This document shows, one piece after another, positions 1 through 64,000 of a stretch of 64,000 nt of DNA (positions are counted from its first letter, which is position 1; each line of letters begins with the position of its first letter). A model generated the notes under the pieces. The model was not told the DNA's origin and made no database searches. It saw only the letters and a list, made by a program, of their open reading frames with translations. The position numbers and the translations under genes were made by a program. The stretch covers positions 2,927,501 through 2,991,500 of the forward strand of contig NZ_CP125380.1 of the NCBI RefSeq assembly GCF_034009455.1, read 5' to 3'. Origin of the DNA: Pseudomonas sp. P5_109 (lineage in GTDB: Bacteria > Pseudomonadota > Gammaproteobacteria > Pseudomonadales > Pseudomonadaceae).

Positions 1-302
1 TGCGCCAGGCCTACCGACTCGGTGATGTGGTTGAAGATGATCTTGCCAGCGGTGGGAATGACGAAGGTTATCTCATCAAGGGGGACGGGAAACGCCACCG
101 TGAAGTCGCCATGAAAGTGCATGCGACGAAAACTGACACCTTCGTGCCTGCCGTAGACCCCGCCGATGTCGATGTTTTTCGGGTGCGGTGGAGAGTCGGG
201 ATAAAGGTTGCCGAACAGGTTCGAGAACAGCGCGCCAAAGTCGTCGCAGTTCATGTCGTTGGATCTGATGATGATTTGCTTGCGCGTCGTGCTTGAGTAC
301 AC
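1..302 (-). CDS. AraC-type transcriptional regulator, N-terminal part (cut by window edge)
   Basis: The minus strand is open from a TAA near 380 to the left edge with no stop, so only the first ~100 codons are present. The GTG at 302-300 is the preferred start because AAGGTGA lies about 8 bases upstream; the first ATG is at 254. The translation contains RRMHFHGDFTVAF and DEITFVIPTAGKI, which resembles the cupin-like ligand-sensing domain (AraC-binding-like) that precedes the helix-turn-helix in XylS/BenR-type regulators. The DNA-binding domain would lie outside the window, so the family call is by resemblance only. It would be a cytoplasmic transcription activator of unknown inducer. Its neighbour on the right is read in the same direction but separated by 227 bases. 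Confidence 0.6.
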   Translation of the reverse strand, partial: MYSSTTRKQIIIRSNDMNCDDFGALFSNLFGNLYPDSPPHPKNIDIGGVYGRHEGVSFRRMHFHGDFTVAFPVPLDEITFVIPTAGKIIFNHITESVGLA

Positions 303-529
303 CTGAAGTGTCACCTTGAGCGGATGGGCAAAGCCCGGTACGGGGAACTGCCGGTCGGAGATCGAACGGATGCGGTTCGGGAAAGCGCTAGGACGTTATC
401 AGTGAGTAATGACAGGTTTGTTACTGGTTGTTGCCGCCCCCGTTTCCGTTCACCCGACGCCACCGCTCGCACTGCACAACGAGTGGCACGAGCGGTGCCG
501 GGGCGTGGGCTGGCCTACAATGGCCGCGG

Positions 530-982
530 CTATTTCACCGGCTCTGTTGCCTTGATATCCCCGCAAAAGATATCGACGTTGCCATCGGTCGACGCCGTTC
601 GCACGACCACCGAATACTTGCCGTCAAGCAGGGTTTGCAAGGGCACAGGCGCGGTTCTGGTGAACGACCAGCCGCGTACGGGTTGGCGTTCGGTGTTGAC
701 GGTGTCGTTCATCGCGTAGGCGACTGACCCGGGTTGCTCGCAGCTGCCGTTATTGATGAACGAGTAAAGCCGCAGGGGCAGGGTAACCCCGGTTGGAGCA
801 CCGCTGATGAAGAAACTGAGCCCGGTTTTCTTGTCCCAGTCGGTCAAGGTGACGGTGCCGATCTGACCGGCATTTTGCCGGGTGGCGACCAACGTGACGT
901 TCACGCCGTGGTTCGGGGAAGTGGTGCAGCCGAAAAGGCTTGCCGCAACCATGAGTGCTGCCAGAGAGGTTTTGAGCTTCAT
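530..982 (-). CDS. Small predicted lipoprotein of unknown function
   Basis: 150 aa. The start at 982 is chosen because AGGAG lies 7-8 bases upstream and because it gives a clean lipoprotein signal: MKLKTS, a hydrophobic stretch, then the lipobox LFGC with the lipidated cysteine at residue 19. A longer reading back to 1141 adds residues without signal character and is rejected. The mature part has no motif I recognise; it has a TLPLRLYSFINNGSC segment and two further cysteines and looks like a small beta-rich periplasmic domain. Probably anchored to the outer or inner membrane facing the periplasm. Monocistronic in appearance. Function unknown. Confidence 0.75.
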   Translation of the reverse strand: MKLKTSLAALMVAASLFGCTTSPNHGVNVTLVATRQNAGQIGTVTLTDWDKKTGLSFFISGAPTGVTLPLRLYSFINNGSCEQPGSVAYAMNDTVNTERQPVRGWSFTRTAPVPLQTLLDGKYSVVVRTASTDGNVDIFCGDIKATEPVK

Positions 983-1304
983 TGCCAAACTCCTGAGTTG
1001 AAGAACTGCAATGGGGGGAATTAGCGGGTATAGCTCATTAATCGCTTTCATGGCGTCGTCCATATAAGGCTTTCCATTTTTGAGCGGTGATGGTGGGGTG
1101 TCTGTCCCCTTCTCCAGCCATAGGGCGGCGTAGTCGTGCAAACCGACTACATTTGTAACTGGCCGAGCCTGAGCGGATTGCCTGCTGGCACACGCGCTTG
1201 AATGCCGATGAAGGTTTGCCGTGGTTACGCGTGCAGTTAATGGATTGTGCGGTCAGTTGAGCCCACTCATCATCCGCATGGACGATTTGCGACTGGAGTG
1301 ACTG
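983..1304. other. Intergenic region between lipoprotein and SulP gene
   Basis: 322 bases holding the divergent promoters of the lipoprotein (minus) and the sulP gene (plus). No convincing gene seen. The minus strand here reads into the lipoprotein frame without a stop back to a TTG at 1141, but without ribosome-binding or signal features. A GGGGACAGACACCCC-like stretch lies at about 1097-1112 (minus strand). I see no clear terminator. Confidence 0.5.
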
Positions 1305-3026
1305 ATGAATCAACAAGGCAGCGATCCGCAAGAGCGGATTCCAGGCACTCCACCGCGGGGTACCGTGCGCAGCCTGTTGATCCCGGAGTGGCTCGACAGC
1401 TATCGGCCGGACTGGCTGCGCGGCGATGTGGTCGCCGGGCTGACAGCGGCGGCTGTGGTCATTCCCAAGGCGCTGGCGTACGCCACCATTGCCGGCCTGC
1501 CGGTGCAGGTCGGGCTGTACACGGTGCTGGTGCCGATGGTGATCTATGCCGTGCTCGGTTCCTCGCGCCCGCTCAGTGTCAGCACCACAACCACCCTGGC
1601 CATTCTCGCCGGCTCCGCGTTGGGCCAGATCAGCCCCGATGGCGATGCCGCGACCTTGCTGGCGGGTTCCGCCACGCTGGCGCTGATGGTGGGCGCGATC
1701 CTGATCGTCGCGGGGTTGCTGCGCCTGGGCTTCGTCGCCAATTTCATTTCCGAGCCGGTGCTGGTGGGTTTCAAGGCCGGCATCGGCGTGGTCATCGTGC
1801 TCGACCAGTTGCCCAAGCTGCTGGGTACTCACATCGAAAAAGGTGGCTTCCTGCACAACCTGGTGGCCACTGTCCAGAGTGTCGGCCATGCCTCGCTGCC
1901 AACCGTGGCGGTCGGCGTGTTCATGGTCTTGCTGCTGGTCGGCATGAAGCGATTTACCCCGCGAATGCCCGCACCCTTGATCGCGGTGGCGCTGGGCATC
2001 ATCGCCATGAGCCTGCTGGGCCTGGAAAGCTTTGGTGTGTCCGCCGTTGGCCTGGTGCCAATCGGATTGCCAGCACCGACCCTGCCGGCATGGTCGATGG
2101 CCGAAACCCTGTGGCCTTCGGCGATGGGTATCGCGCTGATGAGCTTCACCGAAACCATCGCGGCGGGGCGCGCGTTCGCCCGCAGTGACGAGCCCGCGCC
2201 ACAGCCCAATCGTGAGCTGCTGGCCACCGGTGTTGCCAACATCGGCGGGGCGTTTCTTGGGGCCATGGTCGCCGGTGGCGGGACTACCCAAACGGCGGTG
2301 AACCGCCTGGCCGGCGCGCGTTCGCAATTGGCCGCACTGGTCACCGCGGCACTGGCATTGGGCACTTGCCTACTGCTGGCGCCGCTCATTGGCCTGATGC
2401 CCAACGCCACGCTCGCTGCCGTGGTGATTGTGTACTCGGTGGGCCTGATCGAGCCGGCGGAGTTTCGCGAGATCCTGTCGGTGCGTCGTACCGAGTTTGC
2501 CTGGGCCGTGGTGGCGATGATCGGCGTGATGCTGCTGGGCACGCTGCAAGGGATCGTCGTGGCGATCATCGTCTCGCTGCTGGCCCTGGCCTATCAGGTC
2601 TCGGACCCACCGGTGCACGTCCTGGGACGCAAGCCCGGCACCAACGTCTATCGCCCGCAGTCCACTGGCAACACAGACGACGAGCGCTTTGACGGGCTGT
2701 TGTTGCTCAGGCCCGAGGGGCGGATCTTCTTCGCCAATGCCGAGCGCATCGCCGAGAAGATCCGGCCGTTGATTGACAGGGCGACACCCAAAGTCGTGGT
2801 CCTGGACCTGCGCAGTGTGTTCGACCTGGAATACACCGCCCTGAAAATGCTCACCAGCGCGGAGCAGCGCATGAGCGAGAAAGGCATTTCACTGTGGTTG
2901 GTAGGCATGAACCCGAGTGTATGGGACATGGTCATCAAGGCACCGCTGGGCCATACGCTGGGCGAAGCGCGCATGTTCCTGAACCTGGAGCAGGCGGTTG
3001 AACATTACCAGCGCAGCAGACGCTGA
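1305..3026 (+). CDS. SulP-family inorganic anion transporter with C-terminal STAS domain
   Basis: 573 aa, the usual SulP length. An N-terminal soluble lead-in is followed by a 10-14 span membrane domain (about residues 35-420) with the SulP signature around PKALAYATIAGLPVQVGLYT, then a cytoplasmic STAS domain (about 445-565; RIFFANAERI, VVLDLRSVFDLEYTALKML). SulP proteins move sulfate, bicarbonate, chloride or similar anions across the inner membrane; the substrate cannot be told from sequence. The ATG has GGAGTG just upstream. PPK2 follows 58 bases after the stop on the same strand, so cotranscription is possible. No truncation or odd composition. Confidence 0.92.
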   Translation: MNQQGSDPQERIPGTPPRGTVRSLLIPEWLDSYRPDWLRGDVVAGLTAAAVVIPKALAYATIAGLPVQVGLYTVLVPMVIYAVLGSSRPLSVSTTTTLAILAGSALGQISPDGDAATLLAGSATLALMVGAILIVAGLLRLGFVANFISEPVLVGFKAGIGVVIVLDQLPKLLGTHIEKGGFLHNLVATVQSVGHASLPTVAVGVFMVLLLVGMKRFTPRMPAPLIAVALGIIAMSLLGLESFGVSAVGLVPIGLPAPTLPAWSMAETLWPSAMGIALMSFTETIAAGRAFARSDEPAPQPNRELLATGVANIGGAFLGAMVAGGGTTQTAVNRLAGARSQLAALVTAALALGTCLLLAPLIGLMPNATLAAVVIVYSVGLIEPAEFREILSVRRTEFAWAVVAMIGVMLLGTLQGIVVAIIVSLLALAYQVSDPPVHVLGRKPGTNVYRPQSTGNTDDERFDGLLLLRPEGRIFFANAERIAEKIRPLIDRATPKVVVLDLRSVFDLEYTALKMLTSAEQRMSEKGISLWLVGMNPSVWDMVIKAPLGHTLGEARMFLNLEQAVEHYQRSRR

Positions 3027-3084
3027 ATGAACGCGGCCGGGCGCACTCCGACCGCTGTGTGACGCATTGAAGGAGGTAACGGGC

Positions 3085-3903
3085 ATGGCAAAGAAGAAGG
3101 CTGCATCGAAAAACAAACCGGCTGAAGGCGACAAGCTCAAGAACAAGGTGTATCTCGAGGAACTGGCGCGCTTGCATGTCGAAATGGTCAAGTTGCAGGA
3201 GTGGGTGCAGCACTCGGGCGCCAAGGTTTGCATCATCTTCGAGGGCCGTGATGGCGCCGGCAAGGGCGGAACCATCAAGGCGCTGACCGAACGGGTCAGT
3301 CCACGGGTGTTCCGGGTGGTGGCGTTGCCGGCACCGACCGATCGGGAAAAAAGCCAGATGTATGTGCAACGTTATCTGCCGCACCTGCCGGCGGCCGGTG
3401 AAGTGGTGATCTTCGATCGCAGCTGGTACAACCGCGCCGGTGTAGAGCGGGTCATGGGATTCTGCAGCGAAGAGCAGGTGCGCAATTTTCTCACCTCGGT
3501 GCCGCGCGTCGAGCAGGCACTGGTCGAATCAGGAATCATCCTGATCAAGTACTGGCTTGAGGTGAGCCAGGAAGAGCAGACCCGGCGTCTCAAGGAGCGT
3601 ATCACCGACGGACGCAAGATCTGGAAGCTGTCGCCCATGGACCTCAAGTCCTATAACCGCTGGTACGACTACTCTCGTGCCCGGGACGACATGTTCGAGG
3701 CCACCGACACCGATTTCGCCCCGTGGCGGGTCGCCAACTCCAATGACAAGCGCCGGGCGCGACTGAACATCATCAGTGATGTGCTGGGGAGCATTCCCTA
3801 CGAAGAAATACCGCGGGCAAAAGTGAAGTTGCCCAAACGGCAGGCGCCGGGTGATTACCGGGAGCCGGATTATCCGTATCGGCGGATTGCGGAGAGGTTC
3901 TAG
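3085..3903 (+). CDS. ppk2: Polyphosphate kinase 2 (PPK2)
   Basis: 272 aa. The start is the ATG at 3085, preceded by AAGGAGGT at ideal spacing; an in-frame TTG at 3067 would put that ribosome-binding site inside the gene. PPK2 enzymes transfer phosphate between polyphosphate and nucleoside di- or monophosphates in the cytoplasm. Walker A is GRDGAGKGG (about residues 54-62), Walker B is VIFDRSWYNRAGVE, and the lid region contains EEQTRRLKERITDGRKIWKLS, all typical of PPK2. One-domain length suggests the class that phosphorylates nucleoside diphosphates (inference). It has a lysine-rich N-terminus (MAKKKAASKNK). A weak hairpin follows at 3925. Confidence 0.93.
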   Translation: MAKKKAASKNKPAEGDKLKNKVYLEELARLHVEMVKLQEWVQHSGAKVCIIFEGRDGAGKGGTIKALTERVSPRVFRVVALPAPTDREKSQMYVQRYLPHLPAAGEVVIFDRSWYNRAGVERVMGFCSEEQVRNFLTSVPRVEQALVESGIILIKYWLEVSQEEQTRRLKERITDGRKIWKLSPMDLKSYNRWYDYSRARDDMFEATDTDFAPWRVANSNDKRRARLNIISDVLGSIPYEEIPRAKVKLPKRQAPGDYREPDYPYRRIAERF

Positions 3904-3924
3904 AGGCACACTGTGCGATGAGGC

Positions 3925-3954
3925 CTGTGCCCGGTCTTGAGGAGTCGGGCACAG
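3925..3954 (+). terminator. Possible terminator after ppk2
   Basis: Perfect 9-bp inverted repeat CTGTGCCCG / CGGGCACAG with a 12-base loop, 22 bases after the ppk2 stop. The T-rich tail is weak (ttactgccatttt), so efficiency is uncertain. It lies between convergent genes. Confidence 0.45.
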
Positions 3955-4039
3955 TTACTGCCATTTTAATTAATGCCCGATCAACCGTTGCCGCAATGGC
4001 TATGCTGCGGGTTGTGGGCATGCGAAGCACATTCCGGAG

Positions 4040-5197
4040 TCATTTACGCGAGCGCGCGGGCTTGCGTTTAGGATCAACCGCAGCATTATTTTCGCCCCGA
4101 TAAACCTCGGCAAAAATGTCGGTGATCGCGCGCAGCGGTCTGCGTTGCTTGAGGGCTTTGACCTGTTTACCCAGGCGAATCAACTCGTCGCTTGGCTTGG
4201 CCCACTGATCCTCAGGGATCGACTCCGACCACGCCTGCATGGCCTCAGGCAGTTTTTTGCGGCCGACCCTGGCGATGCGCTTCACTTCCCATTCGACGAG
4301 GCGATTGGGCAGCGTCCAGAACGTCATGACGTGGTAGAGGTACCAGAAAAAGGCGTGAATCCAGCCGACTTCCTTTTCACGCACCCTGCGGTGCAGGCGG
4401 GCGCGGGCATTGCGGAAGGTGTGCAGGCCTTCATGAGGCGGATCGTCGGGGCCTTACAGGTCCATGGGGTCCTGGATGCTTTTGAGGTCGTGGACTTCGT
4501 ATTCCATGTAGGCGCGGACAGCTTCCCAATGGGCAATCGCCAGTTGCATGCCACCACACATGAACTCAACGCTGACCAGTTCGCCTTGATGGTGAAAGCC
4601 CATGCCCATGCCGTACTGGCGAGTCACTCCATACTGTGTGGTGCCTTGGGCCTGGACGACCCAGGCGGAGAGGGATTCCCAAGGTACGAAAAGTGGCGCC
4701 TCCGCTCCCGTGGGCATAAAGCAGACTTCGCGGCGTTGGCGGTTGAAGCGGGTGGGGATGACCTCCGTGTATTTATTGTGGACGTAGAGCCAGACGGCGA
4801 GACCGATGCTCAGTACGCACAAATACATCCAAATGGTTGGTTCCAAACCAGCTAGAAAGATACCTTGCATCGCATCCCAAATATCATCCCGACCGTAGCC
4901 GAGGCTTAGCCCAAAAAGAGCGCCGACAATCGGAGCACCGACGAGCATCAAGAACGCAGCGGTAAAAGGAATACCTAATGTTACCTGCCACGGAAACACT
5001 TGGGGCTTGCCGCCGCCAAAGTCCAGGTAGGTGTCGTTGAGATCGTTCACATAAGGGCTGTAGGGCGATGCGTCGGTAGGCAGCGGTAATGGTGCCATGT
5101 ACGTCGTGTAGCCAGAGGGAAACTGTTCGACGTCTCCAGCGCGGTGCAGTTTCATTGCCGGCGGATCAATTGGGTGGCTATCAAGGGTTTTAGACAT
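4040..5197 (-). pseudogene. Interrupted second copy of the putative membrane immunity protein
   Basis: Same 385-codon length and frame as the intact copy at 5654-6811, but codon 248 is TAA (4456-4454) where the intact copy has CAA; a single C-to-T change accounts for it. Upstream it reads MSKTLDSHPIDPP to PMDL, and downstream the frame stays open to the natural end, so there is no frameshift. The truncated product would keep both membrane segments (about residues 75-98 and 113-140) and lose the last 138 residues. Compared with the intact copy, differences cluster in the two membrane segments and the loop between them, while the rest is nearly identical. It overlaps the upstream toxin-tail fragment by 8 bases. 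It could still yield a short product or be read through; I call it a pseudogene on the intact paralogue's evidence. Confidence 0.82.
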
Positions 5198-5657
5198 GCG
5201 CAGCCAACTCCAGCATCAGAGGCTCTACTCGCAGCAGAGGGGCGTGAGGGGCGGGTGGGACTTGAGCAACCGAAGGGAAGGCACCACTTTCCCTTGGATC
5301 TAGACGAATGTAGTGCGTGCTCTGTTGTGGCAGCCCACTCGCATGGGTGCTTCGAATGGCCACGACCAGCATCAATTCCTCGCCCGTTTTACCGATAATG
5401 CGCTCACGGGCTTGCGGGTAGCTGACACAGAGAATGATCTGATTGTCGTCCACGCGGCGTAGTCCGGCGTCGACAGGTTCGCTAAGCATTTCCCAGCGTT
5501 CGCTGGTCTGCGCTCTATCGACGCGAATCTTGTTGATGCGGTAGGCGCCGATCCACAATTGATGGCTGGGCTTGCCGCCCAGCGGCGCCAGGAAGGCTGC
5601 AGTATCCAGCCCGGGTAACAGCAAGTGGATGTCGCCGACTTTAGCGCTCTGCGTCAT
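5190..5657 (-). CDS. Orphan C-terminal fragment of the VasX-like effector
   Basis: 155 aa. From residue 5 on it matches the last 151 residues of the large effector (6804-10484), with 13 differences by my count, nearly all in the second half. The first four residues (MTQS) are new sequence from the duplication junction. The ATG at 5657 overlaps the stop of the upstream immunity gene (ATGA) and has no Shine-Dalgarno sequence, so any translation would be by coupling. It lacks the delivery and membrane-inserting parts of the effector, so it is not expected to be toxic as a pore. It resembles the displaced toxin tips seen in Rhs/CDI loci, but here it seems a by-product of tandem duplication. It could be a donor for gene conversion or could act as decoy (inference). 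Confidence 0.75.
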   Translation of the reverse strand: MTQSAKVGDIHLLLPGLDTAAFLAPLGGKPSHQLWIGAYRINKIRVDRAQTSERWEMLSEPVDAGLRRVDDNQIILCVSYPQARERIIGKTGEELMLVVAIRSTHASGLPQQSTHYIRLDPRESGAFPSVAQVPPAPHAPLLRVEPLMLELAAHV

Positions 5658-6811
5658 TTTCGCGAGCGCGCGGGCTTGCGTTTCGGATCACCCGCAGCAT
5701 TATTTTCGCCCCGATAAACCTCGGCAAAAATGTCGGTGATCGCGCGCAGCGGTCTGCGTTGCTTGAGCGCTTTGACCTGTTTACCCAGGCGAATCAACTC
5801 GTCGCTTGGCTTCGCCCACTGATCCGCAGGGATCGACTCCGACCATACCTGCATGGCCTCAGGCAGTTTTTTGCGGCCGACCCTGGCGATGCGCTTCACT
5901 TCCCATTCGACGAGGCGGTTGGGCAGCGTCCAAAAAGTCATGACGTGGTAGAGGTACCAGAAAAAAGCGTAAACCCAACCGACTTCCTTTTCACGCACCC
6001 TGCGGTGCAGGCGGGCGCGGGCATTACGGAAGGTGTGCAGGCCCTCATGGGGGGGATCGTCGGGGCCTTGCAGGTCCATGGGGTCCTGGATGCTTTTGAG
6101 GTCGTGGACTTCGTATTCCATATAGGCGCGAACGGCTTCCCAATGGGCAATCGCCAGCTGCATGCCACCGCACATGAATTCAACGCTGACCAGTTCACCT
6201 TGATAGTGAAAGCCCATACCCATGCCGTACTGGCGAGTCACACCATACTGTGTGGCGCCTTGGGCCTGGACGACCCAGGCGGAGAGGGATTCCCAGGGTA
6301 CAAAAATCGGAGCGTGCGCGCCCGTGGGCATGAAGCAGACCTCGCGGCGTTGGCGGTTGAAGCGTGTGGGGATTACTTCGGTGTATTGGTTGTGAATATA
6401 GATACATACGCCGAGACCGACGCCCAAGCAGAGCAAAGACATCCAGATTACAAGTTCCAAACCAGCTAAAAAGACGCCTTGCATCGCATCCCACATATCA
6501 TCCCGACCGTAGCCGAGGCCTGCCGCCATAAGAGCGCTGATAACCGGAGCACCGACGAGCATCAAGAACGCAGCGGTAAAAGGACCACCCAATGTCACCT
6601 GCCATGTCAATACTTGGGGCTTGCCGCCGCCAAAGTCTAGGTACGCGTCGTTGAGATCGCTCACGTAGGGGCTGTATGGTGATGCCTCTGTAGGTAGTGG
6701 TAGCGGTGCCAAATACGTCGTGTAGCCAGAGGGAAACGGTTCGACGTCTCCTGCGCGATGTAATTTCATTACCGGCGGATCAATCGGGTGGCGATCAAGG
6801 GATTTAGACAT
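5654..6811 (-). CDS. Two-span membrane protein, probable immunity protein for the VasX-like effector
   Basis: 385 aa, starting MSKSLDRHPIDPP, with a proline-rich N-terminus. Two hydrophobic spans (about residues 75-98 and 113-140) are separated by a short GYGRDDMWD loop, followed by a large soluble C-terminal part rich in Trp and basic residues (WESLSAWVVQAQG, REKEVGWVYAFFWYLYH). The start overlaps the effector's last codons by 8 bases, so it is translationally coupled. Position directly downstream of a membrane-active T6SS effector, the membrane location and the duplication with the toxin tail all point to immunity. I believe such proteins carry a domain of unknown function (possibly DUF6708) but could not check. 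It ends with a basic tail (GDPKRKPARSRK). Function is inference from context. Confidence 0.7.
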   Translation of the reverse strand: MSKSLDRHPIDPPVMKLHRAGDVEPFPSGYTTYLAPLPLPTEASPYSPYVSDLNDAYLDFGGGKPQVLTWQVTLGGPFTAAFLMLVGAPVISALMAAGLGYGRDDMWDAMQGVFLAGLELVIWMSLLCLGVGLGVCIYIHNQYTEVIPTRFNRQRREVCFMPTGAHAPIFVPWESLSAWVVQAQGATQYGVTRQYGMGMGFHYQGELVSVEFMCGGMQLAIAHWEAVRAYMEYEVHDLKSIQDPMDLQGPDDPPHEGLHTFRNARARLHRRVREKEVGWVYAFFWYLYHVMTFWTLPNRLVEWEVKRIARVGRKKLPEAMQVWSESIPADQWAKPSDELIRLGKQVKALKQRRPLRAITDIFAEVYRGENNAAGDPKRKPARSRK

Positions 6812-9800
6812 GCGCAGCCAACTCCAGCATCAGGGGCTCTACTTGCAGCAGAGGGGCGTGAGGCGAGGGAGGGACTCGATCAATCGATGGGAAGGCGCCG
6901 TCTCCCCTTGGGTCAAGACGAATGTAGTGCGTTCTCTGTTGCGGCAGCCCGCTGGAATGGATGCTTTGAATGGCCACAACCAGCATCAGTTCCTCGCCCG
7001 TTTTACCGACAATCCGCTCACGGGCTTCCGGGTAGCTGACACAGAGAATGATCTGATTGTCGTCCACGCGGCGTAGTCCGGCGTCGACAGGTTCGCTAAG
7101 CATTTCCCAGCGTTCGCTGGTCTGCGCTCTATCCACGCGAATTTTGTTGATGCGGTACGCTCCGATCCACAATTGATGGCTGGGCTTGCCGCCCAGCGGC
7201 GCCAGGAAGGCTGCAGTATCTAGCCCGGGTAACAACAAGTGGATATCGCCGACTTTGGCTCGCAGAAGCAGGTTTTTCCACCAGGAGTCATGTTCAACAC
7301 GACCGACCTGCACAGAAGGTGCCTGTACGATCGCGATCAAGGCGTTTTGGTATTCAGTGAGACTCAACGCTTTGCGTTTACTCGCGTCCTGTCCCCACGG
7401 TGTATTTTGTAGCCATTGGTCATGAGCACTGGTGTTGTAGTAGTTGTAAACATAGTTTCCACCCAACTCCAACGCCGTAAACAGAACGCCGGCCAGGTTC
7501 GCGCGGAAAAAAACGCTTGATAGCCGGACACCGGAGGCGGCCCATGCCGCGGTCCTGGCAGCCCCCTGCTTGGCCGCAATTACCGTAGCCGTCGCGTAGA
7601 CCGTATTGCCCAGGCCATACATATTGCTTGCCAGCAAACCGCCTGAACCCACCATCGACATGACCGCGCCGGCCTGAGCCCCATCGTTGCCGCTGCGGAC
7701 GGCTTGCTCCCAGCTACCTTGATAACTGTTGAGGCTGGAACCGGCAGCGAACAGCCCGAATACATAAGTCATCACTCCTAGACCAATGTGCAACTTTCCC
7801 ATCTGCACCTGTACATGGGCGACTGCGTGATTCTGTAGCCCTTTGGCCAACACTAAGCTACGCGCGCTCAGCGCTGTATCGAATACACCTTGAGCTGCAG
7901 CAAAGCCTGCTGCGCCCGTAGCCGCGAAAGAATTCAGAGCAGGTCGCCAAGTTCGTTGGTTTTTACTTGTAGCCAAAGTCTCAGCGAACACTTGCCGCAG
8001 ATTCAAAGCCTGCACCACAAACAACAACAACGCCGCCCCATCCCCCATCAGATTCAATTTCGGCGCAGCCTTCACACCGCTCCGATAGTTCTTCATCAAC
8101 CCTGCTATTTCCTGCTGGCTCGCCGGAGGAAATACCACCGTGATGCCCGCCCTTACGGGCGTTGCCCCATACAACCGCACGCTGTTGCCAGGCAAGTCGC
8201 CAATAGGACTCAGTGCCCCCGCCAGCCGCGCTTCGGTGCCTGTCAGCTGCTGGCGGGCGATGGCTATTTCAACCTGGAGCTGTTGCGCTTGGGGTGACTT
8301 GTGCCCCCTCGTTTGCTTTACCTTGTTGCGCTCGCGATTAAGCGTTTGCAGATAGGCTTTTTCTTCGAACAAATCCTTGAGGGTGCGTCCAAGCGCAGCC
8401 TTCTCGGCCTCCGATGCGACGGTAAAGGTCACGCCCTCGCGCCTTGCCGCATCGAGAATTCGCGTCGGCAACGCCTTGGGTAAACGACGAAAGAGCTGAT
8501 CAAGATCAGGCATCGGCTGCCCCTTGAGCACCTGATCAAAGTCGGCCAGCACTTTTTCAATGCCGCGATTGAGCGCCGGGGTCATGGTCTGCTGCGCGGC
8601 GTCGGCCACCGCACGGGTGTCGTCCGGGAGCCTGTCGAGGGCCGGCAAACGGTTTTTCTCGATATCCTGGAGGCTTTTCAGATACTCGGACAGGTTGTTG
8701 AACAACGTCATGCCCGCCGCCGGCGCGAACGCATACTGCACCCACAAGGCCGTCTGTTGACTGTAGGGCAGCGTATAAAACATGGGGCGGCTGAATTGCG
8801 GTTCTTTCTCCAGGTACTGGAGAATCACCTCGCAGGCTTCATCGCTTCGACAAATATCCTTCAGGCAGGCGTATTCGGTCGCAAAACATTGGCCAATCTG
8901 TTCGGCATTCTGGGGGTCGTAGTACCAGGCACTTTTATGAAAACGCCCGGCGCACAGCAGGGCTGTTCGATCCGCGGTAATGTTGTCGAGTAGCGTGTTC
9001 CAACGCTTGAGTGATTGGCGGTGCTGGAACAGCGCACTGTCCATCGCGTCACGGTCGATCAGATCGTTGATACCGCGTTGGCCCATCTTGGCGCCATCAA
9101 GAACGTCCTTGATTCGGCGGTCTTGCTCTTTACCGAGCTTGAGCAGGGCCTCGAAATGTGTCTCGACGAAGTCTTGTGGCGCCTCCTTGAAGTGTTCACG
9201 GGTGTAATAGCGACGATCCGTGTCTTCGATGTTTCGACCCGATGCCGTGTAGTCGGGTGCGGACCCTTGGTAGCGGGCCATGTGCATGGCGTCGTCCAGC
9301 GCCTCCTTTTGCAACCTGGCCAGTTCTGGCGGTACCGGACTGCCTTTCGGTGGGGTGGGCAAGCCGCCTTTGTTGAGGTATTCGACAATGGTTTGGCGTG
9401 TTGTACCTTGCTCCGGCTCCTGCATGTTATCCAGGTCGCCGAGCATGCGTTTGATGGCAGGGTCGTCACTGGCGTCGGCCAGCCCGTCGATCTCCTCCCG
9501 GGTCAATTGAGTCAGCGACTCGATATAGCAGGCCAGCAGATAATCACGCTCGTTGGCACGTTCTTGCGATCCACCCTTGGCCCATGTATCGATCCAGTCG
9601 GCCACCTGATCCTGGTAGTTGGCAAGGTCGCGAAGGACGCCAATGGAATCCTCCACCACCAAATACAAGACGTCATGCCGGTACTCTTCCTCGATGCAAC
9701 CGCTCAGGGGGCTCATCGATGATTCACGAAAGCGTTCAGGCATTTCCCACAAATAGGGGATGCGTTCATTTTCGGGGGTGCCATAGACATTGACGGTGGG

Positions 9801-10484
9801 AATGAGCGTCGCTTTTTCTTCCGGCTCGCCGCGTTTGCGGCGTTCAGCATTATCAGCCTCTTGAAGTGCTTTTGCCGCCGCCTCATCCCGGGCAGTTTGC
9901 TCGCTGCGGACCCGAGCGGTGGCGACCTCGGCCAGCCAGCGTTCGGCCTGGGCCGGCGTCAATAAACCGGGGCCTCCCGTTTCACAATTGGCCTGCCCCA
10001 GATCGACCGCCTGCATGAAGAACTTGCGTTCGGATTGGCTCTTGAGTACCTGGTGGCACTTTTTTGCGGTCCACTGTATTTCGGAATAGCTGATATGCAG
10101 TTCACTGCGTTTGGAAAATATCAAAACAGGTTCGCTGATGGGCTGTTCCCGAACATCAGTGTGGACTTCCTTCCCTTGCCAGAGCATCGCGCTGACCAGT
10201 CCATCGGTGAGCCGATACTCCGACAGTTCTCCCTTTTGACCGTCGATCACATAGAGCCAGCCATCGCGCAGCAGGCGAATGCCCAGGGGGCGAGTACCGA
10301 GTGTGTACGGGACAGGGATCTCGTTCGAGGGGTCCAACGCCGTGCCATCGACCAATCCATAGCGTAACGGCACCAATTGAACCTGGCTCTTCATCAGCGG
10401 GCAGGTACCCATGGAGTTCTTTGCATCGTCGCGGCTTGCATTGACGTGGTTAGGGTTTTTTCCTGCGGGTGTCGAGGTGCTCAT
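6804..10484 (-). CDS. VasX-like T6SS effector (predicted membrane-disrupting toxin)
   Basis: 1226 aa. The N-terminus (about residues 1-200) contains CPLMKSQVQLVPLRYGLV and RPLGIRLLRDGWLYV, matching the conserved start of VasX / BTH_I2691-type T6SS effectors. A long helical, charged middle follows, with coiled-coil-like segments (about 700-770). Hydrophobic segments lie at about 815-830, 895-920, 935-970 and 990-1017, as expected for a colicin-like pore former acting on the target inner membrane. The last ~150 residues (from about 1073) form a separate soluble tip that is also found as the duplicated orphan fragment. The start overlaps the DUF4123 adaptor stop by 4 bases (ATGA), giving the order hcp-vgrG-adaptor-effector-immunity. 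No enzyme motif seen. Secretion through VgrG-1 with the adaptor is inferred from order. Confidence 0.82.
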   Translation of the reverse strand: MSTSTPAGKNPNHVNASRDDAKNSMGTCPLMKSQVQLVPLRYGLVDGTALDPSNEIPVPYTLGTRPLGIRLLRDGWLYVIDGQKGELSEYRLTDGLVSAMLWQGKEVHTDVREQPISEPVLIFSKRSELHISYSEIQWTAKKCHQVLKSQSERKFFMQAVDLGQANCETGGPGLLTPAQAERWLAEVATARVRSEQTARDEAAAKALQEADNAERRKRGEPEEKATLIPTVNVYGTPENERIPYLWEMPERFRESSMSPLSGCIEEEYRHDVLYLVVEDSIGVLRDLANYQDQVADWIDTWAKGGSQERANERDYLLACYIESLTQLTREEIDGLADASDDPAIKRMLGDLDNMQEPEQGTTRQTIVEYLNKGGLPTPPKGSPVPPELARLQKEALDDAMHMARYQGSAPDYTASGRNIEDTDRRYYTREHFKEAPQDFVETHFEALLKLGKEQDRRIKDVLDGAKMGQRGINDLIDRDAMDSALFQHRQSLKRWNTLLDNITADRTALLCAGRFHKSAWYYDPQNAEQIGQCFATEYACLKDICRSDEACEVILQYLEKEPQFSRPMFYTLPYSQQTALWVQYAFAPAAGMTLFNNLSEYLKSLQDIEKNRLPALDRLPDDTRAVADAAQQTMTPALNRGIEKVLADFDQVLKGQPMPDLDQLFRRLPKALPTRILDAARREGVTFTVASEAEKAALGRTLKDLFEEKAYLQTLNRERNKVKQTRGHKSPQAQQLQVEIAIARQQLTGTEARLAGALSPIGDLPGNSVRLYGATPVRAGITVVFPPASQQEIAGLMKNYRSGVKAAPKLNLMGDGAALLLFVVQALNLRQVFAETLATSKNQRTWRPALNSFAATGAAGFAAAQGVFDTALSARSLVLAKGLQNHAVAHVQVQMGKLHIGLGVMTYVFGLFAAGSSLNSYQGSWEQAVRSGNDGAQAGAVMSMVGSGGLLASNMYGLGNTVYATATVIAAKQGAARTAAWAASGVRLSSVFFRANLAGVLFTALELGGNYVYNYYNTSAHDQWLQNTPWGQDASKRKALSLTEYQNALIAIVQAPSVQVGRVEHDSWWKNLLLRAKVGDIHLLLPGLDTAAFLAPLGGKPSHQLWIGAYRINKIRVDRAQTSERWEMLSEPVDAGLRRVDDNQIILCVSYPEARERIVGKTGEELMLVVAIQSIHSSGLPQQRTHYIRLDPRGDGAFPSIDRVPPSPHAPLLQVEPLMLELAAHV

Positions 10485-11380
10485 ACAGGGTTCCTTTGCA
10501 GAAGTTCAGCCCTTTCCTTGGCGACACTGGCGAGGTGTTCGATGCGTTGGATCGACGTGCGATGTGAGGGGGTTGCAAGCAGTGCATCGAGATCGGGATG
10601 CTCGACCAGTGCTTGCACGCCGAGGAAGCCGTGAATATTGGCGTAGAGGGTTACATCGAGTTCGGTGTTGAACCCGCGATCGTAGGCGGCCGATGCGAGC
10701 GCATGCAGATGTTCCCGGCGCTGCTGCGGGGTCGCATGAGCCTGATAGTTAGGGAAGTGTTCATGCATGTGTTGGTCGAGGCGCATGACTACATTGCGAA
10801 AATTCACCTCATCCAAAAGACTGAGCTGTATTTCGGTCAGTCGATAGCGTTGGTTATGATCGGTCTTTGGTGCATCGCCCGGGCGCAGATTCATGTGCCA
10901 GAATCCCAGTGCAGCATCAGCGGTGACGAGTTGCTTGCAAGGGCCGAACAAGGTGGTTTCCTTGAGGCTTTGCCCATGCGCGAGCAGGGCCTGGGTGACG
11001 GCGGGGTCGGCGATGCGTAACAACACTTCTTCGCCTTGCGGGTGCAATACGCTGGTGAGCCAACGGAAGTGCGCGACCATGTGTTCCCATGAGTGGTCGC
11101 TGAATGCCAGATAACCCCACTCCTGGCGGGAGGCACTCAGGAACTGTGTCAGGACTGGATCGTCTTGGGTTTTTATCTGCACCAGGCACGGAGAAATATC
11201 GAGGAGTTCGGCCCAGGGAGTGCCAAGGTACAGCGGTTCGAATACAGGACTTTGCGCCCACTGGTACAGGTGCTGCGCAAGCTTTTCGACGCTCACGCCA
11301 TCCAGTAGCAGACCCACCGTGCCATTCCACGGAAGGCCTTGAGGCAATCCATTTTTCAGCGGCCATTGTGTGTCAGGCAT
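10481..11380 (-). CDS. DUF4123 T6SS effector adaptor (Tap/TEC type)
   Basis: 299 aa. Its layout fits the DUF4123 family: an N-terminal alpha/beta domain with YLGTPWAELLDISPCLV, followed by WGYLAFSDHSWEHMVAHFRWLTSV and LLRIADPAVTQALL, features I associate with DUF4123. Such adaptors bind an effector and load it on the cognate VgrG in the cytoplasm and are not part of the final spike. It lies between vgrG (8-base overlap at its start) and the VasX-like effector (4-base overlap at its end), so the three are translationally coupled. The C-terminal third is all helical and may hold the effector-specific part. No membrane segment or signal peptide. Recognition is from memory of the family, not an alignment. 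Confidence 0.85.
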   Translation of the reverse strand: MPDTQWPLKNGLPQGLPWNGTVGLLLDGVSVEKLAQHLYQWAQSPVFEPLYLGTPWAELLDISPCLVQIKTQDDPVLTQFLSASRQEWGYLAFSDHSWEHMVAHFRWLTSVLHPQGEEVLLRIADPAVTQALLAHGQSLKETTLFGPCKQLVTADAALGFWHMNLRPGDAPKTDHNQRYRLTEIQLSLLDEVNFRNVVMRLDQHMHEHFPNYQAHATPQQRREHLHALASAAYDRGFNTELDVTLYANIHGFLGVQALVEHPDLDALLATPSHRTSIQRIEHLASVAKERAELLQRNPV

Positions 11381-13418
11381 TTTTTTGCACCTCCCGTTTG
11401 GCGGCTTCGCAAATCGCGCAAACAGGTTTCTTCTGCATCAGCGCCTGCCGCTGCGCTGGCGCCAACAATTGCCCCGCCTTATCCGCATCCGCTTGCTTGA
11501 GCGGCCCCGGCAACAACGGCGCCGCCGCCGTCCCATTGCCCGGGCTGCCTCCATCATTCACATTCACCACCGGCCCGCTTATCGCCACGCCGCTGCCATC
11601 GATCTTGATAAAGCTCCCGCCGGCCTTAAGCGTCAGTTCACTGCCGGCTTCCAGCACCACCTTCATGCCGCCGCTCAGGTGAATCTCCTGCCCGGCTTCG
11701 ATGAATTGTCCGCTGCCAATCCTGACGTGCTGGTTCGCAGCTACGGTCAGGTGGTCATCCGCCCGCGCTTGCACCTTGCGGTCGGCGTAGACGGTGTGGT
11801 GTTCCTCGGCCTTGAACTCGCTGTAGCTGTTTTGCTCGACGGTGTCGTGGCGCTCGTTGCCGACGCGGATTTTCTGGTCGTGCTCAATGTGTTCATCCCA
11901 GTCACGCTGGGCGTGCAGGAAAATCTGTTCCTGGCCCTTTTTGTCTTCGATGCGCAGCTCGTTGAAGCCACCACCACCGGGTGAGCTCATGCTTTTGAAG
12001 GTGCTGCGTGTCTTGTTGGTCGGCAACTCGTAGGGAACGGTGTTTGCCTTGTGGTACAGGCAGCCGCTGATCAGTGGCTGGTCGGGGTCGCCCTCAAGAA
12101 AAGTCACCAGTACTTCCATGCCGATTCGCGGGATGGCGATGCCGCCGTAATGTGCGCCGGCCCAGGCGGAGGACACGCGCAGCCAGCAGCTGGTTTTATC
12201 GTCGCTTTGGCCCTGGCGGTCCCAGTGGAATTGCACCTTCACCCGGCCGTATTGATCGCAGTGGATTTCTTCGCCTTCGGGGCCGGTGACCACGGCGCTC
12301 TGGCTGCCGAGGATGCGCGGTTTCGGGTGGCGCAGGGGCGGGCGGTTCGGTACGTCCCACGGCGTGGCCTGGAAGCGGTTGCGATAACCCTGGTGGAAAT
12401 CGTCTTTCAGCGAGCTGGTGTCGCTGGTCATCGACTCTTCCAGCACTTGCGGCTGTTTGCCTTCGTGGTGGACTTCGGTGAGCAGCCACAGGTCGTTCCA
12501 GCGGGTCTTGGTGTGTTGGGTCAGTGGCAGGAAGTGTCCACTGACCAACAACGGTTGGTCGCTCTCGCCTTTGGCGAGCTGATAGTCGCTGCGATGGCGC
12601 TCCAGGGCGCGTTTGGCAAGGTGCCTGCCGCGTTCGCGATGGATGAAGCGACCCGGATAGTCATAGTCTTCGAGGTCGGGGAGGGCGTCGCCGCGGTTTT
12701 CGGATTCGAGGGTGATGCGTGGTTTTTCAAAGTCGTAGTCGCGCCGGATCGTGCGGCTGGTACGGGTTTCCAGACGCAGGTCGAAGCGCTTGATGACCGG
12801 GTCGTCCGCCGCCATGCCGGAGTCTTGCTTGTAGGCTACGGGAGCGAGTTTCGGGAACACCGCCTGGTTATCACCGAACACCAGTTGGTGGGCGGTGGCG
12901 CTGTGCTGGAAGTGGTAATGAATACCTTCTTCCTCGCACAGGCGCTGGATGAACTGCAGATCCGACTCATCGTATTGAACGCAGTAAATGCGTTCGGGAT
13001 AAATCGCACCGAGGTTAAAGATGTAGGCATTGCTTTGAATGCCATGCTCTTCGAGAACCGTACCAATGATTCTTGGCACATTGAGGTTTTGGAAGATGCG
13101 CTGGTTGATGCGGTGCGCCAGGTTGGCCAGCTGCGGTTTCAGCGTCACGGCGTAGCGGGTCAGACGCTTGCCGGAGTCACCCTGGGTGGCACGATGGATT
13201 TGGCCGTGAATGCCGTTGCCATCAGGTGACAGCTGCAAAAAAGCGGGCTTGTGCATCAAGGTTTCGAGGTCGAGGGACGGTTGCTCGCTGACTAAATCAA
13301 TGTCGAACGAGAACGGCTGGTTGATGGCTTCGCGACCCGTCAGAGAGAAGACTTGAAGGTCGTTTGCCAGCCCCTCGATGGACAGGTTGAAGTGGGTCTG
13401 ATTGGCTGGTGCGAACAT
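11373..13418 (-). CDS. vgrG: T6SS spike protein VgrG (TssI), effector-linked copy 1
   Basis: 681 aa. The gp27-like region (about residues 1-370) begins FAPANQTHFNLSIEGL and contains YCVQYDESDLQFIQRLCEEEGIHYHFQH. The OB/gp5 region includes GSQSAVVTGPEGEEIHCDQYGRVKVQFHWDR and GGIAIPRIGMEVLVTFLEGDPDQP. A beta-helix needle with charged repeats (about 480-620) follows, then a short tail ending in CAICEAAKREV. It has no enzymatic extension, so its cargo is probably the downstream effector. It lies 81 bases after hcp in the same orientation and should share its sigma-54 promoter. AAGG precedes the ATG. It differs from the second VgrG (37054) mainly in lacking that copy's transthyretin-like tail. Confidence 0.96.
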   Translation of the reverse strand: MFAPANQTHFNLSIEGLANDLQVFSLTGREAINQPFSFDIDLVSEQPSLDLETLMHKPAFLQLSPDGNGIHGQIHRATQGDSGKRLTRYAVTLKPQLANLAHRINQRIFQNLNVPRIIGTVLEEHGIQSNAYIFNLGAIYPERIYCVQYDESDLQFIQRLCEEEGIHYHFQHSATAHQLVFGDNQAVFPKLAPVAYKQDSGMAADDPVIKRFDLRLETRTSRTIRRDYDFEKPRITLESENRGDALPDLEDYDYPGRFIHRERGRHLAKRALERHRSDYQLAKGESDQPLLVSGHFLPLTQHTKTRWNDLWLLTEVHHEGKQPQVLEESMTSDTSSLKDDFHQGYRNRFQATPWDVPNRPPLRHPKPRILGSQSAVVTGPEGEEIHCDQYGRVKVQFHWDRQGQSDDKTSCWLRVSSAWAGAHYGGIAIPRIGMEVLVTFLEGDPDQPLISGCLYHKANTVPYELPTNKTRSTFKSMSSPGGGGFNELRIEDKKGQEQIFLHAQRDWDEHIEHDQKIRVGNERHDTVEQNSYSEFKAEEHHTVYADRKVQARADDHLTVAANQHVRIGSGQFIEAGQEIHLSGGMKVVLEAGSELTLKAGGSFIKIDGSGVAISGPVVNVNDGGSPGNGTAAAPLLPGPLKQADADKAGQLLAPAQRQALMQKKPVCAICEAAKREVQKNA

Positions 13419-13499
13419 CCCTTGTTCCTTGTGTCATGCAACGTTGAAAACAACATCGACCAGCAGGGCTGGCCGATGTTTTGAAACGGTCAGCCAGGC

Positions 13500-14018
13500 T
13501 TAGCCAGCAACAGGCGAACGCCAGTCATCGGAACCCGAAGTACCGCAAACTTCGTGGGTCCAGGTGATTTTGCGGTAGGTGAATTCGACGTCTTCCAGGT
13601 GAGTGAAGTGCGAGTTCGACGGGTCCTGGCAGTTGTGCATGTAGTCTTTGATGTCGACGATGATTGCGTCTTCAAGCTTGGTGGTGAAGTAGTGTTCCTG
13701 GGTGCCGGCAGCCGAGGTGCGGTACCACTGGATGGTGATTTCGTTCAGGCGCTCGCCGGAAGTCAGGGCCGACAGCAGCAGGGGCGAGGACTTGTCGAAC
13801 ACCTTGGTGATTTTCACTGGCTTGTGAACGCGCTGGCCGGTCGGTTGGCCGGACTGTGGGTCACGTGGAATGATCACTTCGTGACTGAACCCCTGAACCA
13901 TCACCTGGTCTTCGTGACCTTCCTGGTAGGTGTTGCCCACCGAGTCAGCGGTGAAGGCATCTTTCGTTATCAGGCCTTGTTTGGTGCCGATGATGGACAT
14001 GTACGCTGGTGTAGCCAT
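13500..14018 (-). CDS. hcp: T6SS inner tube protein Hcp (TssD)
   Basis: 172 aa, the normal Hcp size. The sequence ATPAYMSIIGTKQGLI, HEVIIPRDPQSGQPTGQRVHKPVKITKVFDKSSPLL and the end region FTYRKITWTHEVCGTSGSDDW are typical Hcp features. It forms stacked hexameric rings inside the TssBC sheath and can carry small effectors. AAGGAG lies at good distance from the ATG. A strong sigma-54-like promoter lies 70 bases upstream (14102-14088) and paired dyads about 100 bases further. It is the first gene of the minus-strand hcp-vgrG-adaptor-effector-immunity operon, divergent from tssA. Confidence 0.97.
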   Translation of the reverse strand: MATPAYMSIIGTKQGLITKDAFTADSVGNTYQEGHEDQVMVQGFSHEVIIPRDPQSGQPTGQRVHKPVKITKVFDKSSPLLLSALTSGERLNEITIQWYRTSAAGTQEHYFTTKLEDAIIVDIKDYMHNCQDPSNSHFTHLEDVEFTYRKITWTHEVCGTSGSDDWRSPVAG

Positions 14019-14087
14019 GGAGTTGCTCCTTGTTGGATAAATGAGGTTGCCCGGAAGGCGAGATCGCCCGGTGGGTGACCTCAGATA

Positions 14088-14102
14088 TCAAACATCGTGC
14101 CA
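14088..14102 (-). promoter_or_regulatory. Sigma-54 (-24/-12) promoter of hcp
   Basis: Minus strand reads TGGCACGATGTTTGA, against the consensus TGGCACG-N4-TTGC(A/T): the -24 element is perfect and the -12 has TTGA. Spacing of the GG and the -12 G is correct. It lies about 70 bases before the hcp ATG. The locus encodes a sigma-54 activator (26067-27590), which fits. Confidence 0.8.
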
Positions 14103-14188
14103 TGTTATTTATTTAGTAGGTAAATCAAGGGTTAGTTGGTTTTTCAGATCTGTGTGCTGATATTTTATCAAGGCATTGTCCTGGTTTT

Positions 14189-14228
14189 TGCGCAACTTCT
14201 TGCACAGTGGTGTGCAACTTCTTGCGCA
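14189..14228. promoter_or_regulatory. Paired 18-bp dyads, probable upstream activator sites for Sfa
   Basis: Two near-palindromes, TGCGCAACTTCTTGCACA (14189-14206) and TGTGCAACTTCTTGCGCA (14211-14228), share the core GCAACTTCTTGC and start exactly 22 bp apart, about two helical turns. Each has inverted arms TGYGCAA / TTGCRCA around CTTC. They lie about 90-125 bp upstream of the hcp sigma-54 promoter, the usual place for enhancer-binding protein sites. They also lie upstream of the divergent tssA gene. Confidence 0.65.
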
Positions 14229-14667
14229 CTTGATTTGATGTTAGTAAATATAGGGGCTGCGGAGAGCTATCCACAGACTTGTCCACAAGGAGTGGGCAAC
14301 TATTTGCCAACAGCGGCCATTGTGTATCGACAGGGGATCATAAGGTTTAGAGCGTTGTAGGAAATTTCATGCGTGCTTCTAGGACAATTCCGATTTACAG
14401 GATCTTGGGTCTCAGGTGTAGACTTTTACCCGATGAAGCGATCATCCTTCCCGGGTTCAGGCGATTGGCTTGCGCAGGTGCAGGATGAACGCCCCCACGG
14501 GAAGTGCACAAGATTATTGGCTGAAGTAGCTCTTTCTCAATGGTTTTTAGTGAAGTTGGCGATTGCCTGCTAATTCATGCGAGCTTATAGGTTTTTAGCT
14601 TTTTTCAAATAAATTCTGTCGATTGATAATGTGGTTTCTTATGTCTACTTAAGCGCATCTTGCAAAG

Positions 14668-14683
14668 TGGTCATTACCCTGCA
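14668..14683 (+). promoter_or_regulatory. Weak sigma-54-like site before tssA
   Basis: TGGTCATTACCCTGCA has the GG and GC dinucleotides at correct sigma-54 spacing but a poor -24 element. It lies about 117 bases before the tssA ATG. It is the best candidate I found for a sigma-54 promoter on this side; a sigma-70 promoter cannot be excluded. Confidence 0.25.
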
Positions 14684-14799
14684 CAGGCTTTGTCTTTCTA
14701 AAAGGCGTGATCTAACTGAGTTGAAATGTTCTGTTTTCTTTTGTCTTTCGACATTTTCTTAACTCGCCGTTCAACGTTTTTTTATAATAAAGGTAGTGG

Positions 14800-16356
14800 A
14801 TGTCCTACTCCAGCAAACTCTCCGCTCATTATCTGGAGCTCGCAAGAATCTCAATTTCCCCGGAGAGTTTTGCGGGCGAAGACGTTCGTTTTTCGAGTGA
14901 ATATGAGGCGCTGGAAAGTGAGCTTGGCAAAACCCAATCCATGCACGAAAGCGGCCAGATCGATTGGCTGAAAGTTCGAGAAAACAGCGAGAGCCTGTTG
15001 CTTACTCAATCAAAAGATTTGCGAGTTGGGGTCTGGCTGACTTGGGCGTTGTATCAGAGCGAATCGTTTCAGGGGCTGGTGGCGGGGTTCGGTTTTTTGC
15101 ACCATCTGTGCGAGCACCATTGGGACGATATTCACCCCGGTAAGGCCCGAACCCGCAGCGCCGCGATCAGCTGGATCGTGCCACGCCTCGAGCAGGTGCT
15201 GAACGAAAACGTAGCGATCAAAGGGCAACTGCCACTGTTCCGCCGATTGGTCGAGCACCTCGAAGGACTGGATGCTGTTTGTACCCGGCATTTGGGCGAC
15301 GATGCTCCGCTCTTGTTGCCGATGTCGCGTCGGCTGAAAAGCATGGTCCAGCGCGCGGCCGATAACCAGCCGGAGCCGGGCGTGGTCGGCGCTGCTGTTG
15401 CCCAGGTCAAGCAGGCCGCCACGCAACTGTTCGCCGCGGGAACGCCGATCGACAATGAAAAAGAAGCACACAAGGCGCTGCGGGCTCAGCAGGACAATGC
15501 ACGACCGTTGTGTACATGGTGGCTCAAGCAGAAGGCTACTGACGTGCGCGCCTTACGCCTCAATCGTGTGCTGCTGTGGCTGCCCATCGACGCGGTGCCG
15601 GAGCGCAATGCTGAACACGTCACCGCCTTACGCGCGTTGCCGGCGGACAGGCTCAAGTCCTACCAGAATCGCTACGATCAGGCGGCATACGCCGATCTCA
15701 TTGTTGAAGTCGAGGCGAGCCTGGCCAAGGCGCCATTCTGGTTCGATGGCCAGCGCCTGGTCTGGGAGTGCCTGCAAGGCTTGAATGCCGACCAGTCCAT
15801 GCGTGAAGTGGAAATTCATTTCGCGCTGTTGATTCAGCGTTTGCCCGGCCTCCTCGAATTACGCTTTCACGACGGGGCGCCTTTCGCCGATCCCGCCACG
15901 CGAGCCTGGATCAGCGCCAATGTCATGCCGCACCTGCAGGCCAGCAGCGCACCGCGCAAGGTGGAAGTCTCCCATGCACAGCCGGCTTGGGAACTCGCGC
16001 TGGAAGAGGTGTTGCCGGTATTGCGCAAGGACGGTCTCAAGACCGCCGTGCAGATACTGAAGCAGGGCCTGCAGAACGCGCAGGGAGGCCGAGTCCGATT
16101 TTTCTGGCAGTTCGCCCTGGCACGCCTGTGTTTTCTGGCGAAGAAATACGAACTGGCCAAAACCCAACTCGAAACACTCGACCAAACATTACAGGACTCA
16201 GGCATACACGCCTGGGAGCCGGATCTTGCGCTGGAAGTGCTCCATCTGCTGCATAGCTGCTGCGAGTTGCTGCCGCAAAACCACGCGGTGCGCGAACGCA
16301 AGGAAGAGATTTATCGCAGGCTGTGCCACCTCGATCTTGAAGTGGTACTCGAATAG
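14800..16356 (+). CDS. tssA: T6SS baseplate/cap protein TssA
   Basis: 518 aa. The N-terminal ImpA domain (about residues 15-140) includes DWLKVRENSESLLLTQSKDLRVGVWLTWALYQSESFQGLVAGF and HLCEHHWDDIHP, typical of TssA. The C-terminal half fits the long VasJ-type C-terminus (ERKEEIYRRLCHLDLEVVLE at the end). TssA helps assemble the baseplate and caps or primes sheath polymerisation in the cytoplasm. First gene of the plus-strand T6SS operon; AAAGGTAG precedes the ATG. It is followed by tssB after 32 bases. In the H2-type clusters of P. aeruginosa the homologue (hsiA2) holds the same position. Confidence 0.93.
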   Translation: MSYSSKLSAHYLELARISISPESFAGEDVRFSSEYEALESELGKTQSMHESGQIDWLKVRENSESLLLTQSKDLRVGVWLTWALYQSESFQGLVAGFGFLHHLCEHHWDDIHPGKARTRSAAISWIVPRLEQVLNENVAIKGQLPLFRRLVEHLEGLDAVCTRHLGDDAPLLLPMSRRLKSMVQRAADNQPEPGVVGAAVAQVKQAATQLFAAGTPIDNEKEAHKALRAQQDNARPLCTWWLKQKATDVRALRLNRVLLWLPIDAVPERNAEHVTALRALPADRLKSYQNRYDQAAYADLIVEVEASLAKAPFWFDGQRLVWECLQGLNADQSMREVEIHFALLIQRLPGLLELRFHDGAPFADPATRAWISANVMPHLQASSAPRKVEVSHAQPAWELALEEVLPVLRKDGLKTAVQILKQGLQNAQGGRVRFFWQFALARLCFLAKKYELAKTQLETLDQTLQDSGIHAWEPDLALEVLHLLHSCCELLPQNHAVRERKEEIYRRLCHLDLEVVLE

Positions 16357-16388
16357 GCCTCACGGCCACAACCGCAAGGAGAAACGCC

Positions 16389-16892
16389 ATGGCCAAAGAA
16401 GGCTCGGTAGCCCCCAAGGAACGCATCAACGTCACTTTCAAACATGCCGCCGGTGGAGCTCAGGAAGAAATTGAACTGCCGCTCAAACTACTGGCCGTTG
16501 GTGACTACACCCACCGCAAGGACGAGCGCAAAGTCGAAGATCGCAAACCGATCAGCATCGACAGCATGACCTTCGATGACGTGTTGGCCAAGCAAGAACT
16601 GCAACTGACGCTGAGTGTGCCCAATCGTCTGCAGGAGGAGGGTGGTACTGAAGAGCTGGCGGTGAATTTGCGTGTCAACTCGATGAAGGACTTCAACCCG
16701 GCCAGCCTGGTCGAGCAAGTGCCGCAGCTCAAGAAACTGATGGAGCTGCGCGACGCACTGGTGGCCCTCAAAGGTCCGCTGGGTAATGCGCCTGCGTTCC
16801 GCAAAGCCATTGAAGGCGTACTCGCCGACAACGAATCCCGCGGTCGCGTACTGGGTGAGCTGGGCCTGAACACCGCAGCCCCGGACGCCTGA
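16389..16892 (+). CDS. tssB: T6SS sheath small subunit TssB (VipA)
   Basis: 167 aa, standard length. Contains KERINVTFKHA, LPLKLLAVGDYTHR and NPASLVEQVPQLKKLMELRDALVALKGPLGN, the TssB/VipA hallmarks. It pairs with TssC to form the contractile sheath around the Hcp tube. AAGGAG lies 8-9 bases before the ATG. tssC follows after 28 bases, as in essentially all T6SS loci, so the two are made together. No irregularities. Confidence 0.97.
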   Translation: MAKEGSVAPKERINVTFKHAAGGAQEEIELPLKLLAVGDYTHRKDERKVEDRKPISIDSMTFDDVLAKQELQLTLSVPNRLQEEGGTEELAVNLRVNSMKDFNPASLVEQVPQLKKLMELRDALVALKGPLGNAPAFRKAIEGVLADNESRGRVLGELGLNTAAPDA

Positions 16893-16920
16893 GTCCCTAT
16901 CAGCCAAGGAAGCCAACACC

Positions 16921-18396
16921 ATGAGCACTAGCGCAGCAAAGCAAAAAAGCGCCGAAAGCGGCGAACTCAGTATTCTCGATAGCATCATCGCCGAAACCCG
17001 GCTGACGCCGGACGATGACGCCTACGACATCGCCAGGCGCGGTGTATCGGCCTTCATCGAAGAACTGCTAAAGCCGCAGAACAGCGGTGAGCCGGTCAAG
17101 AAAGCTATGGTCGATCGCATGATTGCCGAGATCGATGCCAAGCTCAGTCGCCAGATGGACGAGATTCTCCATCATGCTGATTTCCAATCCCTGGAGTCGG
17201 CGTGGCGGGGTCTGCACTTGCTGGTTGACCGCACCAATTTCCGCGAAAACATAAAGATCGAAATCCTCAACGTCTCCAAAGACGATCTGCTGGACGATTT
17301 CGAGGACTCGCCGGAAGTTATGCAGTCCGGTCTGTACAAACACGTCTACACCGCTGAATACGGCCAGTTTGGTGGCCAGCCGGTGGGCGCGATCATCGCC
17401 AACTACTTCATGTCCCCAAGCTCGCCGGACGTGAAGCTGATGAAGTACGTGTCCAGTGTTGCTTGCATGTCCCACGCCCCGTTCATTGCCGCTGCCGGCC
17501 CGAAATTCTTCGGCCTGGAAAGCTTCACCGGCCTGCCGGACCTGAAGGATCTGAAAGATCACTTCGAAGGCCCCCAGTTCGCCAAATGGCAGAGCTTCCG
17601 CCAGTCGGAGGATTCGCGCTACTTCGGGCTGACCGTTCCGCGTTTCCTGCTGCGTAACCCGTACGACCCGGAAGAAAACCCGGTGAAATCGTTCGTGTAC
17701 AAGGAAACCGTCGCCAACAGTCACGAACACTACCTGTGGGGCAACACCGCCTACGCGTTCGGTACCAGGCTGACAGACAGCTTCGCCAAGTTCCGCTGGT
17801 GCCCGAACATCATCGGGCCGCAAAGCGGTGGTGCGGTGGAAGACCTGCCGTTGCACCGCTTCGAAAGCATGGGCGAGATCGAAACCAAGATCCCGACCGA
17901 AGTACTGGTATCCGACCGTCGTGAATACGAGCTGGCCGAAGAAGGTTTCATTTCCCTGACCATGCGCAAGGGTTCCGACAACGCGGCATTCTTCTCCGCA
18001 AGCTCTGTGCAGAAGACGAAGTTTTTCGGCATCAGTGCAGAAGGTAAGGCCGCCGAGCTGAACTACAAGCTCGGTACCCAACTGCCGTACATGATGATCG
18101 TCAACCGTCTGGCTCACTACTTGAAAGTGCTGCAGCGCGAGCAACTCGGTTCCTGGAAAGAACGTACCGACCTCGAGCAGGAACTCAACAAGTGGATCCG
18201 CCAGTACGTTGCCGACCAGGAAAACCCAAGCGCCGAAGTACGTGGCCGGCGCCCACTGCGTGCCGCCCAGATCGTGGTCAGCGATGTCGACGGCGAGCCA
18301 GGTTGGTACCGCGTCAGCCTCAATGTGCGCCCGCACTTCAAGTACATGGGCGCTGACTTCACCTTGTCGCTGGTTGGCAAGCTGGACAAAGAGTAA
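16921..18396 (+). CDS. tssC: T6SS sheath large subunit TssC (VipB)
   Basis: 491 aa, standard length. Motifs include LSRQMDEILHHADFQSLESAWRGLHLLV, KLMKYVSSVACMSHAPFIAAAGP and, near the end, DVDGEPGWYRVSLNVRPHFKYMGADFTLSLVGKLDKE. It forms the outer sheath with TssB; after contraction the sheath is recycled by ClpV, whose gene lies downstream (23447). AAGGAAG precedes the ATG. 14 bases separate it from tssE. No frame or composition oddities. Confidence 0.98.
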   Translation: MSTSAAKQKSAESGELSILDSIIAETRLTPDDDAYDIARRGVSAFIEELLKPQNSGEPVKKAMVDRMIAEIDAKLSRQMDEILHHADFQSLESAWRGLHLLVDRTNFRENIKIEILNVSKDDLLDDFEDSPEVMQSGLYKHVYTAEYGQFGGQPVGAIIANYFMSPSSPDVKLMKYVSSVACMSHAPFIAAAGPKFFGLESFTGLPDLKDLKDHFEGPQFAKWQSFRQSEDSRYFGLTVPRFLLRNPYDPEENPVKSFVYKETVANSHEHYLWGNTAYAFGTRLTDSFAKFRWCPNIIGPQSGGAVEDLPLHRFESMGEIETKIPTEVLVSDRREYELAEEGFISLTMRKGSDNAAFFSASSVQKTKFFGISAEGKAAELNYKLGTQLPYMMIVNRLAHYLKVLQREQLGSWKERTDLEQELNKWIRQYVADQENPSAEVRGRRPLRAAQIVVSDVDGEPGWYRVSLNVRPHFKYMGADFTLSLVGKLDKE

Positions 18397-18410
18397 GCGG
18401 AGCCTGACTG

Positions 18411-18818
18411 ATGACTGGATACGGCAGCCTTTTCGAACGCCTGGGTGGCGACGCGGACAAACGCGTCGGCTGGAGCCGAGAGACCTCCGCCATGGCGTCG
18501 GTGGCTGCCCATCTGGCCAAGATGCTCAGTACCCGGGCGGGCAGTGTGCAGACGCTGTCCGACTACGGGCTACCCGATCTCAATGACATGCGCCTGAGCC
18601 TGCACGACTCCCTGAGTCAAGCGCGAAAGGCCATCGAACGTTTCATCGAAGCCTACGAGCCACGCCTGAGCAAGGTGCGTGTCATTTCCCTGCCGCGTGA
18701 ACACGATCAGCTTCGCCTGTCCTTCAGTATCGAAGGTCTTCTGGAAGTCGAGGGTTTCAAACGCCAGGTCAGTTTCGCCGCGTGCCTGGATGGCAGCGGT
18801 CAAGTGAAGGTCAACTAA
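18411..18818 (+). CDS. tssE: T6SS baseplate protein TssE (gp25-like)
   Basis: 135 aa. Contains LFERLGG near the start, ARKAIERFIEAYEPRLSKVRV and RLSFSIEGLLEVE, which fit the gp25-like fold of TssE. It is a baseplate wedge component in the cytoplasm. The EPRL motif typical of gp25-family proteins is present at about residues 84-87. It lies directly after tssC. In canonical H2 order tssF would follow, but here PAAR, lipase-like and membrane-protein genes intervene. Confidence 0.95.
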   Translation: MTGYGSLFERLGGDADKRVGWSRETSAMASVAAHLAKMLSTRAGSVQTLSDYGLPDLNDMRLSLHDSLSQARKAIERFIEAYEPRLSKVRVISLPREHDQLRLSFSIEGLLEVEGFKRQVSFAACLDGSGQVKVN

Positions 18819-18829
18819 GGAGATTCCCA

Positions 18830-19336
18830 ATGTCCGGCAAACCCGCAGCACGCGTATCCGACCCCACCGCTTGTCCACTACCGGGCCACGGTAGCAACCC
18901 GATAGTCAGCGGTTCCGGCGACGTATTTTTCGACGGCTTGCCGGCAGCTCGCCAAGGTGACGTCACGGAGTGTGGCGGGGTGCTGTCCGGTGGGTTGGCG
19001 ACGACTGTTTTTATCAATGGCAAGGCGGCTGCGACGGTGGATTCCGTTGGGACGCATGGCAATAAGGTTACGGCGGGGTCCGGGACGGTGATTATTGGCA
19101 ATTCGCATACGCCCGCGCCGTTTGTGCCGCCGTTGCCTTTGATCATTCCGGGCTTTGATGAGCAGTTTGTACTGACGGATACGACTGGCAGGCCTATGGC
19201 CAACTCGCGTTACTTGTTGGTGCGTGAAGATGGTTCCGAGGAGGAGGGTGTGACAGACGACCAGGGGCTGACCCATCGCGTGTCTCGTCACAAGAAAGCC
19301 GAGAAGATCGACATTTACATTGGATCAAGAGACTGA
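18830..19336 (+). CDS. PAAR spike-tip protein with transthyretin-like C-terminal extension
   Basis: 168 aa. Start at 18830 (MSGKPAARVSD) is preceded by AAGGAG at good spacing; the frame extends upstream to 18782 but without a start signal. Residues 1-95 are a PAAR domain (ARVSDPTACPLPGHG, GSGDVFFDGLPAARQGDVTECGG, ATVDSVGTHGNKVTAGSGTVIIG) that sharpens the VgrG tip. Residues about 105-168 look like a transthyretin-type beta domain (FVLTDTTGRPMANSRY, GVTDDQGLTHRV) used by some spike proteins to hold an effector. The next gene, an alpha/beta hydrolase, starts 3 bases later and is the likely cargo. Confidence 0.92.
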   Translation: MSGKPAARVSDPTACPLPGHGSNPIVSGSGDVFFDGLPAARQGDVTECGGVLSGGLATTVFINGKAAATVDSVGTHGNKVTAGSGTVIIGNSHTPAPFVPPLPLIIPGFDEQFVLTDTTGRPMANSRYLLVREDGSEEEGVTDDQGLTHRVSRHKKAEKIDIYIGSRD

Positions 19337-19339
19337 TCA

Positions 19340-20245
19340 ATGAGCGCGGATATAAAGACAACAGCCAACGGAAATTTCGTCAAAATTTCAACTAGGCAGA
19401 GTACTCCGACTCAGAGCCTTGAGCCAAAACCCGTTGCAGTTGAACATGGGCTTACAGTTTTTCTGGGAGGCGCTGGCATGGTTGGGGCCTATAACAATGA
19501 CATGATTTCGGCCTTTAAAGAGGTTGGGATATCCAATGCAATTTCTGGAAATTACTCATCTCTGACTATGGGTATGGACAGGTATGTTCCCGAACTTGTG
19601 GACATGCTTAGCGATGCATCTTCGGTCGTGCTGTATAACCAGGATGAAAAGGATCCTGTGGTTCTTGAGTATGGCGAGCTGCAGAAATGTGAGTATGGCA
19701 ACGAGTATATAGAGAAAAAATATCTGTTCGGGATGATCACGGTCAAAAATTACAATGACGCCGTTTGTACGCCTCTTGGTGACCTTTTGGCGATGAAAAT
19801 AAGTCGTGATGTCAGCAAATTGAAAGCGACAGAGTTTCCATTGAGTGTATTGCAAATTACCAAGCCTCTTCCGAAGGTTGGCCAGTTCAATATCGTCGGT
19901 TATTCCTGGGGAGCTGTTATCGCCGCGCGCAGTGCCATTTACTATGCGCGTGCCGGGATTAGGGTCGATCACCTTGTTCTAATTGGCGCCCCGATTAACA
20001 AAAGCCTCAAGGTTGCCGTCACTACGCACCCGAACATCGGAAACGCGACGATCATCGACCTGAAAGACAAGGGTGACCCCATATATGCGGGAATTTCCGA
20101 CGAAGAATTGATGAAGGCGTCTGCCGAGTTGGGCGCGCAAATGTTGAATGGCGGTGGTCATTTTTATTATTCGGGCGAAAACGCTGAAGGCAAGTCGCGC
20201 CGTCGGGATCTGGCGAAGTTTCTATACGCAAAAGGGCTTCGTTAA
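19340..20245 (+). CDS. Lipase-like alpha/beta hydrolase, probable T6SS effector (Tle-like)
   Basis: 301 aa. A beta strand followed by FLGGAGMVGAYNND near residue 40 fits an oxyanion-hole region. The nucleophile elbow is GYSWG with the candidate catalytic serine at residue 189. A late GGGHFYY histidine and upstream aspartates could complete the triad. The overall order fits a compact alpha/beta hydrolase; T6SS lipases of the GxSxG type (Tle1-4) cleave phospholipids in the target periplasm, though I cannot place this one in a numbered family. There is no signal peptide, consistent with T6SS export. It lies between the PAAR gene and a small membrane protein, the usual carrier-effector-immunity order. 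Its DNA is AT-richer than the core genes. A housekeeping hydrolase is unlikely given its place inside the tss operon. Confidence 0.78.
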   Translation: MSADIKTTANGNFVKISTRQSTPTQSLEPKPVAVEHGLTVFLGGAGMVGAYNNDMISAFKEVGISNAISGNYSSLTMGMDRYVPELVDMLSDASSVVLYNQDEKDPVVLEYGELQKCEYGNEYIEKKYLFGMITVKNYNDAVCTPLGDLLAMKISRDVSKLKATEFPLSVLQITKPLPKVGQFNIVGYSWGAVIAARSAIYYARAGIRVDHLVLIGAPINKSLKVAVTTHPNIGNATIIDLKDKGDPIYAGISDEELMKASAELGAQMLNGGGHFYYSGENAEGKSRRRDLAKFLYAKGLR

Positions 20246-20560
20246 GTGATTCGGTATGTTTACTTGTGTTTTTCAGCACTGTTGTTGCTGATGTCGGTTA
20301 CGCATCCGCACACTCAGTCTTCCATTGTTGATCTGGAATCACTGTCATTTCTGCCTGGCTTGTATGAGTCACTTTTTCTATTTTGTATTGTGATCTTCAT
20401 GCCGATGATGGTGGTGGCTTTTTATTATTTTGTCAGCGCTCTGAGCATTTTATTACTGCGGCGAAGTTTGCGAGCGGGCACGCCAGTATTGCTGTTGTCT
20501 ATCGTGGTCTCGACTGCGCTGTATAGTTTCAATCATTGGGTGTTCAGTGAATTGTTTTAG
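20246..20560 (+). CDS. Small three-span membrane protein, candidate immunity to the lipase-like effector
   Basis: 104 aa with a GTG start immediately after the hydrolase stop (TAA then GTG), so it depends on translational coupling. Three hydrophobic spans lie at about residues 4-20, 40-65 and 72-95, separated by a polar acidic loop (SIVDLESLS). It has no family resemblance I know. A small gene tightly downstream of a T6SS effector is usually its immunity gene. Phospholipase immunity proteins are more often periplasmic lipoproteins, so an integral membrane protein would be less usual. AT-rich like the hydrolase gene. Function is inference from context. Confidence 0.62.
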   Translation: MIRYVYLCFSALLLLMSVTHPHTQSSIVDLESLSFLPGLYESLFLFCIVIFMPMMVVAFYYFVSALSILLLRRSLRAGTPVLLLSIVVSTALYSFNHWVFSELF

Positions 20561-20674
20561 GTTCGGCTCTGCCAGAAAACGGGTTTTTATTTATTCCTTG
20601 TCGCAATGGAAAGGGCAGTGGATGAGCGCGTTTATTTGTAATTCGCCAACTACTCATCTGGAAAACTGAACAAT

Positions 20675-22462
20675 ATGTCCTTTAACCACTACTACCAAAG
20701 CGAACTCACCGCACTGCGCGAGTTAGGGCGCCGTTTCGCCGAACGTAGTCCGGCGTTGGCGCCCTATCTGGGGCAGGCCGGGCGGGATCCGGATGTGGAG
20801 CGGTTGCTGGAAGGCTTTGCGTTTCTGACCGGGCGTCTGCGTCAGAAGCTTGATGACGAGTTGCCCGAACTCAGCCATTCCCTGATGCAACTGCTATGGC
20901 CGAACTACATGCGGCCGCTGCCGGCGTTCAGCATTTTGCAGTTCGATCCGCTCAAGCGTTCGGGGCCGGCGCTGGTGGTCGAGCGTGATACGCCGGTGGA
21001 AAGCGAGCCGGTCGAAGACGTGCCTTGCCGCTTTCGCACCTGCTATGCGACCGACGTCTTGCCGCTGCATCTGGCCGCGCTGAATTACTCTGTGAAGGGC
21101 GATGGCTCGCTGCTCAGCCTGCGCCTGGAAATGAGTGCCGATGGCCACCTCGGTGAGCTGGAACTGAGCACGCTGCGCCTGCACTTCGCCGGTGAGCGCT
21201 ATATCAGCCAGATGCTTTACCTGAGCCTGCTGAGCAACCTTGAAGGCATCGAGTTGATCCCGCTCGACGGTGCCGGCGAGCCGATAGATGGCGTCAGCGG
21301 CAAGCCGATGGCGTTCAAGATTCCGGGTGATAGGGTCAAACCGGTGGGCTTTGCCGAAGAAGAAGCGTTGATCCCGTATCCGCTGAACACCTTCCGTGGT
21401 TATCGCTACCTGCAGGAATACTTCGCCTTCCAGGACAAGTTCCTGTTCGTCGACGTCAACGGTCTGGACATTCTCAAGGCACTGCCGCAAGACACGCTCA
21501 AGCTGATGCGCGGTCTGGAGTTACGCTTCGACATTCGCAAGAGCGGCATCATGCGCATGCGTCCGACGCTGGAAAACGTGAAGCTGTACTGCACGCCGAT
21601 CGTGAACCTGTTCAAGCACGACGCACTGCCAATCCGCCTCGACGGAAAGCAGGACGAATACCTACTGCTGCCAGCGCAATTCGATCTGGGAAATTGCGGC
21701 GTGTTCTCGGTGGAATCCGTAACCGGCTGGAAGCTCGGCGGCGTCAGTTATCAGAAGTACGTGCCATTCGAATCCTTCGAGCACGATCCCAGTTTCGACG
21801 TGCCCAACAGCCGCCCGCATTACAGCATCCGTCAGCGTTCCTCGATGCTGCACGACGGCCTCGACACTTACCTGAGTTTCGGCATCCGCCACACCGAAGC
21901 CAATGAAACCCTGTCGATCGAGCTGATGTGCACCAACCAGAACCTGCCACTCAAGCTCAAGCTCGGCGAAATCAACCAGGCGTGCGAAGAGACCCCGGAG
22001 TTTCTCAGCTTTCGCAATATCACCCCGGCCACGTCGAGTTATGCACCACCGCTGACCCACGATTTTCTGTGGAAGCTGATCAGCAATATGTCGCTCAACT
22101 ACCTGTCACTGGCTGACGTCAACGCATTGAAGGTGATTCTCGAAACCTACGACCTGCCGCGTTACTACGACCAGCAGGCCGAAAAGGTCAGCAAGCGCCT
22201 GCTCGGTGGACTCAAGTCCATCAAGCATCAGCATGTCGACCGCCTGCATCACGGGTTGCCGGTGCGTGGTTTGCGCACCGAGCTGACCATCGACCCGCAA
22301 GGCTATATCGGCGAGGGCGACCTGTTCGTGTTCGCGTCGGTTCTCAACGAGTTTTTCGCGCTTTACGCCAGTCTCAATTCGTTTCACGAGCTGCGGGTAA
22401 ACAGCACACAGGGAGAGGTGTATCAATGGACACCCCGTATGGGCCTTCAGCCGCTGCTTTAA
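20675..22462 (+). CDS. tssF: T6SS baseplate protein TssF
   Basis: 595 aa, standard length. Starts FNHYYQSELTALRELGRRFAE and contains GRDPDVERLLEGFAFLTGRLRQKLDDELPELSHSLMQLLWPNYMRPLP, the classic TssF N-terminus. It ends HELRVNSTQGEVYQWTPRMGLQPLL. With TssG, TssK and TssE it builds the baseplate wedges. The gene begins 114 bases after the candidate immunity gene; this gap shows no clear terminator, so readthrough from the tssA promoter is plausible. Its last 37 bases overlap tssG. Confidence 0.97.
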   Translation: MSFNHYYQSELTALRELGRRFAERSPALAPYLGQAGRDPDVERLLEGFAFLTGRLRQKLDDELPELSHSLMQLLWPNYMRPLPAFSILQFDPLKRSGPALVVERDTPVESEPVEDVPCRFRTCYATDVLPLHLAALNYSVKGDGSLLSLRLEMSADGHLGELELSTLRLHFAGERYISQMLYLSLLSNLEGIELIPLDGAGEPIDGVSGKPMAFKIPGDRVKPVGFAEEEALIPYPLNTFRGYRYLQEYFAFQDKFLFVDVNGLDILKALPQDTLKLMRGLELRFDIRKSGIMRMRPTLENVKLYCTPIVNLFKHDALPIRLDGKQDEYLLLPAQFDLGNCGVFSVESVTGWKLGGVSYQKYVPFESFEHDPSFDVPNSRPHYSIRQRSSMLHDGLDTYLSFGIRHTEANETLSIELMCTNQNLPLKLKLGEINQACEETPEFLSFRNITPATSSYAPPLTHDFLWKLISNMSLNYLSLADVNALKVILETYDLPRYYDQQAEKVSKRLLGGLKSIKHQHVDRLHHGLPVRGLRTELTIDPQGYIGEGDLFVFASVLNEFFALYASLNSFHELRVNSTQGEVYQWTPRMGLQPLL

Positions 22463-23433
22463 GCGCGCTGACCCGAGGTATACGCGAGTACTCGCTGTTT
22501 CAGGCTGTGCTGCTGGTGGTTGACCGGTTGCGCGAGGCGCATCCGAACCTGAGTCAGGACGATTTGTACGATCAACTGGAATTCCAGGCCAATCCGAGCC
22601 TGGGCTTTCCGGGCAGTGACGTTGATCGCGTGGAGTTTTTCCATGAGCACGGGCAAATGCGCGCGCGCCTGCGCTTCAACCTGATTGGCCTGGTGGGCTC
22701 TGGGTCGCCGCTGCCGGCGTTTTATGGCGAGCAGGCCCTGGGCGACAGCGAGGACGGCAACCCGACCCGCAACTTCCTGGATTTGTTTCACCATCGCCTG
22801 CAACGGCTGATGCTGCCGATCTGGAAGAAGTATCGCTACCGAGCCAGTTTCGAAAGCGGTGCGAACGACCCGTTTTCCGCGCAGCTGTTTGCGCTGATCG
22901 GCCTGGGCGGCGAAGAGATCCGCCGCGCCAGTGAGTTGAACTGGAAGCGCCTGCTGCCTTACCTCGGTTTGCTCAGCTTGCGGGCGCACTCGGCGGCGTT
23001 GATTGAAGCGGTGCTGCGTTACTACTTCAAACACGCCGAGTTGACCATTGAACAGTGCATCGAACGCCGCGTCGAGATCCTTGAGGAACAGCGCAACTGT
23101 CTGGGCCTGGCCAACACCGTGCTCGGCGAAAGCGTGGTGTTGGGGGAAAGCGTACGCGACCGCAGCGGCAAATTTCGTATTCACATTCGTGAGCTGGATT
23201 GGCAACGTTTTCACGAGTTTCTGCCCATCGGTTTCGGTTATCAGCCGCTGTGCGCGCTGGTGCGGTTCACCCTGCGCGACCCGCTTGATTACGACATTCG
23301 GCTGGTGCTGCGCCACGAAGAAATTCGTGAGTTGCGCATCGGCGAACAAAACGCTTGCCGGCTGGGATGGACCAGTTGGCTCGGTCGCGAACACGCAGAC
23401 GGTGTCGTCACCCTGGGCAGCAAAATTCATTAA
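22426..23433 (+). CDS. tssG: T6SS baseplate protein TssG
   Basis: 335 aa. Contains YSLFQAVLLVVDRL, a VEFFHEHGQMRARLRFNLIGLVGSGSPLPAFYGEQ core and NFLDLFHHRLQRLMLPIWKKYRY, which are TssG hallmarks. The ATG at 22426 is preceded by GGGAGAGG inside tssF and overlaps it by 37 bases in another frame, so translation is coupled. It bridges TssF and TssK in the baseplate. clpV follows 13 bases after the stop. Confidence 0.96.
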   Translation: MDTPYGPSAAALSALTRGIREYSLFQAVLLVVDRLREAHPNLSQDDLYDQLEFQANPSLGFPGSDVDRVEFFHEHGQMRARLRFNLIGLVGSGSPLPAFYGEQALGDSEDGNPTRNFLDLFHHRLQRLMLPIWKKYRYRASFESGANDPFSAQLFALIGLGGEEIRRASELNWKRLLPYLGLLSLRAHSAALIEAVLRYYFKHAELTIEQCIERRVEILEEQRNCLGLANTVLGESVVLGESVRDRSGKFRIHIRELDWQRFHEFLPIGFGYQPLCALVRFTLRDPLDYDIRLVLRHEEIRELRIGEQNACRLGWTSWLGREHADGVVTLGSKIH

Positions 23434-23446
23434 GGATGTGAGCGTC

Positions 23447-26056
23447 ATGAGTAACGTAGATCTGCAGCAACTGATACAGGCGCTGGACGCCGAAACCCGC
23501 CGCGACCTGGAACGCTCGGCCGAGCGTTGTGTCGCACGCGGCGGCACCAGGGTCCTCGTGGAAGACTTGTTGCTCGGTTTGCTTGAGCGCCCGCAGGGCT
23601 TGCTTGCGCGTGCCTTGCAGGACGCCGAAGTCGACCCCGGTGAATTGAGCGCCGCCTTGCAGTCACGCGTCGAGCACAGCGCCTCGCGCAACCCGGTGTT
23701 TGCTCCGGAGCTGGTTCAGTGGCTGAAAGATGCACTGCTGGTGGCCAACCTTGAATTGGGCCAGACCCAGGTCGAACAGGCCGCGCTGATCCTTGCAGTA
23801 TTACGTAACCCGATGCGCTACGCGGGTAGTCGCTACCAACCGTTGCTGGCCAGGCTGAATATCGAGCGGTTGAAGGCATTTGCTCTGTCCCGGCAGGAAA
23901 AAACCGACACCGCCAAAGCGGCTGCACCGGGGGAGTCGCTGCTCGAGCGCTTCACCCACAACCTGACCCAGCAGGCCCGCGACGGTAAACTCGACCCTGT
24001 GTTGTGCCGCGACGGCGCTATTCGGCAGATGGTCGATATCCTTGCTCGGCGTCGCAAGAACAATCCGATCGTGGTCGGTGAAGCCGGAGTAGGCAAAACC
24101 GCGATCGTCGAAGGCCTGGCCTCGCGCATTGCCGCCGGTGAAGTCCCGCAGGTGTTGAAGGGGGTCGAGTTGTTGTCCCTGGACATGGGCCTGTTACAGG
24201 CCGGGGCCAGCATCAAAGGCGAGTTCGAGCGCCGTCTGAAAGGCGTGATTGATGAGGTCAAGGCGTCGCCCAGGCCGATCATTCTATTTATCGACGAGGC
24301 TCACACACTGATCGGCGCGGGTGGCAACGCCGGTGGTTCCGACGCCGCCAACCTGCTCAAGCCGGCGCTGGCCCGTGGTGAGTTGCGCACCATCGCTGCC
24401 ACCACCTGGGCGGAGTACAAGAAGTATTTCGAGAAAGACCCTGCATTGGCGCGGCGCTTCCAGCCGGTGCAATTGCATGAGCCCACCGTCAATGAAGCGG
24501 TGACTATCCTGCGCGGCCTGGCGCAGGTCTATGAAAAAAGCCACGGCATTTATTTGCGTGATGACGCTGTGGTAGCGGCTGCCGAGCTATCAGCACGCTA
24601 TCTGGCTGGCCGTCAGTTGCCGGACAAGGCCGTCGATGTACTTGATACCGCTTGTGCCCGCGTGCGCATCAGTCTGGCCGCCGCCCCGGAAAGTCTTGAG
24701 CGCCTGCGTGGCGAACTGGCTGAAGGTGGCCGTCAACGCCAGGCATTGCGCCGTGATGCCGAAGCCGGTTTGCCGGTCGATCACGAAGCATTGACGGCGC
24801 TGGAGGTGCGCCTGGAGGAAGCCGAAGCGCAAAGGGCAGCTCTGGAGATCCTCTGGACTGAACAGAAAACTCTGGCCGAACGCCTACTCGAGCTTCGCCA
24901 GCAACTGGCGCAAGCGCGGGAATCCGCTGCGCAGGTCGAAGACGCGGCAGCAAAAACCGAGACTGACACGGTAGGGTCACTGGAAACCGACCTGCACGAC
25001 ACCCACACCGCCCTGACAGCAATGCAAGTGAAAGAACGGCTGGTGAGTTTCGAGGTGTGCCCACGGCTGGTGGCCGAAGTCATCAGCGCCTGGACCGGCG
25101 TGCCTTTGGCGCAACTGGCCCGCGAGCACAACGCCAAGGTCGCCAGTTTCGCCAGCGATCTGCGCCTGCGCATTCGTGGTCAGGAGCAGGCGGTACACGC
25201 CCTGGACCGCTCAATGCGCGCCACTGCCGCTGGCCTGAACAAATCGGATGCGCCGGTGGGTGTGTTCCTGCTGGTCGGCCCCAGTGGTGTCGGCAAGACC
25301 GAAACGGCCCTGGCACTTGCCGATTTGCTGTACGGCGGTGATCGCTTTATCACCACCATCAACATGTCGGAATTCCAGGAGAAACACACCGTGTCGCGCC
25401 TGATCGGCGCGCCACCGGGCTACGTTGGGTATGGCGAGGGCGGCATGCTCACCGAATCGGTGCGGCAGAAACCTTATTCCGTAGTGTTACTCGATGAAGT
25501 CGAAAAGGCCGACCCGGACGTACTCAACCTGTTCTATCAGATTTTCGACAAAGGCGTGGCCAATGACGGCGAAGGGCGCGAAATCGATTTTCGCAACACC
25601 CTGATCCTGATGACGTCCAACCTGGGTAGCGACCGCATCAGTGCCCTGTGTGAAAACGGTGAGCGGCCAAGCGCCGAAGTGCTCGAAGAAACCATCCGCC
25701 CGGTGCTCAGCAAGCACTTCAAACCGGCATTGCTGGCGCGTATGCGCGTAGTCCCGTTTTACCCGGTCGCAGGTCCGGTACTGCGCGAGCTGATCGAAAT
25801 CAAACTCGGTCGTCTTGGCGAACGCCTGAGCCGTCGCGAGTTGGACTTCACCTACTGCCAGAGTCTCGTCGACCACTTGGCGCACCGCTGTACCCAGAGC
25901 GACAGCGGTGCGCGGTTAATCGACCACCTGCTCGACCTTCATGTCCTGCCCCTGGTCGCTGACCGCTTGCTGGATGCGATGGCAACGGGCGAAAGCCTCA
26001 AACGTGTCCATGCCACGCTAGCCGGCGATGCCAGTGTCACCTGCGAATTCACATGA
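23447..26056 (+). CDS. clpV: T6SS sheath-recycling ATPase TssH (ClpV)
   Basis: 869 aa, standard ClpV length. The start MSNVDLQQLIQALDAETRRD at 23447 has AAGGATG upstream; reading further back runs inside tssG. An N-domain with two Clp repeats (about 10-150) precedes two AAA+ domains with Walker A GEAGVGKT (211-218) and GPSGVGKT (611-618). A middle coiled coil rich in Arg, Glu and Gln (about 400-520) lies between. ClpV unfolds contracted TssBC sheaths for reuse. IGAGGNAGGSDAANLLKPALARGELR is a typical ClpV D1 segment. It overlaps nothing, and the next gene begins 10 bases later. Confidence 0.97.
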   Translation: MSNVDLQQLIQALDAETRRDLERSAERCVARGGTRVLVEDLLLGLLERPQGLLARALQDAEVDPGELSAALQSRVEHSASRNPVFAPELVQWLKDALLVANLELGQTQVEQAALILAVLRNPMRYAGSRYQPLLARLNIERLKAFALSRQEKTDTAKAAAPGESLLERFTHNLTQQARDGKLDPVLCRDGAIRQMVDILARRRKNNPIVVGEAGVGKTAIVEGLASRIAAGEVPQVLKGVELLSLDMGLLQAGASIKGEFERRLKGVIDEVKASPRPIILFIDEAHTLIGAGGNAGGSDAANLLKPALARGELRTIAATTWAEYKKYFEKDPALARRFQPVQLHEPTVNEAVTILRGLAQVYEKSHGIYLRDDAVVAAAELSARYLAGRQLPDKAVDVLDTACARVRISLAAAPESLERLRGELAEGGRQRQALRRDAEAGLPVDHEALTALEVRLEEAEAQRAALEILWTEQKTLAERLLELRQQLAQARESAAQVEDAAAKTETDTVGSLETDLHDTHTALTAMQVKERLVSFEVCPRLVAEVISAWTGVPLAQLAREHNAKVASFASDLRLRIRGQEQAVHALDRSMRATAAGLNKSDAPVGVFLLVGPSGVGKTETALALADLLYGGDRFITTINMSEFQEKHTVSRLIGAPPGYVGYGEGGMLTESVRQKPYSVVLLDEVEKADPDVLNLFYQIFDKGVANDGEGREIDFRNTLILMTSNLGSDRISALCENGERPSAEVLEETIRPVLSKHFKPALLARMRVVPFYPVAGPVLRELIEIKLGRLGERLSRRELDFTYCQSLVDHLAHRCTQSDSGARLIDHLLDLHVLPLVADRLLDAMATGESLKRVHATLAGDASVTCEFT

Positions 26057-26066
26057 GGAGGGCATG

Positions 26067-27590
26067 ATGTTTACTCACGTGCCCCAACCGCTGGTCTATG
26101 CCGAAGGGCTGCTGGCGCAGTTCACCAGTCTGTCGCGGGCAACGGACGGCGCGGCGCTGCTGGGCGCCTTCGCGCGCGGCTTGACCGAGCTCAGTGGCTG
26201 CGAACTGGCGCAGGTTTATCTGTTGGATGCAACCCACACCAGCCTGGAGATGAACGCAGAGTGCCTGGACGGCAATCTGCAACCCCGTGAAGCGCAAAGC
26301 CTGCCAGCGGATTACAACGCCGAGCAACTGCTGCAATTCGCACTGTGTCAGAACCGTGTGATATGCCTCACTGGGTTGAGCGGTAGCCTGCACTCGACCA
26401 GCTTTCTGCCCAGTCAGGCCAAACCATGGGAATCGCTGCTGTGCGTACCCTTGGTCAACCAGCACAAGGCCCTGGAAGGGGTGCTTTTGTGCGCCAGCTA
26501 CCAACACCTCGACCTGCAAGGATTTGCCAACTCATTCCGCCAGCTTGGTTCGTTTGTCGTCGACCAACTGCATCTGCTTCAGCGGCTACACCGGCCGAGC
26601 ACTGAGCTGTCAGCGCTGCCGGTCTGTGCGCCCAGCGCCAGTGGCTATGGCCTGATTGGCAGCAGCTCGGCCATGCACCGAGTCTATTCGCTAATCGGCA
26701 AAGTGTTGCACAGCCCCTGTACCGTGTTGCTGCGTGGAGAGACCGGCACCGGCAAAGAACTGGTAGCCCGAGCCATTCATGATTGCGGCCCGCGTCGCTC
26801 CAAAAGCTTCATCGTGCAGAACTGCGCGGCGCTGCCGGAAAACCTGCTGGAAAGCGAGCTGTTTGGCTATCGCAAAGGCGCTTTTACCGGGGCCCACCGC
26901 GACCGCGTCGGACTGTTCGATGCGGCCAACGGCGGCACGCTGCTGCTTGACGAAGTGGGCGATATGCCGCTGTCGTTGCAAGCCAAGCTGTTGCGGGTAC
27001 TACAGGAGGGCGAGGTTCGCCCGCTGGGCTCCAATGACACCCACAAAGTCGATGTGCGCATTATCGCCGCGACGCATCGGGATCTGTTGGCTCTGGTCAG
27101 CGCTGGGCAGTTTCGTGAAGACCTGTATTACCGACTGGTGCATTTCCCCATCGAGTTGCCGGCCCTGCGCGAGCGCGCAGAGGACATCCTGGTACTGGCA
27201 CGCCACTTTGCCGACAGGGCGTGCGTTTTTTTGCAGCGCGATGCAGTGAGTTGGTCCGACGATGCCCTTGATCGTTTGGCCAGCTACGCCTTTCCCGGCA
27301 ACGTGCGCGAGCTCAAGGGCCTGGTCGAACGGGCGCTGTTGCTGTGCGAGGGCGACGAATTGCTGGTTGAGCATTTCTCCTTGCATATCGACACCATGCC
27401 TCAAGGCAGCAGCCTGAACCTGCGCGAACGGCTTGATCAGATCGAGCGAAGTCTGATGCTCGATTGTCTGCGCAAGAACGACGGTAATCGGACCAACGCC
27501 GCCCGTGAGCTCGGCCTGCCGCGTCGTACCTTTCTCTACCGCCTCGATCGCCTGAACATCAACGTGTGGAGGGCCGATGACCAAGCCTGA
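26067..27590 (+). CDS. sfa: Sigma-54-dependent activator of the T6SS locus (Sfa type)
   Basis: 507 aa. Two ATGs lie in tandem (26064, 26067); the AGGAGG at 26056-26061 favours the second. An N-terminal GAF-like sensor (about 1-180) is followed by an AAA+ domain with Walker A GETGTGKE (224-231) and the sigma-54 contact motif GAFTGA (271-276), then [20 protein letters not shown] Fis-type helix-turn-helix closes it ([21 protein letters not shown]). In P. aeruginosa the sfa2 gene lies at the same place in the H2 locus. It should act at the hcp sigma-54 promoter and the paired dyads at 14189-14228 (inference). No receiver domain, so it is not a two-component regulator. Confidence 0.93.
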
Positions 27591-27672
27591 GTTGCTCGAT
27601 TCCAACGCATTTTTCGTTAACCGTGCCAGCCACAAGGTCGGTGCCCTTTGCTGCTCTCTGGAGACCCTCTGA
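27577..27672 (+). CDS. Tiny open reading frame between sfa and the small lipoprotein (doubtful)
   Basis: 31 codons, [13 protein letters not shown] to CCSLETL. The ATG lies inside the end of sfa (14-base overlap) after GGAGGGCC, and its TGA overlaps the next ATG (ATGA). This chain of overlaps is the only support; the peptide has no signal or domain. It may serve to couple translation from sfa to the lipoprotein gene, or be chance. Confidence 0.3.
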   Translation: MTKPELLDSNAFFVNRASHKVGALCCSLETL

Positions 27673-27812
27673 TGTCTGTTCGTCACTGGCAAGCCGTGCT
27701 GCTGACCCTCGCTGTTGTATGTGGCCTTGGTGGCTGCGGCGGCAATTACAAATTCAACGACGCTGCCTACCGCCCCCTGGGTGATCCGCAGGCGATCAAT
27801 CGCGGCAATTGA
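27672..27812 (+). CDS. Tiny T6SS-associated lipoprotein (orfX position)
   Basis: 46 aa: signal MSVRHWQAVLLTLAVVCG, lipobox LGGC (Cys at about 22), then a mature peptide of about 25 residues including NYKFNDAAYRPLGDP. It lies between sfa and the FHA gene, where the P. aeruginosa H2 cluster has orfX. The lipobox and conserved-looking tail make it a real gene despite its size. It is probably an outer- or inner-membrane-anchored periplasmic peptide. Its role is unknown; a link to the TssJLM membrane complex is only a guess from position. Confidence 0.72.
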   Translation: MSVRHWQAVLLTLAVVCGLGGCGGNYKFNDAAYRPLGDPQAINRGN

Positions 27813-27828
27813 GCGAAGGAGTATCACC

Positions 27829-29022
27829 ATGGAACTGGTTTTCGAAATGCTCAACACCAGGCAGTTCGTGCCCACCGAGCTGTGCCAGAAGACCTTCAAG
27901 CAGACCGGTGGTGTGATCGGTCGGGGTGATGACTGTGACTGGATCATCCCCGACCGCAAGCGGCACTTGTCCAGCCACCACGCGCTGGTCAGCTATCGCG
28001 ATGGCGCTTTTTACCTCACCGATACCAGCAGCAACGGTATCAAGGCCAGTGACAGCGGTGCACGCCTGCGCAAAGGCGAAGCGGTGCGGATAGAGCACGG
28101 AAGCCGTTACATGCTGGGGGACTTTGAGATTCGTGCACGGTTGATCCGCGACCCGGCCATATTCGCTGTGGAACCAGTTCGTCCACAAGCTGCCGGCAGT
28201 ATCATTCCCGACGACGCGTTTCTCGATCTGGACCCGCTCAAAGCGCTGGATCAGCAAGAGCGCGTGTATTCGGAAATCGAAGAGCTGCTCTCATCCAGCC
28301 ACATCATTCAGGACACCCGCCAACGCGCCGATTATGCGCGTATCGATATGGAAAGCCTGATGGTGCCAGAGCTGGTGGAGGCGCCGGTAGCTGCTGAACC
28401 GGTAGCTGCGCCAGTCGTCGAGCGCCAGGCTGATGGTTTCTGGGAGCAGTTCGGGGGCGCCCTGGGCGTTGACCTCAATAAACTGGACCACGATGCCAAA
28501 GAGGCGCTGGCCCTGAATGCCGCGCGCTTGCTCAAGCAGAGCATCGGCGGCCTGCAGCAGAGCCTGCGTACCCGCAGCGAATTGAAAAACGAACTGCGCC
28601 TGGCCCAGACCCTCGTGCAAGGCACGCACAAGAACCCATTGAAGTTCGCCGCCGATGCCGGTGAAGCTCTGGACATTCTGTTGCAGCCCGACAAGCCGGG
28701 GCAGATGCCGGCCAGCCAGGCAATCTCCCGTTCCTTCCGGGACCTGCAAGCCCATCAAGTGGCATTGCTGACTGCCAGCCGCGCCACAGTTCGCGGAACC
28801 CTGGAGCATTTTTCACCGCAACAACTGACCTTGCGCTTCGAGCGCGATAACAAACCCTTGTTCGCCACCTCCGGCAGTCGCTGGAGAGCCTACGGGCGCT
28901 ACCACCACGCCCTCTGCCAGGACGATGACTGGAGTGAACGCCTGCTGACCCGTGATTTCGCCCAGGCCTACGAAGAACAGATTCGCCTGATTTCCACCCT
29001 CAACGCCGACCACCAAGGATGA
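27829..29022 (+). CDS. tagH: T6SS FHA-domain protein TagH (Fha)
   Basis: 397 aa. The start at 27829 follows CGAAGGAGT; the frame is open further upstream but overlaps the lipoprotein gene. An N-terminal FHA domain (about 20-100) shows GRGDDCDWIIPDRKRHLSSHH and TDTSSNGI, the phosphothreonine-binding residues. The C-terminal half includes FWEQFGGALGVDLNKL and NPLKFAADAGEALDILL, typical of type VI FHA proteins. It is a probable target of the kinase/phosphatase pair encoded at 35284-37025, which would set T6SS activation. It overlaps tssJ by 4 bases (ATGA). Confidence 0.94.
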   Translation: MELVFEMLNTRQFVPTELCQKTFKQTGGVIGRGDDCDWIIPDRKRHLSSHHALVSYRDGAFYLTDTSSNGIKASDSGARLRKGEAVRIEHGSRYMLGDFEIRARLIRDPAIFAVEPVRPQAAGSIIPDDAFLDLDPLKALDQQERVYSEIEELLSSSHIIQDTRQRADYARIDMESLMVPELVEAPVAAEPVAAPVVERQADGFWEQFGGALGVDLNKLDHDAKEALALNAARLLKQSIGGLQQSLRTRSELKNELRLAQTLVQGTHKNPLKFAADAGEALDILLQPDKPGQMPASQAISRSFRDLQAHQVALLTASRATVRGTLEHFSPQQLTLRFERDNKPLFATSGSRWRAYGRYHHALCQDDDWSERLLTRDFAQAYEEQIRLISTLNADHQG

Positions 29023-29528
29023 AGCGCATGCCCCGCCGCTCGACTGTTTTTTTCAAGACGCTGACTGCGCTGGCAGCACTGGTGCTAATAGCCGGGTGCT
29101 CGTCTTTATCGCCGTATTCGCACCTCACCAAGCTCAACCTGAAGCTGACCGCCAGCGACCAGGTGAATCCGGACCTCAATGGGCGCCCATCGCCGATTGT
29201 CGTGCGCCTGATCGAACTCAAGCATCCGGTAGCATTCGAGAACGCTGACTTTTTCAGCCTGTATGACCGCGCCAGGGAAACGCTGGCACCGGACATGGTC
29301 GCCAGCGAAGAAATGGAGCTGCGTCCAGGCGAAACCGTGGAGCTCAAACTCAGCGTGGCGCAGGGTAGTCGCTATGTGGGCGTGCTCGCCGCTTACCGCG
29401 ACCTCTCGGACACCCAATGGCGCTACACCCTGCAAGTGCCTGCGCTGACGGCGACCGATGCCGACCTGACCCTGGGCCAGAACGGCCTGCGCAACACCCA
29501 TGCAACCCTCGCCAAGGCGGCTGACTGA
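29019..29528 (+). CDS. tssJ: T6SS outer-membrane lipoprotein TssJ
   Basis: 169 aa from the ATG at 29019; the ATG at 29028 has better spacing to AAGGA and would give 166 aa. The lipobox LIAGC puts the lipidated Cys at residue 27 of the longer form. The mature domain has NLKLTASDQVNPDLNGRPSPIVVRLIELK and ENADFFSLYDRA, matching the SciN/TssJ fold. It anchors the TssLM complex to the outer membrane. It is coupled to tagH upstream and lies 2 bases before tssK. Confidence 0.95.
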   Translation: MKRMPRRSTVFFKTLTALAALVLIAGCSSLSPYSHLTKLNLKLTASDQVNPDLNGRPSPIVVRLIELKHPVAFENADFFSLYDRARETLAPDMVASEEMELRPGETVELKLSVAQGSRYVGVLAAYRDLSDTQWRYTLQVPALTATDADLTLGQNGLRNTHATLAKAAD

Positions 29529-29530
29529 CC

Positions 29531-30862
29531 ATGAACACGCATAAAGTCATTTGGCAGGAAGGCATGTTGCTGCGCCCGCAGCACTTTCAGCATAACGATC
29601 GCTACTACGACCACCAGATGAAGACGCGCACCCAATTGCTGGGTGGCTACACCTGGGGCTTTCTCCACCTGGAAATCGACTTGCAGTTCCTCAACATGGG
29701 CAAGCTGGTAATCAGCCAGGCCTCAGGAATCCTGCCCGACGGCAGCCTGTTCGAACTGGTTGGGAACACCGAGCCGATGGTCCTTGTTGTGCCGCCGAAC
29801 ACCGGCCATACGCCAGTTTACCTGGCGCTGCCGCTGGTTACCGGCAACCACATCGAGGCGCGGCGCATGGAGCAATCCGACGTCTTGGCGCGCTACATCG
29901 CTTACGACGCCGGGGTGGCCGACTCTAATGCCGGCGATGATTCCGCCAGCCAGGTCACTTGTGCACGCCCGGATATCAAGCTGCTGCTGGGCGAACAACA
30001 GAGCGATCAGGCCTATGTGAAGTTGAAAGTCTGTGAAGTGCTCGACACCACGCCCGACGGTGTGATCACCCTCGATCCAGACTATGTGCCGACCTATATC
30101 CAGACCCATGCTTCCAGCTACCTGCTGTCGTGCCTCAAAGAGGTGATCAGCATGCTCGGTCACCGCGGGGACACCATTGCTGAGCGGATTCGCTCCAACG
30201 GCAAGGTCGGCGGTGCGGAGGTCGGCGACTTCATGATGCTGCAGCTGATCAACCGCACAGAACTGCTGCTGCGCCACTACCTGGGCCTTGAGCAGGTCCA
30301 CCCGGAGGAGCTGTACCGCACGTTATTGACCATGCTCGGTGACCTGGCAACCTTTTCCAGCGACACCAAGCGCCCGCGTCTGGACAGCCGCTACCAACAC
30401 AGTGACCAGGGTGCGAGCTTTCGCAAACTGATGGAAGCCATTCGGCAAGTGCTGTCGATGGTGCTGGAGCAGCATGCGATCGAGCTGGTCCTGCAGGCGC
30501 GACAGTATGGAATCACCGTATCGCCGTTGCTCGACCACAAGCTGCTGGGCTCGGCCTCGTTCGTGCTGGCCGCCAGTGCCCACTGCGACTCCGAAGAGCT
30601 GCGCCAGCGCTTGCCGTCGCACCTGAAGGTCGGTCCGGTCGAGCGCATCCGCCAGTTGGTCAACCTGCATTTGCCCGGCATCAAAGTCAAACCCTTGCCG
30701 GTGGCGCCGCGGCAGATCGCGTTTCACTCCAACAAAACCTATTTCATTCTCGAACTCAGTTCAGAGGACCTGGCGCAACTGGAGCGTTCCGGCGGCTTCG
30801 CGTTCCACGTCTCCGGCGAGTTCGCCGAGCTTGAGCTGAATTTCTGGGCCATCAGGAACTGA
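29531..30862 (+). CDS. tssK: T6SS baseplate-to-membrane connector TssK
   Basis: 443 aa, standard length. Starts NTHKVIWQEGMLLRPQHFQHNDRYYDHQ, a diagnostic TssK opening, and ends HVSGEFAELELNFWAIRN. TssK trimers link the TssEFG wedges to TssL/TssM cytoplasmic parts. It lies 2 bases after tssJ and 5 bases before tssL, in one operon. No abnormalities. Confidence 0.98.
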   Translation: MNTHKVIWQEGMLLRPQHFQHNDRYYDHQMKTRTQLLGGYTWGFLHLEIDLQFLNMGKLVISQASGILPDGSLFELVGNTEPMVLVVPPNTGHTPVYLALPLVTGNHIEARRMEQSDVLARYIAYDAGVADSNAGDDSASQVTCARPDIKLLLGEQQSDQAYVKLKVCEVLDTTPDGVITLDPDYVPTYIQTHASSYLLSCLKEVISMLGHRGDTIAERIRSNGKVGGAEVGDFMMLQLINRTELLLRHYLGLEQVHPEELYRTLLTMLGDLATFSSDTKRPRLDSRYQHSDQGASFRKLMEAIRQVLSMVLEQHAIELVLQARQYGITVSPLLDHKLLGSASFVLAASAHCDSEELRQRLPSHLKVGPVERIRQLVNLHLPGIKVKPLPVAPRQIAFHSNKTYFILELSSEDLAQLERSGGFAFHVSGEFAELELNFWAIRN

Positions 30863-30867
30863 CCGAC

Positions 30868-31743
30868 ATGATCAAGGACAGAGAACACCCTCAGGACGAT
30901 AAAACCATCCTGCTCGACCGTCAGGGCCATGGCCCGGATTCGCAACCACTGACGGACTTTGCGGCGCCGCCGCGTTTCGAGGAACTGGCAGAACGCATGA
31001 TTTATGCCGCGCGCCTGCGCCCGGCCGAAGCGTTTAACGTCAGCCTCAATTCATTGGTGGCCGCCGCCTGTGAATTGCTCTCGGAAGTGGTGCGGCTCAA
31101 GCACGGCGAAACCCGCGAAGACCTGCGCGCGCTTAACGAACGGCTGACTCGCGGGTTGAAGCTCTTCGACGTGCGCGCTTTGAACGATGGCGTCGAAAGC
31201 AGCCAGGTCATGGGGGCGCACTACGTGTTGTGCACGGTGATCGACGAAGCCGTGGTCACCACACCGTGGGGCAATGAGAGCGAGTGGTCGCAGATGAGCC
31301 TGCTTAGCAGCTTCCACAACGAAACCTTTGGCGGTGAAAAGTTCTTTCAACTACTTGATCACCAGTCGAAAAGCCCGATCAAGAATTTGCCCATGCTCGA
31401 GTTGATGTACCTGTGCCTGGCCCTGGGTTTCGAGGGCAAGTACCGGGTGCAAGCGCGCGGGATGCTGGAGCTGGAAGGCATCCGCGATGCCTTGTACAGG
31501 CAGATCCGGCAATTGCGCGGTGATGTGCCACGGGAGCTATCGCCCCACTGGGAAGGCTTGAAGGATCAGCGGCGCAATCTGGTGCGCATCGTACCGACAT
31601 GGATGGTGGTGCTGTTTACCGTGGTCTGCCTGGTGGTGATGTACTCCGGGTTTGCCTGGGTACTGAGCGAGCAACGCGACACCGTGCTGCAACCTTATCA
31701 GCCGATTGACCCCATCGCGGCCGTGCCGCAGTCGCAGCCGTAA
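30868..31743 (+). CDS. tssL: T6SS inner-membrane protein TssL (DotU/IcmH)
   Basis: 291 aa. The cytoplasmic hook domain (about 35-225) includes VMGAHYVLCTVIDEAVVTTPWG and SLLSSFHNETFGGEKFFQLL, both typical of DotU. A single C-terminal membrane segment follows (about 240-263, WMVVLFTVVCLVVMYSGFAW) with a short periplasmic tail. No peptidoglycan-binding domain. It works with TssM and TssJ as the membrane complex. tssM follows 13 bases after the stop. Confidence 0.97.
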   Translation: MIKDREHPQDDKTILLDRQGHGPDSQPLTDFAAPPRFEELAERMIYAARLRPAEAFNVSLNSLVAAACELLSEVVRLKHGETREDLRALNERLTRGLKLFDVRALNDGVESSQVMGAHYVLCTVIDEAVVTTPWGNESEWSQMSLLSSFHNETFGGEKFFQLLDHQSKSPIKNLPMLELMYLCLALGFEGKYRVQARGMLELEGIRDALYRQIRQLRGDVPRELSPHWEGLKDQRRNLVRIVPTWMVVLFTVVCLVVMYSGFAWVLSEQRDTVLQPYQPIDPIAAVPQSQP

Positions 31744-31756
31744 ACAGGGACGCGTG

Positions 31757-34700
31757 ATGAAAAAGCTTTTCAAGAAAGTCGGCGCATTCTTGCGCAAGAC
31801 CTGGGTCTGGACCTTGCTGATTGTATTATCTGTAGCGCTGCTGGTGTGGTTTGCCGGCCCGTTGCTGGCGGTAGATGACCATAAGTTTTGGGAAGGCGCG
31901 AGCGCGCGTTTACTGACCATCTGCGTGCTGTTCCTGAGCTGGGGCCTGAGCATGGTCTTTGTCGGCTGGCGCGCCGGTGTGCGTAAAAAAACCGTCGAGG
32001 ACAGTGAAGGCGGCCAGGACCGTATCCGCCGGGAAGAACAGATGGACGAGGAACAAAAGGAGTTGAAGGCGCGTTTCAACGATGCCCTGAAAACCCTGAA
32101 GACCTCGAGCCTCTACCGTGGCCGCAGCGAGCGCTGGCGCAGCGATTTGCCCTGGTACTTGCTGATCGGGCCGGAGGGCAGCGGCAAGACCAGCCTGCTG
32201 GACTTCTCCGGGCTGGAGTTTCCGATCAACAAGTTCGAGCGCAAACTCACCCGCGACACCCGTGGTACCCGGCATTGCGACTGGTACTTCGCCGACCATG
32301 GCGTGCTGATCGACACCGCCGGCCGCTACCTGAGCCAGCCCGACCACGAAGTCGACGGCAGAGCCTGGAATACCCTGCTGGACTTGCTGGGTAAACGCCG
32401 CCGCAATCGTCCCCTCAATGGTGTGCTGGTGACCATTTCCGTGGAAGCGCTCCTGAGCGGCAACGAGCCGGCCCTTAAGGAGATCGCCGAACATGTCCGT
32501 GAGCGCCTGCAGAGCGTGTACCAGAAGCTGCATGTGGATGTGCCGGTTTACCTGGTACTGAGCAAGGCTGATCGCTTACTGGGTTTTGATGAGTTTTTCG
32601 ACCAGATGAGCCGCGAAGAAAGCGATCAGGTTTTGGGTAGCACCTTTCGCAAAGAGCAGAGCGGCACTGACGTGGCCGTACTGCGCGCCGAGTTCGAAGC
32701 GCTGCTGCATCGCCTTAACAGTCAAGTGATCATGCGAATGCACCAGGAGCGCGACATGCAGCGCCGCGGTCGTATCCTCGATTTCCCCCACCAATTGGGG
32801 CAAATCGGTGAGCACCTGTGCCTGTTCGTTGAGTTGGCATTCTCCGGCAATCGTTACCAGCGGGTCAGTCAGTTGCGTGGCTTCTACCTGACCAACGCAC
32901 CGCACCTGACCGAAGAAATGGACGCCACCGCCGCCGGCATCGGCGCCAACCTCGGTATGAAAGCCGCTGTGTTGCCGACCCTGCGTAGCGGCCGTTCGCG
33001 CTTTATTCATCATATGCTCAGCCGGGTTATTTTCCCCGAGGCTGATCTGGCGGGCCTGGACCAGCGTGAACGCAGGCGCATTCACTGGGGCCAACGTACC
33101 TTGTACGTGGGCGCGCTGGCCGCATTGGCACTGTTCGGCCTGCTCTGGGCCGGCGGTTTCTCCGCCAACTACGAGCGGCTGGAAAAGCTGCGCAGCCTGG
33201 CGCAAAGCTGGACGCAACATCGCTCGACCCTGGCTGCGCGCGACGATTCAATGGCAACACTCAAGACCCTCGACAGCAGCTATGCCGCGACCCAGGTCTT
33301 TGCGAAAAAGGGCGATGTGGGTTATCAGGAGCGAGGTGGCCTGTACCAGGGCGAAACCGTCAACCCGGTGGTCAAGGACGCCTATGAGGGCGAATTGCAA
33401 GTGCAACTCTTGCCACGGGTGGCGTTGCTGTTGGAAGGGCAGATTCGCGCCAACATGAAGGACCGCGATCGCCTGCTCAATAGCCTGCGTGCGTACCTGA
33501 TGCTGAGCATGAGCGACCGCCGTGATGCACCGTGGCTCAAGGAATGGGTCGCAACCGAGTGGTCTCAGCGCTACATCGGCAACACAGCGGTGCAGAATGA
33601 CTTGAACGCGCACTTCGAGCGCTTGCTTGAATTGCCGTTTACCTATCCGGTCAACGACCAGTTGGTAGCCCAGGCTCGCCAGGTGCTGCGCAACGAGTCG
33701 CTGGCTACTGTGGTCTATCGCATGCTGCGTGAGCAGGCGCGCAATCTGCCCGAGTATCGCTTGAGCCAACATCTGGGGCTGCAAGCCGCGCTGTTTGCAG
33801 GCACCGGTTATGTGATTCCGGGTTTCTACACCCAGCAGGGTTATCAGCAGTATTTCTCGGTGCAAGGCTCCGTGCTGGTCACCGCAATACTGCGGGACAA
33901 CTGGGTGTTGGGCGAAAGCTCGGGCCTTAGCACCATGGACTTGCGCCGCTTGATGGTGGAACTGGAGCAACTGTACTTCCGCGACTACGCCAACTATTGG
34001 AGCGAGGCGGTTGGCAGCGTGGCATTGCCGGCGGTCAACGATTTCGGTGAAGGCGCCGAACAGCTGGCGGGCTTGACATCGGCCAACTCGCCGATCCTCC
34101 AATTGTTGGTTGAAGTACGTGAACACACGCGTTTTCCGGCAGTCGCCGACGACGCGGCCGATGCGGCAGACACCGTCGGCAAGCTGGCGGAGAAGGGCGG
34201 CAAGACCGGTAAGCTGGGGGCCGCGTTAGCTGACAAAACCGCCGGTGCCTTGACGAAAAAACTGCCGGACACGGCGAAGAAATCACTGCAACGGCGCTTC
34301 GAGCCTTTACATCGATTACTCGATGACAGCAACGGCCCGGCGGCTGACCTGACCCCGGCGCTGAATGCTCTCAACGAGCTGCAACTGCAAATGGCCAGCC
34401 TCGCACGCGCCAGCGCGCCGGAGCAGGCGGCGTTTGAAATGGCCAGGACTCGCATGGGCGGACAGCGTGATGCGCTGAGTAACCTGCGTAACGCATCAGG
34501 ACGGTTGCCGCGGCCAGTGAGCCTGTGGTTCAGCGGCTTGGCGGAAAACAGCTGGCATCTGGTGCTGGGCGATGCCTATCGGTATCTAAACCTGCGCTAT
34601 CAAAGCGAGCTCTACAGTTTTTATGGTAAGGCGATAAGCCAGCGTTACCCGTTCAACGCCCACAGCTCCAGCGATGTGGCAATCAGCGACTTCCGCGAGT

Positions 34701-35284
34701 TCTTCAAGGCCCAGGGCATTGCTGAGCGCTTTTTCGACAGCTACATGCGTCCGTTCGTCAGCGGCGAGCCGGGTAACTACCGCATGCGCAGTATTGACGG
34801 CCACAGCTTGCCGGTCTCCCGGGTATACCTGGAACAAATGGCTGCCGCCCAGGTCATCCGGCAGAGCTTCTTTGCCGATAACCCGGCGGAACCGCAGGTA
34901 CAGTTCAAACTCGAGCCGTACACGCTGGACCCGGTGGTCAGCCGTTCCGAGTTCAAGTTCGGCGACAAGACCATCGAGTACCGCCACGGTCCGATTGTGC
35001 CGATGTCGTTCAAATGGCCGACCGACGCTGAGGGCGGTCGTACCAGCCTGGTGCTCGACAAGATTGTCGGTCGTCCGATTGGTATCGAGAAAAACACCGG
35101 ACCCTGGTCACTATTCCGCCTGTTTGACCTGATGCAGACCGAATACCTTACCGGGCGCGACGTGTTGGTGCTAAAGGCCGATATAGGCGGCCTGCGCGCC
35201 AACTATCTGCTGATCAGCCAGCGCACGCCGAACCCGTTCGACATGGGCGTGTTGCGTACCTTCCGCATGCCGGTGCAGCTCTGA
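31757..35284 (+). CDS. tssM: T6SS inner-membrane protein TssM (IcmF)
   Basis: 1175 aa. The start MKKLFKKVGAFLRK at 31757 gives the first membrane segment at about residues 17-37. A second span follows at about 50-70 and a third at about 448-467. The cytoplasmic NTPase-like domain has Walker A GPEGSGKT (138-145). The long periplasmic part ends in the TssJ-binding C-terminus (RTPNPFDMGVLRTFRMPVQL). An Ala/Lys-rich stretch at about 800-840 looks like a flexible linker. Its TGA overlaps the ATG of the phosphatase gene by one base. Confidence 0.97.
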   Translation: MKKLFKKVGAFLRKTWVWTLLIVLSVALLVWFAGPLLAVDDHKFWEGASARLLTICVLFLSWGLSMVFVGWRAGVRKKTVEDSEGGQDRIRREEQMDEEQKELKARFNDALKTLKTSSLYRGRSERWRSDLPWYLLIGPEGSGKTSLLDFSGLEFPINKFERKLTRDTRGTRHCDWYFADHGVLIDTAGRYLSQPDHEVDGRAWNTLLDLLGKRRRNRPLNGVLVTISVEALLSGNEPALKEIAEHVRERLQSVYQKLHVDVPVYLVLSKADRLLGFDEFFDQMSREESDQVLGSTFRKEQSGTDVAVLRAEFEALLHRLNSQVIMRMHQERDMQRRGRILDFPHQLGQIGEHLCLFVELAFSGNRYQRVSQLRGFYLTNAPHLTEEMDATAAGIGANLGMKAAVLPTLRSGRSRFIHHMLSRVIFPEADLAGLDQRERRRIHWGQRTLYVGALAALALFGLLWAGGFSANYERLEKLRSLAQSWTQHRSTLAARDDSMATLKTLDSSYAATQVFAKKGDVGYQERGGLYQGETVNPVVKDAYEGELQVQLLPRVALLLEGQIRANMKDRDRLLNSLRAYLMLSMSDRRDAPWLKEWVATEWSQRYIGNTAVQNDLNAHFERLLELPFTYPVNDQLVAQARQVLRNESLATVVYRMLREQARNLPEYRLSQHLGLQAALFAGTGYVIPGFYTQQGYQQYFSVQGSVLVTAILRDNWVLGESSGLSTMDLRRLMVELEQLYFRDYANYWSEAVGSVALPAVNDFGEGAEQLAGLTSANSPILQLLVEVREHTRFPAVADDAADAADTVGKLAEKGGKTGKLGAALADKTAGALTKKLPDTAKKSLQRRFEPLHRLLDDSNGPAADLTPALNALNELQLQMASLARASAPEQAAFEMARTRMGGQRDALSNLRNASGRLPRPVSLWFSGLAENSWHLVLGDAYRYLNLRYQSELYSFYGKAISQRYPFNAHSSSDVAISDFREFFKAQGIAERFFDSYMRPFVSGEPGNYRMRSIDGHSLPVSRVYLEQMAAAQVIRQSFFADNPAEPQVQFKLEPYTLDPVVSRSEFKFGDKTIEYRHGPIVPMSFKWPTDAEGGRTSLVLDKIVGRPIGIEKNTGPWSLFRLFDLMQTEYLTGRDVLVLKADIGGLRANYLLISQRTPNPFDMGVLRTFRMPVQL

Positions 35285-36012
35285 TGCAGCTAGCCAGTCC
35301 TTGGCGCAGCGCGGCGCGTACGGATGCCGGCAAGGTGCGGGCGCGCAACGAAGATGCCTTCCTCGACTGCCCCCAGCAGGGACTGTGGGTGGTCGCGGAC
35401 GGCATGGGCGGTCACCAAGGCGGAGACATTGCCAGCCAACTGATTGTTGCCAGCCTCGCAGAGTTGCCGGTTCAGGCGGATTTTGATGCGCGCATCACCG
35501 ACATTCGCCAGTGCCTGCACTGGCTCAACCGGCGCCTGGGCCAGGAGTTGACGGTCTCCGCCGGGCGTCAGGACAGCATCATGGGCAGCACCGTGGTGGT
35601 GCTGCTGGTGGAGGACAAGCGCGCTGCGTGCATCTGGGCCGGCGACAGCCGCTGCTACTTGTGGCGAGGCCAGCGTTTGTACCAGCTGTCCAAGGACCAC
35701 TCGTATCAGCAACAGTTGATGGACGAGCAAAACTTCAGCGCCGAACAGGCCAGGACTCATCCATCCGCCCATGCGTTGACCCGGGCGGTGGGCGCGGCGG
35801 AGCAGTTGACCCTCGATGTGTTGGAACTGGAGGTGTATGCCGGTGATGTGTTTTTGCTGTGCAGCGACGGCCTGTATCAAGGGCTGACCTGCGACGCCCT
35901 GGGCAGCGCCTTGAGCCTCGTGGCGCCGCATGTCGCGTTGGACCGCCTGTTCGATGGTGCGTTGCGCGGCTCGGCACGGGATAACCTGACCGCCGTGGTG
36001 ATCCGCCAGTGA
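35284..36012 (+). CDS. pppA: T6SS-associated PP2C-type Ser/Thr phosphatase (PppA/Stp1)
   Basis: 242 aa. PP2C motifs are visible: RTDAGKVRARNEDAF, VVADGMGGHQGGDIAS (metal-binding DGMGG), IWAGDSRCYLWR, LCSDGLYQGL and the final ARDNLTAVVI. It is the expected partner of the downstream kinase; together they reversibly phosphorylate FHA-type targets to control T6SS assembly. Coupled to tssM (TGATG) and to the kinase (GTGA). In the P. aeruginosa H2 locus the gene is stp1. No signal peptide; cytoplasmic. Confidence 0.95.
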   Translation: MQLASPWRSAARTDAGKVRARNEDAFLDCPQQGLWVVADGMGGHQGGDIASQLIVASLAELPVQADFDARITDIRQCLHWLNRRLGQELTVSAGRQDSIMGSTVVVLLVEDKRAACIWAGDSRCYLWRGQRLYQLSKDHSYQQQLMDEQNFSAEQARTHPSAHALTRAVGAAEQLTLDVLELEVYAGDVFLLCSDGLYQGLTCDALGSALSLVAPHVALDRLFDGALRGSARDNLTAVVIRQ

Positions 36013-37025
36013 CCGATTTCGTACAACCTGTCGCCGACCTGTCGGTGAGCGAAGAGCAGGACAACAGCCTGACCTGCTTTGCGTTCGTCAAATCTCTGAA
36101 CACAAAGCCGAAAACGGCCGTTGCCGCGTCTACATCGACCAAGGCCGGCATTGGTGCTCCGCCCGAGCTGCTGGTCGGTCGTTATCGCATCGAGCGCCTG
36201 CTGGGTGCGGGCGGCATGGGCACTGTCTACCGCGCACGGGATCTGTTGAGCGAACAGTTTGGCGATCCTGCCCCCTATATCGCGCTGAAAATCCTTAGCG
36301 AGGAATTTTCCGAGTGCCCTGACTCCAGCGCGCTGCTCTACAGCGAGTTCGCCCTGACCCGGCGTCTGCGTCACGACAACGTCCTGCGTTTGCACAGTTT
36401 TGAAGTGGACATCGAGTGCCAGCGCGCCTTCATCACCATGGAGCTCATGCGCGGGCTGACCCTGGACAAGCTGCTATGCGAACGCCCACTTGGCTTGCCC
36501 TGGAACGAGCTGCGCGAAATCGTGCTGCCGTTGCTCGATGCCCTGGCGTACACCCATGCGCGCGGCGTCATGCATGGCGACATGAAGCCCAGCAACGTGA
36601 TGGTCAGCGAGGAGGGCGTGCGCTTGTTCGATTTCGGCCTCGGCCAGGCGCTGGAAGGTGAGCTGCATGGCCTGCCCCAATTGAGCCGTGATCGCTTCAA
36701 CGCCTGGACACCCGGCTATGCCGCCCCGGAAATGCTCGAAGGGCGGGCGTTGGCGACCAGTGCCGACATCTACGGTGTGGCCTGCGTGATCTATGAGTTG
36801 GCGGGCGGCAAGCACCCCTTTCGCCGCCTGCCGTCGACCGAGGCCCGCGACAACCACCTGGCGAGCGAACTGCAAGCGCCCGCGCACTTACCCAAGCACT
36901 GCTGGCCTGCCTTGCGCTCCGCGCTGGCTTTCGAGGCGGTGGATCGAACGATCACCGCTGCACAACTGCGTGATGCCCTGAGCATCACACCGTCCTGGCT
37001 GCAGCGCTTGCGCGTATGGCCGTAA
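36009..37025 (+). CDS. ppkA: T6SS-associated Ser/Thr protein kinase (PpkA/Stk1)
   Basis: 338 aa with a GTG start overlapping the phosphatase stop. After about 55 linker residues comes a Hanks-type kinase domain: glycine loop GAGGMGTV, the VAIK-like lysine in IALKIL, catalytic loop HGDMKPSNVM, DFG in LFDFGLG and APE in GYAAPEML. The usual HRD arginine is glycine here, which removes the classical activation-loop arginine; such kinases can be active without activation-loop phosphorylation. There is no membrane span or extracellular sensor, unlike long PpkA proteins. Its 3' end and the following vgrG start are repeated as a degenerate copy at 43944. Confidence 0.93.
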   Translation: MTDFVQPVADLSVSEEQDNSLTCFAFVKSLNTKPKTAVAASTSTKAGIGAPPELLVGRYRIERLLGAGGMGTVYRARDLLSEQFGDPAPYIALKILSEEFSECPDSSALLYSEFALTRRLRHDNVLRLHSFEVDIECQRAFITMELMRGLTLDKLLCERPLGLPWNELREIVLPLLDALAYTHARGVMHGDMKPSNVMVSEEGVRLFDFGLGQALEGELHGLPQLSRDRFNAWTPGYAAPEMLEGRALATSADIYGVACVIYELAGGKHPFRRLPSTEARDNHLASELQAPAHLPKHCWPALRSALAFEAVDRTITAAQLRDALSITPSWLQRLRVWP

Positions 37026-37053
37026 AGGATGACCAAGGAACAGGGAGCCGACC

Positions 37054-39480
37054 ATGTTTAACCCGTCTAACCAAACGTATTTCAGCCTGTCCATCAAAGA
37101 CTTCGTCGGCGACTTGCAAGTGCTGTCGTTCACCGGCAGCGAAGGCATCAGCCAAGCCTACCGCTTCGACCTTGAACTGGTCAGCGAAAACCCGGACATC
37201 GACCTGGAAAAGCTCCTGCACAAGCAAGCGTTCCTGGCGTTCGACCGGCAAGGCAGCGGCGTGCACGGCCAGATCTACAGCGTCGCCCAAGGTGATGCCG
37301 GCAAGCGCCTGAGTCGCTATACCGTTGCCCTGGTGCCGCAACTGCAATACCTGCATCACCGCACCAACCAGCGCATTTTCCAGCAGATGTCGGCGCCGAA
37401 AATCATCGCCAAAATCCTCGAAGAGCATGGCATTCAAAGCGACGTCTACCGTTTCCAACTCAGCCAGCCGTGCCCGGATCGCGACTACTGCGTGCAGTAT
37501 GACGAAACCGACCTGCACTTCGTCCAGCGCCTGTGTGAAGAAGAGGGTGTGCACTACCACTTCCAGCACAGCACCAGCGGCCACGTGTTGGTGTTTGGCG
37601 ACAACCAGAGCGTTTTTCCCTTACCCGGTCAACCCACCGCCTACGTACAAGGCAGCGGCATGGTCGCCGACGAACCGGTGATCAAAAACTTCAATGTCCG
37701 CCTGGCCACCCGTACCGGCCGGGTCACCCGTCGCGACTACGACTTCGAAAAGCCCAACCTGCAACTCGAAGCCGCCTGCAAACCCCATGGCGACATCACC
37801 GGCCCGGACCTCGAAGACTACGACTACCCAGGCCGCTTCCTCACCCGCGCCCGCGCAAATCTGCTCAGCCAACGCGCCATCGAACGCCATCGCGCGGACT
37901 ATCAGCAAGCAGAAGGCCGGGGCGACCAGACCACGCTCCTCAGTGGCCACTTCCTGAAGCTTTCCGACCATCCGCGCCAAGAGTGGAACGACCTGTGGCT
38001 GCTGACCCGACTCACCCACGAAGGCAAGCAGCCGCAAGTGCTGGAAGAGTCGGTCACCAGCGACACCAGCGACACCAGCACCAGCAAGGACGACTTCCAC
38101 CAGGGCTACCGCAACCGCTTCCTCGCCACCCCGTGGGACGTGTTCTACCGCCCGGCACTGAAACACCCCAAACCACGCGTCCTCGGCAGCCAGACCGCCG
38201 TGGTCACCGGCCCCAAAGGCGAAGAAAGCCACTGCGATCAATACGGTCGGGTCAAAGTGCAATTCTTCTGGGACCGCGAAGGCCTGGCCGATGACAAAAC
38301 CAGCTGCTGGCTGCGCGTCTCCAGCGGCTGGGCCGGCGACCGCTACGGCGGCATCGCCATTCCGCGCATTGGCATGGAAGTGCTGGTGACCTTCCTGGAA
38401 GGCGACCCGGATCAGCCGCTGATCAGCGGCTGCCTGTACCACAAAGCGAACCCGGTCCCGTACCCGCTGCCGGCAAACAAAACCCGCACGGTGTTCAAAA
38501 CCCTGAGCTCGCCGGGTGGCAGTGGTTTCAACGAACTGCGCATCGAAGACAAAAAAGGTGCAGAGCAGATCTTCCTGCATGCCCAGCGCGACTGGGACGA
38601 AAACATCGAGAACGACCAGAAAATCCGCGTGGGTAACGAACGGCACGACACCGTTGAAAAGAACACCTACACCGAGCTGAAGGCTGAAGAACACCGCACC
38701 ACCCACGCCGACCGCAAGGTTGAAGTGCGGATGGACGACCACCTGACCGTCGCGCAGAACCAGCATGTGAAGCTGGGCACGGCGCAACTGGTGAGCGCGG
38801 GGCGCGAGATTCACCTGAAGGCGGGGGAGAAGATCGTGATCGAAGCGGGGATGGAACTCACGATGAAGGCCGGGGGGAGTTTTATCAAACTGGATGCGGG
38901 TGGCATTACGGTGCTGGGGCCGGTGGTGAAGGCGAATGCGGGGGGATCGCCGGGGAATGGGACGGGGATTGGGATTGAGTTGCCGAAACTGCCGGTACCA
39001 ACGCCATCAGCCAAGCCCGGCAATCTGCTCGACACTGCCCAGCCCGGCGTGCTCAAACCACCGCCCAAGCAAAGGGAATATTTCTTCGATATCAAGTTGA
39101 CCGACGTACCGGGCGACGAAGGCTTTCCGTTGGCCCACACAGCCTGGTCCATCGTTCAGGGCGGTGAAGAAGCCCCTCTGCTCGAAGGTCAGACCGACGA
39201 TGACGGACGCGTCAACATCGATGATGCGCAGCGCTTGAAGTTGTCCCAAGCCTACGCGGCCAAGGGTCCCTTGTGGCTGTGCTATCCGGGACAACGGGTG
39301 CCGGTGGCGCTGCACGACGAACCCTCGGACGCCGACAAGGAACGCTTCGCTCTCGCCGCCCTCGACTTCCACGACAGCGCCAAACAAGGCCGGATCAGTA
39401 CCGCGAACAGTGAACGCAGCAAACAGGATCTGCTCGCCGACGACGATCTGTACAGCCAGCTGCAAACCAGGGAGGATTGA
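37054..39480 (+). CDS. vgrG: T6SS spike protein VgrG with transthyretin-like C-terminal tail, copy 2
   Basis: 808 aa. The core is the same as the first VgrG (gp27 region, OB domain GSQTAVVTGPKGEESHCDQ, needle with NDQKIRVGNERHDTVEKN). From about residue 670 an extra domain follows: FFDIKLTDVPGDEGFPLAH, GQTDDDGRVNIDDA and LWLCYPGQRVPVAL, which resembles a transthyretin-type adaptor domain used to bind Tle5 phospholipases. tle5 follows after 2 bases. The ATG has GGGAG at good spacing. The first ~300 bases, together with the upstream kinase end, are repeated at 43944-44236. Confidence 0.95.
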   Translation: MFNPSNQTYFSLSIKDFVGDLQVLSFTGSEGISQAYRFDLELVSENPDIDLEKLLHKQAFLAFDRQGSGVHGQIYSVAQGDAGKRLSRYTVALVPQLQYLHHRTNQRIFQQMSAPKIIAKILEEHGIQSDVYRFQLSQPCPDRDYCVQYDETDLHFVQRLCEEEGVHYHFQHSTSGHVLVFGDNQSVFPLPGQPTAYVQGSGMVADEPVIKNFNVRLATRTGRVTRRDYDFEKPNLQLEAACKPHGDITGPDLEDYDYPGRFLTRARANLLSQRAIERHRADYQQAEGRGDQTTLLSGHFLKLSDHPRQEWNDLWLLTRLTHEGKQPQVLEESVTSDTSDTSTSKDDFHQGYRNRFLATPWDVFYRPALKHPKPRVLGSQTAVVTGPKGEESHCDQYGRVKVQFFWDREGLADDKTSCWLRVSSGWAGDRYGGIAIPRIGMEVLVTFLEGDPDQPLISGCLYHKANPVPYPLPANKTRTVFKTLSSPGGSGFNELRIEDKKGAEQIFLHAQRDWDENIENDQKIRVGNERHDTVEKNTYTELKAEEHRTTHADRKVEVRMDDHLTVAQNQHVKLGTAQLVSAGREIHLKAGEKIVIEAGMELTMKAGGSFIKLDAGGITVLGPVVKANAGGSPGNGTGIGIELPKLPVPTPSAKPGNLLDTAQPGVLKPPPKQREYFFDIKLTDVPGDEGFPLAHTAWSIVQGGEEAPLLEGQTDDDGRVNIDDAQRLKLSQAYAAKGPLWLCYPGQRVPVALHDEPSDADKERFALAALDFHDSAKQGRISTANSERSKQDLLADDDLYSQLQTRED

Positions 39481-39482
39481 AT

Positions 39483-42400
39483 ATGACGGACTCCGCAACG
39501 CCTTACAACGGCATTCGCCACAAGGAAATCAGCCAGATCAACACCGCTCAGGGCAAGGCCCTGCCGGCGGTGAATGCGCCGGATTTCTTCATCCAGGACC
39601 AGTCGGCCTTCGCGCCCAAACGCAGCGGCAATGACGTGCGTTTCTTCACCACCGGCGAGGATTACTACAAGGATCTGGCCACGGAAATCAGCAATGCCAA
39701 GACCTCGATTTTCATCACCGGCTGGCAGATCAACTACGATGTGACGCTGGACGGCAAGCAAAGCCTCTGGCAGTGCCTGCACGCTGCGCTGGTGAAAGCC
39801 CCGACACTCAAAGTCTTCGTCATGCCATGGCTAAGCCCCGCCGCAAGCGTCGGCACCCACGACTTCGAAACCATGCTCGCGGTGTTTCAGCTCAACGCCG
39901 GCCTCGGTGGTGCGCGTGCGTTCTGTACACCGGCTATCCAGCAAAGCGACATGAAAGGCCTGGGCTCGACGTTTTCCCATCACCAGAAATGCGTGGTGAT
40001 CGACAACATGATCGGCTACGTCGGCGGTATCGATTTGGCCTACGGCCGCTGCGATGACAACAACTTCAGCCTCGATGCCCGCGACCGCAAGGGCAATGAC
40101 GCGTACAACCCGGGGATCCCGCATCTGGGTTGGATGGACATGCAACATCACGTCAGCCGCACCGGCCTGCTGCTCGGCACCCTGTTCGATCTGTCCAAGC
40201 CCACGGCAGAGATGACGGTAGGCACTGACACGTACAACTTCAAAGTAGCGCTGCCCCGCATCGATACTGTTATCAATATGGTCGCGACGGTGCAGAACTT
40301 CTTTGCCAGCCCGCCATTGCCGGTGTTCGACTGGATGGCCAAGGGCGGCAACAGCCTGGAAGAGTACGTGAGCGCCATCGACCCTCTGGCCAAACCCAAG
40401 CAGTATCTGCTCGATACCGCCATCCGCCAGATCACCGCGCTGATCAAGCACAACTGGACGCGCCTGCCTATCGCCGAACCGCTCAAAGGTCAGGTGCAGG
40501 TGTGGATCCGGGAAGTGGAAAGCAGCGTCGGCGAGTTGCGGGTAGCGTTGCGCCTGAAAAGCCACGAACTGATCAACAAATGGATGAGCTCAACCGACCT
40601 CGGACGCATGATCGCGATGTTCTGCGACAAGGGTTACGACGCCATGCCCGCGGACAAGTTGGGTTGGCTGAGCGATATCGGCCAGATCGCCACCTCGTTG
40701 CTCGGGCACTTCTACGCGTTGCTACAAAATCGTCTGGAGAACCATCGCGAGCCGTTCGTCTACCTCAAGCACAAAGCGCAGCCGCTGGCCTCGTCGGATT
40801 ACAGTCGGCTGGCCGACGATCAGCCACGCATGCCGTGGCAGGACGTTCACAGTCGCATCGAAGGGCCGTCGGTGTATGACCTGTCGCGTAACTTCATCGA
40901 CCGCTGGAACGGTCAGCAAGCTTATATCGCCGAAATCAAAAGTCTGGAAAAGACCGACGTCGTCATTGCTCTGATGGAGTGGGTCAACAGCCTGGCCAAA
41001 GGAGCCGGACTGCCCCATCACCTGGACGCCAACGACCGCATCAACCTGAATCTGCCAATGCCCAAGCCGGTATGGATCGACCAGGCGCCCACATTACCGA
41101 CACCCCCAACGACCTTGACGGGCAAAGTCAGTGTACAGGTATTGCGCAGTGCTTCGGCCACCATGACCAGCCAGGAAGCCAAGGGCAGAGGCAAGGCCCA
41201 AGTGAGTTTGCCGCTGCCTCCCGGATTCAACGCTGGCGGTGTTCAGGACAACTGCCTGCGCGCCATGCTGCAGACCATTTCCAGCGCCCAGCACTTCATT
41301 TACATCGAGAACCAGTTTTTTCAGACGGACTTTGGGGATGAGGGGGAGTTGTCCGAAGGCAAGCCTCTGTCCGGCCCGATGGCAAGTCTGCGCGACCCAT
41401 CCACCCTGCACCAAGGCTACGTCGCCCGGATCAAGCTGCGCGAAGCGCTCGAAGACCAGGACTTTACCAAGATCGACTGGAAAGAAGTCAATGCCATCGG
41501 CAAAGAGCCTGGAAAAGAAGCGAGCGAATTTCTAAACGGTTTCCTCACCATCTGGCAAACCAATGCCCAAGGCTGGTTGACCCAGAAACTTGGAAAGGAA
41601 GAGAAACTCGGTAATCCCATCGGTAAAGCGCTGGCCGACCGAATTGGTCGGGCGGTTGTCGAAAACCGGCCGTTCCACGTGTATCTGGTTTTGCCGGTAC
41701 ACCCGGAGGGCGCGTTGAATGTGCTGAACCTCATGCATCAGATCCACCTGACCATGCAGAGTCTGGTGTTTGGTGAGCAGAGCCTGGTTAAACGTATTCA
41801 GCGGCATATGGCGTTGAAGGCGATGATGGATCGTGGAGCAAGTCGGGAGGAGGCTGCGAAGATCATTGAGCGCTTTGACATTAACGAAAAACCCGTCTAC
41901 GCACAGCAAGACTGGACGAAGTACCTGACTCTATTGAACCTTCGAACGTGGGATACCCTCGGTGATAGGGTCGTGACCGAACAGATTTACATACATAGCA
42001 AGTTGTTGATCGCGGACGATCGCGTTGCCATTCTGGGCAGCGCTAATATTAATGACCGTAGCCTGTGTGGTACACGCGACTCGGAATTGGCGGTGATTGT
42101 GCGAGACAGCGACTCGACCGACGCCAAGCTGGACGGCACGCACAATCAAAAGGTAGGGAAAACTATCAATAAGTTGCGCAAAGATTTGTGGAAGAAGCAT
42201 TTTGGGATGAGTCAGGCAAAAAAGAATGGGCCTGTAGCGCCATTTGTTGTTACGGAGGACTTTCTCAATCAACCTGCTGCAGAGAGTACGTGGCAGAAGA
42301 TTCAGGAGCAAGCAAAAAACAACTCGGAAGCTTATGAGAAAACATTTGATTTTATTCCGCAAAACTTTAATAGTTCACAAGTAATAGAAGCGTCCACAAT

Positions 42401-42731
42401 CAGCAAATACCAGGACGGTTTTCCTGCGCCTGTCTGGCCAACTTGGACTTACCACTCTACGCTGGATCGGGAGTTTGGAGGTCAGATTTCCGCTCCGCTG
42501 CCTTACCAACTGGCGTTTTGGGAAAGTATGACCTTAGCGGCGGTAAAGAAATTTTCCGCACCAGTTGGCGTCGAAGGTTTCATTACAGCCTTTCCCGTCA
42601 ATTGGACCAAAGGTGAGAACAATAACTCAGGATTGAATCTGACGATCATTGCTCACAACAAAGATAAGAAAAATGATGTGCGCATCGCAAGCTTAAGCGA
42701 GCCGTCACACCGAGCAGAGCATAGTTCATGA
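39483..42731 (+). CDS. tle5: T6SS phospholipase D effector of the Tle5 (PldA) type
   Basis: 1082 aa, about the size of P. aeruginosa PldA. The ATG at 39483 has GGAGG seven bases upstream; an in-frame TTG at 39477 is too close. Two HKD motifs are present: HQKCVVID (H167, K169, D174) and HSKLLIAD (H838, K840, D845), each followed by the glycine-rich GG or GSANINDRS segments of phospholipase D. It would hydrolyse phospholipids such as phosphatidylethanolamine in the target periplasm. No signal peptide, so delivery is with VgrG-2. The last third of the gene (from about 41.9 kb) is clearly AT-richer than the first two thirds. Overlaps its immunity gene by 4 bases (ATGA). Confidence 0.93.
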   Translation: MTDSATPYNGIRHKEISQINTAQGKALPAVNAPDFFIQDQSAFAPKRSGNDVRFFTTGEDYYKDLATEISNAKTSIFITGWQINYDVTLDGKQSLWQCLHAALVKAPTLKVFVMPWLSPAASVGTHDFETMLAVFQLNAGLGGARAFCTPAIQQSDMKGLGSTFSHHQKCVVIDNMIGYVGGIDLAYGRCDDNNFSLDARDRKGNDAYNPGIPHLGWMDMQHHVSRTGLLLGTLFDLSKPTAEMTVGTDTYNFKVALPRIDTVINMVATVQNFFASPPLPVFDWMAKGGNSLEEYVSAIDPLAKPKQYLLDTAIRQITALIKHNWTRLPIAEPLKGQVQVWIREVESSVGELRVALRLKSHELINKWMSSTDLGRMIAMFCDKGYDAMPADKLGWLSDIGQIATSLLGHFYALLQNRLENHREPFVYLKHKAQPLASSDYSRLADDQPRMPWQDVHSRIEGPSVYDLSRNFIDRWNGQQAYIAEIKSLEKTDVVIALMEWVNSLAKGAGLPHHLDANDRINLNLPMPKPVWIDQAPTLPTPPTTLTGKVSVQVLRSASATMTSQEAKGRGKAQVSLPLPPGFNAGGVQDNCLRAMLQTISSAQHFIYIENQFFQTDFGDEGELSEGKPLSGPMASLRDPSTLHQGYVARIKLREALEDQDFTKIDWKEVNAIGKEPGKEASEFLNGFLTIWQTNAQGWLTQKLGKEEKLGNPIGKALADRIGRAVVENRPFHVYLVLPVHPEGALNVLNLMHQIHLTMQSLVFGEQSLVKRIQRHMALKAMMDRGASREEAAKIIERFDINEKPVYAQQDWTKYLTLLNLRTWDTLGDRVVTEQIYIHSKLLIADDRVAILGSANINDRSLCGTRDSELAVIVRDSDSTDAKLDGTHNQKVGKTINKLRKDLWKKHFGMSQAKKNGPVAPFVVTEDFLNQPAAESTWQKIQEQAKNNSEAYEKTFDFIPQNFNSSQVIEASTISKYQDGFPAPVWPTWTYHSTLDREFGGQISAPLPYQLAFWESMTLAAVKKFSAPVGVEGFITAFPVNWTKGENNNSGLNLTIIAHNKDKKNDVRIASLSEPSHRAEHSS

Positions 42732-43834
42732 ACCGAATAATAGTTGTATTCACTGGCCTATTGCTGGTCACCCAGCAGGCCTATGCAAACCCCTCATTTA
42801 ACGAATGCTTGGGACGCATAAATTTTGAGTCTACAGACCGATTCGAATGGGCAACATTCAGAATTGAACATAGCAAAATAAATAGCCCGGGTGGACACGC
42901 TTTTTCCAAGAATATTTATGCAGTCAGCGACTATGTCAGCTACGACTACGATGAACTCACTATCCGTATTAGTGATATCACAACGCGCGAAAAATTCGAC
43001 AGAGCCCGCAACGCAATCCTATATCAATCGGAAGCGTACAAGGACCACCTGAGAGACAGGCTAAGAACCAACGAGCGTCTTTTGCAGTCAATCAAGCGAA
43101 TGAACTACTCCGCCGACATCATTAAGAATCAGGAAAATGAAATAAAAACTCTGGAAGAAGATATAAAAAAAACAAAAACCTACGAACATCAGTTAGACAT
43201 TCCCGACGCCCATATACTAGGTAGCAAGGAAACTCCTTACGAGTTCCTGCTCTGGCGCAACAACCGAGTGTTCTATTTCCACATGAACAAACCCGCCGAG
43301 AACGCTGCGCAACGGATCAAAGACCTAGCCGCCCGCTTCGAAGCCCGCGACCTCTACCAAGTTCCCAGCGGCCCGGGCGTATGTATGCCCTACGGCTTCA
43401 TTCATGACGACGGCAAAACGGGATTCAGCGTCAAGAACAGCCTGCGTTTCACCAGCACGCCCAACGTCATCATGAGCCTGATCAACGCCTCGTTGGGCGA
43501 TCCGACCAAACCCACCCGAGGCACCTACGACACCGACTACCGCCCCGGCTACGACGCGGAAAAATGGAAGAAGTCGAAGATTATGGAGAAGTTCTACATC
43601 GGCGAGCGCATGACCACCCTTGAAGGTTGGCGCCTGGATCCACGACCGGAATCCGCCGAACAGGATCGCGCCTGGTTCGCCATCGCCCATGTCGGCGGCC
43701 TGGCCAGTCCGCTGATCGCGGCGCAGATGTTCACGTTCCAGAAAGGCACCGACGGCCTGAAAGACTTGACGCCTCTGCCCGAAGCTGTGATCCCGAAGTT
43801 CCTGAAATTAACGCAGAGCATCAGCTCGCAATAA
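42728..43834 (+). CDS. Periplasmic immunity protein for Tle5 (Tli4/Tli5-like)
   Basis: 368 aa with a signal peptide (MNRIIVVFTGLLLVTQQAYA, cut about residue 20). A charged coiled-coil-like segment lies at about 115-150. The segment GPGVCMPYGFIHDDG at about 217-231 and the overall layout resemble the Tli4-type T6SS immunity family. Export to the periplasm fits protection against a phospholipase acting there. The ATG overlaps the end of tle5, so toxin and immunity are coupled. The first half is strongly AT-rich and the second half GC-rich, suggesting mosaic origin. Family name is recalled, function inferred from position. Confidence 0.85.
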   Translation: MNRIIVVFTGLLLVTQQAYANPSFNECLGRINFESTDRFEWATFRIEHSKINSPGGHAFSKNIYAVSDYVSYDYDELTIRISDITTREKFDRARNAILYQSEAYKDHLRDRLRTNERLLQSIKRMNYSADIIKNQENEIKTLEEDIKKTKTYEHQLDIPDAHILGSKETPYEFLLWRNNRVFYFHMNKPAENAAQRIKDLAARFEARDLYQVPSGPGVCMPYGFIHDDGKTGFSVKNSLRFTSTPNVIMSLINASLGDPTKPTRGTYDTDYRPGYDAEKWKKSKIMEKFYIGERMTTLEGWRLDPRPESAEQDRAWFAIAHVGGLASPLIAAQMFTFQKGTDGLKDLTPLPEAVIPKFLKLTQSISSQ

Positions 43835-43885
43835 CTGAACGCTCCTTGAAGTCCGCGCTGGCTGAATGGTTTTTTGAGACGAAAA

Positions 43886-43942
43886 GGGGACATATTTATT
43901 TTCGTGATAACGAGAGTGGCAATGGAAAATAAATCTGTCCCC
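43886..43942. repeat. Inverted repeat of the GGGGACA..TTTATTTTC type
   Basis: Left arm 43886-43903 and right arm 43925-43942 are 18 bp with one mismatch, around a 21-base loop. Sequences of this type recur in Pseudomonas and other proteobacterial genomes, often near REP-associated tyrosine transposases (recalled, not checked). It sits between the immunity gene and the vgrG remnant and could act as terminator or mark a recombination point. Confidence 0.7.
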
Positions 43943-43943
43943 C

Positions 43944-44236
43944 GTGAGCGCTTGCGCGTGTGGCCACAATGGATGACCACGGAACAGGGAGCCGACCATG
44001 TTTAACCCGTCTAACCAAACGCATTTCAGCCTGTCCATCAAAGACTTCGTCGGCGACCAGCAAGTGCTGTCGTTCATCGGCACCGAAGGCATCAGCCAAG
44101 CCTACCGCTTCGACCTTGAACTGGTCAGCGAAAACCCGGACATCGACTTGTAAAAGCCTCTCAACAAACGGTCGTTCCCGGCGTGAACGGCCAGACCCAC
44201 CGCGTCGCCCAAGGCGATGCTGGCAAGCGGCTGATC
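43944..44236 (+). pseudogene. Remnant of ppkA 3' end and vgrG 5' end
   Basis: 43944-43997 matches the last codons of the kinase gene and the spacer before vgrG copy 2 (GAGCGCTTGCGCGT, then GGAACAGGGAGCCGACC). An ATG at 43998 opens a VgrG reading frame (MFNPSNQTHFSLSIKDFVGD) that stops at TAA 44151-44153 after 51 codons. Weaker similarity continues to about 44236 (ggccagac..cgtcgcccaaggcgatgc) with changes and deletions, where it meets the 3' end of the decarboxylase gene. It is a right-hand direct repeat flanking the vgrG-tle5-tli module and has no needle domain, so it cannot make a working spike. Confidence 0.85.
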
Positions 44237-44275
44237 AAAAGCAGGCATTGCCTCACAGTAATGCCTGCCCAGGTA

Positions 44276-46459
44276 TCAAGCCTTGATCACATACCCATAC
44301 GCCCGGGTACGACCGCCTTCCTGCTGCAAATACACGCCCTGCAACTCCGGCGTGAAACCCGGCAAGCGGTTGATGCCTTCCTCCAGCGCCAGGAAGTATT
44401 TCAGCACCGCGCCACCCCAGACTTCGCCCGGGATGATGCAGAGCACGCCCGGCGGATAAGGCAACGCACCTTCAGCCGCGATCCGCCCATCCGCATCCGC
44501 CAACGCCACCAGTTCGACGTTGCCGCGGATGTACTCGATTTGCGCCTGCTGCGGGTTCATGGCCTTTTTCGGGAAGTGTTCCTTGCGGAACATGTCCTTT
44601 TGCAGTTGCTGCACGTTGTGATGGCGGTAGAGGTCGTGCATTTCCTGGCAGAGCTGACGGATGGTGTAGTTGCGGTAGCGTTCCTGATGCTGCGCGTAGA
44701 TCGCCGGCAGTACCCGGCTCATCGGCGCGTCATCGCTGATGAAGCGTTCGAAACGGGCGATCTGTGCGGCCAGGTGGGTCATCTTCGCCCAGTCTTCGGC
44801 CGGGGTGAGCAGGAACAGGATCGAGTTGAGGTCGCATTTTTCCGGAACGATGCCGTTCTCGCGCAGGAAGTTGGCGAGGATGCCGGCGTGAATGCCGAAG
44901 CCGGTGTAGCTGCCGTCGACCGGGTCGATCCCCGGGGTGGTGAACAGCAGCTTGCACGGGTCGATGAAGTACTGCTTCTCGGCATAACCGGCAAAGGCGT
45001 GCCAGCGATCCTTGGGATGGAACTCGAAGAAGCGGATGTCATTGGCGATTTCTTCGGTGGGATAGTCTTCCCAGGCGCGCCCTTCGATGGTGTACGGCAC
45101 GAACGGGCGGACCATGGTGCAGGCTTCGAGGATCAACTTGCGCGCCTCGATGCCGAACTTCACGCAGTCTTCCCACAGGCGCAGGCCGCTGCGGCCCGAG
45201 TGGATGCGCGCATTCACATCCAGCGAGGCGAACAGCGGGTAGAACGGGCTGGTGGACGCCTGGGCCATGAACGCGTTGTTCAGCCGGTGATGGTTGCAAT
45301 AACGGGCCTGGCCTTTGATGTGGCGGTCTTTCTTGTGCACCTGGGAGGCCTGGGAAAAACCGGCCTGCTGCTTGTGCACCGACTGGGTGACGAAGATACC
45401 GGGGTCGTTTTCGTCGAGGTCGAGCAGCAGCGGCGAGCAGTCCTTCATCATCGGGATGAACTGTTCGTAACCGACCCACGCCGAGTCGAACAGGATGTAG
45501 TCACACAGCTTGCCGATGCGGTCGACCACTTGCCGGGCGTTGTACACGGTGCCGTCGTAGGTGCCCAGTTGAATGATCGCCAGGCGGAACGGCCGCGGCA
45601 GTTGCGCCTTGTCCGGGGCGACTTCGGCAATCAGTTCGCGCAGGTAGTCTTCTTCGAAACAGTGGGCGTCGATGCCGCCGATGAAGCCGTAAGGGTTGCG
45701 CGCGGTTTCCAGATACACCGGCGTCGCGCCGGCCTGCAGCAGCGCACCCTGGTGGTTGGATTTATGGTTGTTGCGGTCGAACAGCACCAGGTCGCCGGGG
45801 GTCAACAGGGCGTTGGTCACCACCTTGTTGGACGCCGAGGTGCCGTTGAGCACGAAGTAGGTCTTGTCCGCATTGAACACCTGCGCCGCGTGTTTCTGCG
45901 CCAGCAGCGCCGGGCCTTCGTGGATCAGCAGGTCGCCGAGCTTGACGTCGGCGTTGCACATGTCGGCGCGAAACAGCGTCTCGCCGAAAAAGTCGAAAAA
46001 CTGCCGACCGGCCGGGTGCTTGCGAAAGAACTGGCCGCCCTGGTGACCGGGGCAGGCGAAGGTCGCATTGGCTGCTTCGGTGTAGTGCTTGAGGGCGTCG
46101 AAGAACGGCGGCAGCAGGCTTTCTTCGTAGGCCTTGGCGGCGGTTTCCAGTTGGTTGCCATGGTATTCGACGTTGCTCGGTGACAGGTCGAAGATGCCAT
46201 TGACCTGCAGCAGCACGTCATTCAGGTGTTTGTAGACTTCTCGCGGGTGGGTGCTGGTGCCGGGGGACGCCACCAGGAAAATCGGCACATCAAAACCGGT
46301 GCGCTGGATGGCGTCGAGGGCTCCGGCCAACACATCATTGACCGACACCACGGCCACGGCCACGTCGGTGAAGTCGGTGTGACCGAGCGGAACCACCTCC
46401 CGGGCGTTCAGGAAACATTCGGATGCGCCTTCACTGGCAGCGATTTTCAGGGCTTTCAT
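44276..46459 (-). CDS. Ornithine decarboxylase, SpeC/SpeF type (PLP enzyme)
   Basis: 727 aa. The start MKALKIAASEG at 46459 has AGGAGA upstream; the frame extends to a GTG at 46483 without one. The receiver-like N-domain (about 1-110) and the PLP fold match E. coli SpeC/SpeF closely by memory, including LFDRNNHKSNHQGALLQAGATPVYLE and TQSVHKQQAGFSQ, where the HK lysine binds PLP. It converts ornithine to putrescine and CO2 in the cytoplasm. Lysine and arginine decarboxylases share the fold, but the NGTSASNKV and IQLGTYDGTVYNARQV segments favour ornithine. A PauB/PuuB-like oxidase nearby would use a putrescine derivative. Convergent with the vgrG remnant. Confidence 0.88.
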   Translation of the reverse strand: MKALKIAASEGASECFLNAREVVPLGHTDFTDVAVAVVSVNDVLAGALDAIQRTGFDVPIFLVASPGTSTHPREVYKHLNDVLLQVNGIFDLSPSNVEYHGNQLETAAKAYEESLLPPFFDALKHYTEAANATFACPGHQGGQFFRKHPAGRQFFDFFGETLFRADMCNADVKLGDLLIHEGPALLAQKHAAQVFNADKTYFVLNGTSASNKVVTNALLTPGDLVLFDRNNHKSNHQGALLQAGATPVYLETARNPYGFIGGIDAHCFEEDYLRELIAEVAPDKAQLPRPFRLAIIQLGTYDGTVYNARQVVDRIGKLCDYILFDSAWVGYEQFIPMMKDCSPLLLDLDENDPGIFVTQSVHKQQAGFSQASQVHKKDRHIKGQARYCNHHRLNNAFMAQASTSPFYPLFASLDVNARIHSGRSGLRLWEDCVKFGIEARKLILEACTMVRPFVPYTIEGRAWEDYPTEEIANDIRFFEFHPKDRWHAFAGYAEKQYFIDPCKLLFTTPGIDPVDGSYTGFGIHAGILANFLRENGIVPEKCDLNSILFLLTPAEDWAKMTHLAAQIARFERFISDDAPMSRVLPAIYAQHQERYRNYTIRQLCQEMHDLYRHHNVQQLQKDMFRKEHFPKKAMNPQQAQIEYIRGNVELVALADADGRIAAEGALPYPPGVLCIIPGEVWGGAVLKYFLALEEGINRLPGFTPELQGVYLQQEGGRTRAYGYVIKA

Positions 46460-46886
46460 GGGGTGGTGTCTCCTGGCGGGCACTCAATTGTCCGCAGCTT
46501 TTTGAGAGATCAACTTCCGGAGGAACTCCAGTTCCCCTGATCGGAAATCGCGTCACCACTGGTTATAGAGCATATTCCTGATTTGTCAGGCTTTTACCGA
46601 TTGGTTGGACGACCGGCACCGGTCAAGCGTGAACCAGTGCAATCGTGAACGAGACCACGATCATGCACGCAAAAGCAAAATTGATATTCATGAAGTTTCC
46701 ATCCAAAGCATGAGTGACGGCGCCATCTTGAACAGGTCACAGGAAAATAAAAAATTCGGTGTAATGATTTGAAAGATCGAAAAAAATGATACTTCAACCT
46801 GTTCGCCCGGCCGCCCGTTTGTGTTTATCCCGTGCTTTGGCTAATCTCGCACAAACACGCAGATTTACGCATAAACGAGCAAAAAC
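46460..46886. other. Intergenic region between decarboxylase and DeoR regulator
   Basis: 427 bases holding the divergent promoters of the decarboxylase (minus) and the DeoR-type gene (plus). The half near 46700-46800 is AT-rich. It contains one possible 22-codon reading frame (46691-46623, minus). No terminator or known riboswitch recognised. Confidence 0.5.
46623..46691 (-). CDS. Candidate 22-residue membrane peptide
   Basis: ATG at 46691 and TGA at 46625-46623 enclose 22 hydrophobic residues starting MNINFAFACMIVV and ending ALVHA, enough for one membrane span. The upstream GGATGG gives only a weak ribosome-binding site (about 8-12 bases before the ATG). Small single-span proteins of this type exist beside transporters and regulators, but I recognise no family. 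It may be chance. Confidence 0.3.
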   Translation of the reverse strand: MNINFAFACMIVVSFTIALVHA

Positions 46887-47669
46887 ATGTACGACAATCA
46901 TTCTGCCGCCGAGCTGCCGTCAGTGCGCCGGCAAAAAATCCTGTTGATCCTCGAACGTGATGGCAAGGTCATGGCCTCGGAGTTGAGCCAGCATTTCGCG
47001 GTCTCCGAAGACACCATCCGCCGCGATCTGGCGGAACTGGCCAGCGCCGGCCTGGTGCAGCGGGTGCACGGCGGGGCGTTGCCGCGACCCAAAGACACGG
47101 GCAAGGACTACTTCACCCGGATCAGTGAAACCGACGAGGTGAAAACCCATCTGGCGCAATTGGCCGCGCAACGGGTGCAGGACGGTCAGATCGTGGTGTT
47201 CGATTCCGGCACTACCACCTTGCAGATCGCGCGCTCGTTGCCAGAGGACATCGCCATTACCGCGATCACCGCGTCGCCGATGACCGCCATTACGCTGTCC
47301 GAATACAAAGGCATCAAGGTGATCCTGGCGGGCGGTCAGCTCAACCCGGCGACGATGTCGGCCAGCGGCCACGAAACCCTGCGGCTGCTGGCGGGCATCA
47401 AGGCCGATTTGCTGTTTACCGGGGTCTGCGCGATCCACCCGCAGGTGGGATTGAGCTCGCTGCATTTTGATGAAGTGCCGGTGAAGCAGGCGATGCTCGA
47501 CTGTGCGTCCCATGTGATTGCGGTCACTACGGCGGACAAGCTCGGCGCGGTGGAACCCTTTGTCGTCGCGCCTTGCCAGCGCGTGCATACGCTGATCACC
47601 GAGCGGCATGTGGCTTCGGGGAATGTCGAGGATTATCGGGGGCTGGGGATTGAGGTGGTGCAGGTCTGA
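46887..47669 (+). CDS. DeoR-family transcriptional regulator
   Basis: 260 aa. The N-terminal winged helix (about 14-70) has RRQKILLILERDGKVMASELSQHFAVSEDTIRRDLAEL, followed by VQRVHGGALP, the standard DeoR/GlpR signature. The C-terminal sugar-phosphate sensor domain has VVFDSGTTTLQIARSLP and DLLFTGVCAIHPQVGLSS. Such repressors usually respond to a phosphorylated sugar, so a direct role in polyamine control is not certain. It lies between the decarboxylase (divergent) and the FAD oxidase (convergent). An inverted REP pair follows the stop. Confidence 0.92.
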   Translation: MYDNHSAAELPSVRRQKILLILERDGKVMASELSQHFAVSEDTIRRDLAELASAGLVQRVHGGALPRPKDTGKDYFTRISETDEVKTHLAQLAAQRVQDGQIVVFDSGTTTLQIARSLPEDIAITAITASPMTAITLSEYKGIKVILAGGQLNPATMSASGHETLRLLAGIKADLLFTGVCAIHPQVGLSSLHFDEVPVKQAMLDCASHVIAVTTADKLGAVEPFVVAPCQRVHTLITERHVASGNVEDYRGLGIEVVQV

Positions 47670-47708
47670 GCGATTTTGGCTGGCGGGTGTATTGAATGTT
47701 CCGGCCCC

Positions 47709-47800
47709 TTCGCGAGCAAGCCCGCTCCCACATTTTGATTTTCAGTGACCGCAAAAATGTGGTCACCCAAGATCCCTGTAGGAGCGGGCTTGCCCGCGAT
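47709..47800. repeat. Inverted REP pair
   Basis: Left element cgcgagcaagcccgctccca (47711-47730) and right element aggagcgggcttgcccgcga (47780-47799) form an inverted pair of the Pseudomonas REP type. It lies between convergent genes and may act as a bidirectional terminator. Confidence 0.85.
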
Positions 47801-47845
47801 GAGGCCGGCACAAACAACATCAATGCCGGATGTGCAGCGAATGGA

Positions 47846-49129
47846 TCAGCGCAATCGCTCAAGCATCTGGTAGTACCACATGCCCGCGGCAAGCATCGGG
47901 TTGCCGAGCAGATCGCCCATGGGCACGCGGATGTGCTGGCAGGCGGCGAAGGTGTCGAACTGTTCCAGTTGTCCTGTGATCGCCCGGCCCATGATTTCGC
48001 CCATGATGTGGGTGGTGGCGATGCCGTGGCCCGAGTAGCCCTGGCAATACCAGACGTTGTCCGACAGCTTGCCCAGTTGCGGGATGCGGTTGATCACAAT
48101 GCCCATCGCGCAGCTCCACTGGTAGTCGATGGCCACGCCTTTGAGCGCCGGGAAGGTCTGCTCGATGCACGGGCGCAGTTCGGCGGCGATGTCGCGCGAA
48201 TCCTTGCCGCTGTAGTTGGCGCCGCCACCGAACAACAGGCGACCGTCCGCGGTCAGGCGGTAGTAGTCGAGCACGAAGCGGCAGTCATAGACCGCCAGGT
48301 CTTCGGGGTTGATCTGTCTGGCCAGGTCGCCCAGCGGCGCGGTGGTGACGATGCCGCCCATGGCCGGGAAAATCTTGCCCTTGAGTTTGCCCGGTTCCAG
48401 CTTGTGGTAGACGTCGCCGGCCAGCAGTACCTGGTTGGCGTCGATGTGCCCGTGGGCAGTGCGCACTCCGGGCGTGTCTCCGTGAATGATCTCCAGCACT
48501 TCGCTGTTTTCGAAGATCAGTGCGCCCAGGCTTTCGGCCGCGCGGGCTTCGCCGATGCACAGGTTGAGCGGGTGCAGGTGCATGTTGCGGGTGTTCTTGA
48601 TCGCGCCGTGGTACAGGTCGCTTTGCAACAGGTCGCGGACCTGGCTGCGGTCGAGGAGGCTGACTTCGTCGGCCATGCCACGGTGCACCGCCTCGTCGTA
48701 GTCCTTGCGCAAGCCGACCATGTGCGCGGGTTTGTACGCGGCGTGCAGGTGGCCGTGCTTGAGGTCGCAGGCGATGCCGTATTTTTCCACGCGCTGCTGG
48801 ATGATCTGGTGCCCGCGCCAGCGCAGGTTCCAGATGAAGTCGTCGACTTCATCGCCGATGGTGCGGCGCATCTGTTTGCGCATGGCCTCGTCACCCGACA
48901 GGCTGCCGGTGACCTGGCCGCCGTTGCGCCCGGTGGCGCCCCAGCCGATCTTGTGGCTTTCGACGATGGCGACCTTCAGGCCTTTTTCCGCCAGCTCGAC
49001 GGCGGTGGCCACGCCGGTGAACCCGCCGCCGATGATCACCACATCAACCCGGTGCCGGCCTTGCAGCGTCGGGTAATCGGTGTCCTGGTTGAGGGTGGCG
49101 GTGTAGTAGGAATTGCAACGTTGAGTCAT
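47846..49129 (-). CDS. FAD-dependent oxidoreductase, PauB/PuuB-like (gamma-glutamylputrescine oxidase type)
   Basis: 427 aa. The N-terminal dinucleotide fold has VVIIGGGFTGVATAVELAEKG and KIGWGATGRNGGQ, typical of the DAO family. The C-terminal region has WCGMGI-like WSCAMGIVINRIP and YCQGYSGHGIATTHIMGE, matching PuuB/PauB-type enzymes. These oxidise gamma-glutamylputrescine or related amines in polyamine breakdown, which fits an ornithine decarboxylase two genes away. No glutamine-synthetase-like partner is in view, so other amine substrates are possible. The C-terminus ends MWYYQMLERLR. It lies convergent to the DeoR gene. Confidence 0.85.
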   Translation of the reverse strand: MTQRCNSYYTATLNQDTDYPTLQGRHRVDVVIIGGGFTGVATAVELAEKGLKVAIVESHKIGWGATGRNGGQVTGSLSGDEAMRKQMRRTIGDEVDDFIWNLRWRGHQIIQQRVEKYGIACDLKHGHLHAAYKPAHMVGLRKDYDEAVHRGMADEVSLLDRSQVRDLLQSDLYHGAIKNTRNMHLHPLNLCIGEARAAESLGALIFENSEVLEIIHGDTPGVRTAHGHIDANQVLLAGDVYHKLEPGKLKGKIFPAMGGIVTTAPLGDLARQINPEDLAVYDCRFVLDYYRLTADGRLLFGGGANYSGKDSRDIAAELRPCIEQTFPALKGVAIDYQWSCAMGIVINRIPQLGKLSDNVWYCQGYSGHGIATTHIMGEIMGRAITGQLEQFDTFAACQHIRVPMGDLLGNPMLAAGMWYYQMLERLR

Positions 49130-49186
49130 GTCGGTGTCCAGGCAGAATTGGGAGAAGCCAATGCCGGCCAGGTGAGCGCAGTCAGG

Positions 49187-49274
49187 GTGGGAGCGGGCTT
49201 GCTCGCGAAAGCGTACTTTCAGCCGACATCACTGCTGAATGACACACCGCTTTCGCGAGCAAGCCCGCTCCCAC
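49187..49274. repeat. Perfect 27-bp inverted REP pair
   Basis: GTGGGAGCGGGCTTGCTCGC.. at 49187-49213 and its exact reverse complement at 49248-49274 around a 34-base loop. It lies just upstream of the FAD oxidase gene, in the gap 49130-49502. No other gene is supported in that gap apart from a doubtful 29-codon frame. Confidence 0.92.
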
Positions 49275-49457
49275 AGGTTCTGTGTGTGGCTGAGCAGGGT
49301 TCACGCGGACCGGGATAGCGAAAGGAGGGGGCTCACCAATCAGGCGAGCAGGGCGCTATCCGGCGGACGTGCGGAATGACGCAGTTTCGAGCGGCGCAGG
49401 GCCATGGGCAGGTTGACGATACGCTTCATGCGCGTGTTTCCGGCTGCGGAAATCGTT

Positions 49458-49473
49458 GGAGGCCGAAGCCTCC
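49458..49473 (-). terminator. Small GC hairpin after chrA
   Basis: GGAGGC-TTCG-GCCTCC on the minus strand, a 6-bp stem with a stable TTCG tetraloop, 30 bases after the chrA stop. The T-run after it is absent, so it may be a weak terminator or RNA-stabilising hairpin. Confidence 0.45.
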
Positions 49474-49502
49474 GGGGATGCTGGATAGTAGGGGGTCGTC
49501 CT

Positions 49503-50861
49503 TCAACCTGCAAGGTGAATCCCGAGGCCGATCAGTGCGCAACCGATCAACACCTCGATCACCCCGCGCTTGAAACGCAGCAGCGCAATGCCCGCCAGCA
49601 GGGCGATCAGCAGCGAGGGCCAGTCCAGGTGTCCCTCGAAACCTTTGGGCCAGAGCACGTGGTAGGCAAAGAAACAGGCCAGATTGAGAATCACGCCCAC
49701 CACGGCGGCCGTAATGGCCGTCAGCGGCGCGGTGAACTTCAGTTCGTTGTGCGTCGATTCCACCAGCGGCCCGCCGGCGAGGATGAACAGGAACGAAGGC
49801 AGGAAGGTGAACCAGGTCACCAGCGTGGCGGCGATGGCGCCGGCGACAAAGGCCTGATCCGGGCCGAAGACCTGATGCACGTAGGCGCCGATGAAACCGA
49901 CGAAGGCGACGACCATGATCAACGGACCTGGCGTGGTTTCGCCCAGTGCCAGGCCGTCGATCATCTGTGTCGGCGTCAGCCATCCGTAGTGACCGACCGC
50001 GCCCTGATACACATACGGCAGCACCGCGTAGGCGCCACCAAACGTCAACAGTGCGGCCTTGGTGAAGAACCAGGCCATCTGGGTCAGCGTGCCTTCCCAG
50101 CCGAACAGTACGATGAGCATGGCCATGGGCAACGTCCACAAGATCGCACCGATAATGGCCAGGCGCGCCAGTTTCCAGCCACTGAAGCGGGCGTGTTCGG
50201 GAGTTGGGGTGTCGTCGTCGATCACGGCCGGACCGAAGGACTTTTTCGCCGCGCTGTGGCCTCCGGTCCTGAATTTTTCCGGTGCCAGGCGTCCGCCGAA
50301 GTAACCGACGATTGCCGCGCCGAGCACGATCAACGGAAACGGCACGTTGAGCACGAAGATGGCCACGAAGGACGCGGCGGCGATGCCCCATAACCAGCCG
50401 TTCTTCAGCGCCCGCGAGCCGATCCGGTGGGCCGCCTGCACCACGATTGCCGTGACTGCCGGCTTGATCCCGTAGAACAATCCGGCGACCACGGGCACTT
50501 CGCCAAAGGCGATGTACACCCAGGACAACGCAATCAGGATGAACAGCGACGGCAACACAAACAGCACGCCAGCGATCACGCCGCCCCAGGTCCGGTGCAT
50601 TAGCCAGCCGATGTAAGTCGCCAACTGCTGGGCCTCGGGTCCGGGCAGCAACATGCAGTAGTTGAGCGCGTGCAGAAAGCGCCGCTCGGAAATCCAGCGC
50701 CGGCGTTCGACCAGTTCCTGATGCATGATCGAAATCTGCCCTGCCGGCCCGCCAAAGCTGATGAAACCGAGCTTGAGCCAGAACAGGAAGGCTTCGCGCA
50801 GGCTGATAGTGCGCGGTGGTGGCACAGCCTGTCCGGTGATCGGGGAGGGTATCGGGCTCAA
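49503..50861 (-). CDS. chrA: Chromate transporter ChrA
   Basis: 452 aa, two-domain long-chain ChrA. The N-terminal half contains SFGGPAGQISIMHQELVERRRWISERRFLHALNYCMLLPGPEAQQLATYIGW and the C-terminal half has LTFGGAYAVLPYVYQ and GLALGETTPGPLIMVVAFVGFIGA, both classic CHR motifs. About 12 membrane spans are predicted by eye. ChrA exports chromate from the cytoplasm, giving resistance; it may also handle sulfate. No regulator chrB is visible next to it. AT and GC use match the genome. Confidence 0.95.
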   Translation of the reverse strand: MSPIPSPITGQAVPPPRTISLREAFLFWLKLGFISFGGPAGQISIMHQELVERRRWISERRFLHALNYCMLLPGPEAQQLATYIGWLMHRTWGGVIAGVLFVLPSLFILIALSWVYIAFGEVPVVAGLFYGIKPAVTAIVVQAAHRIGSRALKNGWLWGIAAASFVAIFVLNVPFPLIVLGAAIVGYFGGRLAPEKFRTGGHSAAKKSFGPAVIDDDTPTPEHARFSGWKLARLAIIGAILWTLPMAMLIVLFGWEGTLTQMAWFFTKAALLTFGGAYAVLPYVYQGAVGHYGWLTPTQMIDGLALGETTPGPLIMVVAFVGFIGAYVHQVFGPDQAFVAGAIAATLVTWFTFLPSFLFILAGGPLVESTHNELKFTAPLTAITAAVVGVILNLACFFAYHVLWPKGFEGHLDWPSLLIALLAGIALLRFKRGVIEVLIGCALIGLGIHLAG

Positions 50862-50993
50862 GCGGAAATTCCTTGCGCAGATAAGCTTTGAACCCGTGAC
50901 TGTAGCTACGCGCGAGCGCGTTGGATAGACGCTTCAGGCGGAGTTTGTGCCAGTGCCATCGGGCCCTGGCGGCGCGTGTTGGCAGACCCACCG

Positions 50994-51019
50994 CCATCGC
51001 GAGCAGGCTCGCTCCCACA
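50994..51019. repeat. Single REP-type element
   Basis: ccatcgcgagcaggctcgct then cccaca, a lone half of the repeat family seen elsewhere in the window. It lies just beyond the end of the bestrophin gene, between it and chrA. Confidence 0.75.
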
Positions 51020-51041
51020 GGTTTTGTGTGTTTCCTGAAAG

Positions 51042-51941
51042 TCAGGTCAACACAAAATCCACCGGCTCCAGTTGTGGCGGCAACTCCGTCACGCCTAGTG
51101 CCGTCAGCACATCACGCTCGATGTTGCGCACGATGGCGTCGGTGGGCAGGTCGTTTTCGTCGCGGCCGAACGGGTCTTCCAGTTCATCGGCAATCGCATC
51201 CAGGCCGAAAAAGGTGTAGCTGACAATCGCGGTGAAGATCGGTGTCAACCAGCCCAGGGGTTCGGCCATGGCGAATGGCAGGAGGATGCAGAACAGGTAG
51301 ATGGTGCGGTGCAGCAACAGAGTGTAGGGGAAGGGTAGCGGGGTGTTCTTGATCCGTTCACAGACGGCCTGGGCATGGGTCAGGCTGGTCAGATGATTGG
51401 CCATGAGCGTGTAGCGCCAGTTGTTGATCACCCCGGACTCGTTGAGTGTCGAGCACTGCTGACCGACTTGCATCAGTATTTGCCCGGTGACGTCCGTGGA
51501 GTTGCCCTTGGGCATCGGCTGCAGCCAGTCGCCACTGGCTGCCAGTTCGTTTTCCTGGCGCAGCCGTGCGTTCAGGGCATGGGCAAAGCCACACAGGTTG
51601 CTGAGGATTGTGTATCGCTCATCGGTGTCCTTGATCACCAGGGTTTCACGAATCATCGAGCGGACCTCGACGATCACATCGCCCCAGGCCTTGCGTGCTT
51701 CATACCAGCGGTCGTAGCAAGCGTTGTTGCGAAAGCTCATGAAGATCGACAACGACAAACCCAGCAGCGTGAAGGGCGTGGCGCTGACCTTGGAAAAGTA
51801 ACTGGGGTGCAGGGTTTCGATGAGCACGATGGCCGAGGCGAGCAGCGTCACCATCAGGCTGCGCCAGGCAATGCGCTTGGCAATCGAACCCTTGAGAGAC
51901 GTCAGGACGCCGATCAGGTTGGGTTTGGGTCTCACGATCAT
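51042..51941 (-). CDS. Bestrophin-family membrane channel protein
   Basis: 299 aa. Contains the bacterial bestrophin features: an N-terminal basic segment, hydrophobic spans at about 30-70 and 205-245, SLSIFMSFRNNACYDRWYEARKAWG and, near the end, TFFGLDAIADELEDPFGRDENDLPTDAI. Bestrophins form pentameric ion channels in the inner membrane (chloride or cation in bacteria). The physiological role in Pseudomonas is not clear. It follows moaA by 5 bases on the same strand, so it is probably read from the same transcript, without an obvious functional tie. Confidence 0.93.
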   Translation of the reverse strand: MIVRPKPNLIGVLTSLKGSIAKRIAWRSLMVTLLASAIVLIETLHPSYFSKVSATPFTLLGLSLSIFMSFRNNACYDRWYEARKAWGDVIVEVRSMIRETLVIKDTDERYTILSNLCGFAHALNARLRQENELAASGDWLQPMPKGNSTDVTGQILMQVGQQCSTLNESGVINNWRYTLMANHLTSLTHAQAVCERIKNTPLPFPYTLLLHRTIYLFCILLPFAMAEPLGWLTPIFTAIVSYTFFGLDAIADELEDPFGRDENDLPTDAIVRNIERDVLTALGVTELPPQLEPVDFVLT

Positions 51942-51946
51942 GGGTT

Positions 51947-52945
51947 TCAGCCGCCCGTCATGTTCATGAAGCGAACGACCTGAACGTCGTCGTTCACTTC
52001 GAAGTTGTGTCGATAAGGCTTGAGTTTCATGGCCTCGATAATGGCCTTTTCCAGACGCTCGGGTTGTCCGGGGTGGCTGCGCAGGACAGCCTTGAGATCC
52101 ACCGAGTGCTCATTGCCCAGGCACAGCAGCAGACGTCCTTCCACGGTCAGCCGCACCCGATTGCAGGTGCCGCAAAAGTTGTGGCTGTGGGGCGAGATGA
52201 ACCCCAGGCGAATCTGCGGCGCCTCGGCCAGGCGCCAGTAGCGCGACGGCCCCTGGGTCGACTCGGCGGAATCAATCAAAGTGTAGCGTTCGGCGATGCG
52301 TTCGCGGACCTGGCTGCTTGCGAAAAACGATTCGGCGCGGCTGTGCTCGTGGATGGTGCCCAACGGCATTTCCTCGATGAAGGAGATGTCGAGGTTGCGG
52401 TCGATGGCGAAGCTCACCAGATCATTGATCTCATGGTCGTTGCGGCCTTTCATTACCACGCAATTGAGCTTGGTGTTGCGAAAGCCGGCCTGGTTGGCCG
52501 CGTCGATGCCCTTGATCACCGGCGCCAGGTCACCGGTGCGGGTCAGTTCGCGAAAACGTTGCGGGTCCAGGCAGTCGAGGCTGATGTTGAGCCGCTTGAC
52601 CCCGGCGTCGAACAACGGCCCGGCCAGTTTGGCCAACTGCGAACCGTTGGTGGTCATGCACAGCTCACGCAGGCCGGGCAGGGCGGCGATCTTCTCGCAC
52701 AGTTGCACCACGCCCGGGCGGATCAGGGGTTCGCCCCCGGTGAGGCGGATCTTGCGGGTGCCCAGTGCGACGAAGCTTTGTGCCAGCTGAAAAATCTCTT
52801 CCAGGGTCAGTACCCGTTGGCGCGGCAGAAACTGCATGTCCTCGGCCATGCAATAGACGCAACGGAAATCGCAGCGGTCGGTGACCGACATCCGCAGATA
52901 GTCCACGCGCCTTGCAAACCCATCGATCAGGACTCGTTCTGACAT
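51947..52945 (-). CDS. moaA: GTP 3',8-cyclase MoaA (molybdenum cofactor synthesis)
   Basis: 332 aa. The start [13 protein letters not shown] at 52945 has AGGAGA seven bases upstream; the GTG at 52963 lies before this site and is rejected. The radical-SAM cluster is CDFRCVYC, the C-terminal 4Fe-4S cluster lies in [18 protein letters not shown], and the protein ends in the GG dipeptide needed for activity. It converts GTP to 3',8-cyclo-GTP, the first step of molybdopterin. A remnant of a molybdoenzyme gene lies divergent upstream (53381), suggesting this moaA once served a neighbouring formate-dehydrogenase-like enzyme. Confidence 0.97.
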
Positions 52946-52972
52946 GACTTTTTCTCCTGGCACCGAAAAACT

Positions 52973-53073
52973 TGTAGGAGCGAGCTCTGCTCGCGATGGT
53001 CGTTAACGATTACGCGCGCTTTCTGGTTAAACGCGGTGCCCTTGGGCTCATCGCGAGCAGGCTCGCTCCTACA
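52973..53073. repeat. Inverted REP pair upstream of moaA
   Basis: TGTAGGAGCGAGCTCTGCTC.. (52973-52999) pairs with catcgcgagcaggctcgctc.. (53049-53073). Typical intergenic REP pair, here in the 5' region of moaA. Confidence 0.85.
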
Positions 53074-53380
53074 GTTACGAATTCCGTTAATTACGGACTT
53101 GTTGAGCGCAGGCTAAGAGCAACTTTAGCGGGCGTCCAATCACTATTGATGACCGGGTGATCGACCGGCTCTATGATGAACTTTATTTTGTGATAAATGA
53201 GCCTAAAGTTATTTCAACTAATTGAAAATAAAGGTAAAAAATCGTGATGGAGTGTTTCGATAATGCTGTCATAAATAGCGATTGGACAATATTTAAACGC
53301 CATTCATATGCTTTCTCCGTCTATTCGAACAATGACCTGAATCCGGTCCAAGCCTGTGTGCATTGTCACGGAGAAGTACC

Positions 53381-53542
53381 ATGTCTCAAGTCGACCGCTA
53401 CAAACCCTACAAAGGTGCCGCCGCTGGTTGGGGCGCGCTGATCGCTGTTACCAAGAACTGGCTGGGCAGTGTGGTTGCGTTGGGGGTGGTGGCGGGGGCG
53501 TTGCGGATGTTGATGCATGCGGCCGGGATGAGTAGCCACTGA
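53381..53542 (+). pseudogene. 5' remnant of a YdeP/FdhF-type molybdoenzyme gene
   Basis: A 53-codon frame starting MSQVDRYKPYKGAAAGWGA, preceded by GGAGAAG. The first 30 codons resemble the conserved N-terminus of YdeP/FdhF-family oxidoreductases (normally about 770 aa) up to KNWLGS. The family then continues DNALKN and an iron-sulfur CPGC motif, but here the frame changes to an unrelated hydrophobic stretch (VVALGVVAGALRML) and stops. A large internal deletion is the simplest explanation. It lies divergent from moaA, the usual neighbour of such genes. The product could be a small membrane peptide but is unlikely to be functional. The family identification is from memory. Confidence 0.6.
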
Positions 53543-53617
53543 CGGCAGGTCATTTCCGGTTCACTTTGAGGCGTATGTATGGATTGGGTTGGGTGGGGTG
53601 AATATCCATTTCTCTGG

Positions 53618-53882
53618 TAACGGCCACCTATGGTTCCGCTTTTACAGCGGGTCACTTTGGAAAAGCCCCAAAGTAACCAAAGGGCTCTTGCCCCTTTCGT
53701 TCGGTGCCTCGCCTAGGCTCGGCATGCCCTCGCTCCGGTCCTGCTCCGTGGGCCCGCCGCCATCGGCCATCCATGGCCGAGGGCAGCTAACCCGGCATCC
53801 ATGCCGGGTTGCCCACTGCGCAGAACCTGCGCTCGGCCTCTCGAGGGGGCAAGAAGATCAAAAGCCAAAGCAAAAGAAAAAG
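53618..53882. repeat. Pseudomonas-type dispersed repeat of about 260 bp
   Basis: The block ggtcactttggaaaagcccc..aaagtaaccaaagggctcttgcccc..gtcctgctccgtgggcccgc, with hairpins cggccatccatggccg and aacccggcatccatgccgggtt, is of a type that I recall in many copies in fluorescens-group genomes. It holds no supported gene. It lies between the molybdoenzyme remnant and a REP pair, in the otherwise gene-free stretch 53543-54214. Confidence 0.6.
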
Positions 53883-53927
53883 CGAGGCGGCCTTACAGCC
53901 GACCTGATCGCAAATGAACTCGTTCCC

Positions 53928-54022
53928 TGTAGGAGCGAAGCTTGCTCGCGATGGACGTCAACGATAACGCGTACTGTCTGAATGATCGCGTTGTTCAGAC
54001 GTTTTTCGCGAGCAAGTTCGAA
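53928..54022. repeat. Degenerate inverted REP pair
   Basis: tgtaggagcgaagcttgctc.. (53928-53954) pairs imperfectly with tttttcgcgagcaagttcgaac (54002-54022). Confidence 0.7.
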
Positions 54023-54177
54023 CTGCGATGAGGCACTTGCGGTCGCTATCGCCGGCAAACCGGGCTCTTAGGCAAAGCGATCACCCCCGAGTCTACGCAC
54101 AGGGTTCTGGGTTTTTGGTTGATAGGCGGTGTGATTTTTTACAGCGCAGGCGGAAAGTTGGCTTCTCTGGAAACAAT

Positions 54178-54201
54178 ACAGCCCCGCAATAGCGGGGCTG
54201 T
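54178..54201 (-). terminator. Terminator after proS
   Basis: Perfect 10-bp stem ACAGCCCCGC / GCGGGGCTGT with a 4-base loop, 14 bases after the proS stop; the minus strand continues TATTGTTTCC. Good rho-independent terminator for the synthetase gene. Confidence 0.75.
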
Positions 54202-54214
54202 AGGTGGTCAGGGA

Positions 54215-55705
54215 TCAATATGACTTTGCATAAAGTGCCCACGTGTTCGTTTTACGGCCGGTGAATAAACAGGTTGCGGAGATTCCAGGTTGTTTTAGCG
54301 GAATACAGCGAACGGTTGCTCCAAGTTCTCCGATAGTTTTTTCAACGTTTTCATCTTCTGTGAAGGGGGCGAGAACAAAGGCGTTAAGTTTTGCATTCTG
54401 TTTGAATCGCTCTTTGAATTCGCCCAGAGTTGTGACCGTTGTGGTGTTGTCTGACAGTTTTTTCTGTGCCATCTCCAACATGTCTTTTTGAAGGGCATTC
54501 AGTGTTTTCGAGATGTTGTTAACGAAATTTCCAACGTCAATTTTGAGAATGGTTTTGGAGTTGTTTCGACAGGAATAGGACACCGCATTTTGCTCCAGTT
54601 CCTTTATGCCAATCTCGATCCGGACAGGGACACCACGCTTGATGTGGTACCACTTTTTTTCGCCACTGTTCATGTCCCGCGAATCAACACTAGCCCGAAG
54701 GTTTTGCCCCTTCAGTTTTTTCCGACAAATCTGCTTTTGCAGTTTTTTGCAGTAGTCATGAATGGCATCTGCATTCTGTTCGTTGCGCACGATCGGGATA
54801 ATGACGACCTGCGTCGGTGCCACGAGGGGCGGGAGTACTAGTCCATCATCGTCACCATGGGCCATTATCATCGCGCCGATCAGTCGCGTGGATACTCCCC
54901 AAGACGTGGTCCATGCCAGTTCTTTTATCCCTTCTTTGTTCACGAAGCGGATGTCTGAACTCTGTGCGAAGTTCTGGCCTAAAAAATGAGAAGTACCTGC
55001 TTGCAGGGCCTTGCCGTCTTGCATCATCGCTTCAATGGTATAGGTGCTGACGGCGCCTGGAAATCGTTCCCAGGAGCACTTTTCGCCCTTGATTACTGGT
55101 ATGGCCAGGTGCTCGGTAGTAAAACGCTCATAGATATCCAACATCTGTAGCGTTTCGACCAAGGCCTCATCATGAGTTGCGTGAACGGTGTGACCTTCCT
55201 GCCATAGGAACTCCGATGAGCGCAGGAAAATCCGGGGACGCATTTCCCAGCGCAGTACGTTCGCCCATTGATTGATAAGCAAAGGTAGGTCCCGATAGCT
55301 TTGTACCCATCGTGAAAAGGATGCACCGATGACCGTTTCACTGGTGGGCCTGATGATCAACGGTTCTTCTAGTGTTCCTGCGGGAACAAGCGCTCCATCC
55401 GTCGACTTTTCGAGACGGTGATGGGTTACCACTGCGCACTCTTTGGCAAAGCCTTCTACATGCTCGGCTTCTTTTTGAAGAAAGGATAACGGGATCAAAA
55501 GTGGAAAATAGGCGTTTGAATGTCCTGTGTCTTTGATTTTCTTATCAAGTTCTCGTTGAATCTGCTCCCATATGCCATACCCCCAAGGACGGATAACCAT
55601 GCAGCCTCGAACTGGAGAGTTCTCAGCCATTTCCGACTGTATAATCACTTGTTGATACCAGTCAGAAAAGTTTTCATTTCTTGTAGGTGATATTGCGTTT
55701 TTCAT
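54215..55705 (-). CDS. proS: Prolyl-tRNA synthetase, archaeal/eukaryotic type (probable second copy)
   Basis: 496 aa, against about 570 for the usual bacterial ProRS, which has an inserted editing domain. This protein lacks that insertion and has the archaeal/eukaryotic-type layout: NFSDWYQQVIIQSEMAENSPVRGCMVIRP, class II motif 2 in RWEMRPRIFLRSSEFLWQEGHT, GTSHFLGQNFAQ, an anticodon-binding domain (about 285-385) and a C-terminal domain ending in the conserved Tyr (LYAKSY). The C-terminal zinc cysteines seem mostly absent. The gene is clearly AT-richer than its neighbours, suggesting transfer. Pseudomonas normally has a bacterial-type proS elsewhere, so this may be a spare enzyme giving resistance to a ProRS inhibitor, or replace it; neither can be shown here. 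Transcribed alone from an AT-rich 180-base leader. Confidence 0.88.
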   Translation of the reverse strand: MKNAISPTRNENFSDWYQQVIIQSEMAENSPVRGCMVIRPWGYGIWEQIQRELDKKIKDTGHSNAYFPLLIPLSFLQKEAEHVEGFAKECAVVTHHRLEKSTDGALVPAGTLEEPLIIRPTSETVIGASFSRWVQSYRDLPLLINQWANVLRWEMRPRIFLRSSEFLWQEGHTVHATHDEALVETLQMLDIYERFTTEHLAIPVIKGEKCSWERFPGAVSTYTIEAMMQDGKALQAGTSHFLGQNFAQSSDIRFVNKEGIKELAWTTSWGVSTRLIGAMIMAHGDDDGLVLPPLVAPTQVVIIPIVRNEQNADAIHDYCKKLQKQICRKKLKGQNLRASVDSRDMNSGEKKWYHIKRGVPVRIEIGIKELEQNAVSYSCRNNSKTILKIDVGNFVNNISKTLNALQKDMLEMAQKKLSDNTTTVTTLGEFKERFKQNAKLNAFVLAPFTEDENVEKTIGELGATVRCIPLKQPGISATCLFTGRKTNTWALYAKSY

Positions 55706-55888
55706 AGGGCCCTTGCTTTGAAGTCGAAATTATTATTCGAAATGGTGTCGTAAGGGGTAGGTATATTTATTGGGCTTTGAAATTTCAAGACTTCATGTGT
55801 GGTTTTTGATATTTCAGAAATTTCCTTCAGAAAGATCTTTCTTTTTGTAAAGTTACTCCGCTCTTCGACGTGTTTTTTGACCACAAAC

Positions 55889-55916
55889 AGCCCCCAATGC
55901 AATCGCTTCGGGGGCT
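55889..55916 (-). terminator. Terminator after the CAP-protein gene
   Basis: AGCCCCC / GGGGGCT stem with a 14-base loop, directly after the CAP gene stop; the minus strand continues with tgtttgtgg and, further on, a run of As. It separates that gene from proS. Confidence 0.65.
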
Positions 55917-55923
55917 ATGGCGC

Positions 55924-56775
55924 TCACTGCGCCCCAAACATCGCCGTCCAGTAAATCCCCGCATCGCTCTTCGGATCGGTCGCATACGCTGCGCCCAGTT
56001 CGCGGAACTGCGGGTTCATCAGGTTGGCGCAATGGCCGGGGCTGGTCAGCCAGCCTTCGACCACCTTGTGCGCGGTGTCCTGCCCGGCGGCGATGTTTTC
56101 GCCGATCTGCTGGAAGTTATACCCGGCCAGTTCCGCGCGGTCGCCGGGGGTGCGGCCGTCGCGGTCCTTGTGGTCGAAATAGTTGTTGTTGGCCATGGAG
56201 CGCGAGTTGCCTTCGGCGGCGCTGGCCAGCGTGGCGTTCCAGGCCAGCGCTGGTGCGGCGGCGAAGGATTGCGCGCCGCACTGGCGTGGCCGGGTGCGGG
56301 CGGTGTTGAGTTCGGTGAGCAGCTTCTGGCCTTCGGCCTGCGCGTCGCCCAGGCGTGCGCTCAACAGCGGCCGTGCGACCACGATGCGCCATTCACGGTC
56401 CTGGCGGCTGACGCCGACATCGACAAACTGTGGGTCGAGCACTATCTGGCAAAAGCTCTCCTGAATCGCTTTCATCGCCGACGCCGCATCACGAGGCCCG
56501 GACAGGCTGATGGCCTGCACGTTCTTCATCGGATAGCCGGCAGTGGCCATGGCCTGCTGCAGGTTGCCGATGCTCGGGGCGGTCAGCACCAGGCGCGGGT
56601 CGGCCGACAGCGGTGGAAGCTCCGATGAGACCTGGCCGGCACAGCGCTGCGGTTGGCTGCGGTAGACGTTGATCGATTCGATCAATTGCGCTTCGTCCGC
56701 CGCCACGGCGTTGGCGGCGAATACCAGGCCCAGTGACACGCCGGCAAAACGCATTGCGGATGAGATGAATTCCAT
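55924..56775 (-). CDS. Secreted CAP-domain (SCP/PR-1-like) protein
   Basis: 283 aa. The start MEFISSAMRFAG at 56775 has AAGGGGG upstream; the frame runs a little further back without a better signal. A signal peptide (about 1-26, ends AANAVAA) is followed by an N-terminal region (about 27-155) and a CAP domain (about 158-283) with LTELNTARTRPRQCG, YFDHKDRDGRTPGDRAELAGYNFQQIGENIAAG and GWLTSPGHCANLMNPQFRELGAAYA, the usual CAP motifs with the two histidines and two acids. Bacterial CAP proteins are periplasmic or secreted; their role is mostly unknown. Monocistronic, with its own terminator. Confidence 0.9.
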   Translation of the reverse strand: MEFISSAMRFAGVSLGLVFAANAVAADEAQLIESINVYRSQPQRCAGQVSSELPPLSADPRLVLTAPSIGNLQQAMATAGYPMKNVQAISLSGPRDAASAMKAIQESFCQIVLDPQFVDVGVSRQDREWRIVVARPLLSARLGDAQAEGQKLLTELNTARTRPRQCGAQSFAAAPALAWNATLASAAEGNSRSMANNNYFDHKDRDGRTPGDRAELAGYNFQQIGENIAAGQDTAHKVVEGWLTSPGHCANLMNPQFRELGAAYATDPKSDAGIYWTAMFGAQ

Positions 56776-56917
56776 GAAAATCCCCCTTGAGCAGATGGCA
56801 CCCATGATGCGCGAAGTTGCCCCTTCTAAGACAACGGATTTATCCAGAGTGTAGTGGGGCCGGTGAAATCATTTCACTACTACACTGAATCGAATCGCTC
56901 ACCGAGTGACCCCGATC

Positions 56918-57538
56918 ATGCGCCCCGACTGGATCGCCATCTGCCTCGCCTTCACAGTGCTCGCCGGCCCGGTATTCGCAACCGATCAACAACAAAAACA
57001 GCAATCGGCCGAGAACAAGGCCGAGGTGCTGGAACACAAAGCCGCCGAGAGCAACAGCCCCGCGCCGGCGGCCAAGGCTGAAGCCATTACTCCATCCGAA
57101 GTCCAGGCCGTTGACCCGGCGGGTGCCGCGCCGCTGGACGATGCAATCACCTGCCTGGCCCGGTCGATTTACTGGGAAGCCAAGGGCAAGAATGCCGCCG
57201 ACATGGAGGCGGTGGCCAACGTGGTAATGAATCGCCTGGGCCACGAAGGCTTTCCGGACACCGTGTGCAAAGTAGTCAAACAAGGCTCGGAGACCAAGAG
57301 TTGCCAGTTCTCCTGGTGGTGTGACGGCAAATCCGACTCGGTCCAGGAAGAAGTGCCTTACGCGATGGCCAAGGAAATCGCGCGCAAGGCGCTGAACAAG
57401 GAATTGCCGGATCGTACTCAGGGTGCCTTGTATTTCCATGACCGTACGGTCAAGCCGGATTGGGCCAAGGAATACATCAAGACCGTGGATATCGGCTTGT
57501 TCCGGTTTTACAAACCCCATGACGGATCGGCCAGATAG
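56918..57538 (+). CDS. Cell-wall hydrolase of the SleB/Hydrolase_2 family
   Basis: 206 aa from the ATG at 56918 (MRPDWIAICLAFTVL); a GTG at 56906 is an alternative. A signal peptide ends at about residue 22 (PVFA), then an Ala/Glu/Lys-rich linker (about 25-75). The catalytic domain has CLARSIYWEAKGKNAADMEAVANVVMNRL, with the catalytic Glu in the YWEA motif, and CQFSWWCDGKSDS. SleB-type domains are lytic transglycosylases that cut peptidoglycan. It probably acts in the periplasm on wall remodelling. Divergent from the CAP gene. Confidence 0.9.
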   Translation: MRPDWIAICLAFTVLAGPVFATDQQQKQQSAENKAEVLEHKAAESNSPAPAAKAEAITPSEVQAVDPAGAAPLDDAITCLARSIYWEAKGKNAADMEAVANVVMNRLGHEGFPDTVCKVVKQGSETKSCQFSWWCDGKSDSVQEEVPYAMAKEIARKALNKELPDRTQGALYFHDRTVKPDWAKEYIKTVDIGLFRFYKPHDGSAR

Positions 57539-57668
57539 TAGCGGTGATTTCGGCCAAATATTTTATTTTTTTGAGGTCGCGCGAGGCGTTATCGAAACTG
57601 AAATGTTTCTGTTTTATAAGCTTCATCACGCAACGGTGCGCGAATGACGCGATAAGCAGGAACCAAAC

Positions 57669-57740
57669 ATGAAGCTGACGAGGGTCTGGATCAGTAATCT
57701 CGCGCCGATCACGGCGCAGTCGCCGGCGTACGCCCTATGA
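57669..57740 (+). CDS. Short upstream frame (leader peptide) coupled to the epimerase gene
   Basis: 23 codons, MKLTRVWISNLAPITAQSPAYAL, with AGGA six bases before its ATG. Its TGA overlaps the ATG of the epimerase (ATGA at 57737-57740), and the epimerase has no good ribosome-binding site of its own, so translation of this frame is likely to feed the gene. The peptide itself shows no known attenuation residues. Confidence 0.5.
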   Translation: MKLTRVWISNLAPITAQSPAYAL

Positions 57741-58714
57741 CCGTCCTGGTCACCGGTGCGGCCGGTTTCATCGGTTTTCATACGGTCCAGCGCTTGTGCC
57801 GCGAGGGTCTGGACGTCGTCGGTATCGACAACCTCAACGACTATTACGACGTGGAACTCAAGCACGCGCGCCTCAAGGTGCTGGAGACGTTGCCGGGTTT
57901 TCGCTTCCGGAAAATGGACATCGTCGATAAACCGGCCCTGATGAGCCTGTTTCAGGAGCACGCTTTTACCGAGGTGGTACACCTGGCCGCCCAGGCCGGG
58001 GTGCGTTACTCGCTGGACAACCCGGATGTCTATGGGCAATCGAACCTGGTCGGCTTCCTCAATGTGCTGGAGGCCTGTCGGCACCATCGTCCCGAGCATC
58101 TGATCTACGCCTCGAGCAGCTCGGTGTACGGCACGAACAGCAAGCTGCCGTTCAGTGTCGAGGACCCGGTCGAACATCCCGTTTCGCTCTATGCCGCGAG
58201 CAAACGCGCCAATGAACTGCTGGCCGAAAGTTACTGCCATTTGTATGGCCTGAAAGCCAGCGGCCTGCGCTTTTTTACCGTCTATGGCCCATGGGGCCGC
58301 CCGGACATGGCGCTGTTCAAGTTTACCGAGGCCATCCTCAAAGGCCTGCCCATCGACATTTACAACCAGGGCCAGATGTCGCGGGATTTCACTTATGTCG
58401 ACGACGTTGTCGAAGGCATCGCCCGGTTGCGCCCAAAGCCTCCGCTGCCGCAAGGCTTGGCTACCGGGGTCAACCGGCTCTTCAACATAGGGCGTGGCAT
58501 GCCGGTGGCGTTGCTGGATTTCGTCGAGTGCCTGGAGTCCGCCCTGGACCTGCAAGCCCGACGCAACTATCTGCCGATGCAGGCCGGCGATGTGGTCAAG
58601 ACCTGGGCCGATGTCTCGGCACTGGCCGAGTGGGTGGGCTTCAGCCCGCAGGTGACGCTGGAAACCGGCGTAAGTGAATTTGTGAAGTGGTATCGGCAGT
58701 TCTACCGGATTTGA
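57737..58714 (+). CDS. NAD-dependent sugar epimerase/dehydratase (UDP-glucuronate 4-epimerase-like)
   Basis: 325 aa, an SDR of the extended type. TGAAGFIGFH (NAD binding) is at the start, and ASSSSVYG and YAASKRANE supply the Ser-Tyr-Lys triad (Tyr in YxxxK). DNLNDYYDVELKHARL and RFFTVYGPWGRPDMALFKFT are characteristic of the UDP-glucuronate 4-epimerase group. It would produce a sugar nucleotide such as UDP-galacturonate or a relative for the following transferases. First gene of a four-gene operon (57737-61331) and coupled to the upstream leader frame. Confidence 0.9.
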   Translation: MTVLVTGAAGFIGFHTVQRLCREGLDVVGIDNLNDYYDVELKHARLKVLETLPGFRFRKMDIVDKPALMSLFQEHAFTEVVHLAAQAGVRYSLDNPDVYGQSNLVGFLNVLEACRHHRPEHLIYASSSSVYGTNSKLPFSVEDPVEHPVSLYAASKRANELLAESYCHLYGLKASGLRFFTVYGPWGRPDMALFKFTEAILKGLPIDIYNQGQMSRDFTYVDDVVEGIARLRPKPPLPQGLATGVNRLFNIGRGMPVALLDFVECLESALDLQARRNYLPMQAGDVVKTWADVSALAEWVGFSPQVTLETGVSEFVKWYRQFYRI

Positions 58715-58762
58715 AGCGTTCGCCTCTGATCTCGAATAATCAAAAAGGGCGAGAGAGACTCC

Positions 58763-59503
58763 ATGAGCCAAGACATTTTTGTATCCGTACTGATTCCCGC
58801 CAAGAACGAAGCGAACAACCTCAAGCCATTGCTTGAGGAAATCCGCGTGGCGCTGGCTGATGAATCCTACGAAATCATCGTGGTCGACGATGGCAGCACC
58901 GACGCGACCCTGCATGAACTGCGGCAGATCCGCCACGACGGCTTGAACACCTTGCGCATCCTCCACCACGAACGGTCGCTGGGGCAGAGCACTTCGCTGT
59001 ACCACGCCGCCCGTGAAGCCCGTGGGCAGTGGCTGGCGACCCTCGATGGCGACGGCCAGAACGACCCGGCGGACATCCCCGGCATGCTCGCGCTGGTGCG
59101 CGGCGAACCGGGCAAGGTCGATGTGCAACTGGTCGCCGGGCACCGGGTCAATCGCCGCGACACCGCGAGCAAACGCTACGCCTCGCGGTTCGCCAACAAC
59201 CTGCGTCGGCGCTTGCTCAAGGACGCCACCCCGGACACCGGTTGCGGCCTGAAGCTGATCGAGCGCGCGGCGTTCTTGCGCCTGCCGTATTTCGACCACA
59301 TGCATCGCTACATTCCGGCGCTGATCCAGCGCCACAACGGGCGCATGATCGTGCACCCGGTCAACCACCGGCCACGCACGGCCGGGGTATCGAAATACGG
59401 CAACCTTGATCGCGCGTTGGTCGGCATTCTTGACCTGATCGGTGTCTGGTGGCTGATCAAACGCACGCGCCTGAACACCACTGCCCAGGAGCTCGAAGGA
59501 TGA
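58763..59503 (+). CDS. Family 2 glycosyltransferase (ArnC/DPM-like, without membrane spans)
   Basis: 246 aa. The GT2 fold shows SVLIPAKNEANNLKPLLEEI, IIVVDDGSTDATL and LDGDGQNDPADIP with its acidic metal site, close to polyprenyl-phosphate sugar transferases (ArnC, DPM1 type). Unlike ArnC it has no C-terminal membrane segments, so the small LAB_N membrane protein that follows may supply the membrane part. It would load a sugar onto undecaprenyl phosphate (inference). The epimerase stop lies 48 bases upstream. The next gene begins inside its stop (ATGATG). Confidence 0.88.
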   Translation: MSQDIFVSVLIPAKNEANNLKPLLEEIRVALADESYEIIVVDDGSTDATLHELRQIRHDGLNTLRILHHERSLGQSTSLYHAAREARGQWLATLDGDGQNDPADIPGMLALVRGEPGKVDVQLVAGHRVNRRDTASKRYASRFANNLRRRLLKDATPDTGCGLKLIERAAFLRLPYFDHMHRYIPALIQRHNGRMIVHPVNHRPRTAGVSKYGNLDRALVGILDLIGVWWLIKRTRLNTTAQELEG

Positions 59504-59778
59504 TGCTGACCCGTGAAACCCTTTGGCTGCTGGTCGGCTTTGCGGGGCAGGTTGCCTTTACCGGGCGGTTTGTCCTGCAGTGGCTGTACAGCGAGTACAA
59601 AAAACGCAGCGTGATCCCGACCAACTTCTGGTACCTGAGCATCGTCGGCAGCACCTTGTTGCTGGCCTATGCCATTTATCGCCAGGACCCGGTGTTCATC
59701 GTCGGGCAGGCCTTTGGTTCCATCGTCTATTTTCGCAACCTGCAATTGATTGCCAAAAGCAGAAGCGTAAAGGAATGA
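59500..59778 (+). CDS. LAB_N-domain small membrane protein
   Basis: 92 aa from the ATG at 59500, chosen because AGGAG lies 8 bases upstream; a second ATG directly follows. Three hydrophobic stretches (about 8-27, 41-59, 65-80) with FAGQVAFTGRFVLQWLYSE, SVIPTNFWYLSIVGS and FGSIVYFRNLQLI match the lipid A biosynthesis N-terminal (LAB_N) domain, here free-standing. Such proteins occur with GT2 and ArnT-like transferases in lipid A or UndP-sugar gene groups. Overlaps the GT2 gene by 4 bases. Its stop overlaps an ATG of the next gene. Confidence 0.9.
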   Translation: MMLTRETLWLLVGFAGQVAFTGRFVLQWLYSEYKKRSVIPTNFWYLSIVGSTLLLAYAIYRQDPVFIVGQAFGSIVYFRNLQLIAKSRSVKE

Positions 59779-59780
59779 GC

Positions 59781-61331
59781 ATGCGTAGATCGTTGTCGCC
59801 CAGGGTTGAATGCCTGGGCTTGATGCTGCTTGCCCTGTTGCTGATCGGCGCGGGCATGGGCCTGCGTCAGGCGCAGAATGTGGATGAGGAGCGCTTCCTC
59901 GGTGTCGCGCTGGAGATGCTGCAAAACGGCTCGTGGCTGATCCCGCACCGTGCCGCCGAGATCTACGGCGACAAGCCGCCGATTTTCATGTGGACGGTGG
60001 CGTTCTTCACCTGGCTGACCGGCAAACCGAACATCGCCCTTTATATCCCGGGACTGTTTTCCGCGGTGACGGTCACGGCGATGGTCTATGACCTGGGGCG
60101 TCGCCTGTGGACCCAACGTACTGGGCGCAACGCCGCGCTGTTGTACCTGGCGACGTACCAGACCTATAGCATCCTGCGCACCGGCCAGATCGACAGCTTC
60201 CTGATTCTGTTCACCTCCCTGGGTCTGTACGGTCTGGCGCGGCACCTGCTGCTTGGTCCGGCGTGGCGCTGGTTCTACGCGGGCTGCGCGGCCATGGGCA
60301 TCGGCGTGATCACCAAGGGCGTGGGCTTCCTGCCGGCGCTGATGCTGATTCCGTACGCCTATGCGGTGCGCAAAGGCTGGCCCGGCGTGGTGGCCATGCC
60401 CGGTGAGGCACGCAAGTGGTTGCTGGGGCTTGCAGTCATGCTGGGTGCCATTGCGATCTGGCTGTTGCCCCTGGCCTTGTCCATCATTATCAATGGCAGT
60501 GCAGACGAAATCGCCTATGCGCGGGAGATCCTCCTGCACCAGACCGCAGGCCGCTATGCTGCGGCGTGGCATCACCGCGAACCGTTCTGGTACTTCTTCA
60601 CCAACGTGATTCCGCAGTACTGGCTACCGTTGGTGCTGGTGTTGCCATGGCTGGTGCCGGCCTGGCGCCGGCAGTTGCAAAAACGCGACGGCCGGGTCCT
60701 GGTGTTGCTCGGGTGGGTGGCGCTGGTGGTACTGTTTTTCTGCTTCAGCACTGGCAAGCGCAAGCTGTACATCTACCCGGCGCTGCCTGGGCTGGTGCTG
60801 GTCGCCGCACCGTTGATCCCGTGGCTGCTCAAGCGCTGGTTCAAACGGCACCCGCGTTTGCGTCGGGCGTTCCCGGCACTGGTGGCGACCTGGTTCGCGT
60901 TGTGGTTCGCCCGTGGTTTCATCGAACCGCTCAAGGAAGGCACCAACATTGATCAGCTGCTCATGGCGCAGGCCGCGACCATGACCCAGGGTGCCGATCT
61001 GGTGCTGGTCAACTGGGAGGAGGGGCACTGGCTGTTTGCCCGACAGCCGATCGTGCATTTCGGCATGGACTATTCGACCATCGAAAAGGCCGCGCAGTAC
61101 CTGCGCGAACACCCCAAGGCCTACGCACTGGTGCCGGATGAAGTGCTGAACCAGTGCTTCAAACCCGAAGCGGCCCGTGAACTGGGGGAAAACGCCCGGG
61201 CGAACTGGTCGATCGTGGGGGTGGATGCCGACAACGGCAAATGCCTGCCGCAAGAGACCGGCAAAGCCTACCGGTTCAGCTGGAACGACCCGCATATGCC
61301 ATCGGCGCCAGTGCAGGCAGCCAATCCCTGA
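59781..61331 (+). CDS. ArnT-like membrane glycosyltransferase (GT-C fold, family 83/39)
   Basis: 516 aa from the ATG at 59781, favoured by AGGA six bases upstream; the ATG at 59775 overlaps the previous stop. The first membrane span is followed by NVDEERFLGVALEMLQNGSWLIPH and GDKPPIFMWTVAFFTWLTG, the periplasmic catalytic motifs of ArnT/PMT enzymes. Ten or more further spans follow, then a periplasmic tail of about 100 residues. It would move a sugar from undecaprenyl phosphate onto lipid A or another acceptor. ArnT uses aminoarabinose; here the sugar depends on the epimerase, perhaps a uronic or hexosamine sugar. Ends just before a tandem repeat. Confidence 0.9.
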   Translation: MRRSLSPRVECLGLMLLALLLIGAGMGLRQAQNVDEERFLGVALEMLQNGSWLIPHRAAEIYGDKPPIFMWTVAFFTWLTGKPNIALYIPGLFSAVTVTAMVYDLGRRLWTQRTGRNAALLYLATYQTYSILRTGQIDSFLILFTSLGLYGLARHLLLGPAWRWFYAGCAAMGIGVITKGVGFLPALMLIPYAYAVRKGWPGVVAMPGEARKWLLGLAVMLGAIAIWLLPLALSIIINGSADEIAYAREILLHQTAGRYAAAWHHREPFWYFFTNVIPQYWLPLVLVLPWLVPAWRRQLQKRDGRVLVLLGWVALVVLFFCFSTGKRKLYIYPALPGLVLVAAPLIPWLLKRWFKRHPRLRRAFPALVATWFALWFARGFIEPLKEGTNIDQLLMAQAATMTQGADLVLVNWEEGHWLFARQPIVHFGMDYSTIEKAAQYLREHPKAYALVPDEVLNQCFKPEAARELGENARANWSIVGVDADNGKCLPQETGKAYRFSWNDPHMPSAPVQAANP

Positions 61332-61335
61332 GGGG

Positions 61336-61795
61336 AACTGTAGGAGCCGGCTTGCCGGCGATGGACTCGAATGCGCCGTGTTTATCCAGTTCAGACGCGT
61401 TATCGTTGACGACCATCGCCAGCAAGCCGGCTCCTACAGGTGATCGCGTACTTCTCTGGGAACTGTAGGAGCCGGCTTGCCGGCGATGGACTCGAATGCG
61501 CCGTGTTTATCCAGTTCAGGCGCGTTATCGTTGACGACCATCGCCAGCAAGCCGGCTCCTATAGGTGATCGCGTACTTCCCTGGGAATTGTAGGAGCCGG
61601 CTTGCCGGCGATGGACTCGAATGCGCCGTGTTTATCCAGTTCAGACGCGTTATCGTTGACGACCATCGCCAGCGAGCCGGCTCCTACAGGTGATCGCGTA
61701 CTTCCCGGGGAGCTGTAGGAGCCGGCTTGCTGGCGATGGATTCGAATGCGCCGCGTTTATCCGGTTCACACACGTTATCGTTGACGACCCTCGCC
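61336..61795. repeat. Four tandem copies of a 125-bp repeat built on REP elements
   Basis: The unit starts at the TG of TGTAGGAGCCGGCTTGCCGG at 61339, 61464, 61589 and 61714, exactly 125 bases apart, with only a few point differences. Each full unit has a REP element, a spacer (gactcgaatgcgccgtgttt..) and the inverse element ccatcgccagcaagccggct, so it can fold as a hairpin. The fourth copy ends after the spacer and lacks the second element. The array sits between the ArnT-like gene and a convergent dehydrogenase gene. Confidence 0.95.
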
Positions 61796-61809
61796 GCGTT
61801 CGTCGACTG

Positions 61810-62841
61810 TCACTGACTCGCGTCCAGCACCACCCGGTAGCGCGCCTTGCCGCTGCGCAAGTGATCGACGGCTTCGTTGATCCGGCTCATGGGAAACATC
61901 TCGACCTGCGGCACAATCTGATGGCGGGCGCAGAACTCCAGCATCATCGCAGTGTTGGCCGGTGAGCCGACCGGTGAGGCAGACATGACTTTCTGCTGGG
62001 GAATCAGGTTGAACACGTGCACCGGTATGGCGTCGGGCACGACGCCGACAAAGTGCAGGCGCCCCTTGCCGCGCAGGGTGGCGAGCATGGCCGTCCAGTC
62101 GAGGTTGGCGTTGGCGGTGACCAGGAGAAAGTCCAGGGTACCGGCAATGGCATTGAGCGCATCGGTGTCGGTCGAGGCGACCACCTTGTGCGCACCCAGG
62201 CGCTTGGCTTCGTCCTGTTTGCTCAGCGATGAGGTGAAGGCCGTGACGTCGCAGCCCCAGGCGTTGAGGAAGCGCAGCGCCAGGTGACCGAGACCGCCGA
62301 TGCCCACCACACCGACCCGGTCGGTGGGCTTGATGCCGAATTCCACCAGCGGGTTGAACACGGTCGAGCCGGCACAGAATAACGGCCCGGCCATCGCCGG
62401 ATCGAGCCCGGCCGGGATCGGCAGGGCCCAGGCCCAGTGCGAGCGAATGCGGTCGGCAAAGCCGCCGTTGCTGCCAATAATGGTCGGTTGCACGGTGCGA
62501 CACAGGTTATGCGAGCCCTCGATGCACGACGTGCAATGCATGCAACTGCCCTTGTACCAACCGATGCCCACCCGTTGGCCCATTTCCAGACCGCGTACCT
62601 GGTCGCCCATCCGCACGATACGGCCGACCACCTCGTGGCCGGGAATGAACGGGTACTGGCTGATGCCCCAATCGTTGTCGATCAGCGACTGGTCGGAGTG
62701 GCAGACGCCGCAATACTCCACGGTGACTTCGACCTCATCGTTGCCCAACGGACCGGGATCGTAGCTGTAGCGCTCCAGTGGCGCGCCTGCCGCCGTGGCG
62801 GCCCAGCCGGTAAAAGTGGTGAGTTCGCTGCTGTCGCTCAT
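61810..62841 (-). CDS. Zinc-dependent alcohol dehydrogenase, YahK/CAD-like
   Basis: 343 aa. The catalytic zinc site is in EYCGVCHSDQSLIDNDWG with GHEVVG (about residues 44-70); the structural zinc cysteines are in CMHCTSCIEGSHNLC (about 100-114). The Rossmann fold is VGVVGIGGLGHLALRFLNAWG. The order and size fit the YahK/cinnamyl-alcohol-dehydrogenase branch, which reduces aldehydes with NADPH. Substrate unknown; probably general aldehyde detoxification. A predicted start at 62841 with GGAGGTATC upstream. It faces the tandem repeat. Confidence 0.93.
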   Translation of the reverse strand: MSDSSELTTFTGWAATAAGAPLERYSYDPGPLGNDEVEVTVEYCGVCHSDQSLIDNDWGISQYPFIPGHEVVGRIVRMGDQVRGLEMGQRVGIGWYKGSCMHCTSCIEGSHNLCRTVQPTIIGSNGGFADRIRSHWAWALPIPAGLDPAMAGPLFCAGSTVFNPLVEFGIKPTDRVGVVGIGGLGHLALRFLNAWGCDVTAFTSSLSKQDEAKRLGAHKVVASTDTDALNAIAGTLDFLLVTANANLDWTAMLATLRGKGRLHFVGVVPDAIPVHVFNLIPQQKVMSASPVGSPANTAMMLEFCARHQIVPQVEMFPMSRINEAVDHLRSGKARYRVVLDASQ

Positions 62842-63040
62842 GGGATACCTCCAGATCAGAAGTCAGGGGTCATGGCCGCTCGGGTGCAGCGGCGGAGCGA
62901 GGAAAGTGTAGCGGGTTGCCAGCGTTGCATCGGGCGCGAGCCTGGATACTTGAGCATACAAAGGCGCCGGATGTGGACACATTGCAGATACATGGGCGCG
63001 GTTACATGGGCCAGGTCCCACGTTCACAGAGAGATCAGCC

Positions 63041-63241
63041 ATGTTCCGCAAACTGCAGCAGTTCGTCAGATTGTTCAGCCAGAGCGCCCGATTGATGGTC
63101 GGCGTTCCCGAATACGACAACTACGTGGCGCAAATGGCCCGCAACCGTCCGGGCGAGCCGGTCATGAGCTATGAGGTGTTTTTCCGCGAGCGCCAGGAAG
63201 CGCGATTTGGCCGGGGTAAGTGCAATACGCGGTGCTGTTGA
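63041..63241 (+). CDS. YbdD/YjiX-family small protein
   Basis: 66 aa. Contains LMVGVPEYDNYVAQMARNRPGE, MSYEVFFRERQEARFG and the terminal CC, matching the YbdD/YjiX family (about 65 residues, with Cys-Cys end). These usually follow a CstA/BtsT peptide or pyruvate transporter gene, which is not seen here, so it looks like an orphan copy. The predicted start has CAGAGAGATC upstream. Role unknown. Confidence 0.88.
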   Translation: MFRKLQQFVRLFSQSARLMVGVPEYDNYVAQMARNRPGEPVMSYEVFFRERQEARFGRGKCNTRCC

Positions 63242-63254
63242 CCCGAGAGTTACC

Positions 63255-64000
63255 TCAGAAATCCAGATCGATGACGAAGGCCGCATCGAAATCAGGATTT
63301 TCATTGATGCCGTTCTTGGCATAGCCCCGGGGGTTGCAGACCACGCGGGTGTTGCCCACCCGATAATCGAAGCTGCCGTGGGTGTGGCCATGCAGCCACA
63401 GTGTCGGCTGCCAATGTTTGATACGTGCTTCGAGGTCCGAGACAAAGCTTGAGTTGATCGGCGAACCGGCAAAGGTCGGGCTGATGCTCGACCGGGTCGG
63501 GGCGAAATGAGAGATCACTACCGTAGGTGTGCTGTTGTCGCGGGTGAAGCAGTCTTCCAGCCAGGCGACCGTTTGCAGAAAAATCATCTGGGAAATCGCC
63601 GGCGTGAACAGGTCGGGGAAATCGGGGGCGATCCTGATGTGGCTGAAGTCTCGGATCAGTTGGGTCGCCAGGTCGATGCCCAGCGCCCGATCCTCCGGGC
63701 TGTCGAGCAGACGGTAGTCGGACCACAAGGTGCAGCCGAGAAAACGTACGCCATCGTGGACGTACTCCGAACGTTCCAGAACGTGGATCCGGGTGCCTTG
63801 CGCCAGGCTGTTCAACTGTTTGTAGGTGGAGACCAGGTCGCTGCCATAAAACTCGTGATTGCCCGCCACGTACAACAGTGGAACCGGACACGCACTGGCC
63901 CACTCGATGGCGTTGGCCGGCCGGGCGATGTCCCCGGCGAGCACGACGATATCGGCCTCCACGGCGGGGAAAGGGACCGCGTTGACGGACAGGTGCATGT
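63255..64000 (-). CDS. Calcineurin-like metallophosphoesterase (cut by window edge)
   Basis: About 248 residues visible; the frame is open to the right edge. The ATG at 63998 follows what would be the family's metal-binding SDLH start, so the true start lies outside the window. Motifs are VVLAGDIA, VAGNHEFYG, VVISHFAP and LWLHGHTHGSFDY, giving the di-metal site GD-GNH-H-GHxH. The substrate is unknown; many such Pseudomonas proteins are annotated only as predicted phosphoesterases. It ends 13 bases from the convergent YbdD-like gene. Confidence 0.9.
   Translation of the reverse strand, partial: MHLSVNAVPFPAVEADIVVLAGDIARPANAIEWASACPVPLLYVAGNHEFYGSDLVSTYKQLNSLAQGTRIHVLERSEYVHDGVRFLGCTLWSDYRLLDSPEDRALGIDLATQLIRDFSHIRIAPDFPDLFTPAISQMIFLQTVAWLEDCFTRDNSTPTVVISHFAPTRSSISPTFAGSPINSSFVSDLEARIKHWQPTLWLHGHTHGSFDYRVGNTRVVCNPRGYAKNGINENPDFDAAFVIDLDF

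What the first reader, a model, noticed from the sequence alone, without database searches (positions are those of the whole stretch)
4040..7267. Tandem duplication of a pore-forming effector's tail and its immunity gene, with one copy interrupted
A 1614-bp unit is repeated. It leaves a headless toxin tail and a second immunity gene whose codon 248 is TAA (CAA in the intact copy). The first ~75 residues of the two toxin tails are identical, while the differences lie in the second half. In the immunity pair the differences concentrate in the two membrane spans. This looks like ongoing toxin-tip and immunity diversification.
Basis: partly seen in the sequence, partly recalled or inferred. Interest (0 to 1): 0.75.

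Follow-up and report, generated by a model that had tools for sequence, protein, structure and literature searches.

The report
Toxin stump and spare immunity gene
Behind an intact toxin-and-antidote gene pair of a bacterial injection weapon lies a partial second copy: the probably harmless end of a toxin and a second antidote gene that is cut short, an arrangement also seen in related bacteria, where leftover toxin ends may be kept because they help the next antidote gene to be read.

Summary
Confirmed: two 1.6-kb copies, 1614 bp apart and without indels, hold the toxin's last ~151 codons plus the immunity gene. The distal immunity copy is cut at codon 248. Amino-acid differences cluster in the tail's second half and in the immunity protein's membrane-span region.

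The toxin is a Ptx2 homologue (PDB 9qpv). In the related toxin Tke5 the C-terminal beta-domain is non-toxic and immunity acts on the helical part. So the headless tail is probably not a spare warhead, and "ongoing toxin-tip diversification" is only partly right.

In 17 of 67 annotated Pseudomonas loci a toxin stump lies between two immunity genes, resembling displaced effector–immunity arrays of Vibrio. Synonymous divergence of the copies (0.23–0.30) is like that of flanking genes from the nearest sister species sampled, so the pair is not recent. Duplication and allele insertion are not separated: these copies are each other's closest relatives, unlike most arrays.

The lead I find newest: stumps are usually in-frame bridges, starting at an ATG that overlaps the upstream immunity stop and ending at the next immunity start (16 of 22 gaps of at least 100 nt). 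Retention for expression of the orphan immunity gene is inferred, not shown.

The parts
6804..10484 (-). full-length effector, 1226 aa: VasX_N domain (aa 28-164), long body, pore-region segment (about aa 801-1073, window 7266-8084; limits set by me), C-terminal tail (aa 1074-1226)
   Evidence: VasX_N E=3.7e-25; Ptx2 homologue, PDB 9qpv
6804..7267 (-). tail of the full-length effector, second copy of the repeat (homology to about 7259)
5654..6811 (-). intact immunity gene, 385 aa, presumed cognate of the full-length effector
   Evidence: named immunity by its position next to the effector; no Pfam or NCBIfam family at E<=0.01
5190..5657 (-). headless toxin tail, 155-aa ORF with its own ATG
   Evidence: matches Ptx2 residues 1037-1183
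4454..5197 (-). second immunity gene up to its premature stop, 247 aa
4454..4456 (-). TAA at codon 248 of the second immunity gene
4040..4453 (-). rest of the second immunity gene after the stop, frame otherwise open, 137 codons
5654..5657 (-). ATGA: stop of the intact immunity gene overlaps the start of the headless tail
5190..5197 (-). 8-nt overlap of the tail's stop with the start of the second immunity gene; a GGAG motif lies at 5208-5211 inside the tail's last codons
6804..6811 (-). same 8-nt overlap between the full-length effector and the intact immunity gene
10481..11380 (-). DUF4123 adaptor
   Evidence: E=1.4e-22
11373..13418 (-). VgrG spike protein
   Evidence: TIGR03361 E=2.3e-203
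13500..14018 (-). Hcp tube protein
   Evidence: E=1.8e-37

Best explanation
This is the end of a type VI secretion operon (hcp, vgrG, DUF4123 adaptor, effector, immunity) that carries a second cassette behind the live effector-immunity pair: the 3' stump of an effector gene plus a diverged immunity gene. The live pair is intact. The distal immunity gene is an orphan whose effector is gone except for its C-terminal domain, and it has been cut at codon 248, probably lately. The stump itself is most likely not a weapon. I think it was retained because it carries what the orphan immunity gene needs for expression: the ribosome-binding site in the effector's last codons, and an in-frame path that takes ribosomes from the upstream immunity stop (ATGA) to the orphan start. 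A promoter inside the stump is a possible further or alternative reason. The cassette arose by recombination that stacks [toxin 3' end + immunity] units, either duplication of an ancestral unit or insertion of a related allele; the two are not separated here. Shown: anatomy, divergence, family-wide layout, frame statistics. Inferred: protein functions, expression, age order, the reason for retention.
For: Anatomy. Ptx2 homology of the effector and of the tail alone (E=1.9e-12). In Tke5 the beta-rich region alone is non-toxic and binds model membranes, and immunity acts on the helical region. Census: 106 immunity copies (at least 60% covered) in 67 loci, one locus being a duplicate record: 48 behind a toxin with N-terminal part, 20 (in 17 loci) behind a headless stump downstream of another immunity gene, 25 behind another immunity gene with no detected toxin part. 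Those 20 stumps start at many points and reach the toxin's last residues. Frame: for gaps of 100-3500 nt, the ORF starting at the overlap with the upstream immunity stop ends within -15 to +30 nt of the next immunity start in 16 of 22, other two frames 4 of 44; by my hand count 9 of 12 distinct junctions are bridged, p=0.004 against 1/3. Later immunity genes are kept: 41 intact, 3 broken. Divergence calibration. In V. cholerae the 3'-terminal 253 bp of vasX suffice to drive a lacZ reporter, and vasX is reported to hold a promoter for tsiV2 (passages).
Against: In this genome the orphan immunity gene is broken, one of only 3 broken among 44, so here the stump now serves a truncated product. The stump's branch shows 9 nonsynonymous to 6 synonymous changes against 2 to 6 on the live tail, 9 more being ambiguous: few counts, but they hint at relaxed constraint. 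Six of 22 gaps are not bridged in the tested frame, and 11 of 46 junctions between immunity genes have no start codon overlapping the upstream stop. Junctions shared by descent are not independent. Three loci (L114, L115, L121) carry toxin fragments behind the last immunity gene found there, with no immunity gene after them in the fetched DNA, so fragments can persist without serving one. Some adjacent immunity genes have no detected toxin part. No expression data.
Confidence: 0.67

Rival explanations
1. In-place tandem duplication: unequal exchange duplicated the toxin tail and immunity gene within this lineage; the copies then diverged, with amino-acid change favoured in the membrane spans, and one is dying.
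For: The two copies are sisters in the whole-gene tree (SH-aLRT 94; monophyletic) and in the C-domain tree (96). Their best membrane-span match is each other (72% against 63-66%), and they are each other's nearest by path even in the span-only tree. No indels in 1.6 kb. Four-fold sites do not reject even divergence along the unit (scan p=0.058).
Against: Synonymous divergence is species-scale. The island is missing or replaced at this site in the sister genomes that could be read, so the divergence probably predates its arrival. In the span-only tree the pair is not monophyletic, though resolution is poor. 55 of 66 array copies in the family have their closest span in another species. Only five other genomes hold this subfamily (12-row clade).
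Confidence: 0.4
2. Displacement: an incoming related effector-immunity allele was inserted upstream and pushed the resident toxin's 3' end and immunity gene to the back, as proposed for Vibrio cholerae arrays.
For: Layout and order as in that model, including a partial effector gene (PMC5361080, sections 10 and 13 read). Family pattern: 22 of 29 arrays not monophyletic; some junctions shared between species. The tail half that differs here is also the half that differs between two full-length toxins of G139 (a and c: dN 0 in the first half, 0.071 in the second).
Against: That paper's own criterion against duplication (array mates not closest kin) is not met by this pair.
Confidence: 0.5
3. Reservoir of spare toxin tips, as in CDI and Rhs orphan modules: the tail can be swapped onto the full toxin to change specificity.
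For: Tail copies differ in their second half, and the shared first half offers homology for exchange. Over all toxin-immunity pairs every toxin segment, tail halves included, keeps a positive partial correlation with the immunity spans (0.23-0.38).
Against: The tail lacks the helical region that kills and is neutralised in Tke5. In close pairs the immunity spans do not track the tail's second half (rho -0.06, p=0.82). [quoted passage not shown]
Confidence: 0.1
4. Sequencing error at the stop codon, the repeat itself being real.
For: Single-base nonsense; the 137 codons after it are still open, with 5 amino-acid differences between the copies; later immunity copies in relatives are nearly all intact.
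Against: The genome is one contig; substitution errors are thought rarer than indels in such assemblies (general knowledge, not tested). No reads available.
Confidence: 0.1

Closest known systems
Ptx2 of Pseudomonas aeruginosa (PDB 9qpv)
   Same: Homologous over nearly the whole effector (aa 15-387 and 424-1220), tail included
   Different: The window's module has a second partial copy; no meaningful relative of the immunity protein among solved structures
Tke5-Tki5 of Pseudomonas putida (called BTH_I2691 family in its paper)
   Same: vgrG, DUF4123 adaptor, effector, immunity order; helical body and C-terminal beta-rich domain in Tke5 (PMC12909789: outline with abstract, section 10 and passages seen)
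   Different: Only 9qpv matched at E<=0.01; whether Tke5 is in that copy of the PDB was not checked. The NCBIfam BTH_I2691 model scores 110, below its cut-off of 150
Orphan immunity arrays by sequential displacement in Vibrio cholerae T6SS clusters (PMC5361080)
   Same: Live effector-immunity pair followed by further immunity genes and a partial effector
   Different: The two copies here are each other's closest kin; the stump is an ORF that overlaps both neighbours
Orphan cdiA-CT/cdiI and Rhs modules (PMC3150448)
   Same: Headless toxin end plus immunity gene behind the main locus
   Different: There the orphan end is the toxic domain and in most cases lacks translation start signals; here it is probably non-toxic and has a start

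Membership tests
VasX_N effectors (Pfam PF20249) | VasX N-terminal region above the curated cut-off | tested here: met
   89.2 bits against 27
BTH_I2691 family (NCBIfam NF041559) | score above the curated cut-off of 150 | tested here: not met
   110.3 bits; related, not filed as a member
Ptx2-like effectors | homology over body and C-terminus to Ptx2 | tested here: met
   two stretches, 325 and 748 bits
Ptx2-like effectors | pore formation and neutralisation by the adjacent gene | not testable with these tools
   no experiment
Displacement-type T6SS immunity arrays | extra immunity genes behind the effector-immunity pair | tested here: met
Displacement-type T6SS immunity arrays | 3' remnant of another effector copy between immunity genes | tested here: met
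Displacement-type T6SS immunity arrays | array members not each other's closest relatives | tested here: not met
   window copies are sisters overall; family-wide 22 of 29 arrays do meet it
CDI/Rhs orphan toxin modules | orphan piece carries the toxic domain | not testable with these tools
   expected not, by resemblance to Tke5's non-toxic beta-region
CDI/Rhs orphan toxin modules | orphan toxin piece lacks translation initiation signals (reported for the majority) | tested here: not met
   ATG overlapping the upstream stop; not shown to be used

The most novel reading that the evidence does not exclude
In this Pseudomonas effector family, headless toxin stumps are selected as in-frame translational bridges: each begins at an ATG overlapping the upstream immunity stop and ends at the next immunity start, so that a chain of orphan immunity genes stays translated from one operon. 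Meanwhile recombination keeps the immunity C-domain uniform within an array and shuffles the membrane-span module between species (closest span in another species for 55 of 66 array copies; closest C-domain in the same array for 52 of 66).
Probability: 0.37. Interest if true: 0.6.

Novelty: new member of a known kind. Interest (0 to 1): 0.45.

Why it matters
It turns a remark about one broken repeat into two testable rules. First, why toxin ends persist in immunity arrays: expression of the next immunity gene rather than spare weaponry. Second, where immunity specificity sits in this pore-forming toxin family: membrane spans matched to the toxin's pore region, on a uniform C-domain. Both bear on how bacteria keep old immunities while changing weapons.

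Tried and rejected
Recombination mosaic inside the pair: segment dS by NG86 looked uneven (0.11 to 0.72), but four-fold sites do not reject evenness (scan p=0.058), so I dropped the claim.

Purifying selection on stump proteins: dN/dS of 0.08-0.25 between stumps with shared junctions in five comparisons looked like constraint; other comparisons there gave 0.17-1.84. The stump-specific leaders are nearly identical while the rest differs by dS 0.14-0.62, so the tail parts have probably been exchanged with live toxins and the ratios say little about the stump protein.

Promoter in the tail: 3 promoter-like matches on both strands of 3900-7400 against 1.5 expected; not evidence.

Pfam and NCBIfam searches of the immunity protein gave nothing at E<=0.01. 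Solved structures for it: only matches at E 0.53 or worse. Six requests for structure prediction met a full queue, so no fold was obtained.

Specificity test: one search used 41 pairs, among them a duplicate record (L163) and a headless toxin (L005_5); I reran it without both (39 pairs, 20 close ones) and report that. The result held for two pore segments (0.54 and 0.50 became 0.47 and 0.61).

Literature: 'orphan immunity' with 'translational coupling' gave 0 papers; 'type VI secretion', 'immunity gene', 'translationally coupled' gave 1, seen only as a listing; five terms on tandem duplication gave 0; gene-conversion terms gave 3 listings on other subjects. These are my grounds for saying I found no print of the bridge pattern. 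That arrays of this toxin family were not found described rests on listings and on passages of one P. aeruginosa survey whose main text names neither Ptx2 nor VasX (PMC12594252).

Limits of the census: 67 loci were annotated, chosen from the closer matches; distant matches (below about 45% identity) and some further places were not fetched, so shares are of chosen loci, not of the genus. L163 repeats L070 and was counted, but left out (intact/broken count); it has a single immunity gene, so array and junction counts are not touched. L071_i2 was dropped as a very long branch, but is one of the 41 'later, intact' genes although it lies 5 kb away. The count of 9 of 12 junctions was made by hand: L113 with L114, L116 i2 and i3 with L161, the two of L133, L137 with L155, L142 with L143 and L147, L118 with L156, and the two of L160 were each taken as one, and L116 i1 was left out as a repeat of the L005 junction with a later stop.
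Full report
Observation. The window holds two ungapped copies at offset 1614 (4040 to about 5645 and 5654 to about 7259). Read on the minus strand, the order is hcp, vgrG, DUF4123 adaptor, effector (6804-10484), immunity gene (5654-6811), headless effector tail (5190-5657), second immunity gene (4040-5197), which is cut by TAA at 4454-4456. The four genes from the effector on overlap end to start: effector/immunity by 8 nt, immunity/tail by the 4 nt of ATGA, tail/second immunity by 8 nt.

What the parts are. The effector has a VasX_N domain and is a homologue of Ptx2, for which a structure exists (9qpv). The headless tail by itself matches residues 1037-1183 of the 1192-residue Ptx2 chain. In the Tke5 paper (PMC12909789; [quoted passage not shown] That Tke5's region corresponds to the tail here rests on family resemblance, not on a direct match. 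The immunity protein has no Pfam or NCBIfam match at E<=0.01 and no meaningful PDB match; it has two strong hydrophobic segments and a large conserved C-terminal part.

The same genome and its relatives. The genome (one contig, 6.96 Mb) holds a second, related array at C1:397116-405681: a full toxin, an immunity gene, a 902-aa headless toxin and a second immunity gene. The genus is Pseudomonas, judged from named relatives. Immunity homologues at E<=1e-10 occur in 72 of 298 sampled genomes of the genus, tail homologues at E<=1e-4 in 30 of 298, the window's own genome included in both. I annotated 67 loci chosen from the closer matches, one of them a duplicate record. Of 106 immunity copies, 48 follow a toxin with N-terminal part, 20 (in 17 loci) follow a headless stump downstream of another immunity gene, 25 follow another immunity gene with no detected toxin part, 10 follow a toxin part without N-terminus as first in the locus, and 3 stand alone. 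The 20 stumps begin in the middle of the toxin or at various points in the tail and reach the toxin's last residues; some junctions recur in different species. Three loci (L114, L115, L121) carry toxin fragments after their last immunity gene. So the window's arrangement is ordinary for this family.

Age and origin. Synonymous divergence of the two copies is 0.23-0.24 (tail) and 0.30 (immunity) by NG86. The genes next to the island diverge from the nearest sister species in the sample of 398 by 0.22-0.23 and from the next four by 0.31-0.38. In G276 and G246, and with a partial match in G021, the sequence that follows the flanking genes is the one found at window 44275 onwards (G021: a short match at 44409, then from 46620), so the island 3953-44274 is missing there. 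In G243 the site holds other genes, which I recognised by eye as T6SS genes and which match the window's T6SS part weakly at three places (66-75% identity). In G232 the 3.8 kb that could be read beyond the flank show no match to the window; G172 was not read further. The divergence of the copies is thus about as deep as the split from the nearest sister species, and probably older than the island's stay at this site. Trees of 101-102 immunity proteins put the two copies together over the whole length (SH-aLRT 94) and in the C-domain (96), not in the short span region, where resolution is poor although they remain nearest by path. Over the family 7 of 29 arrays are monophyletic over the whole length, 3 of 29 in the spans and 15 of 29 in the C-domain. 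By plain identity, 55 of 66 array copies have their closest span in another species, while 52 of 66 have their closest C-domain in an array mate. The window pair is in the minority on spans (72% to each other, 63-66% to the best other species), with five other genomes in its clade. I therefore leave duplication and displacement open for this pair and lean slightly to displacement from the family pattern.

Which toxin part the immunity matches. From 39 toxin-immunity pairs (duplicate record and headless toxin left out) I took the 20 combinations, involving 23 toxins, whose toxin bodies are nearly alike (distance below 0.12). In them the three pore-region segments differ by 0.21, 0.25 and 0.09, the body by 0.06, the tail halves by 0.12 and 0.16, the immunity spans by 0.355 and the immunity C-domain by 0.047. 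The span distance follows the first two pore segments (rho 0.47, p=0.036; 0.61, p=0.004), not the third (0.14, p=0.55), not the tail's second half (-0.06, p=0.82); the tail's first half is undecided (0.41, p=0.075). The pairs are not independent, and the p-values ignore that. Over all 41 pairs every toxin segment keeps a positive partial correlation with the spans (0.23-0.38), so the contrast rests on the close pairs. It agrees with the Tke5 result and argues against the tail's second half as the part that sets specificity.

Why keep a headless tail? Of 46 junctions between neighbouring immunity genes, 35 have a start codon overlapping the first one's stop. For gaps of 100-3500 nt among these the ORF from that start ends within -15 to +30 nt of the next immunity start in 16 of 22 cases; the other two frames do so in 4 of 44. 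The fairer null is one in three, since the stump is open in the toxin's frame anyway: 16 of 22 gives p=1.8e-4, and 9 of 12 distinct junctions (hand count) p=0.004. The six exceptions are L112, the long L116 stump, L118, L156 and two in L160; from the sequences, L118 and L156 look like a two-step chain, and in L160 an ATG lies just after the stop in the toxin's frame (my reading). A GGAG, GAGG or AGGA motif lies upstream of 62 of 98 assigned immunity starts; in the window it is inside the tail's last codons. A promoter is the other candidate: the 3'-terminal 253 bp of vasX suffice to drive a reporter in V. cholerae, where vasX is reported to hold a promoter for tsiV2 (PMC3857813, passages). Stumps of a few codons (seen by eye) fit the ribosome-binding-site and frame reading better than the promoter reading. 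Later immunity genes are mostly intact (41 intact, 3 broken), which makes the window's truncated copy unusual.

Comparison with the known. The arrangement works like the displaced arrays of V. cholerae (PMC5361080, outline with abstract and sections 10 and 13 read), and resembles orphan cdiA-CT/cdiI modules (PMC3150448, passages), from which it differs by the coupled start and the probably non-toxic content. The window pair fails the V. cholerae paper's test against duplication, so I do not file it as a proven displacement array.

Verdict. The translational-bridge pattern and the span/C-domain mosaic are the parts worth following.

Noticed in passing
L005:3117-11682 (own genome, C1:397116-405681): Second array of the same family in the same genome: full toxin, immunity, 902-aa headless toxin whose middle part looks nearly identical to the full toxin (by eye), second immunity gene. 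Its long-stump junction recurs in L116, with fragments in L114 and L121.
   Followed up: partly
window 3953-44274: The T6SS region behaves as an island: sister species G276 and G246 lack it at this site, and G243 carries other genes there, T6SS-like by eye.
   Followed up: partly
L068:8939-11137, L071:9790-11110, L110:5554-7102: Intact immunity genes behind decayed or short toxin remnants; in L068 and L110 the tail match is broken into pieces.
   Followed up: no
L117:1577-6417 (G296): The pore region of a toxin gene is split by about 4 kb of other DNA, not identified, while two immunity genes follow intact.
   Followed up: no
L138 and L139 (G034): Toxin and first immunity gene are both broken into pieces while a later immunity gene is intact.
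   Followed up: no
window 47690-47830 and 49187-49287: Short repeated elements that match several places in the sister genomes in both orientations; REP-like, a label from recall.
   Followed up: no
window 5699-5727 and 4085-4113, minus strand: Same promoter-like match in the last part of both immunity copies, the first lying just upstream of the headless tail; 3 matches in the region against 1.5 expected.
   Followed up: no
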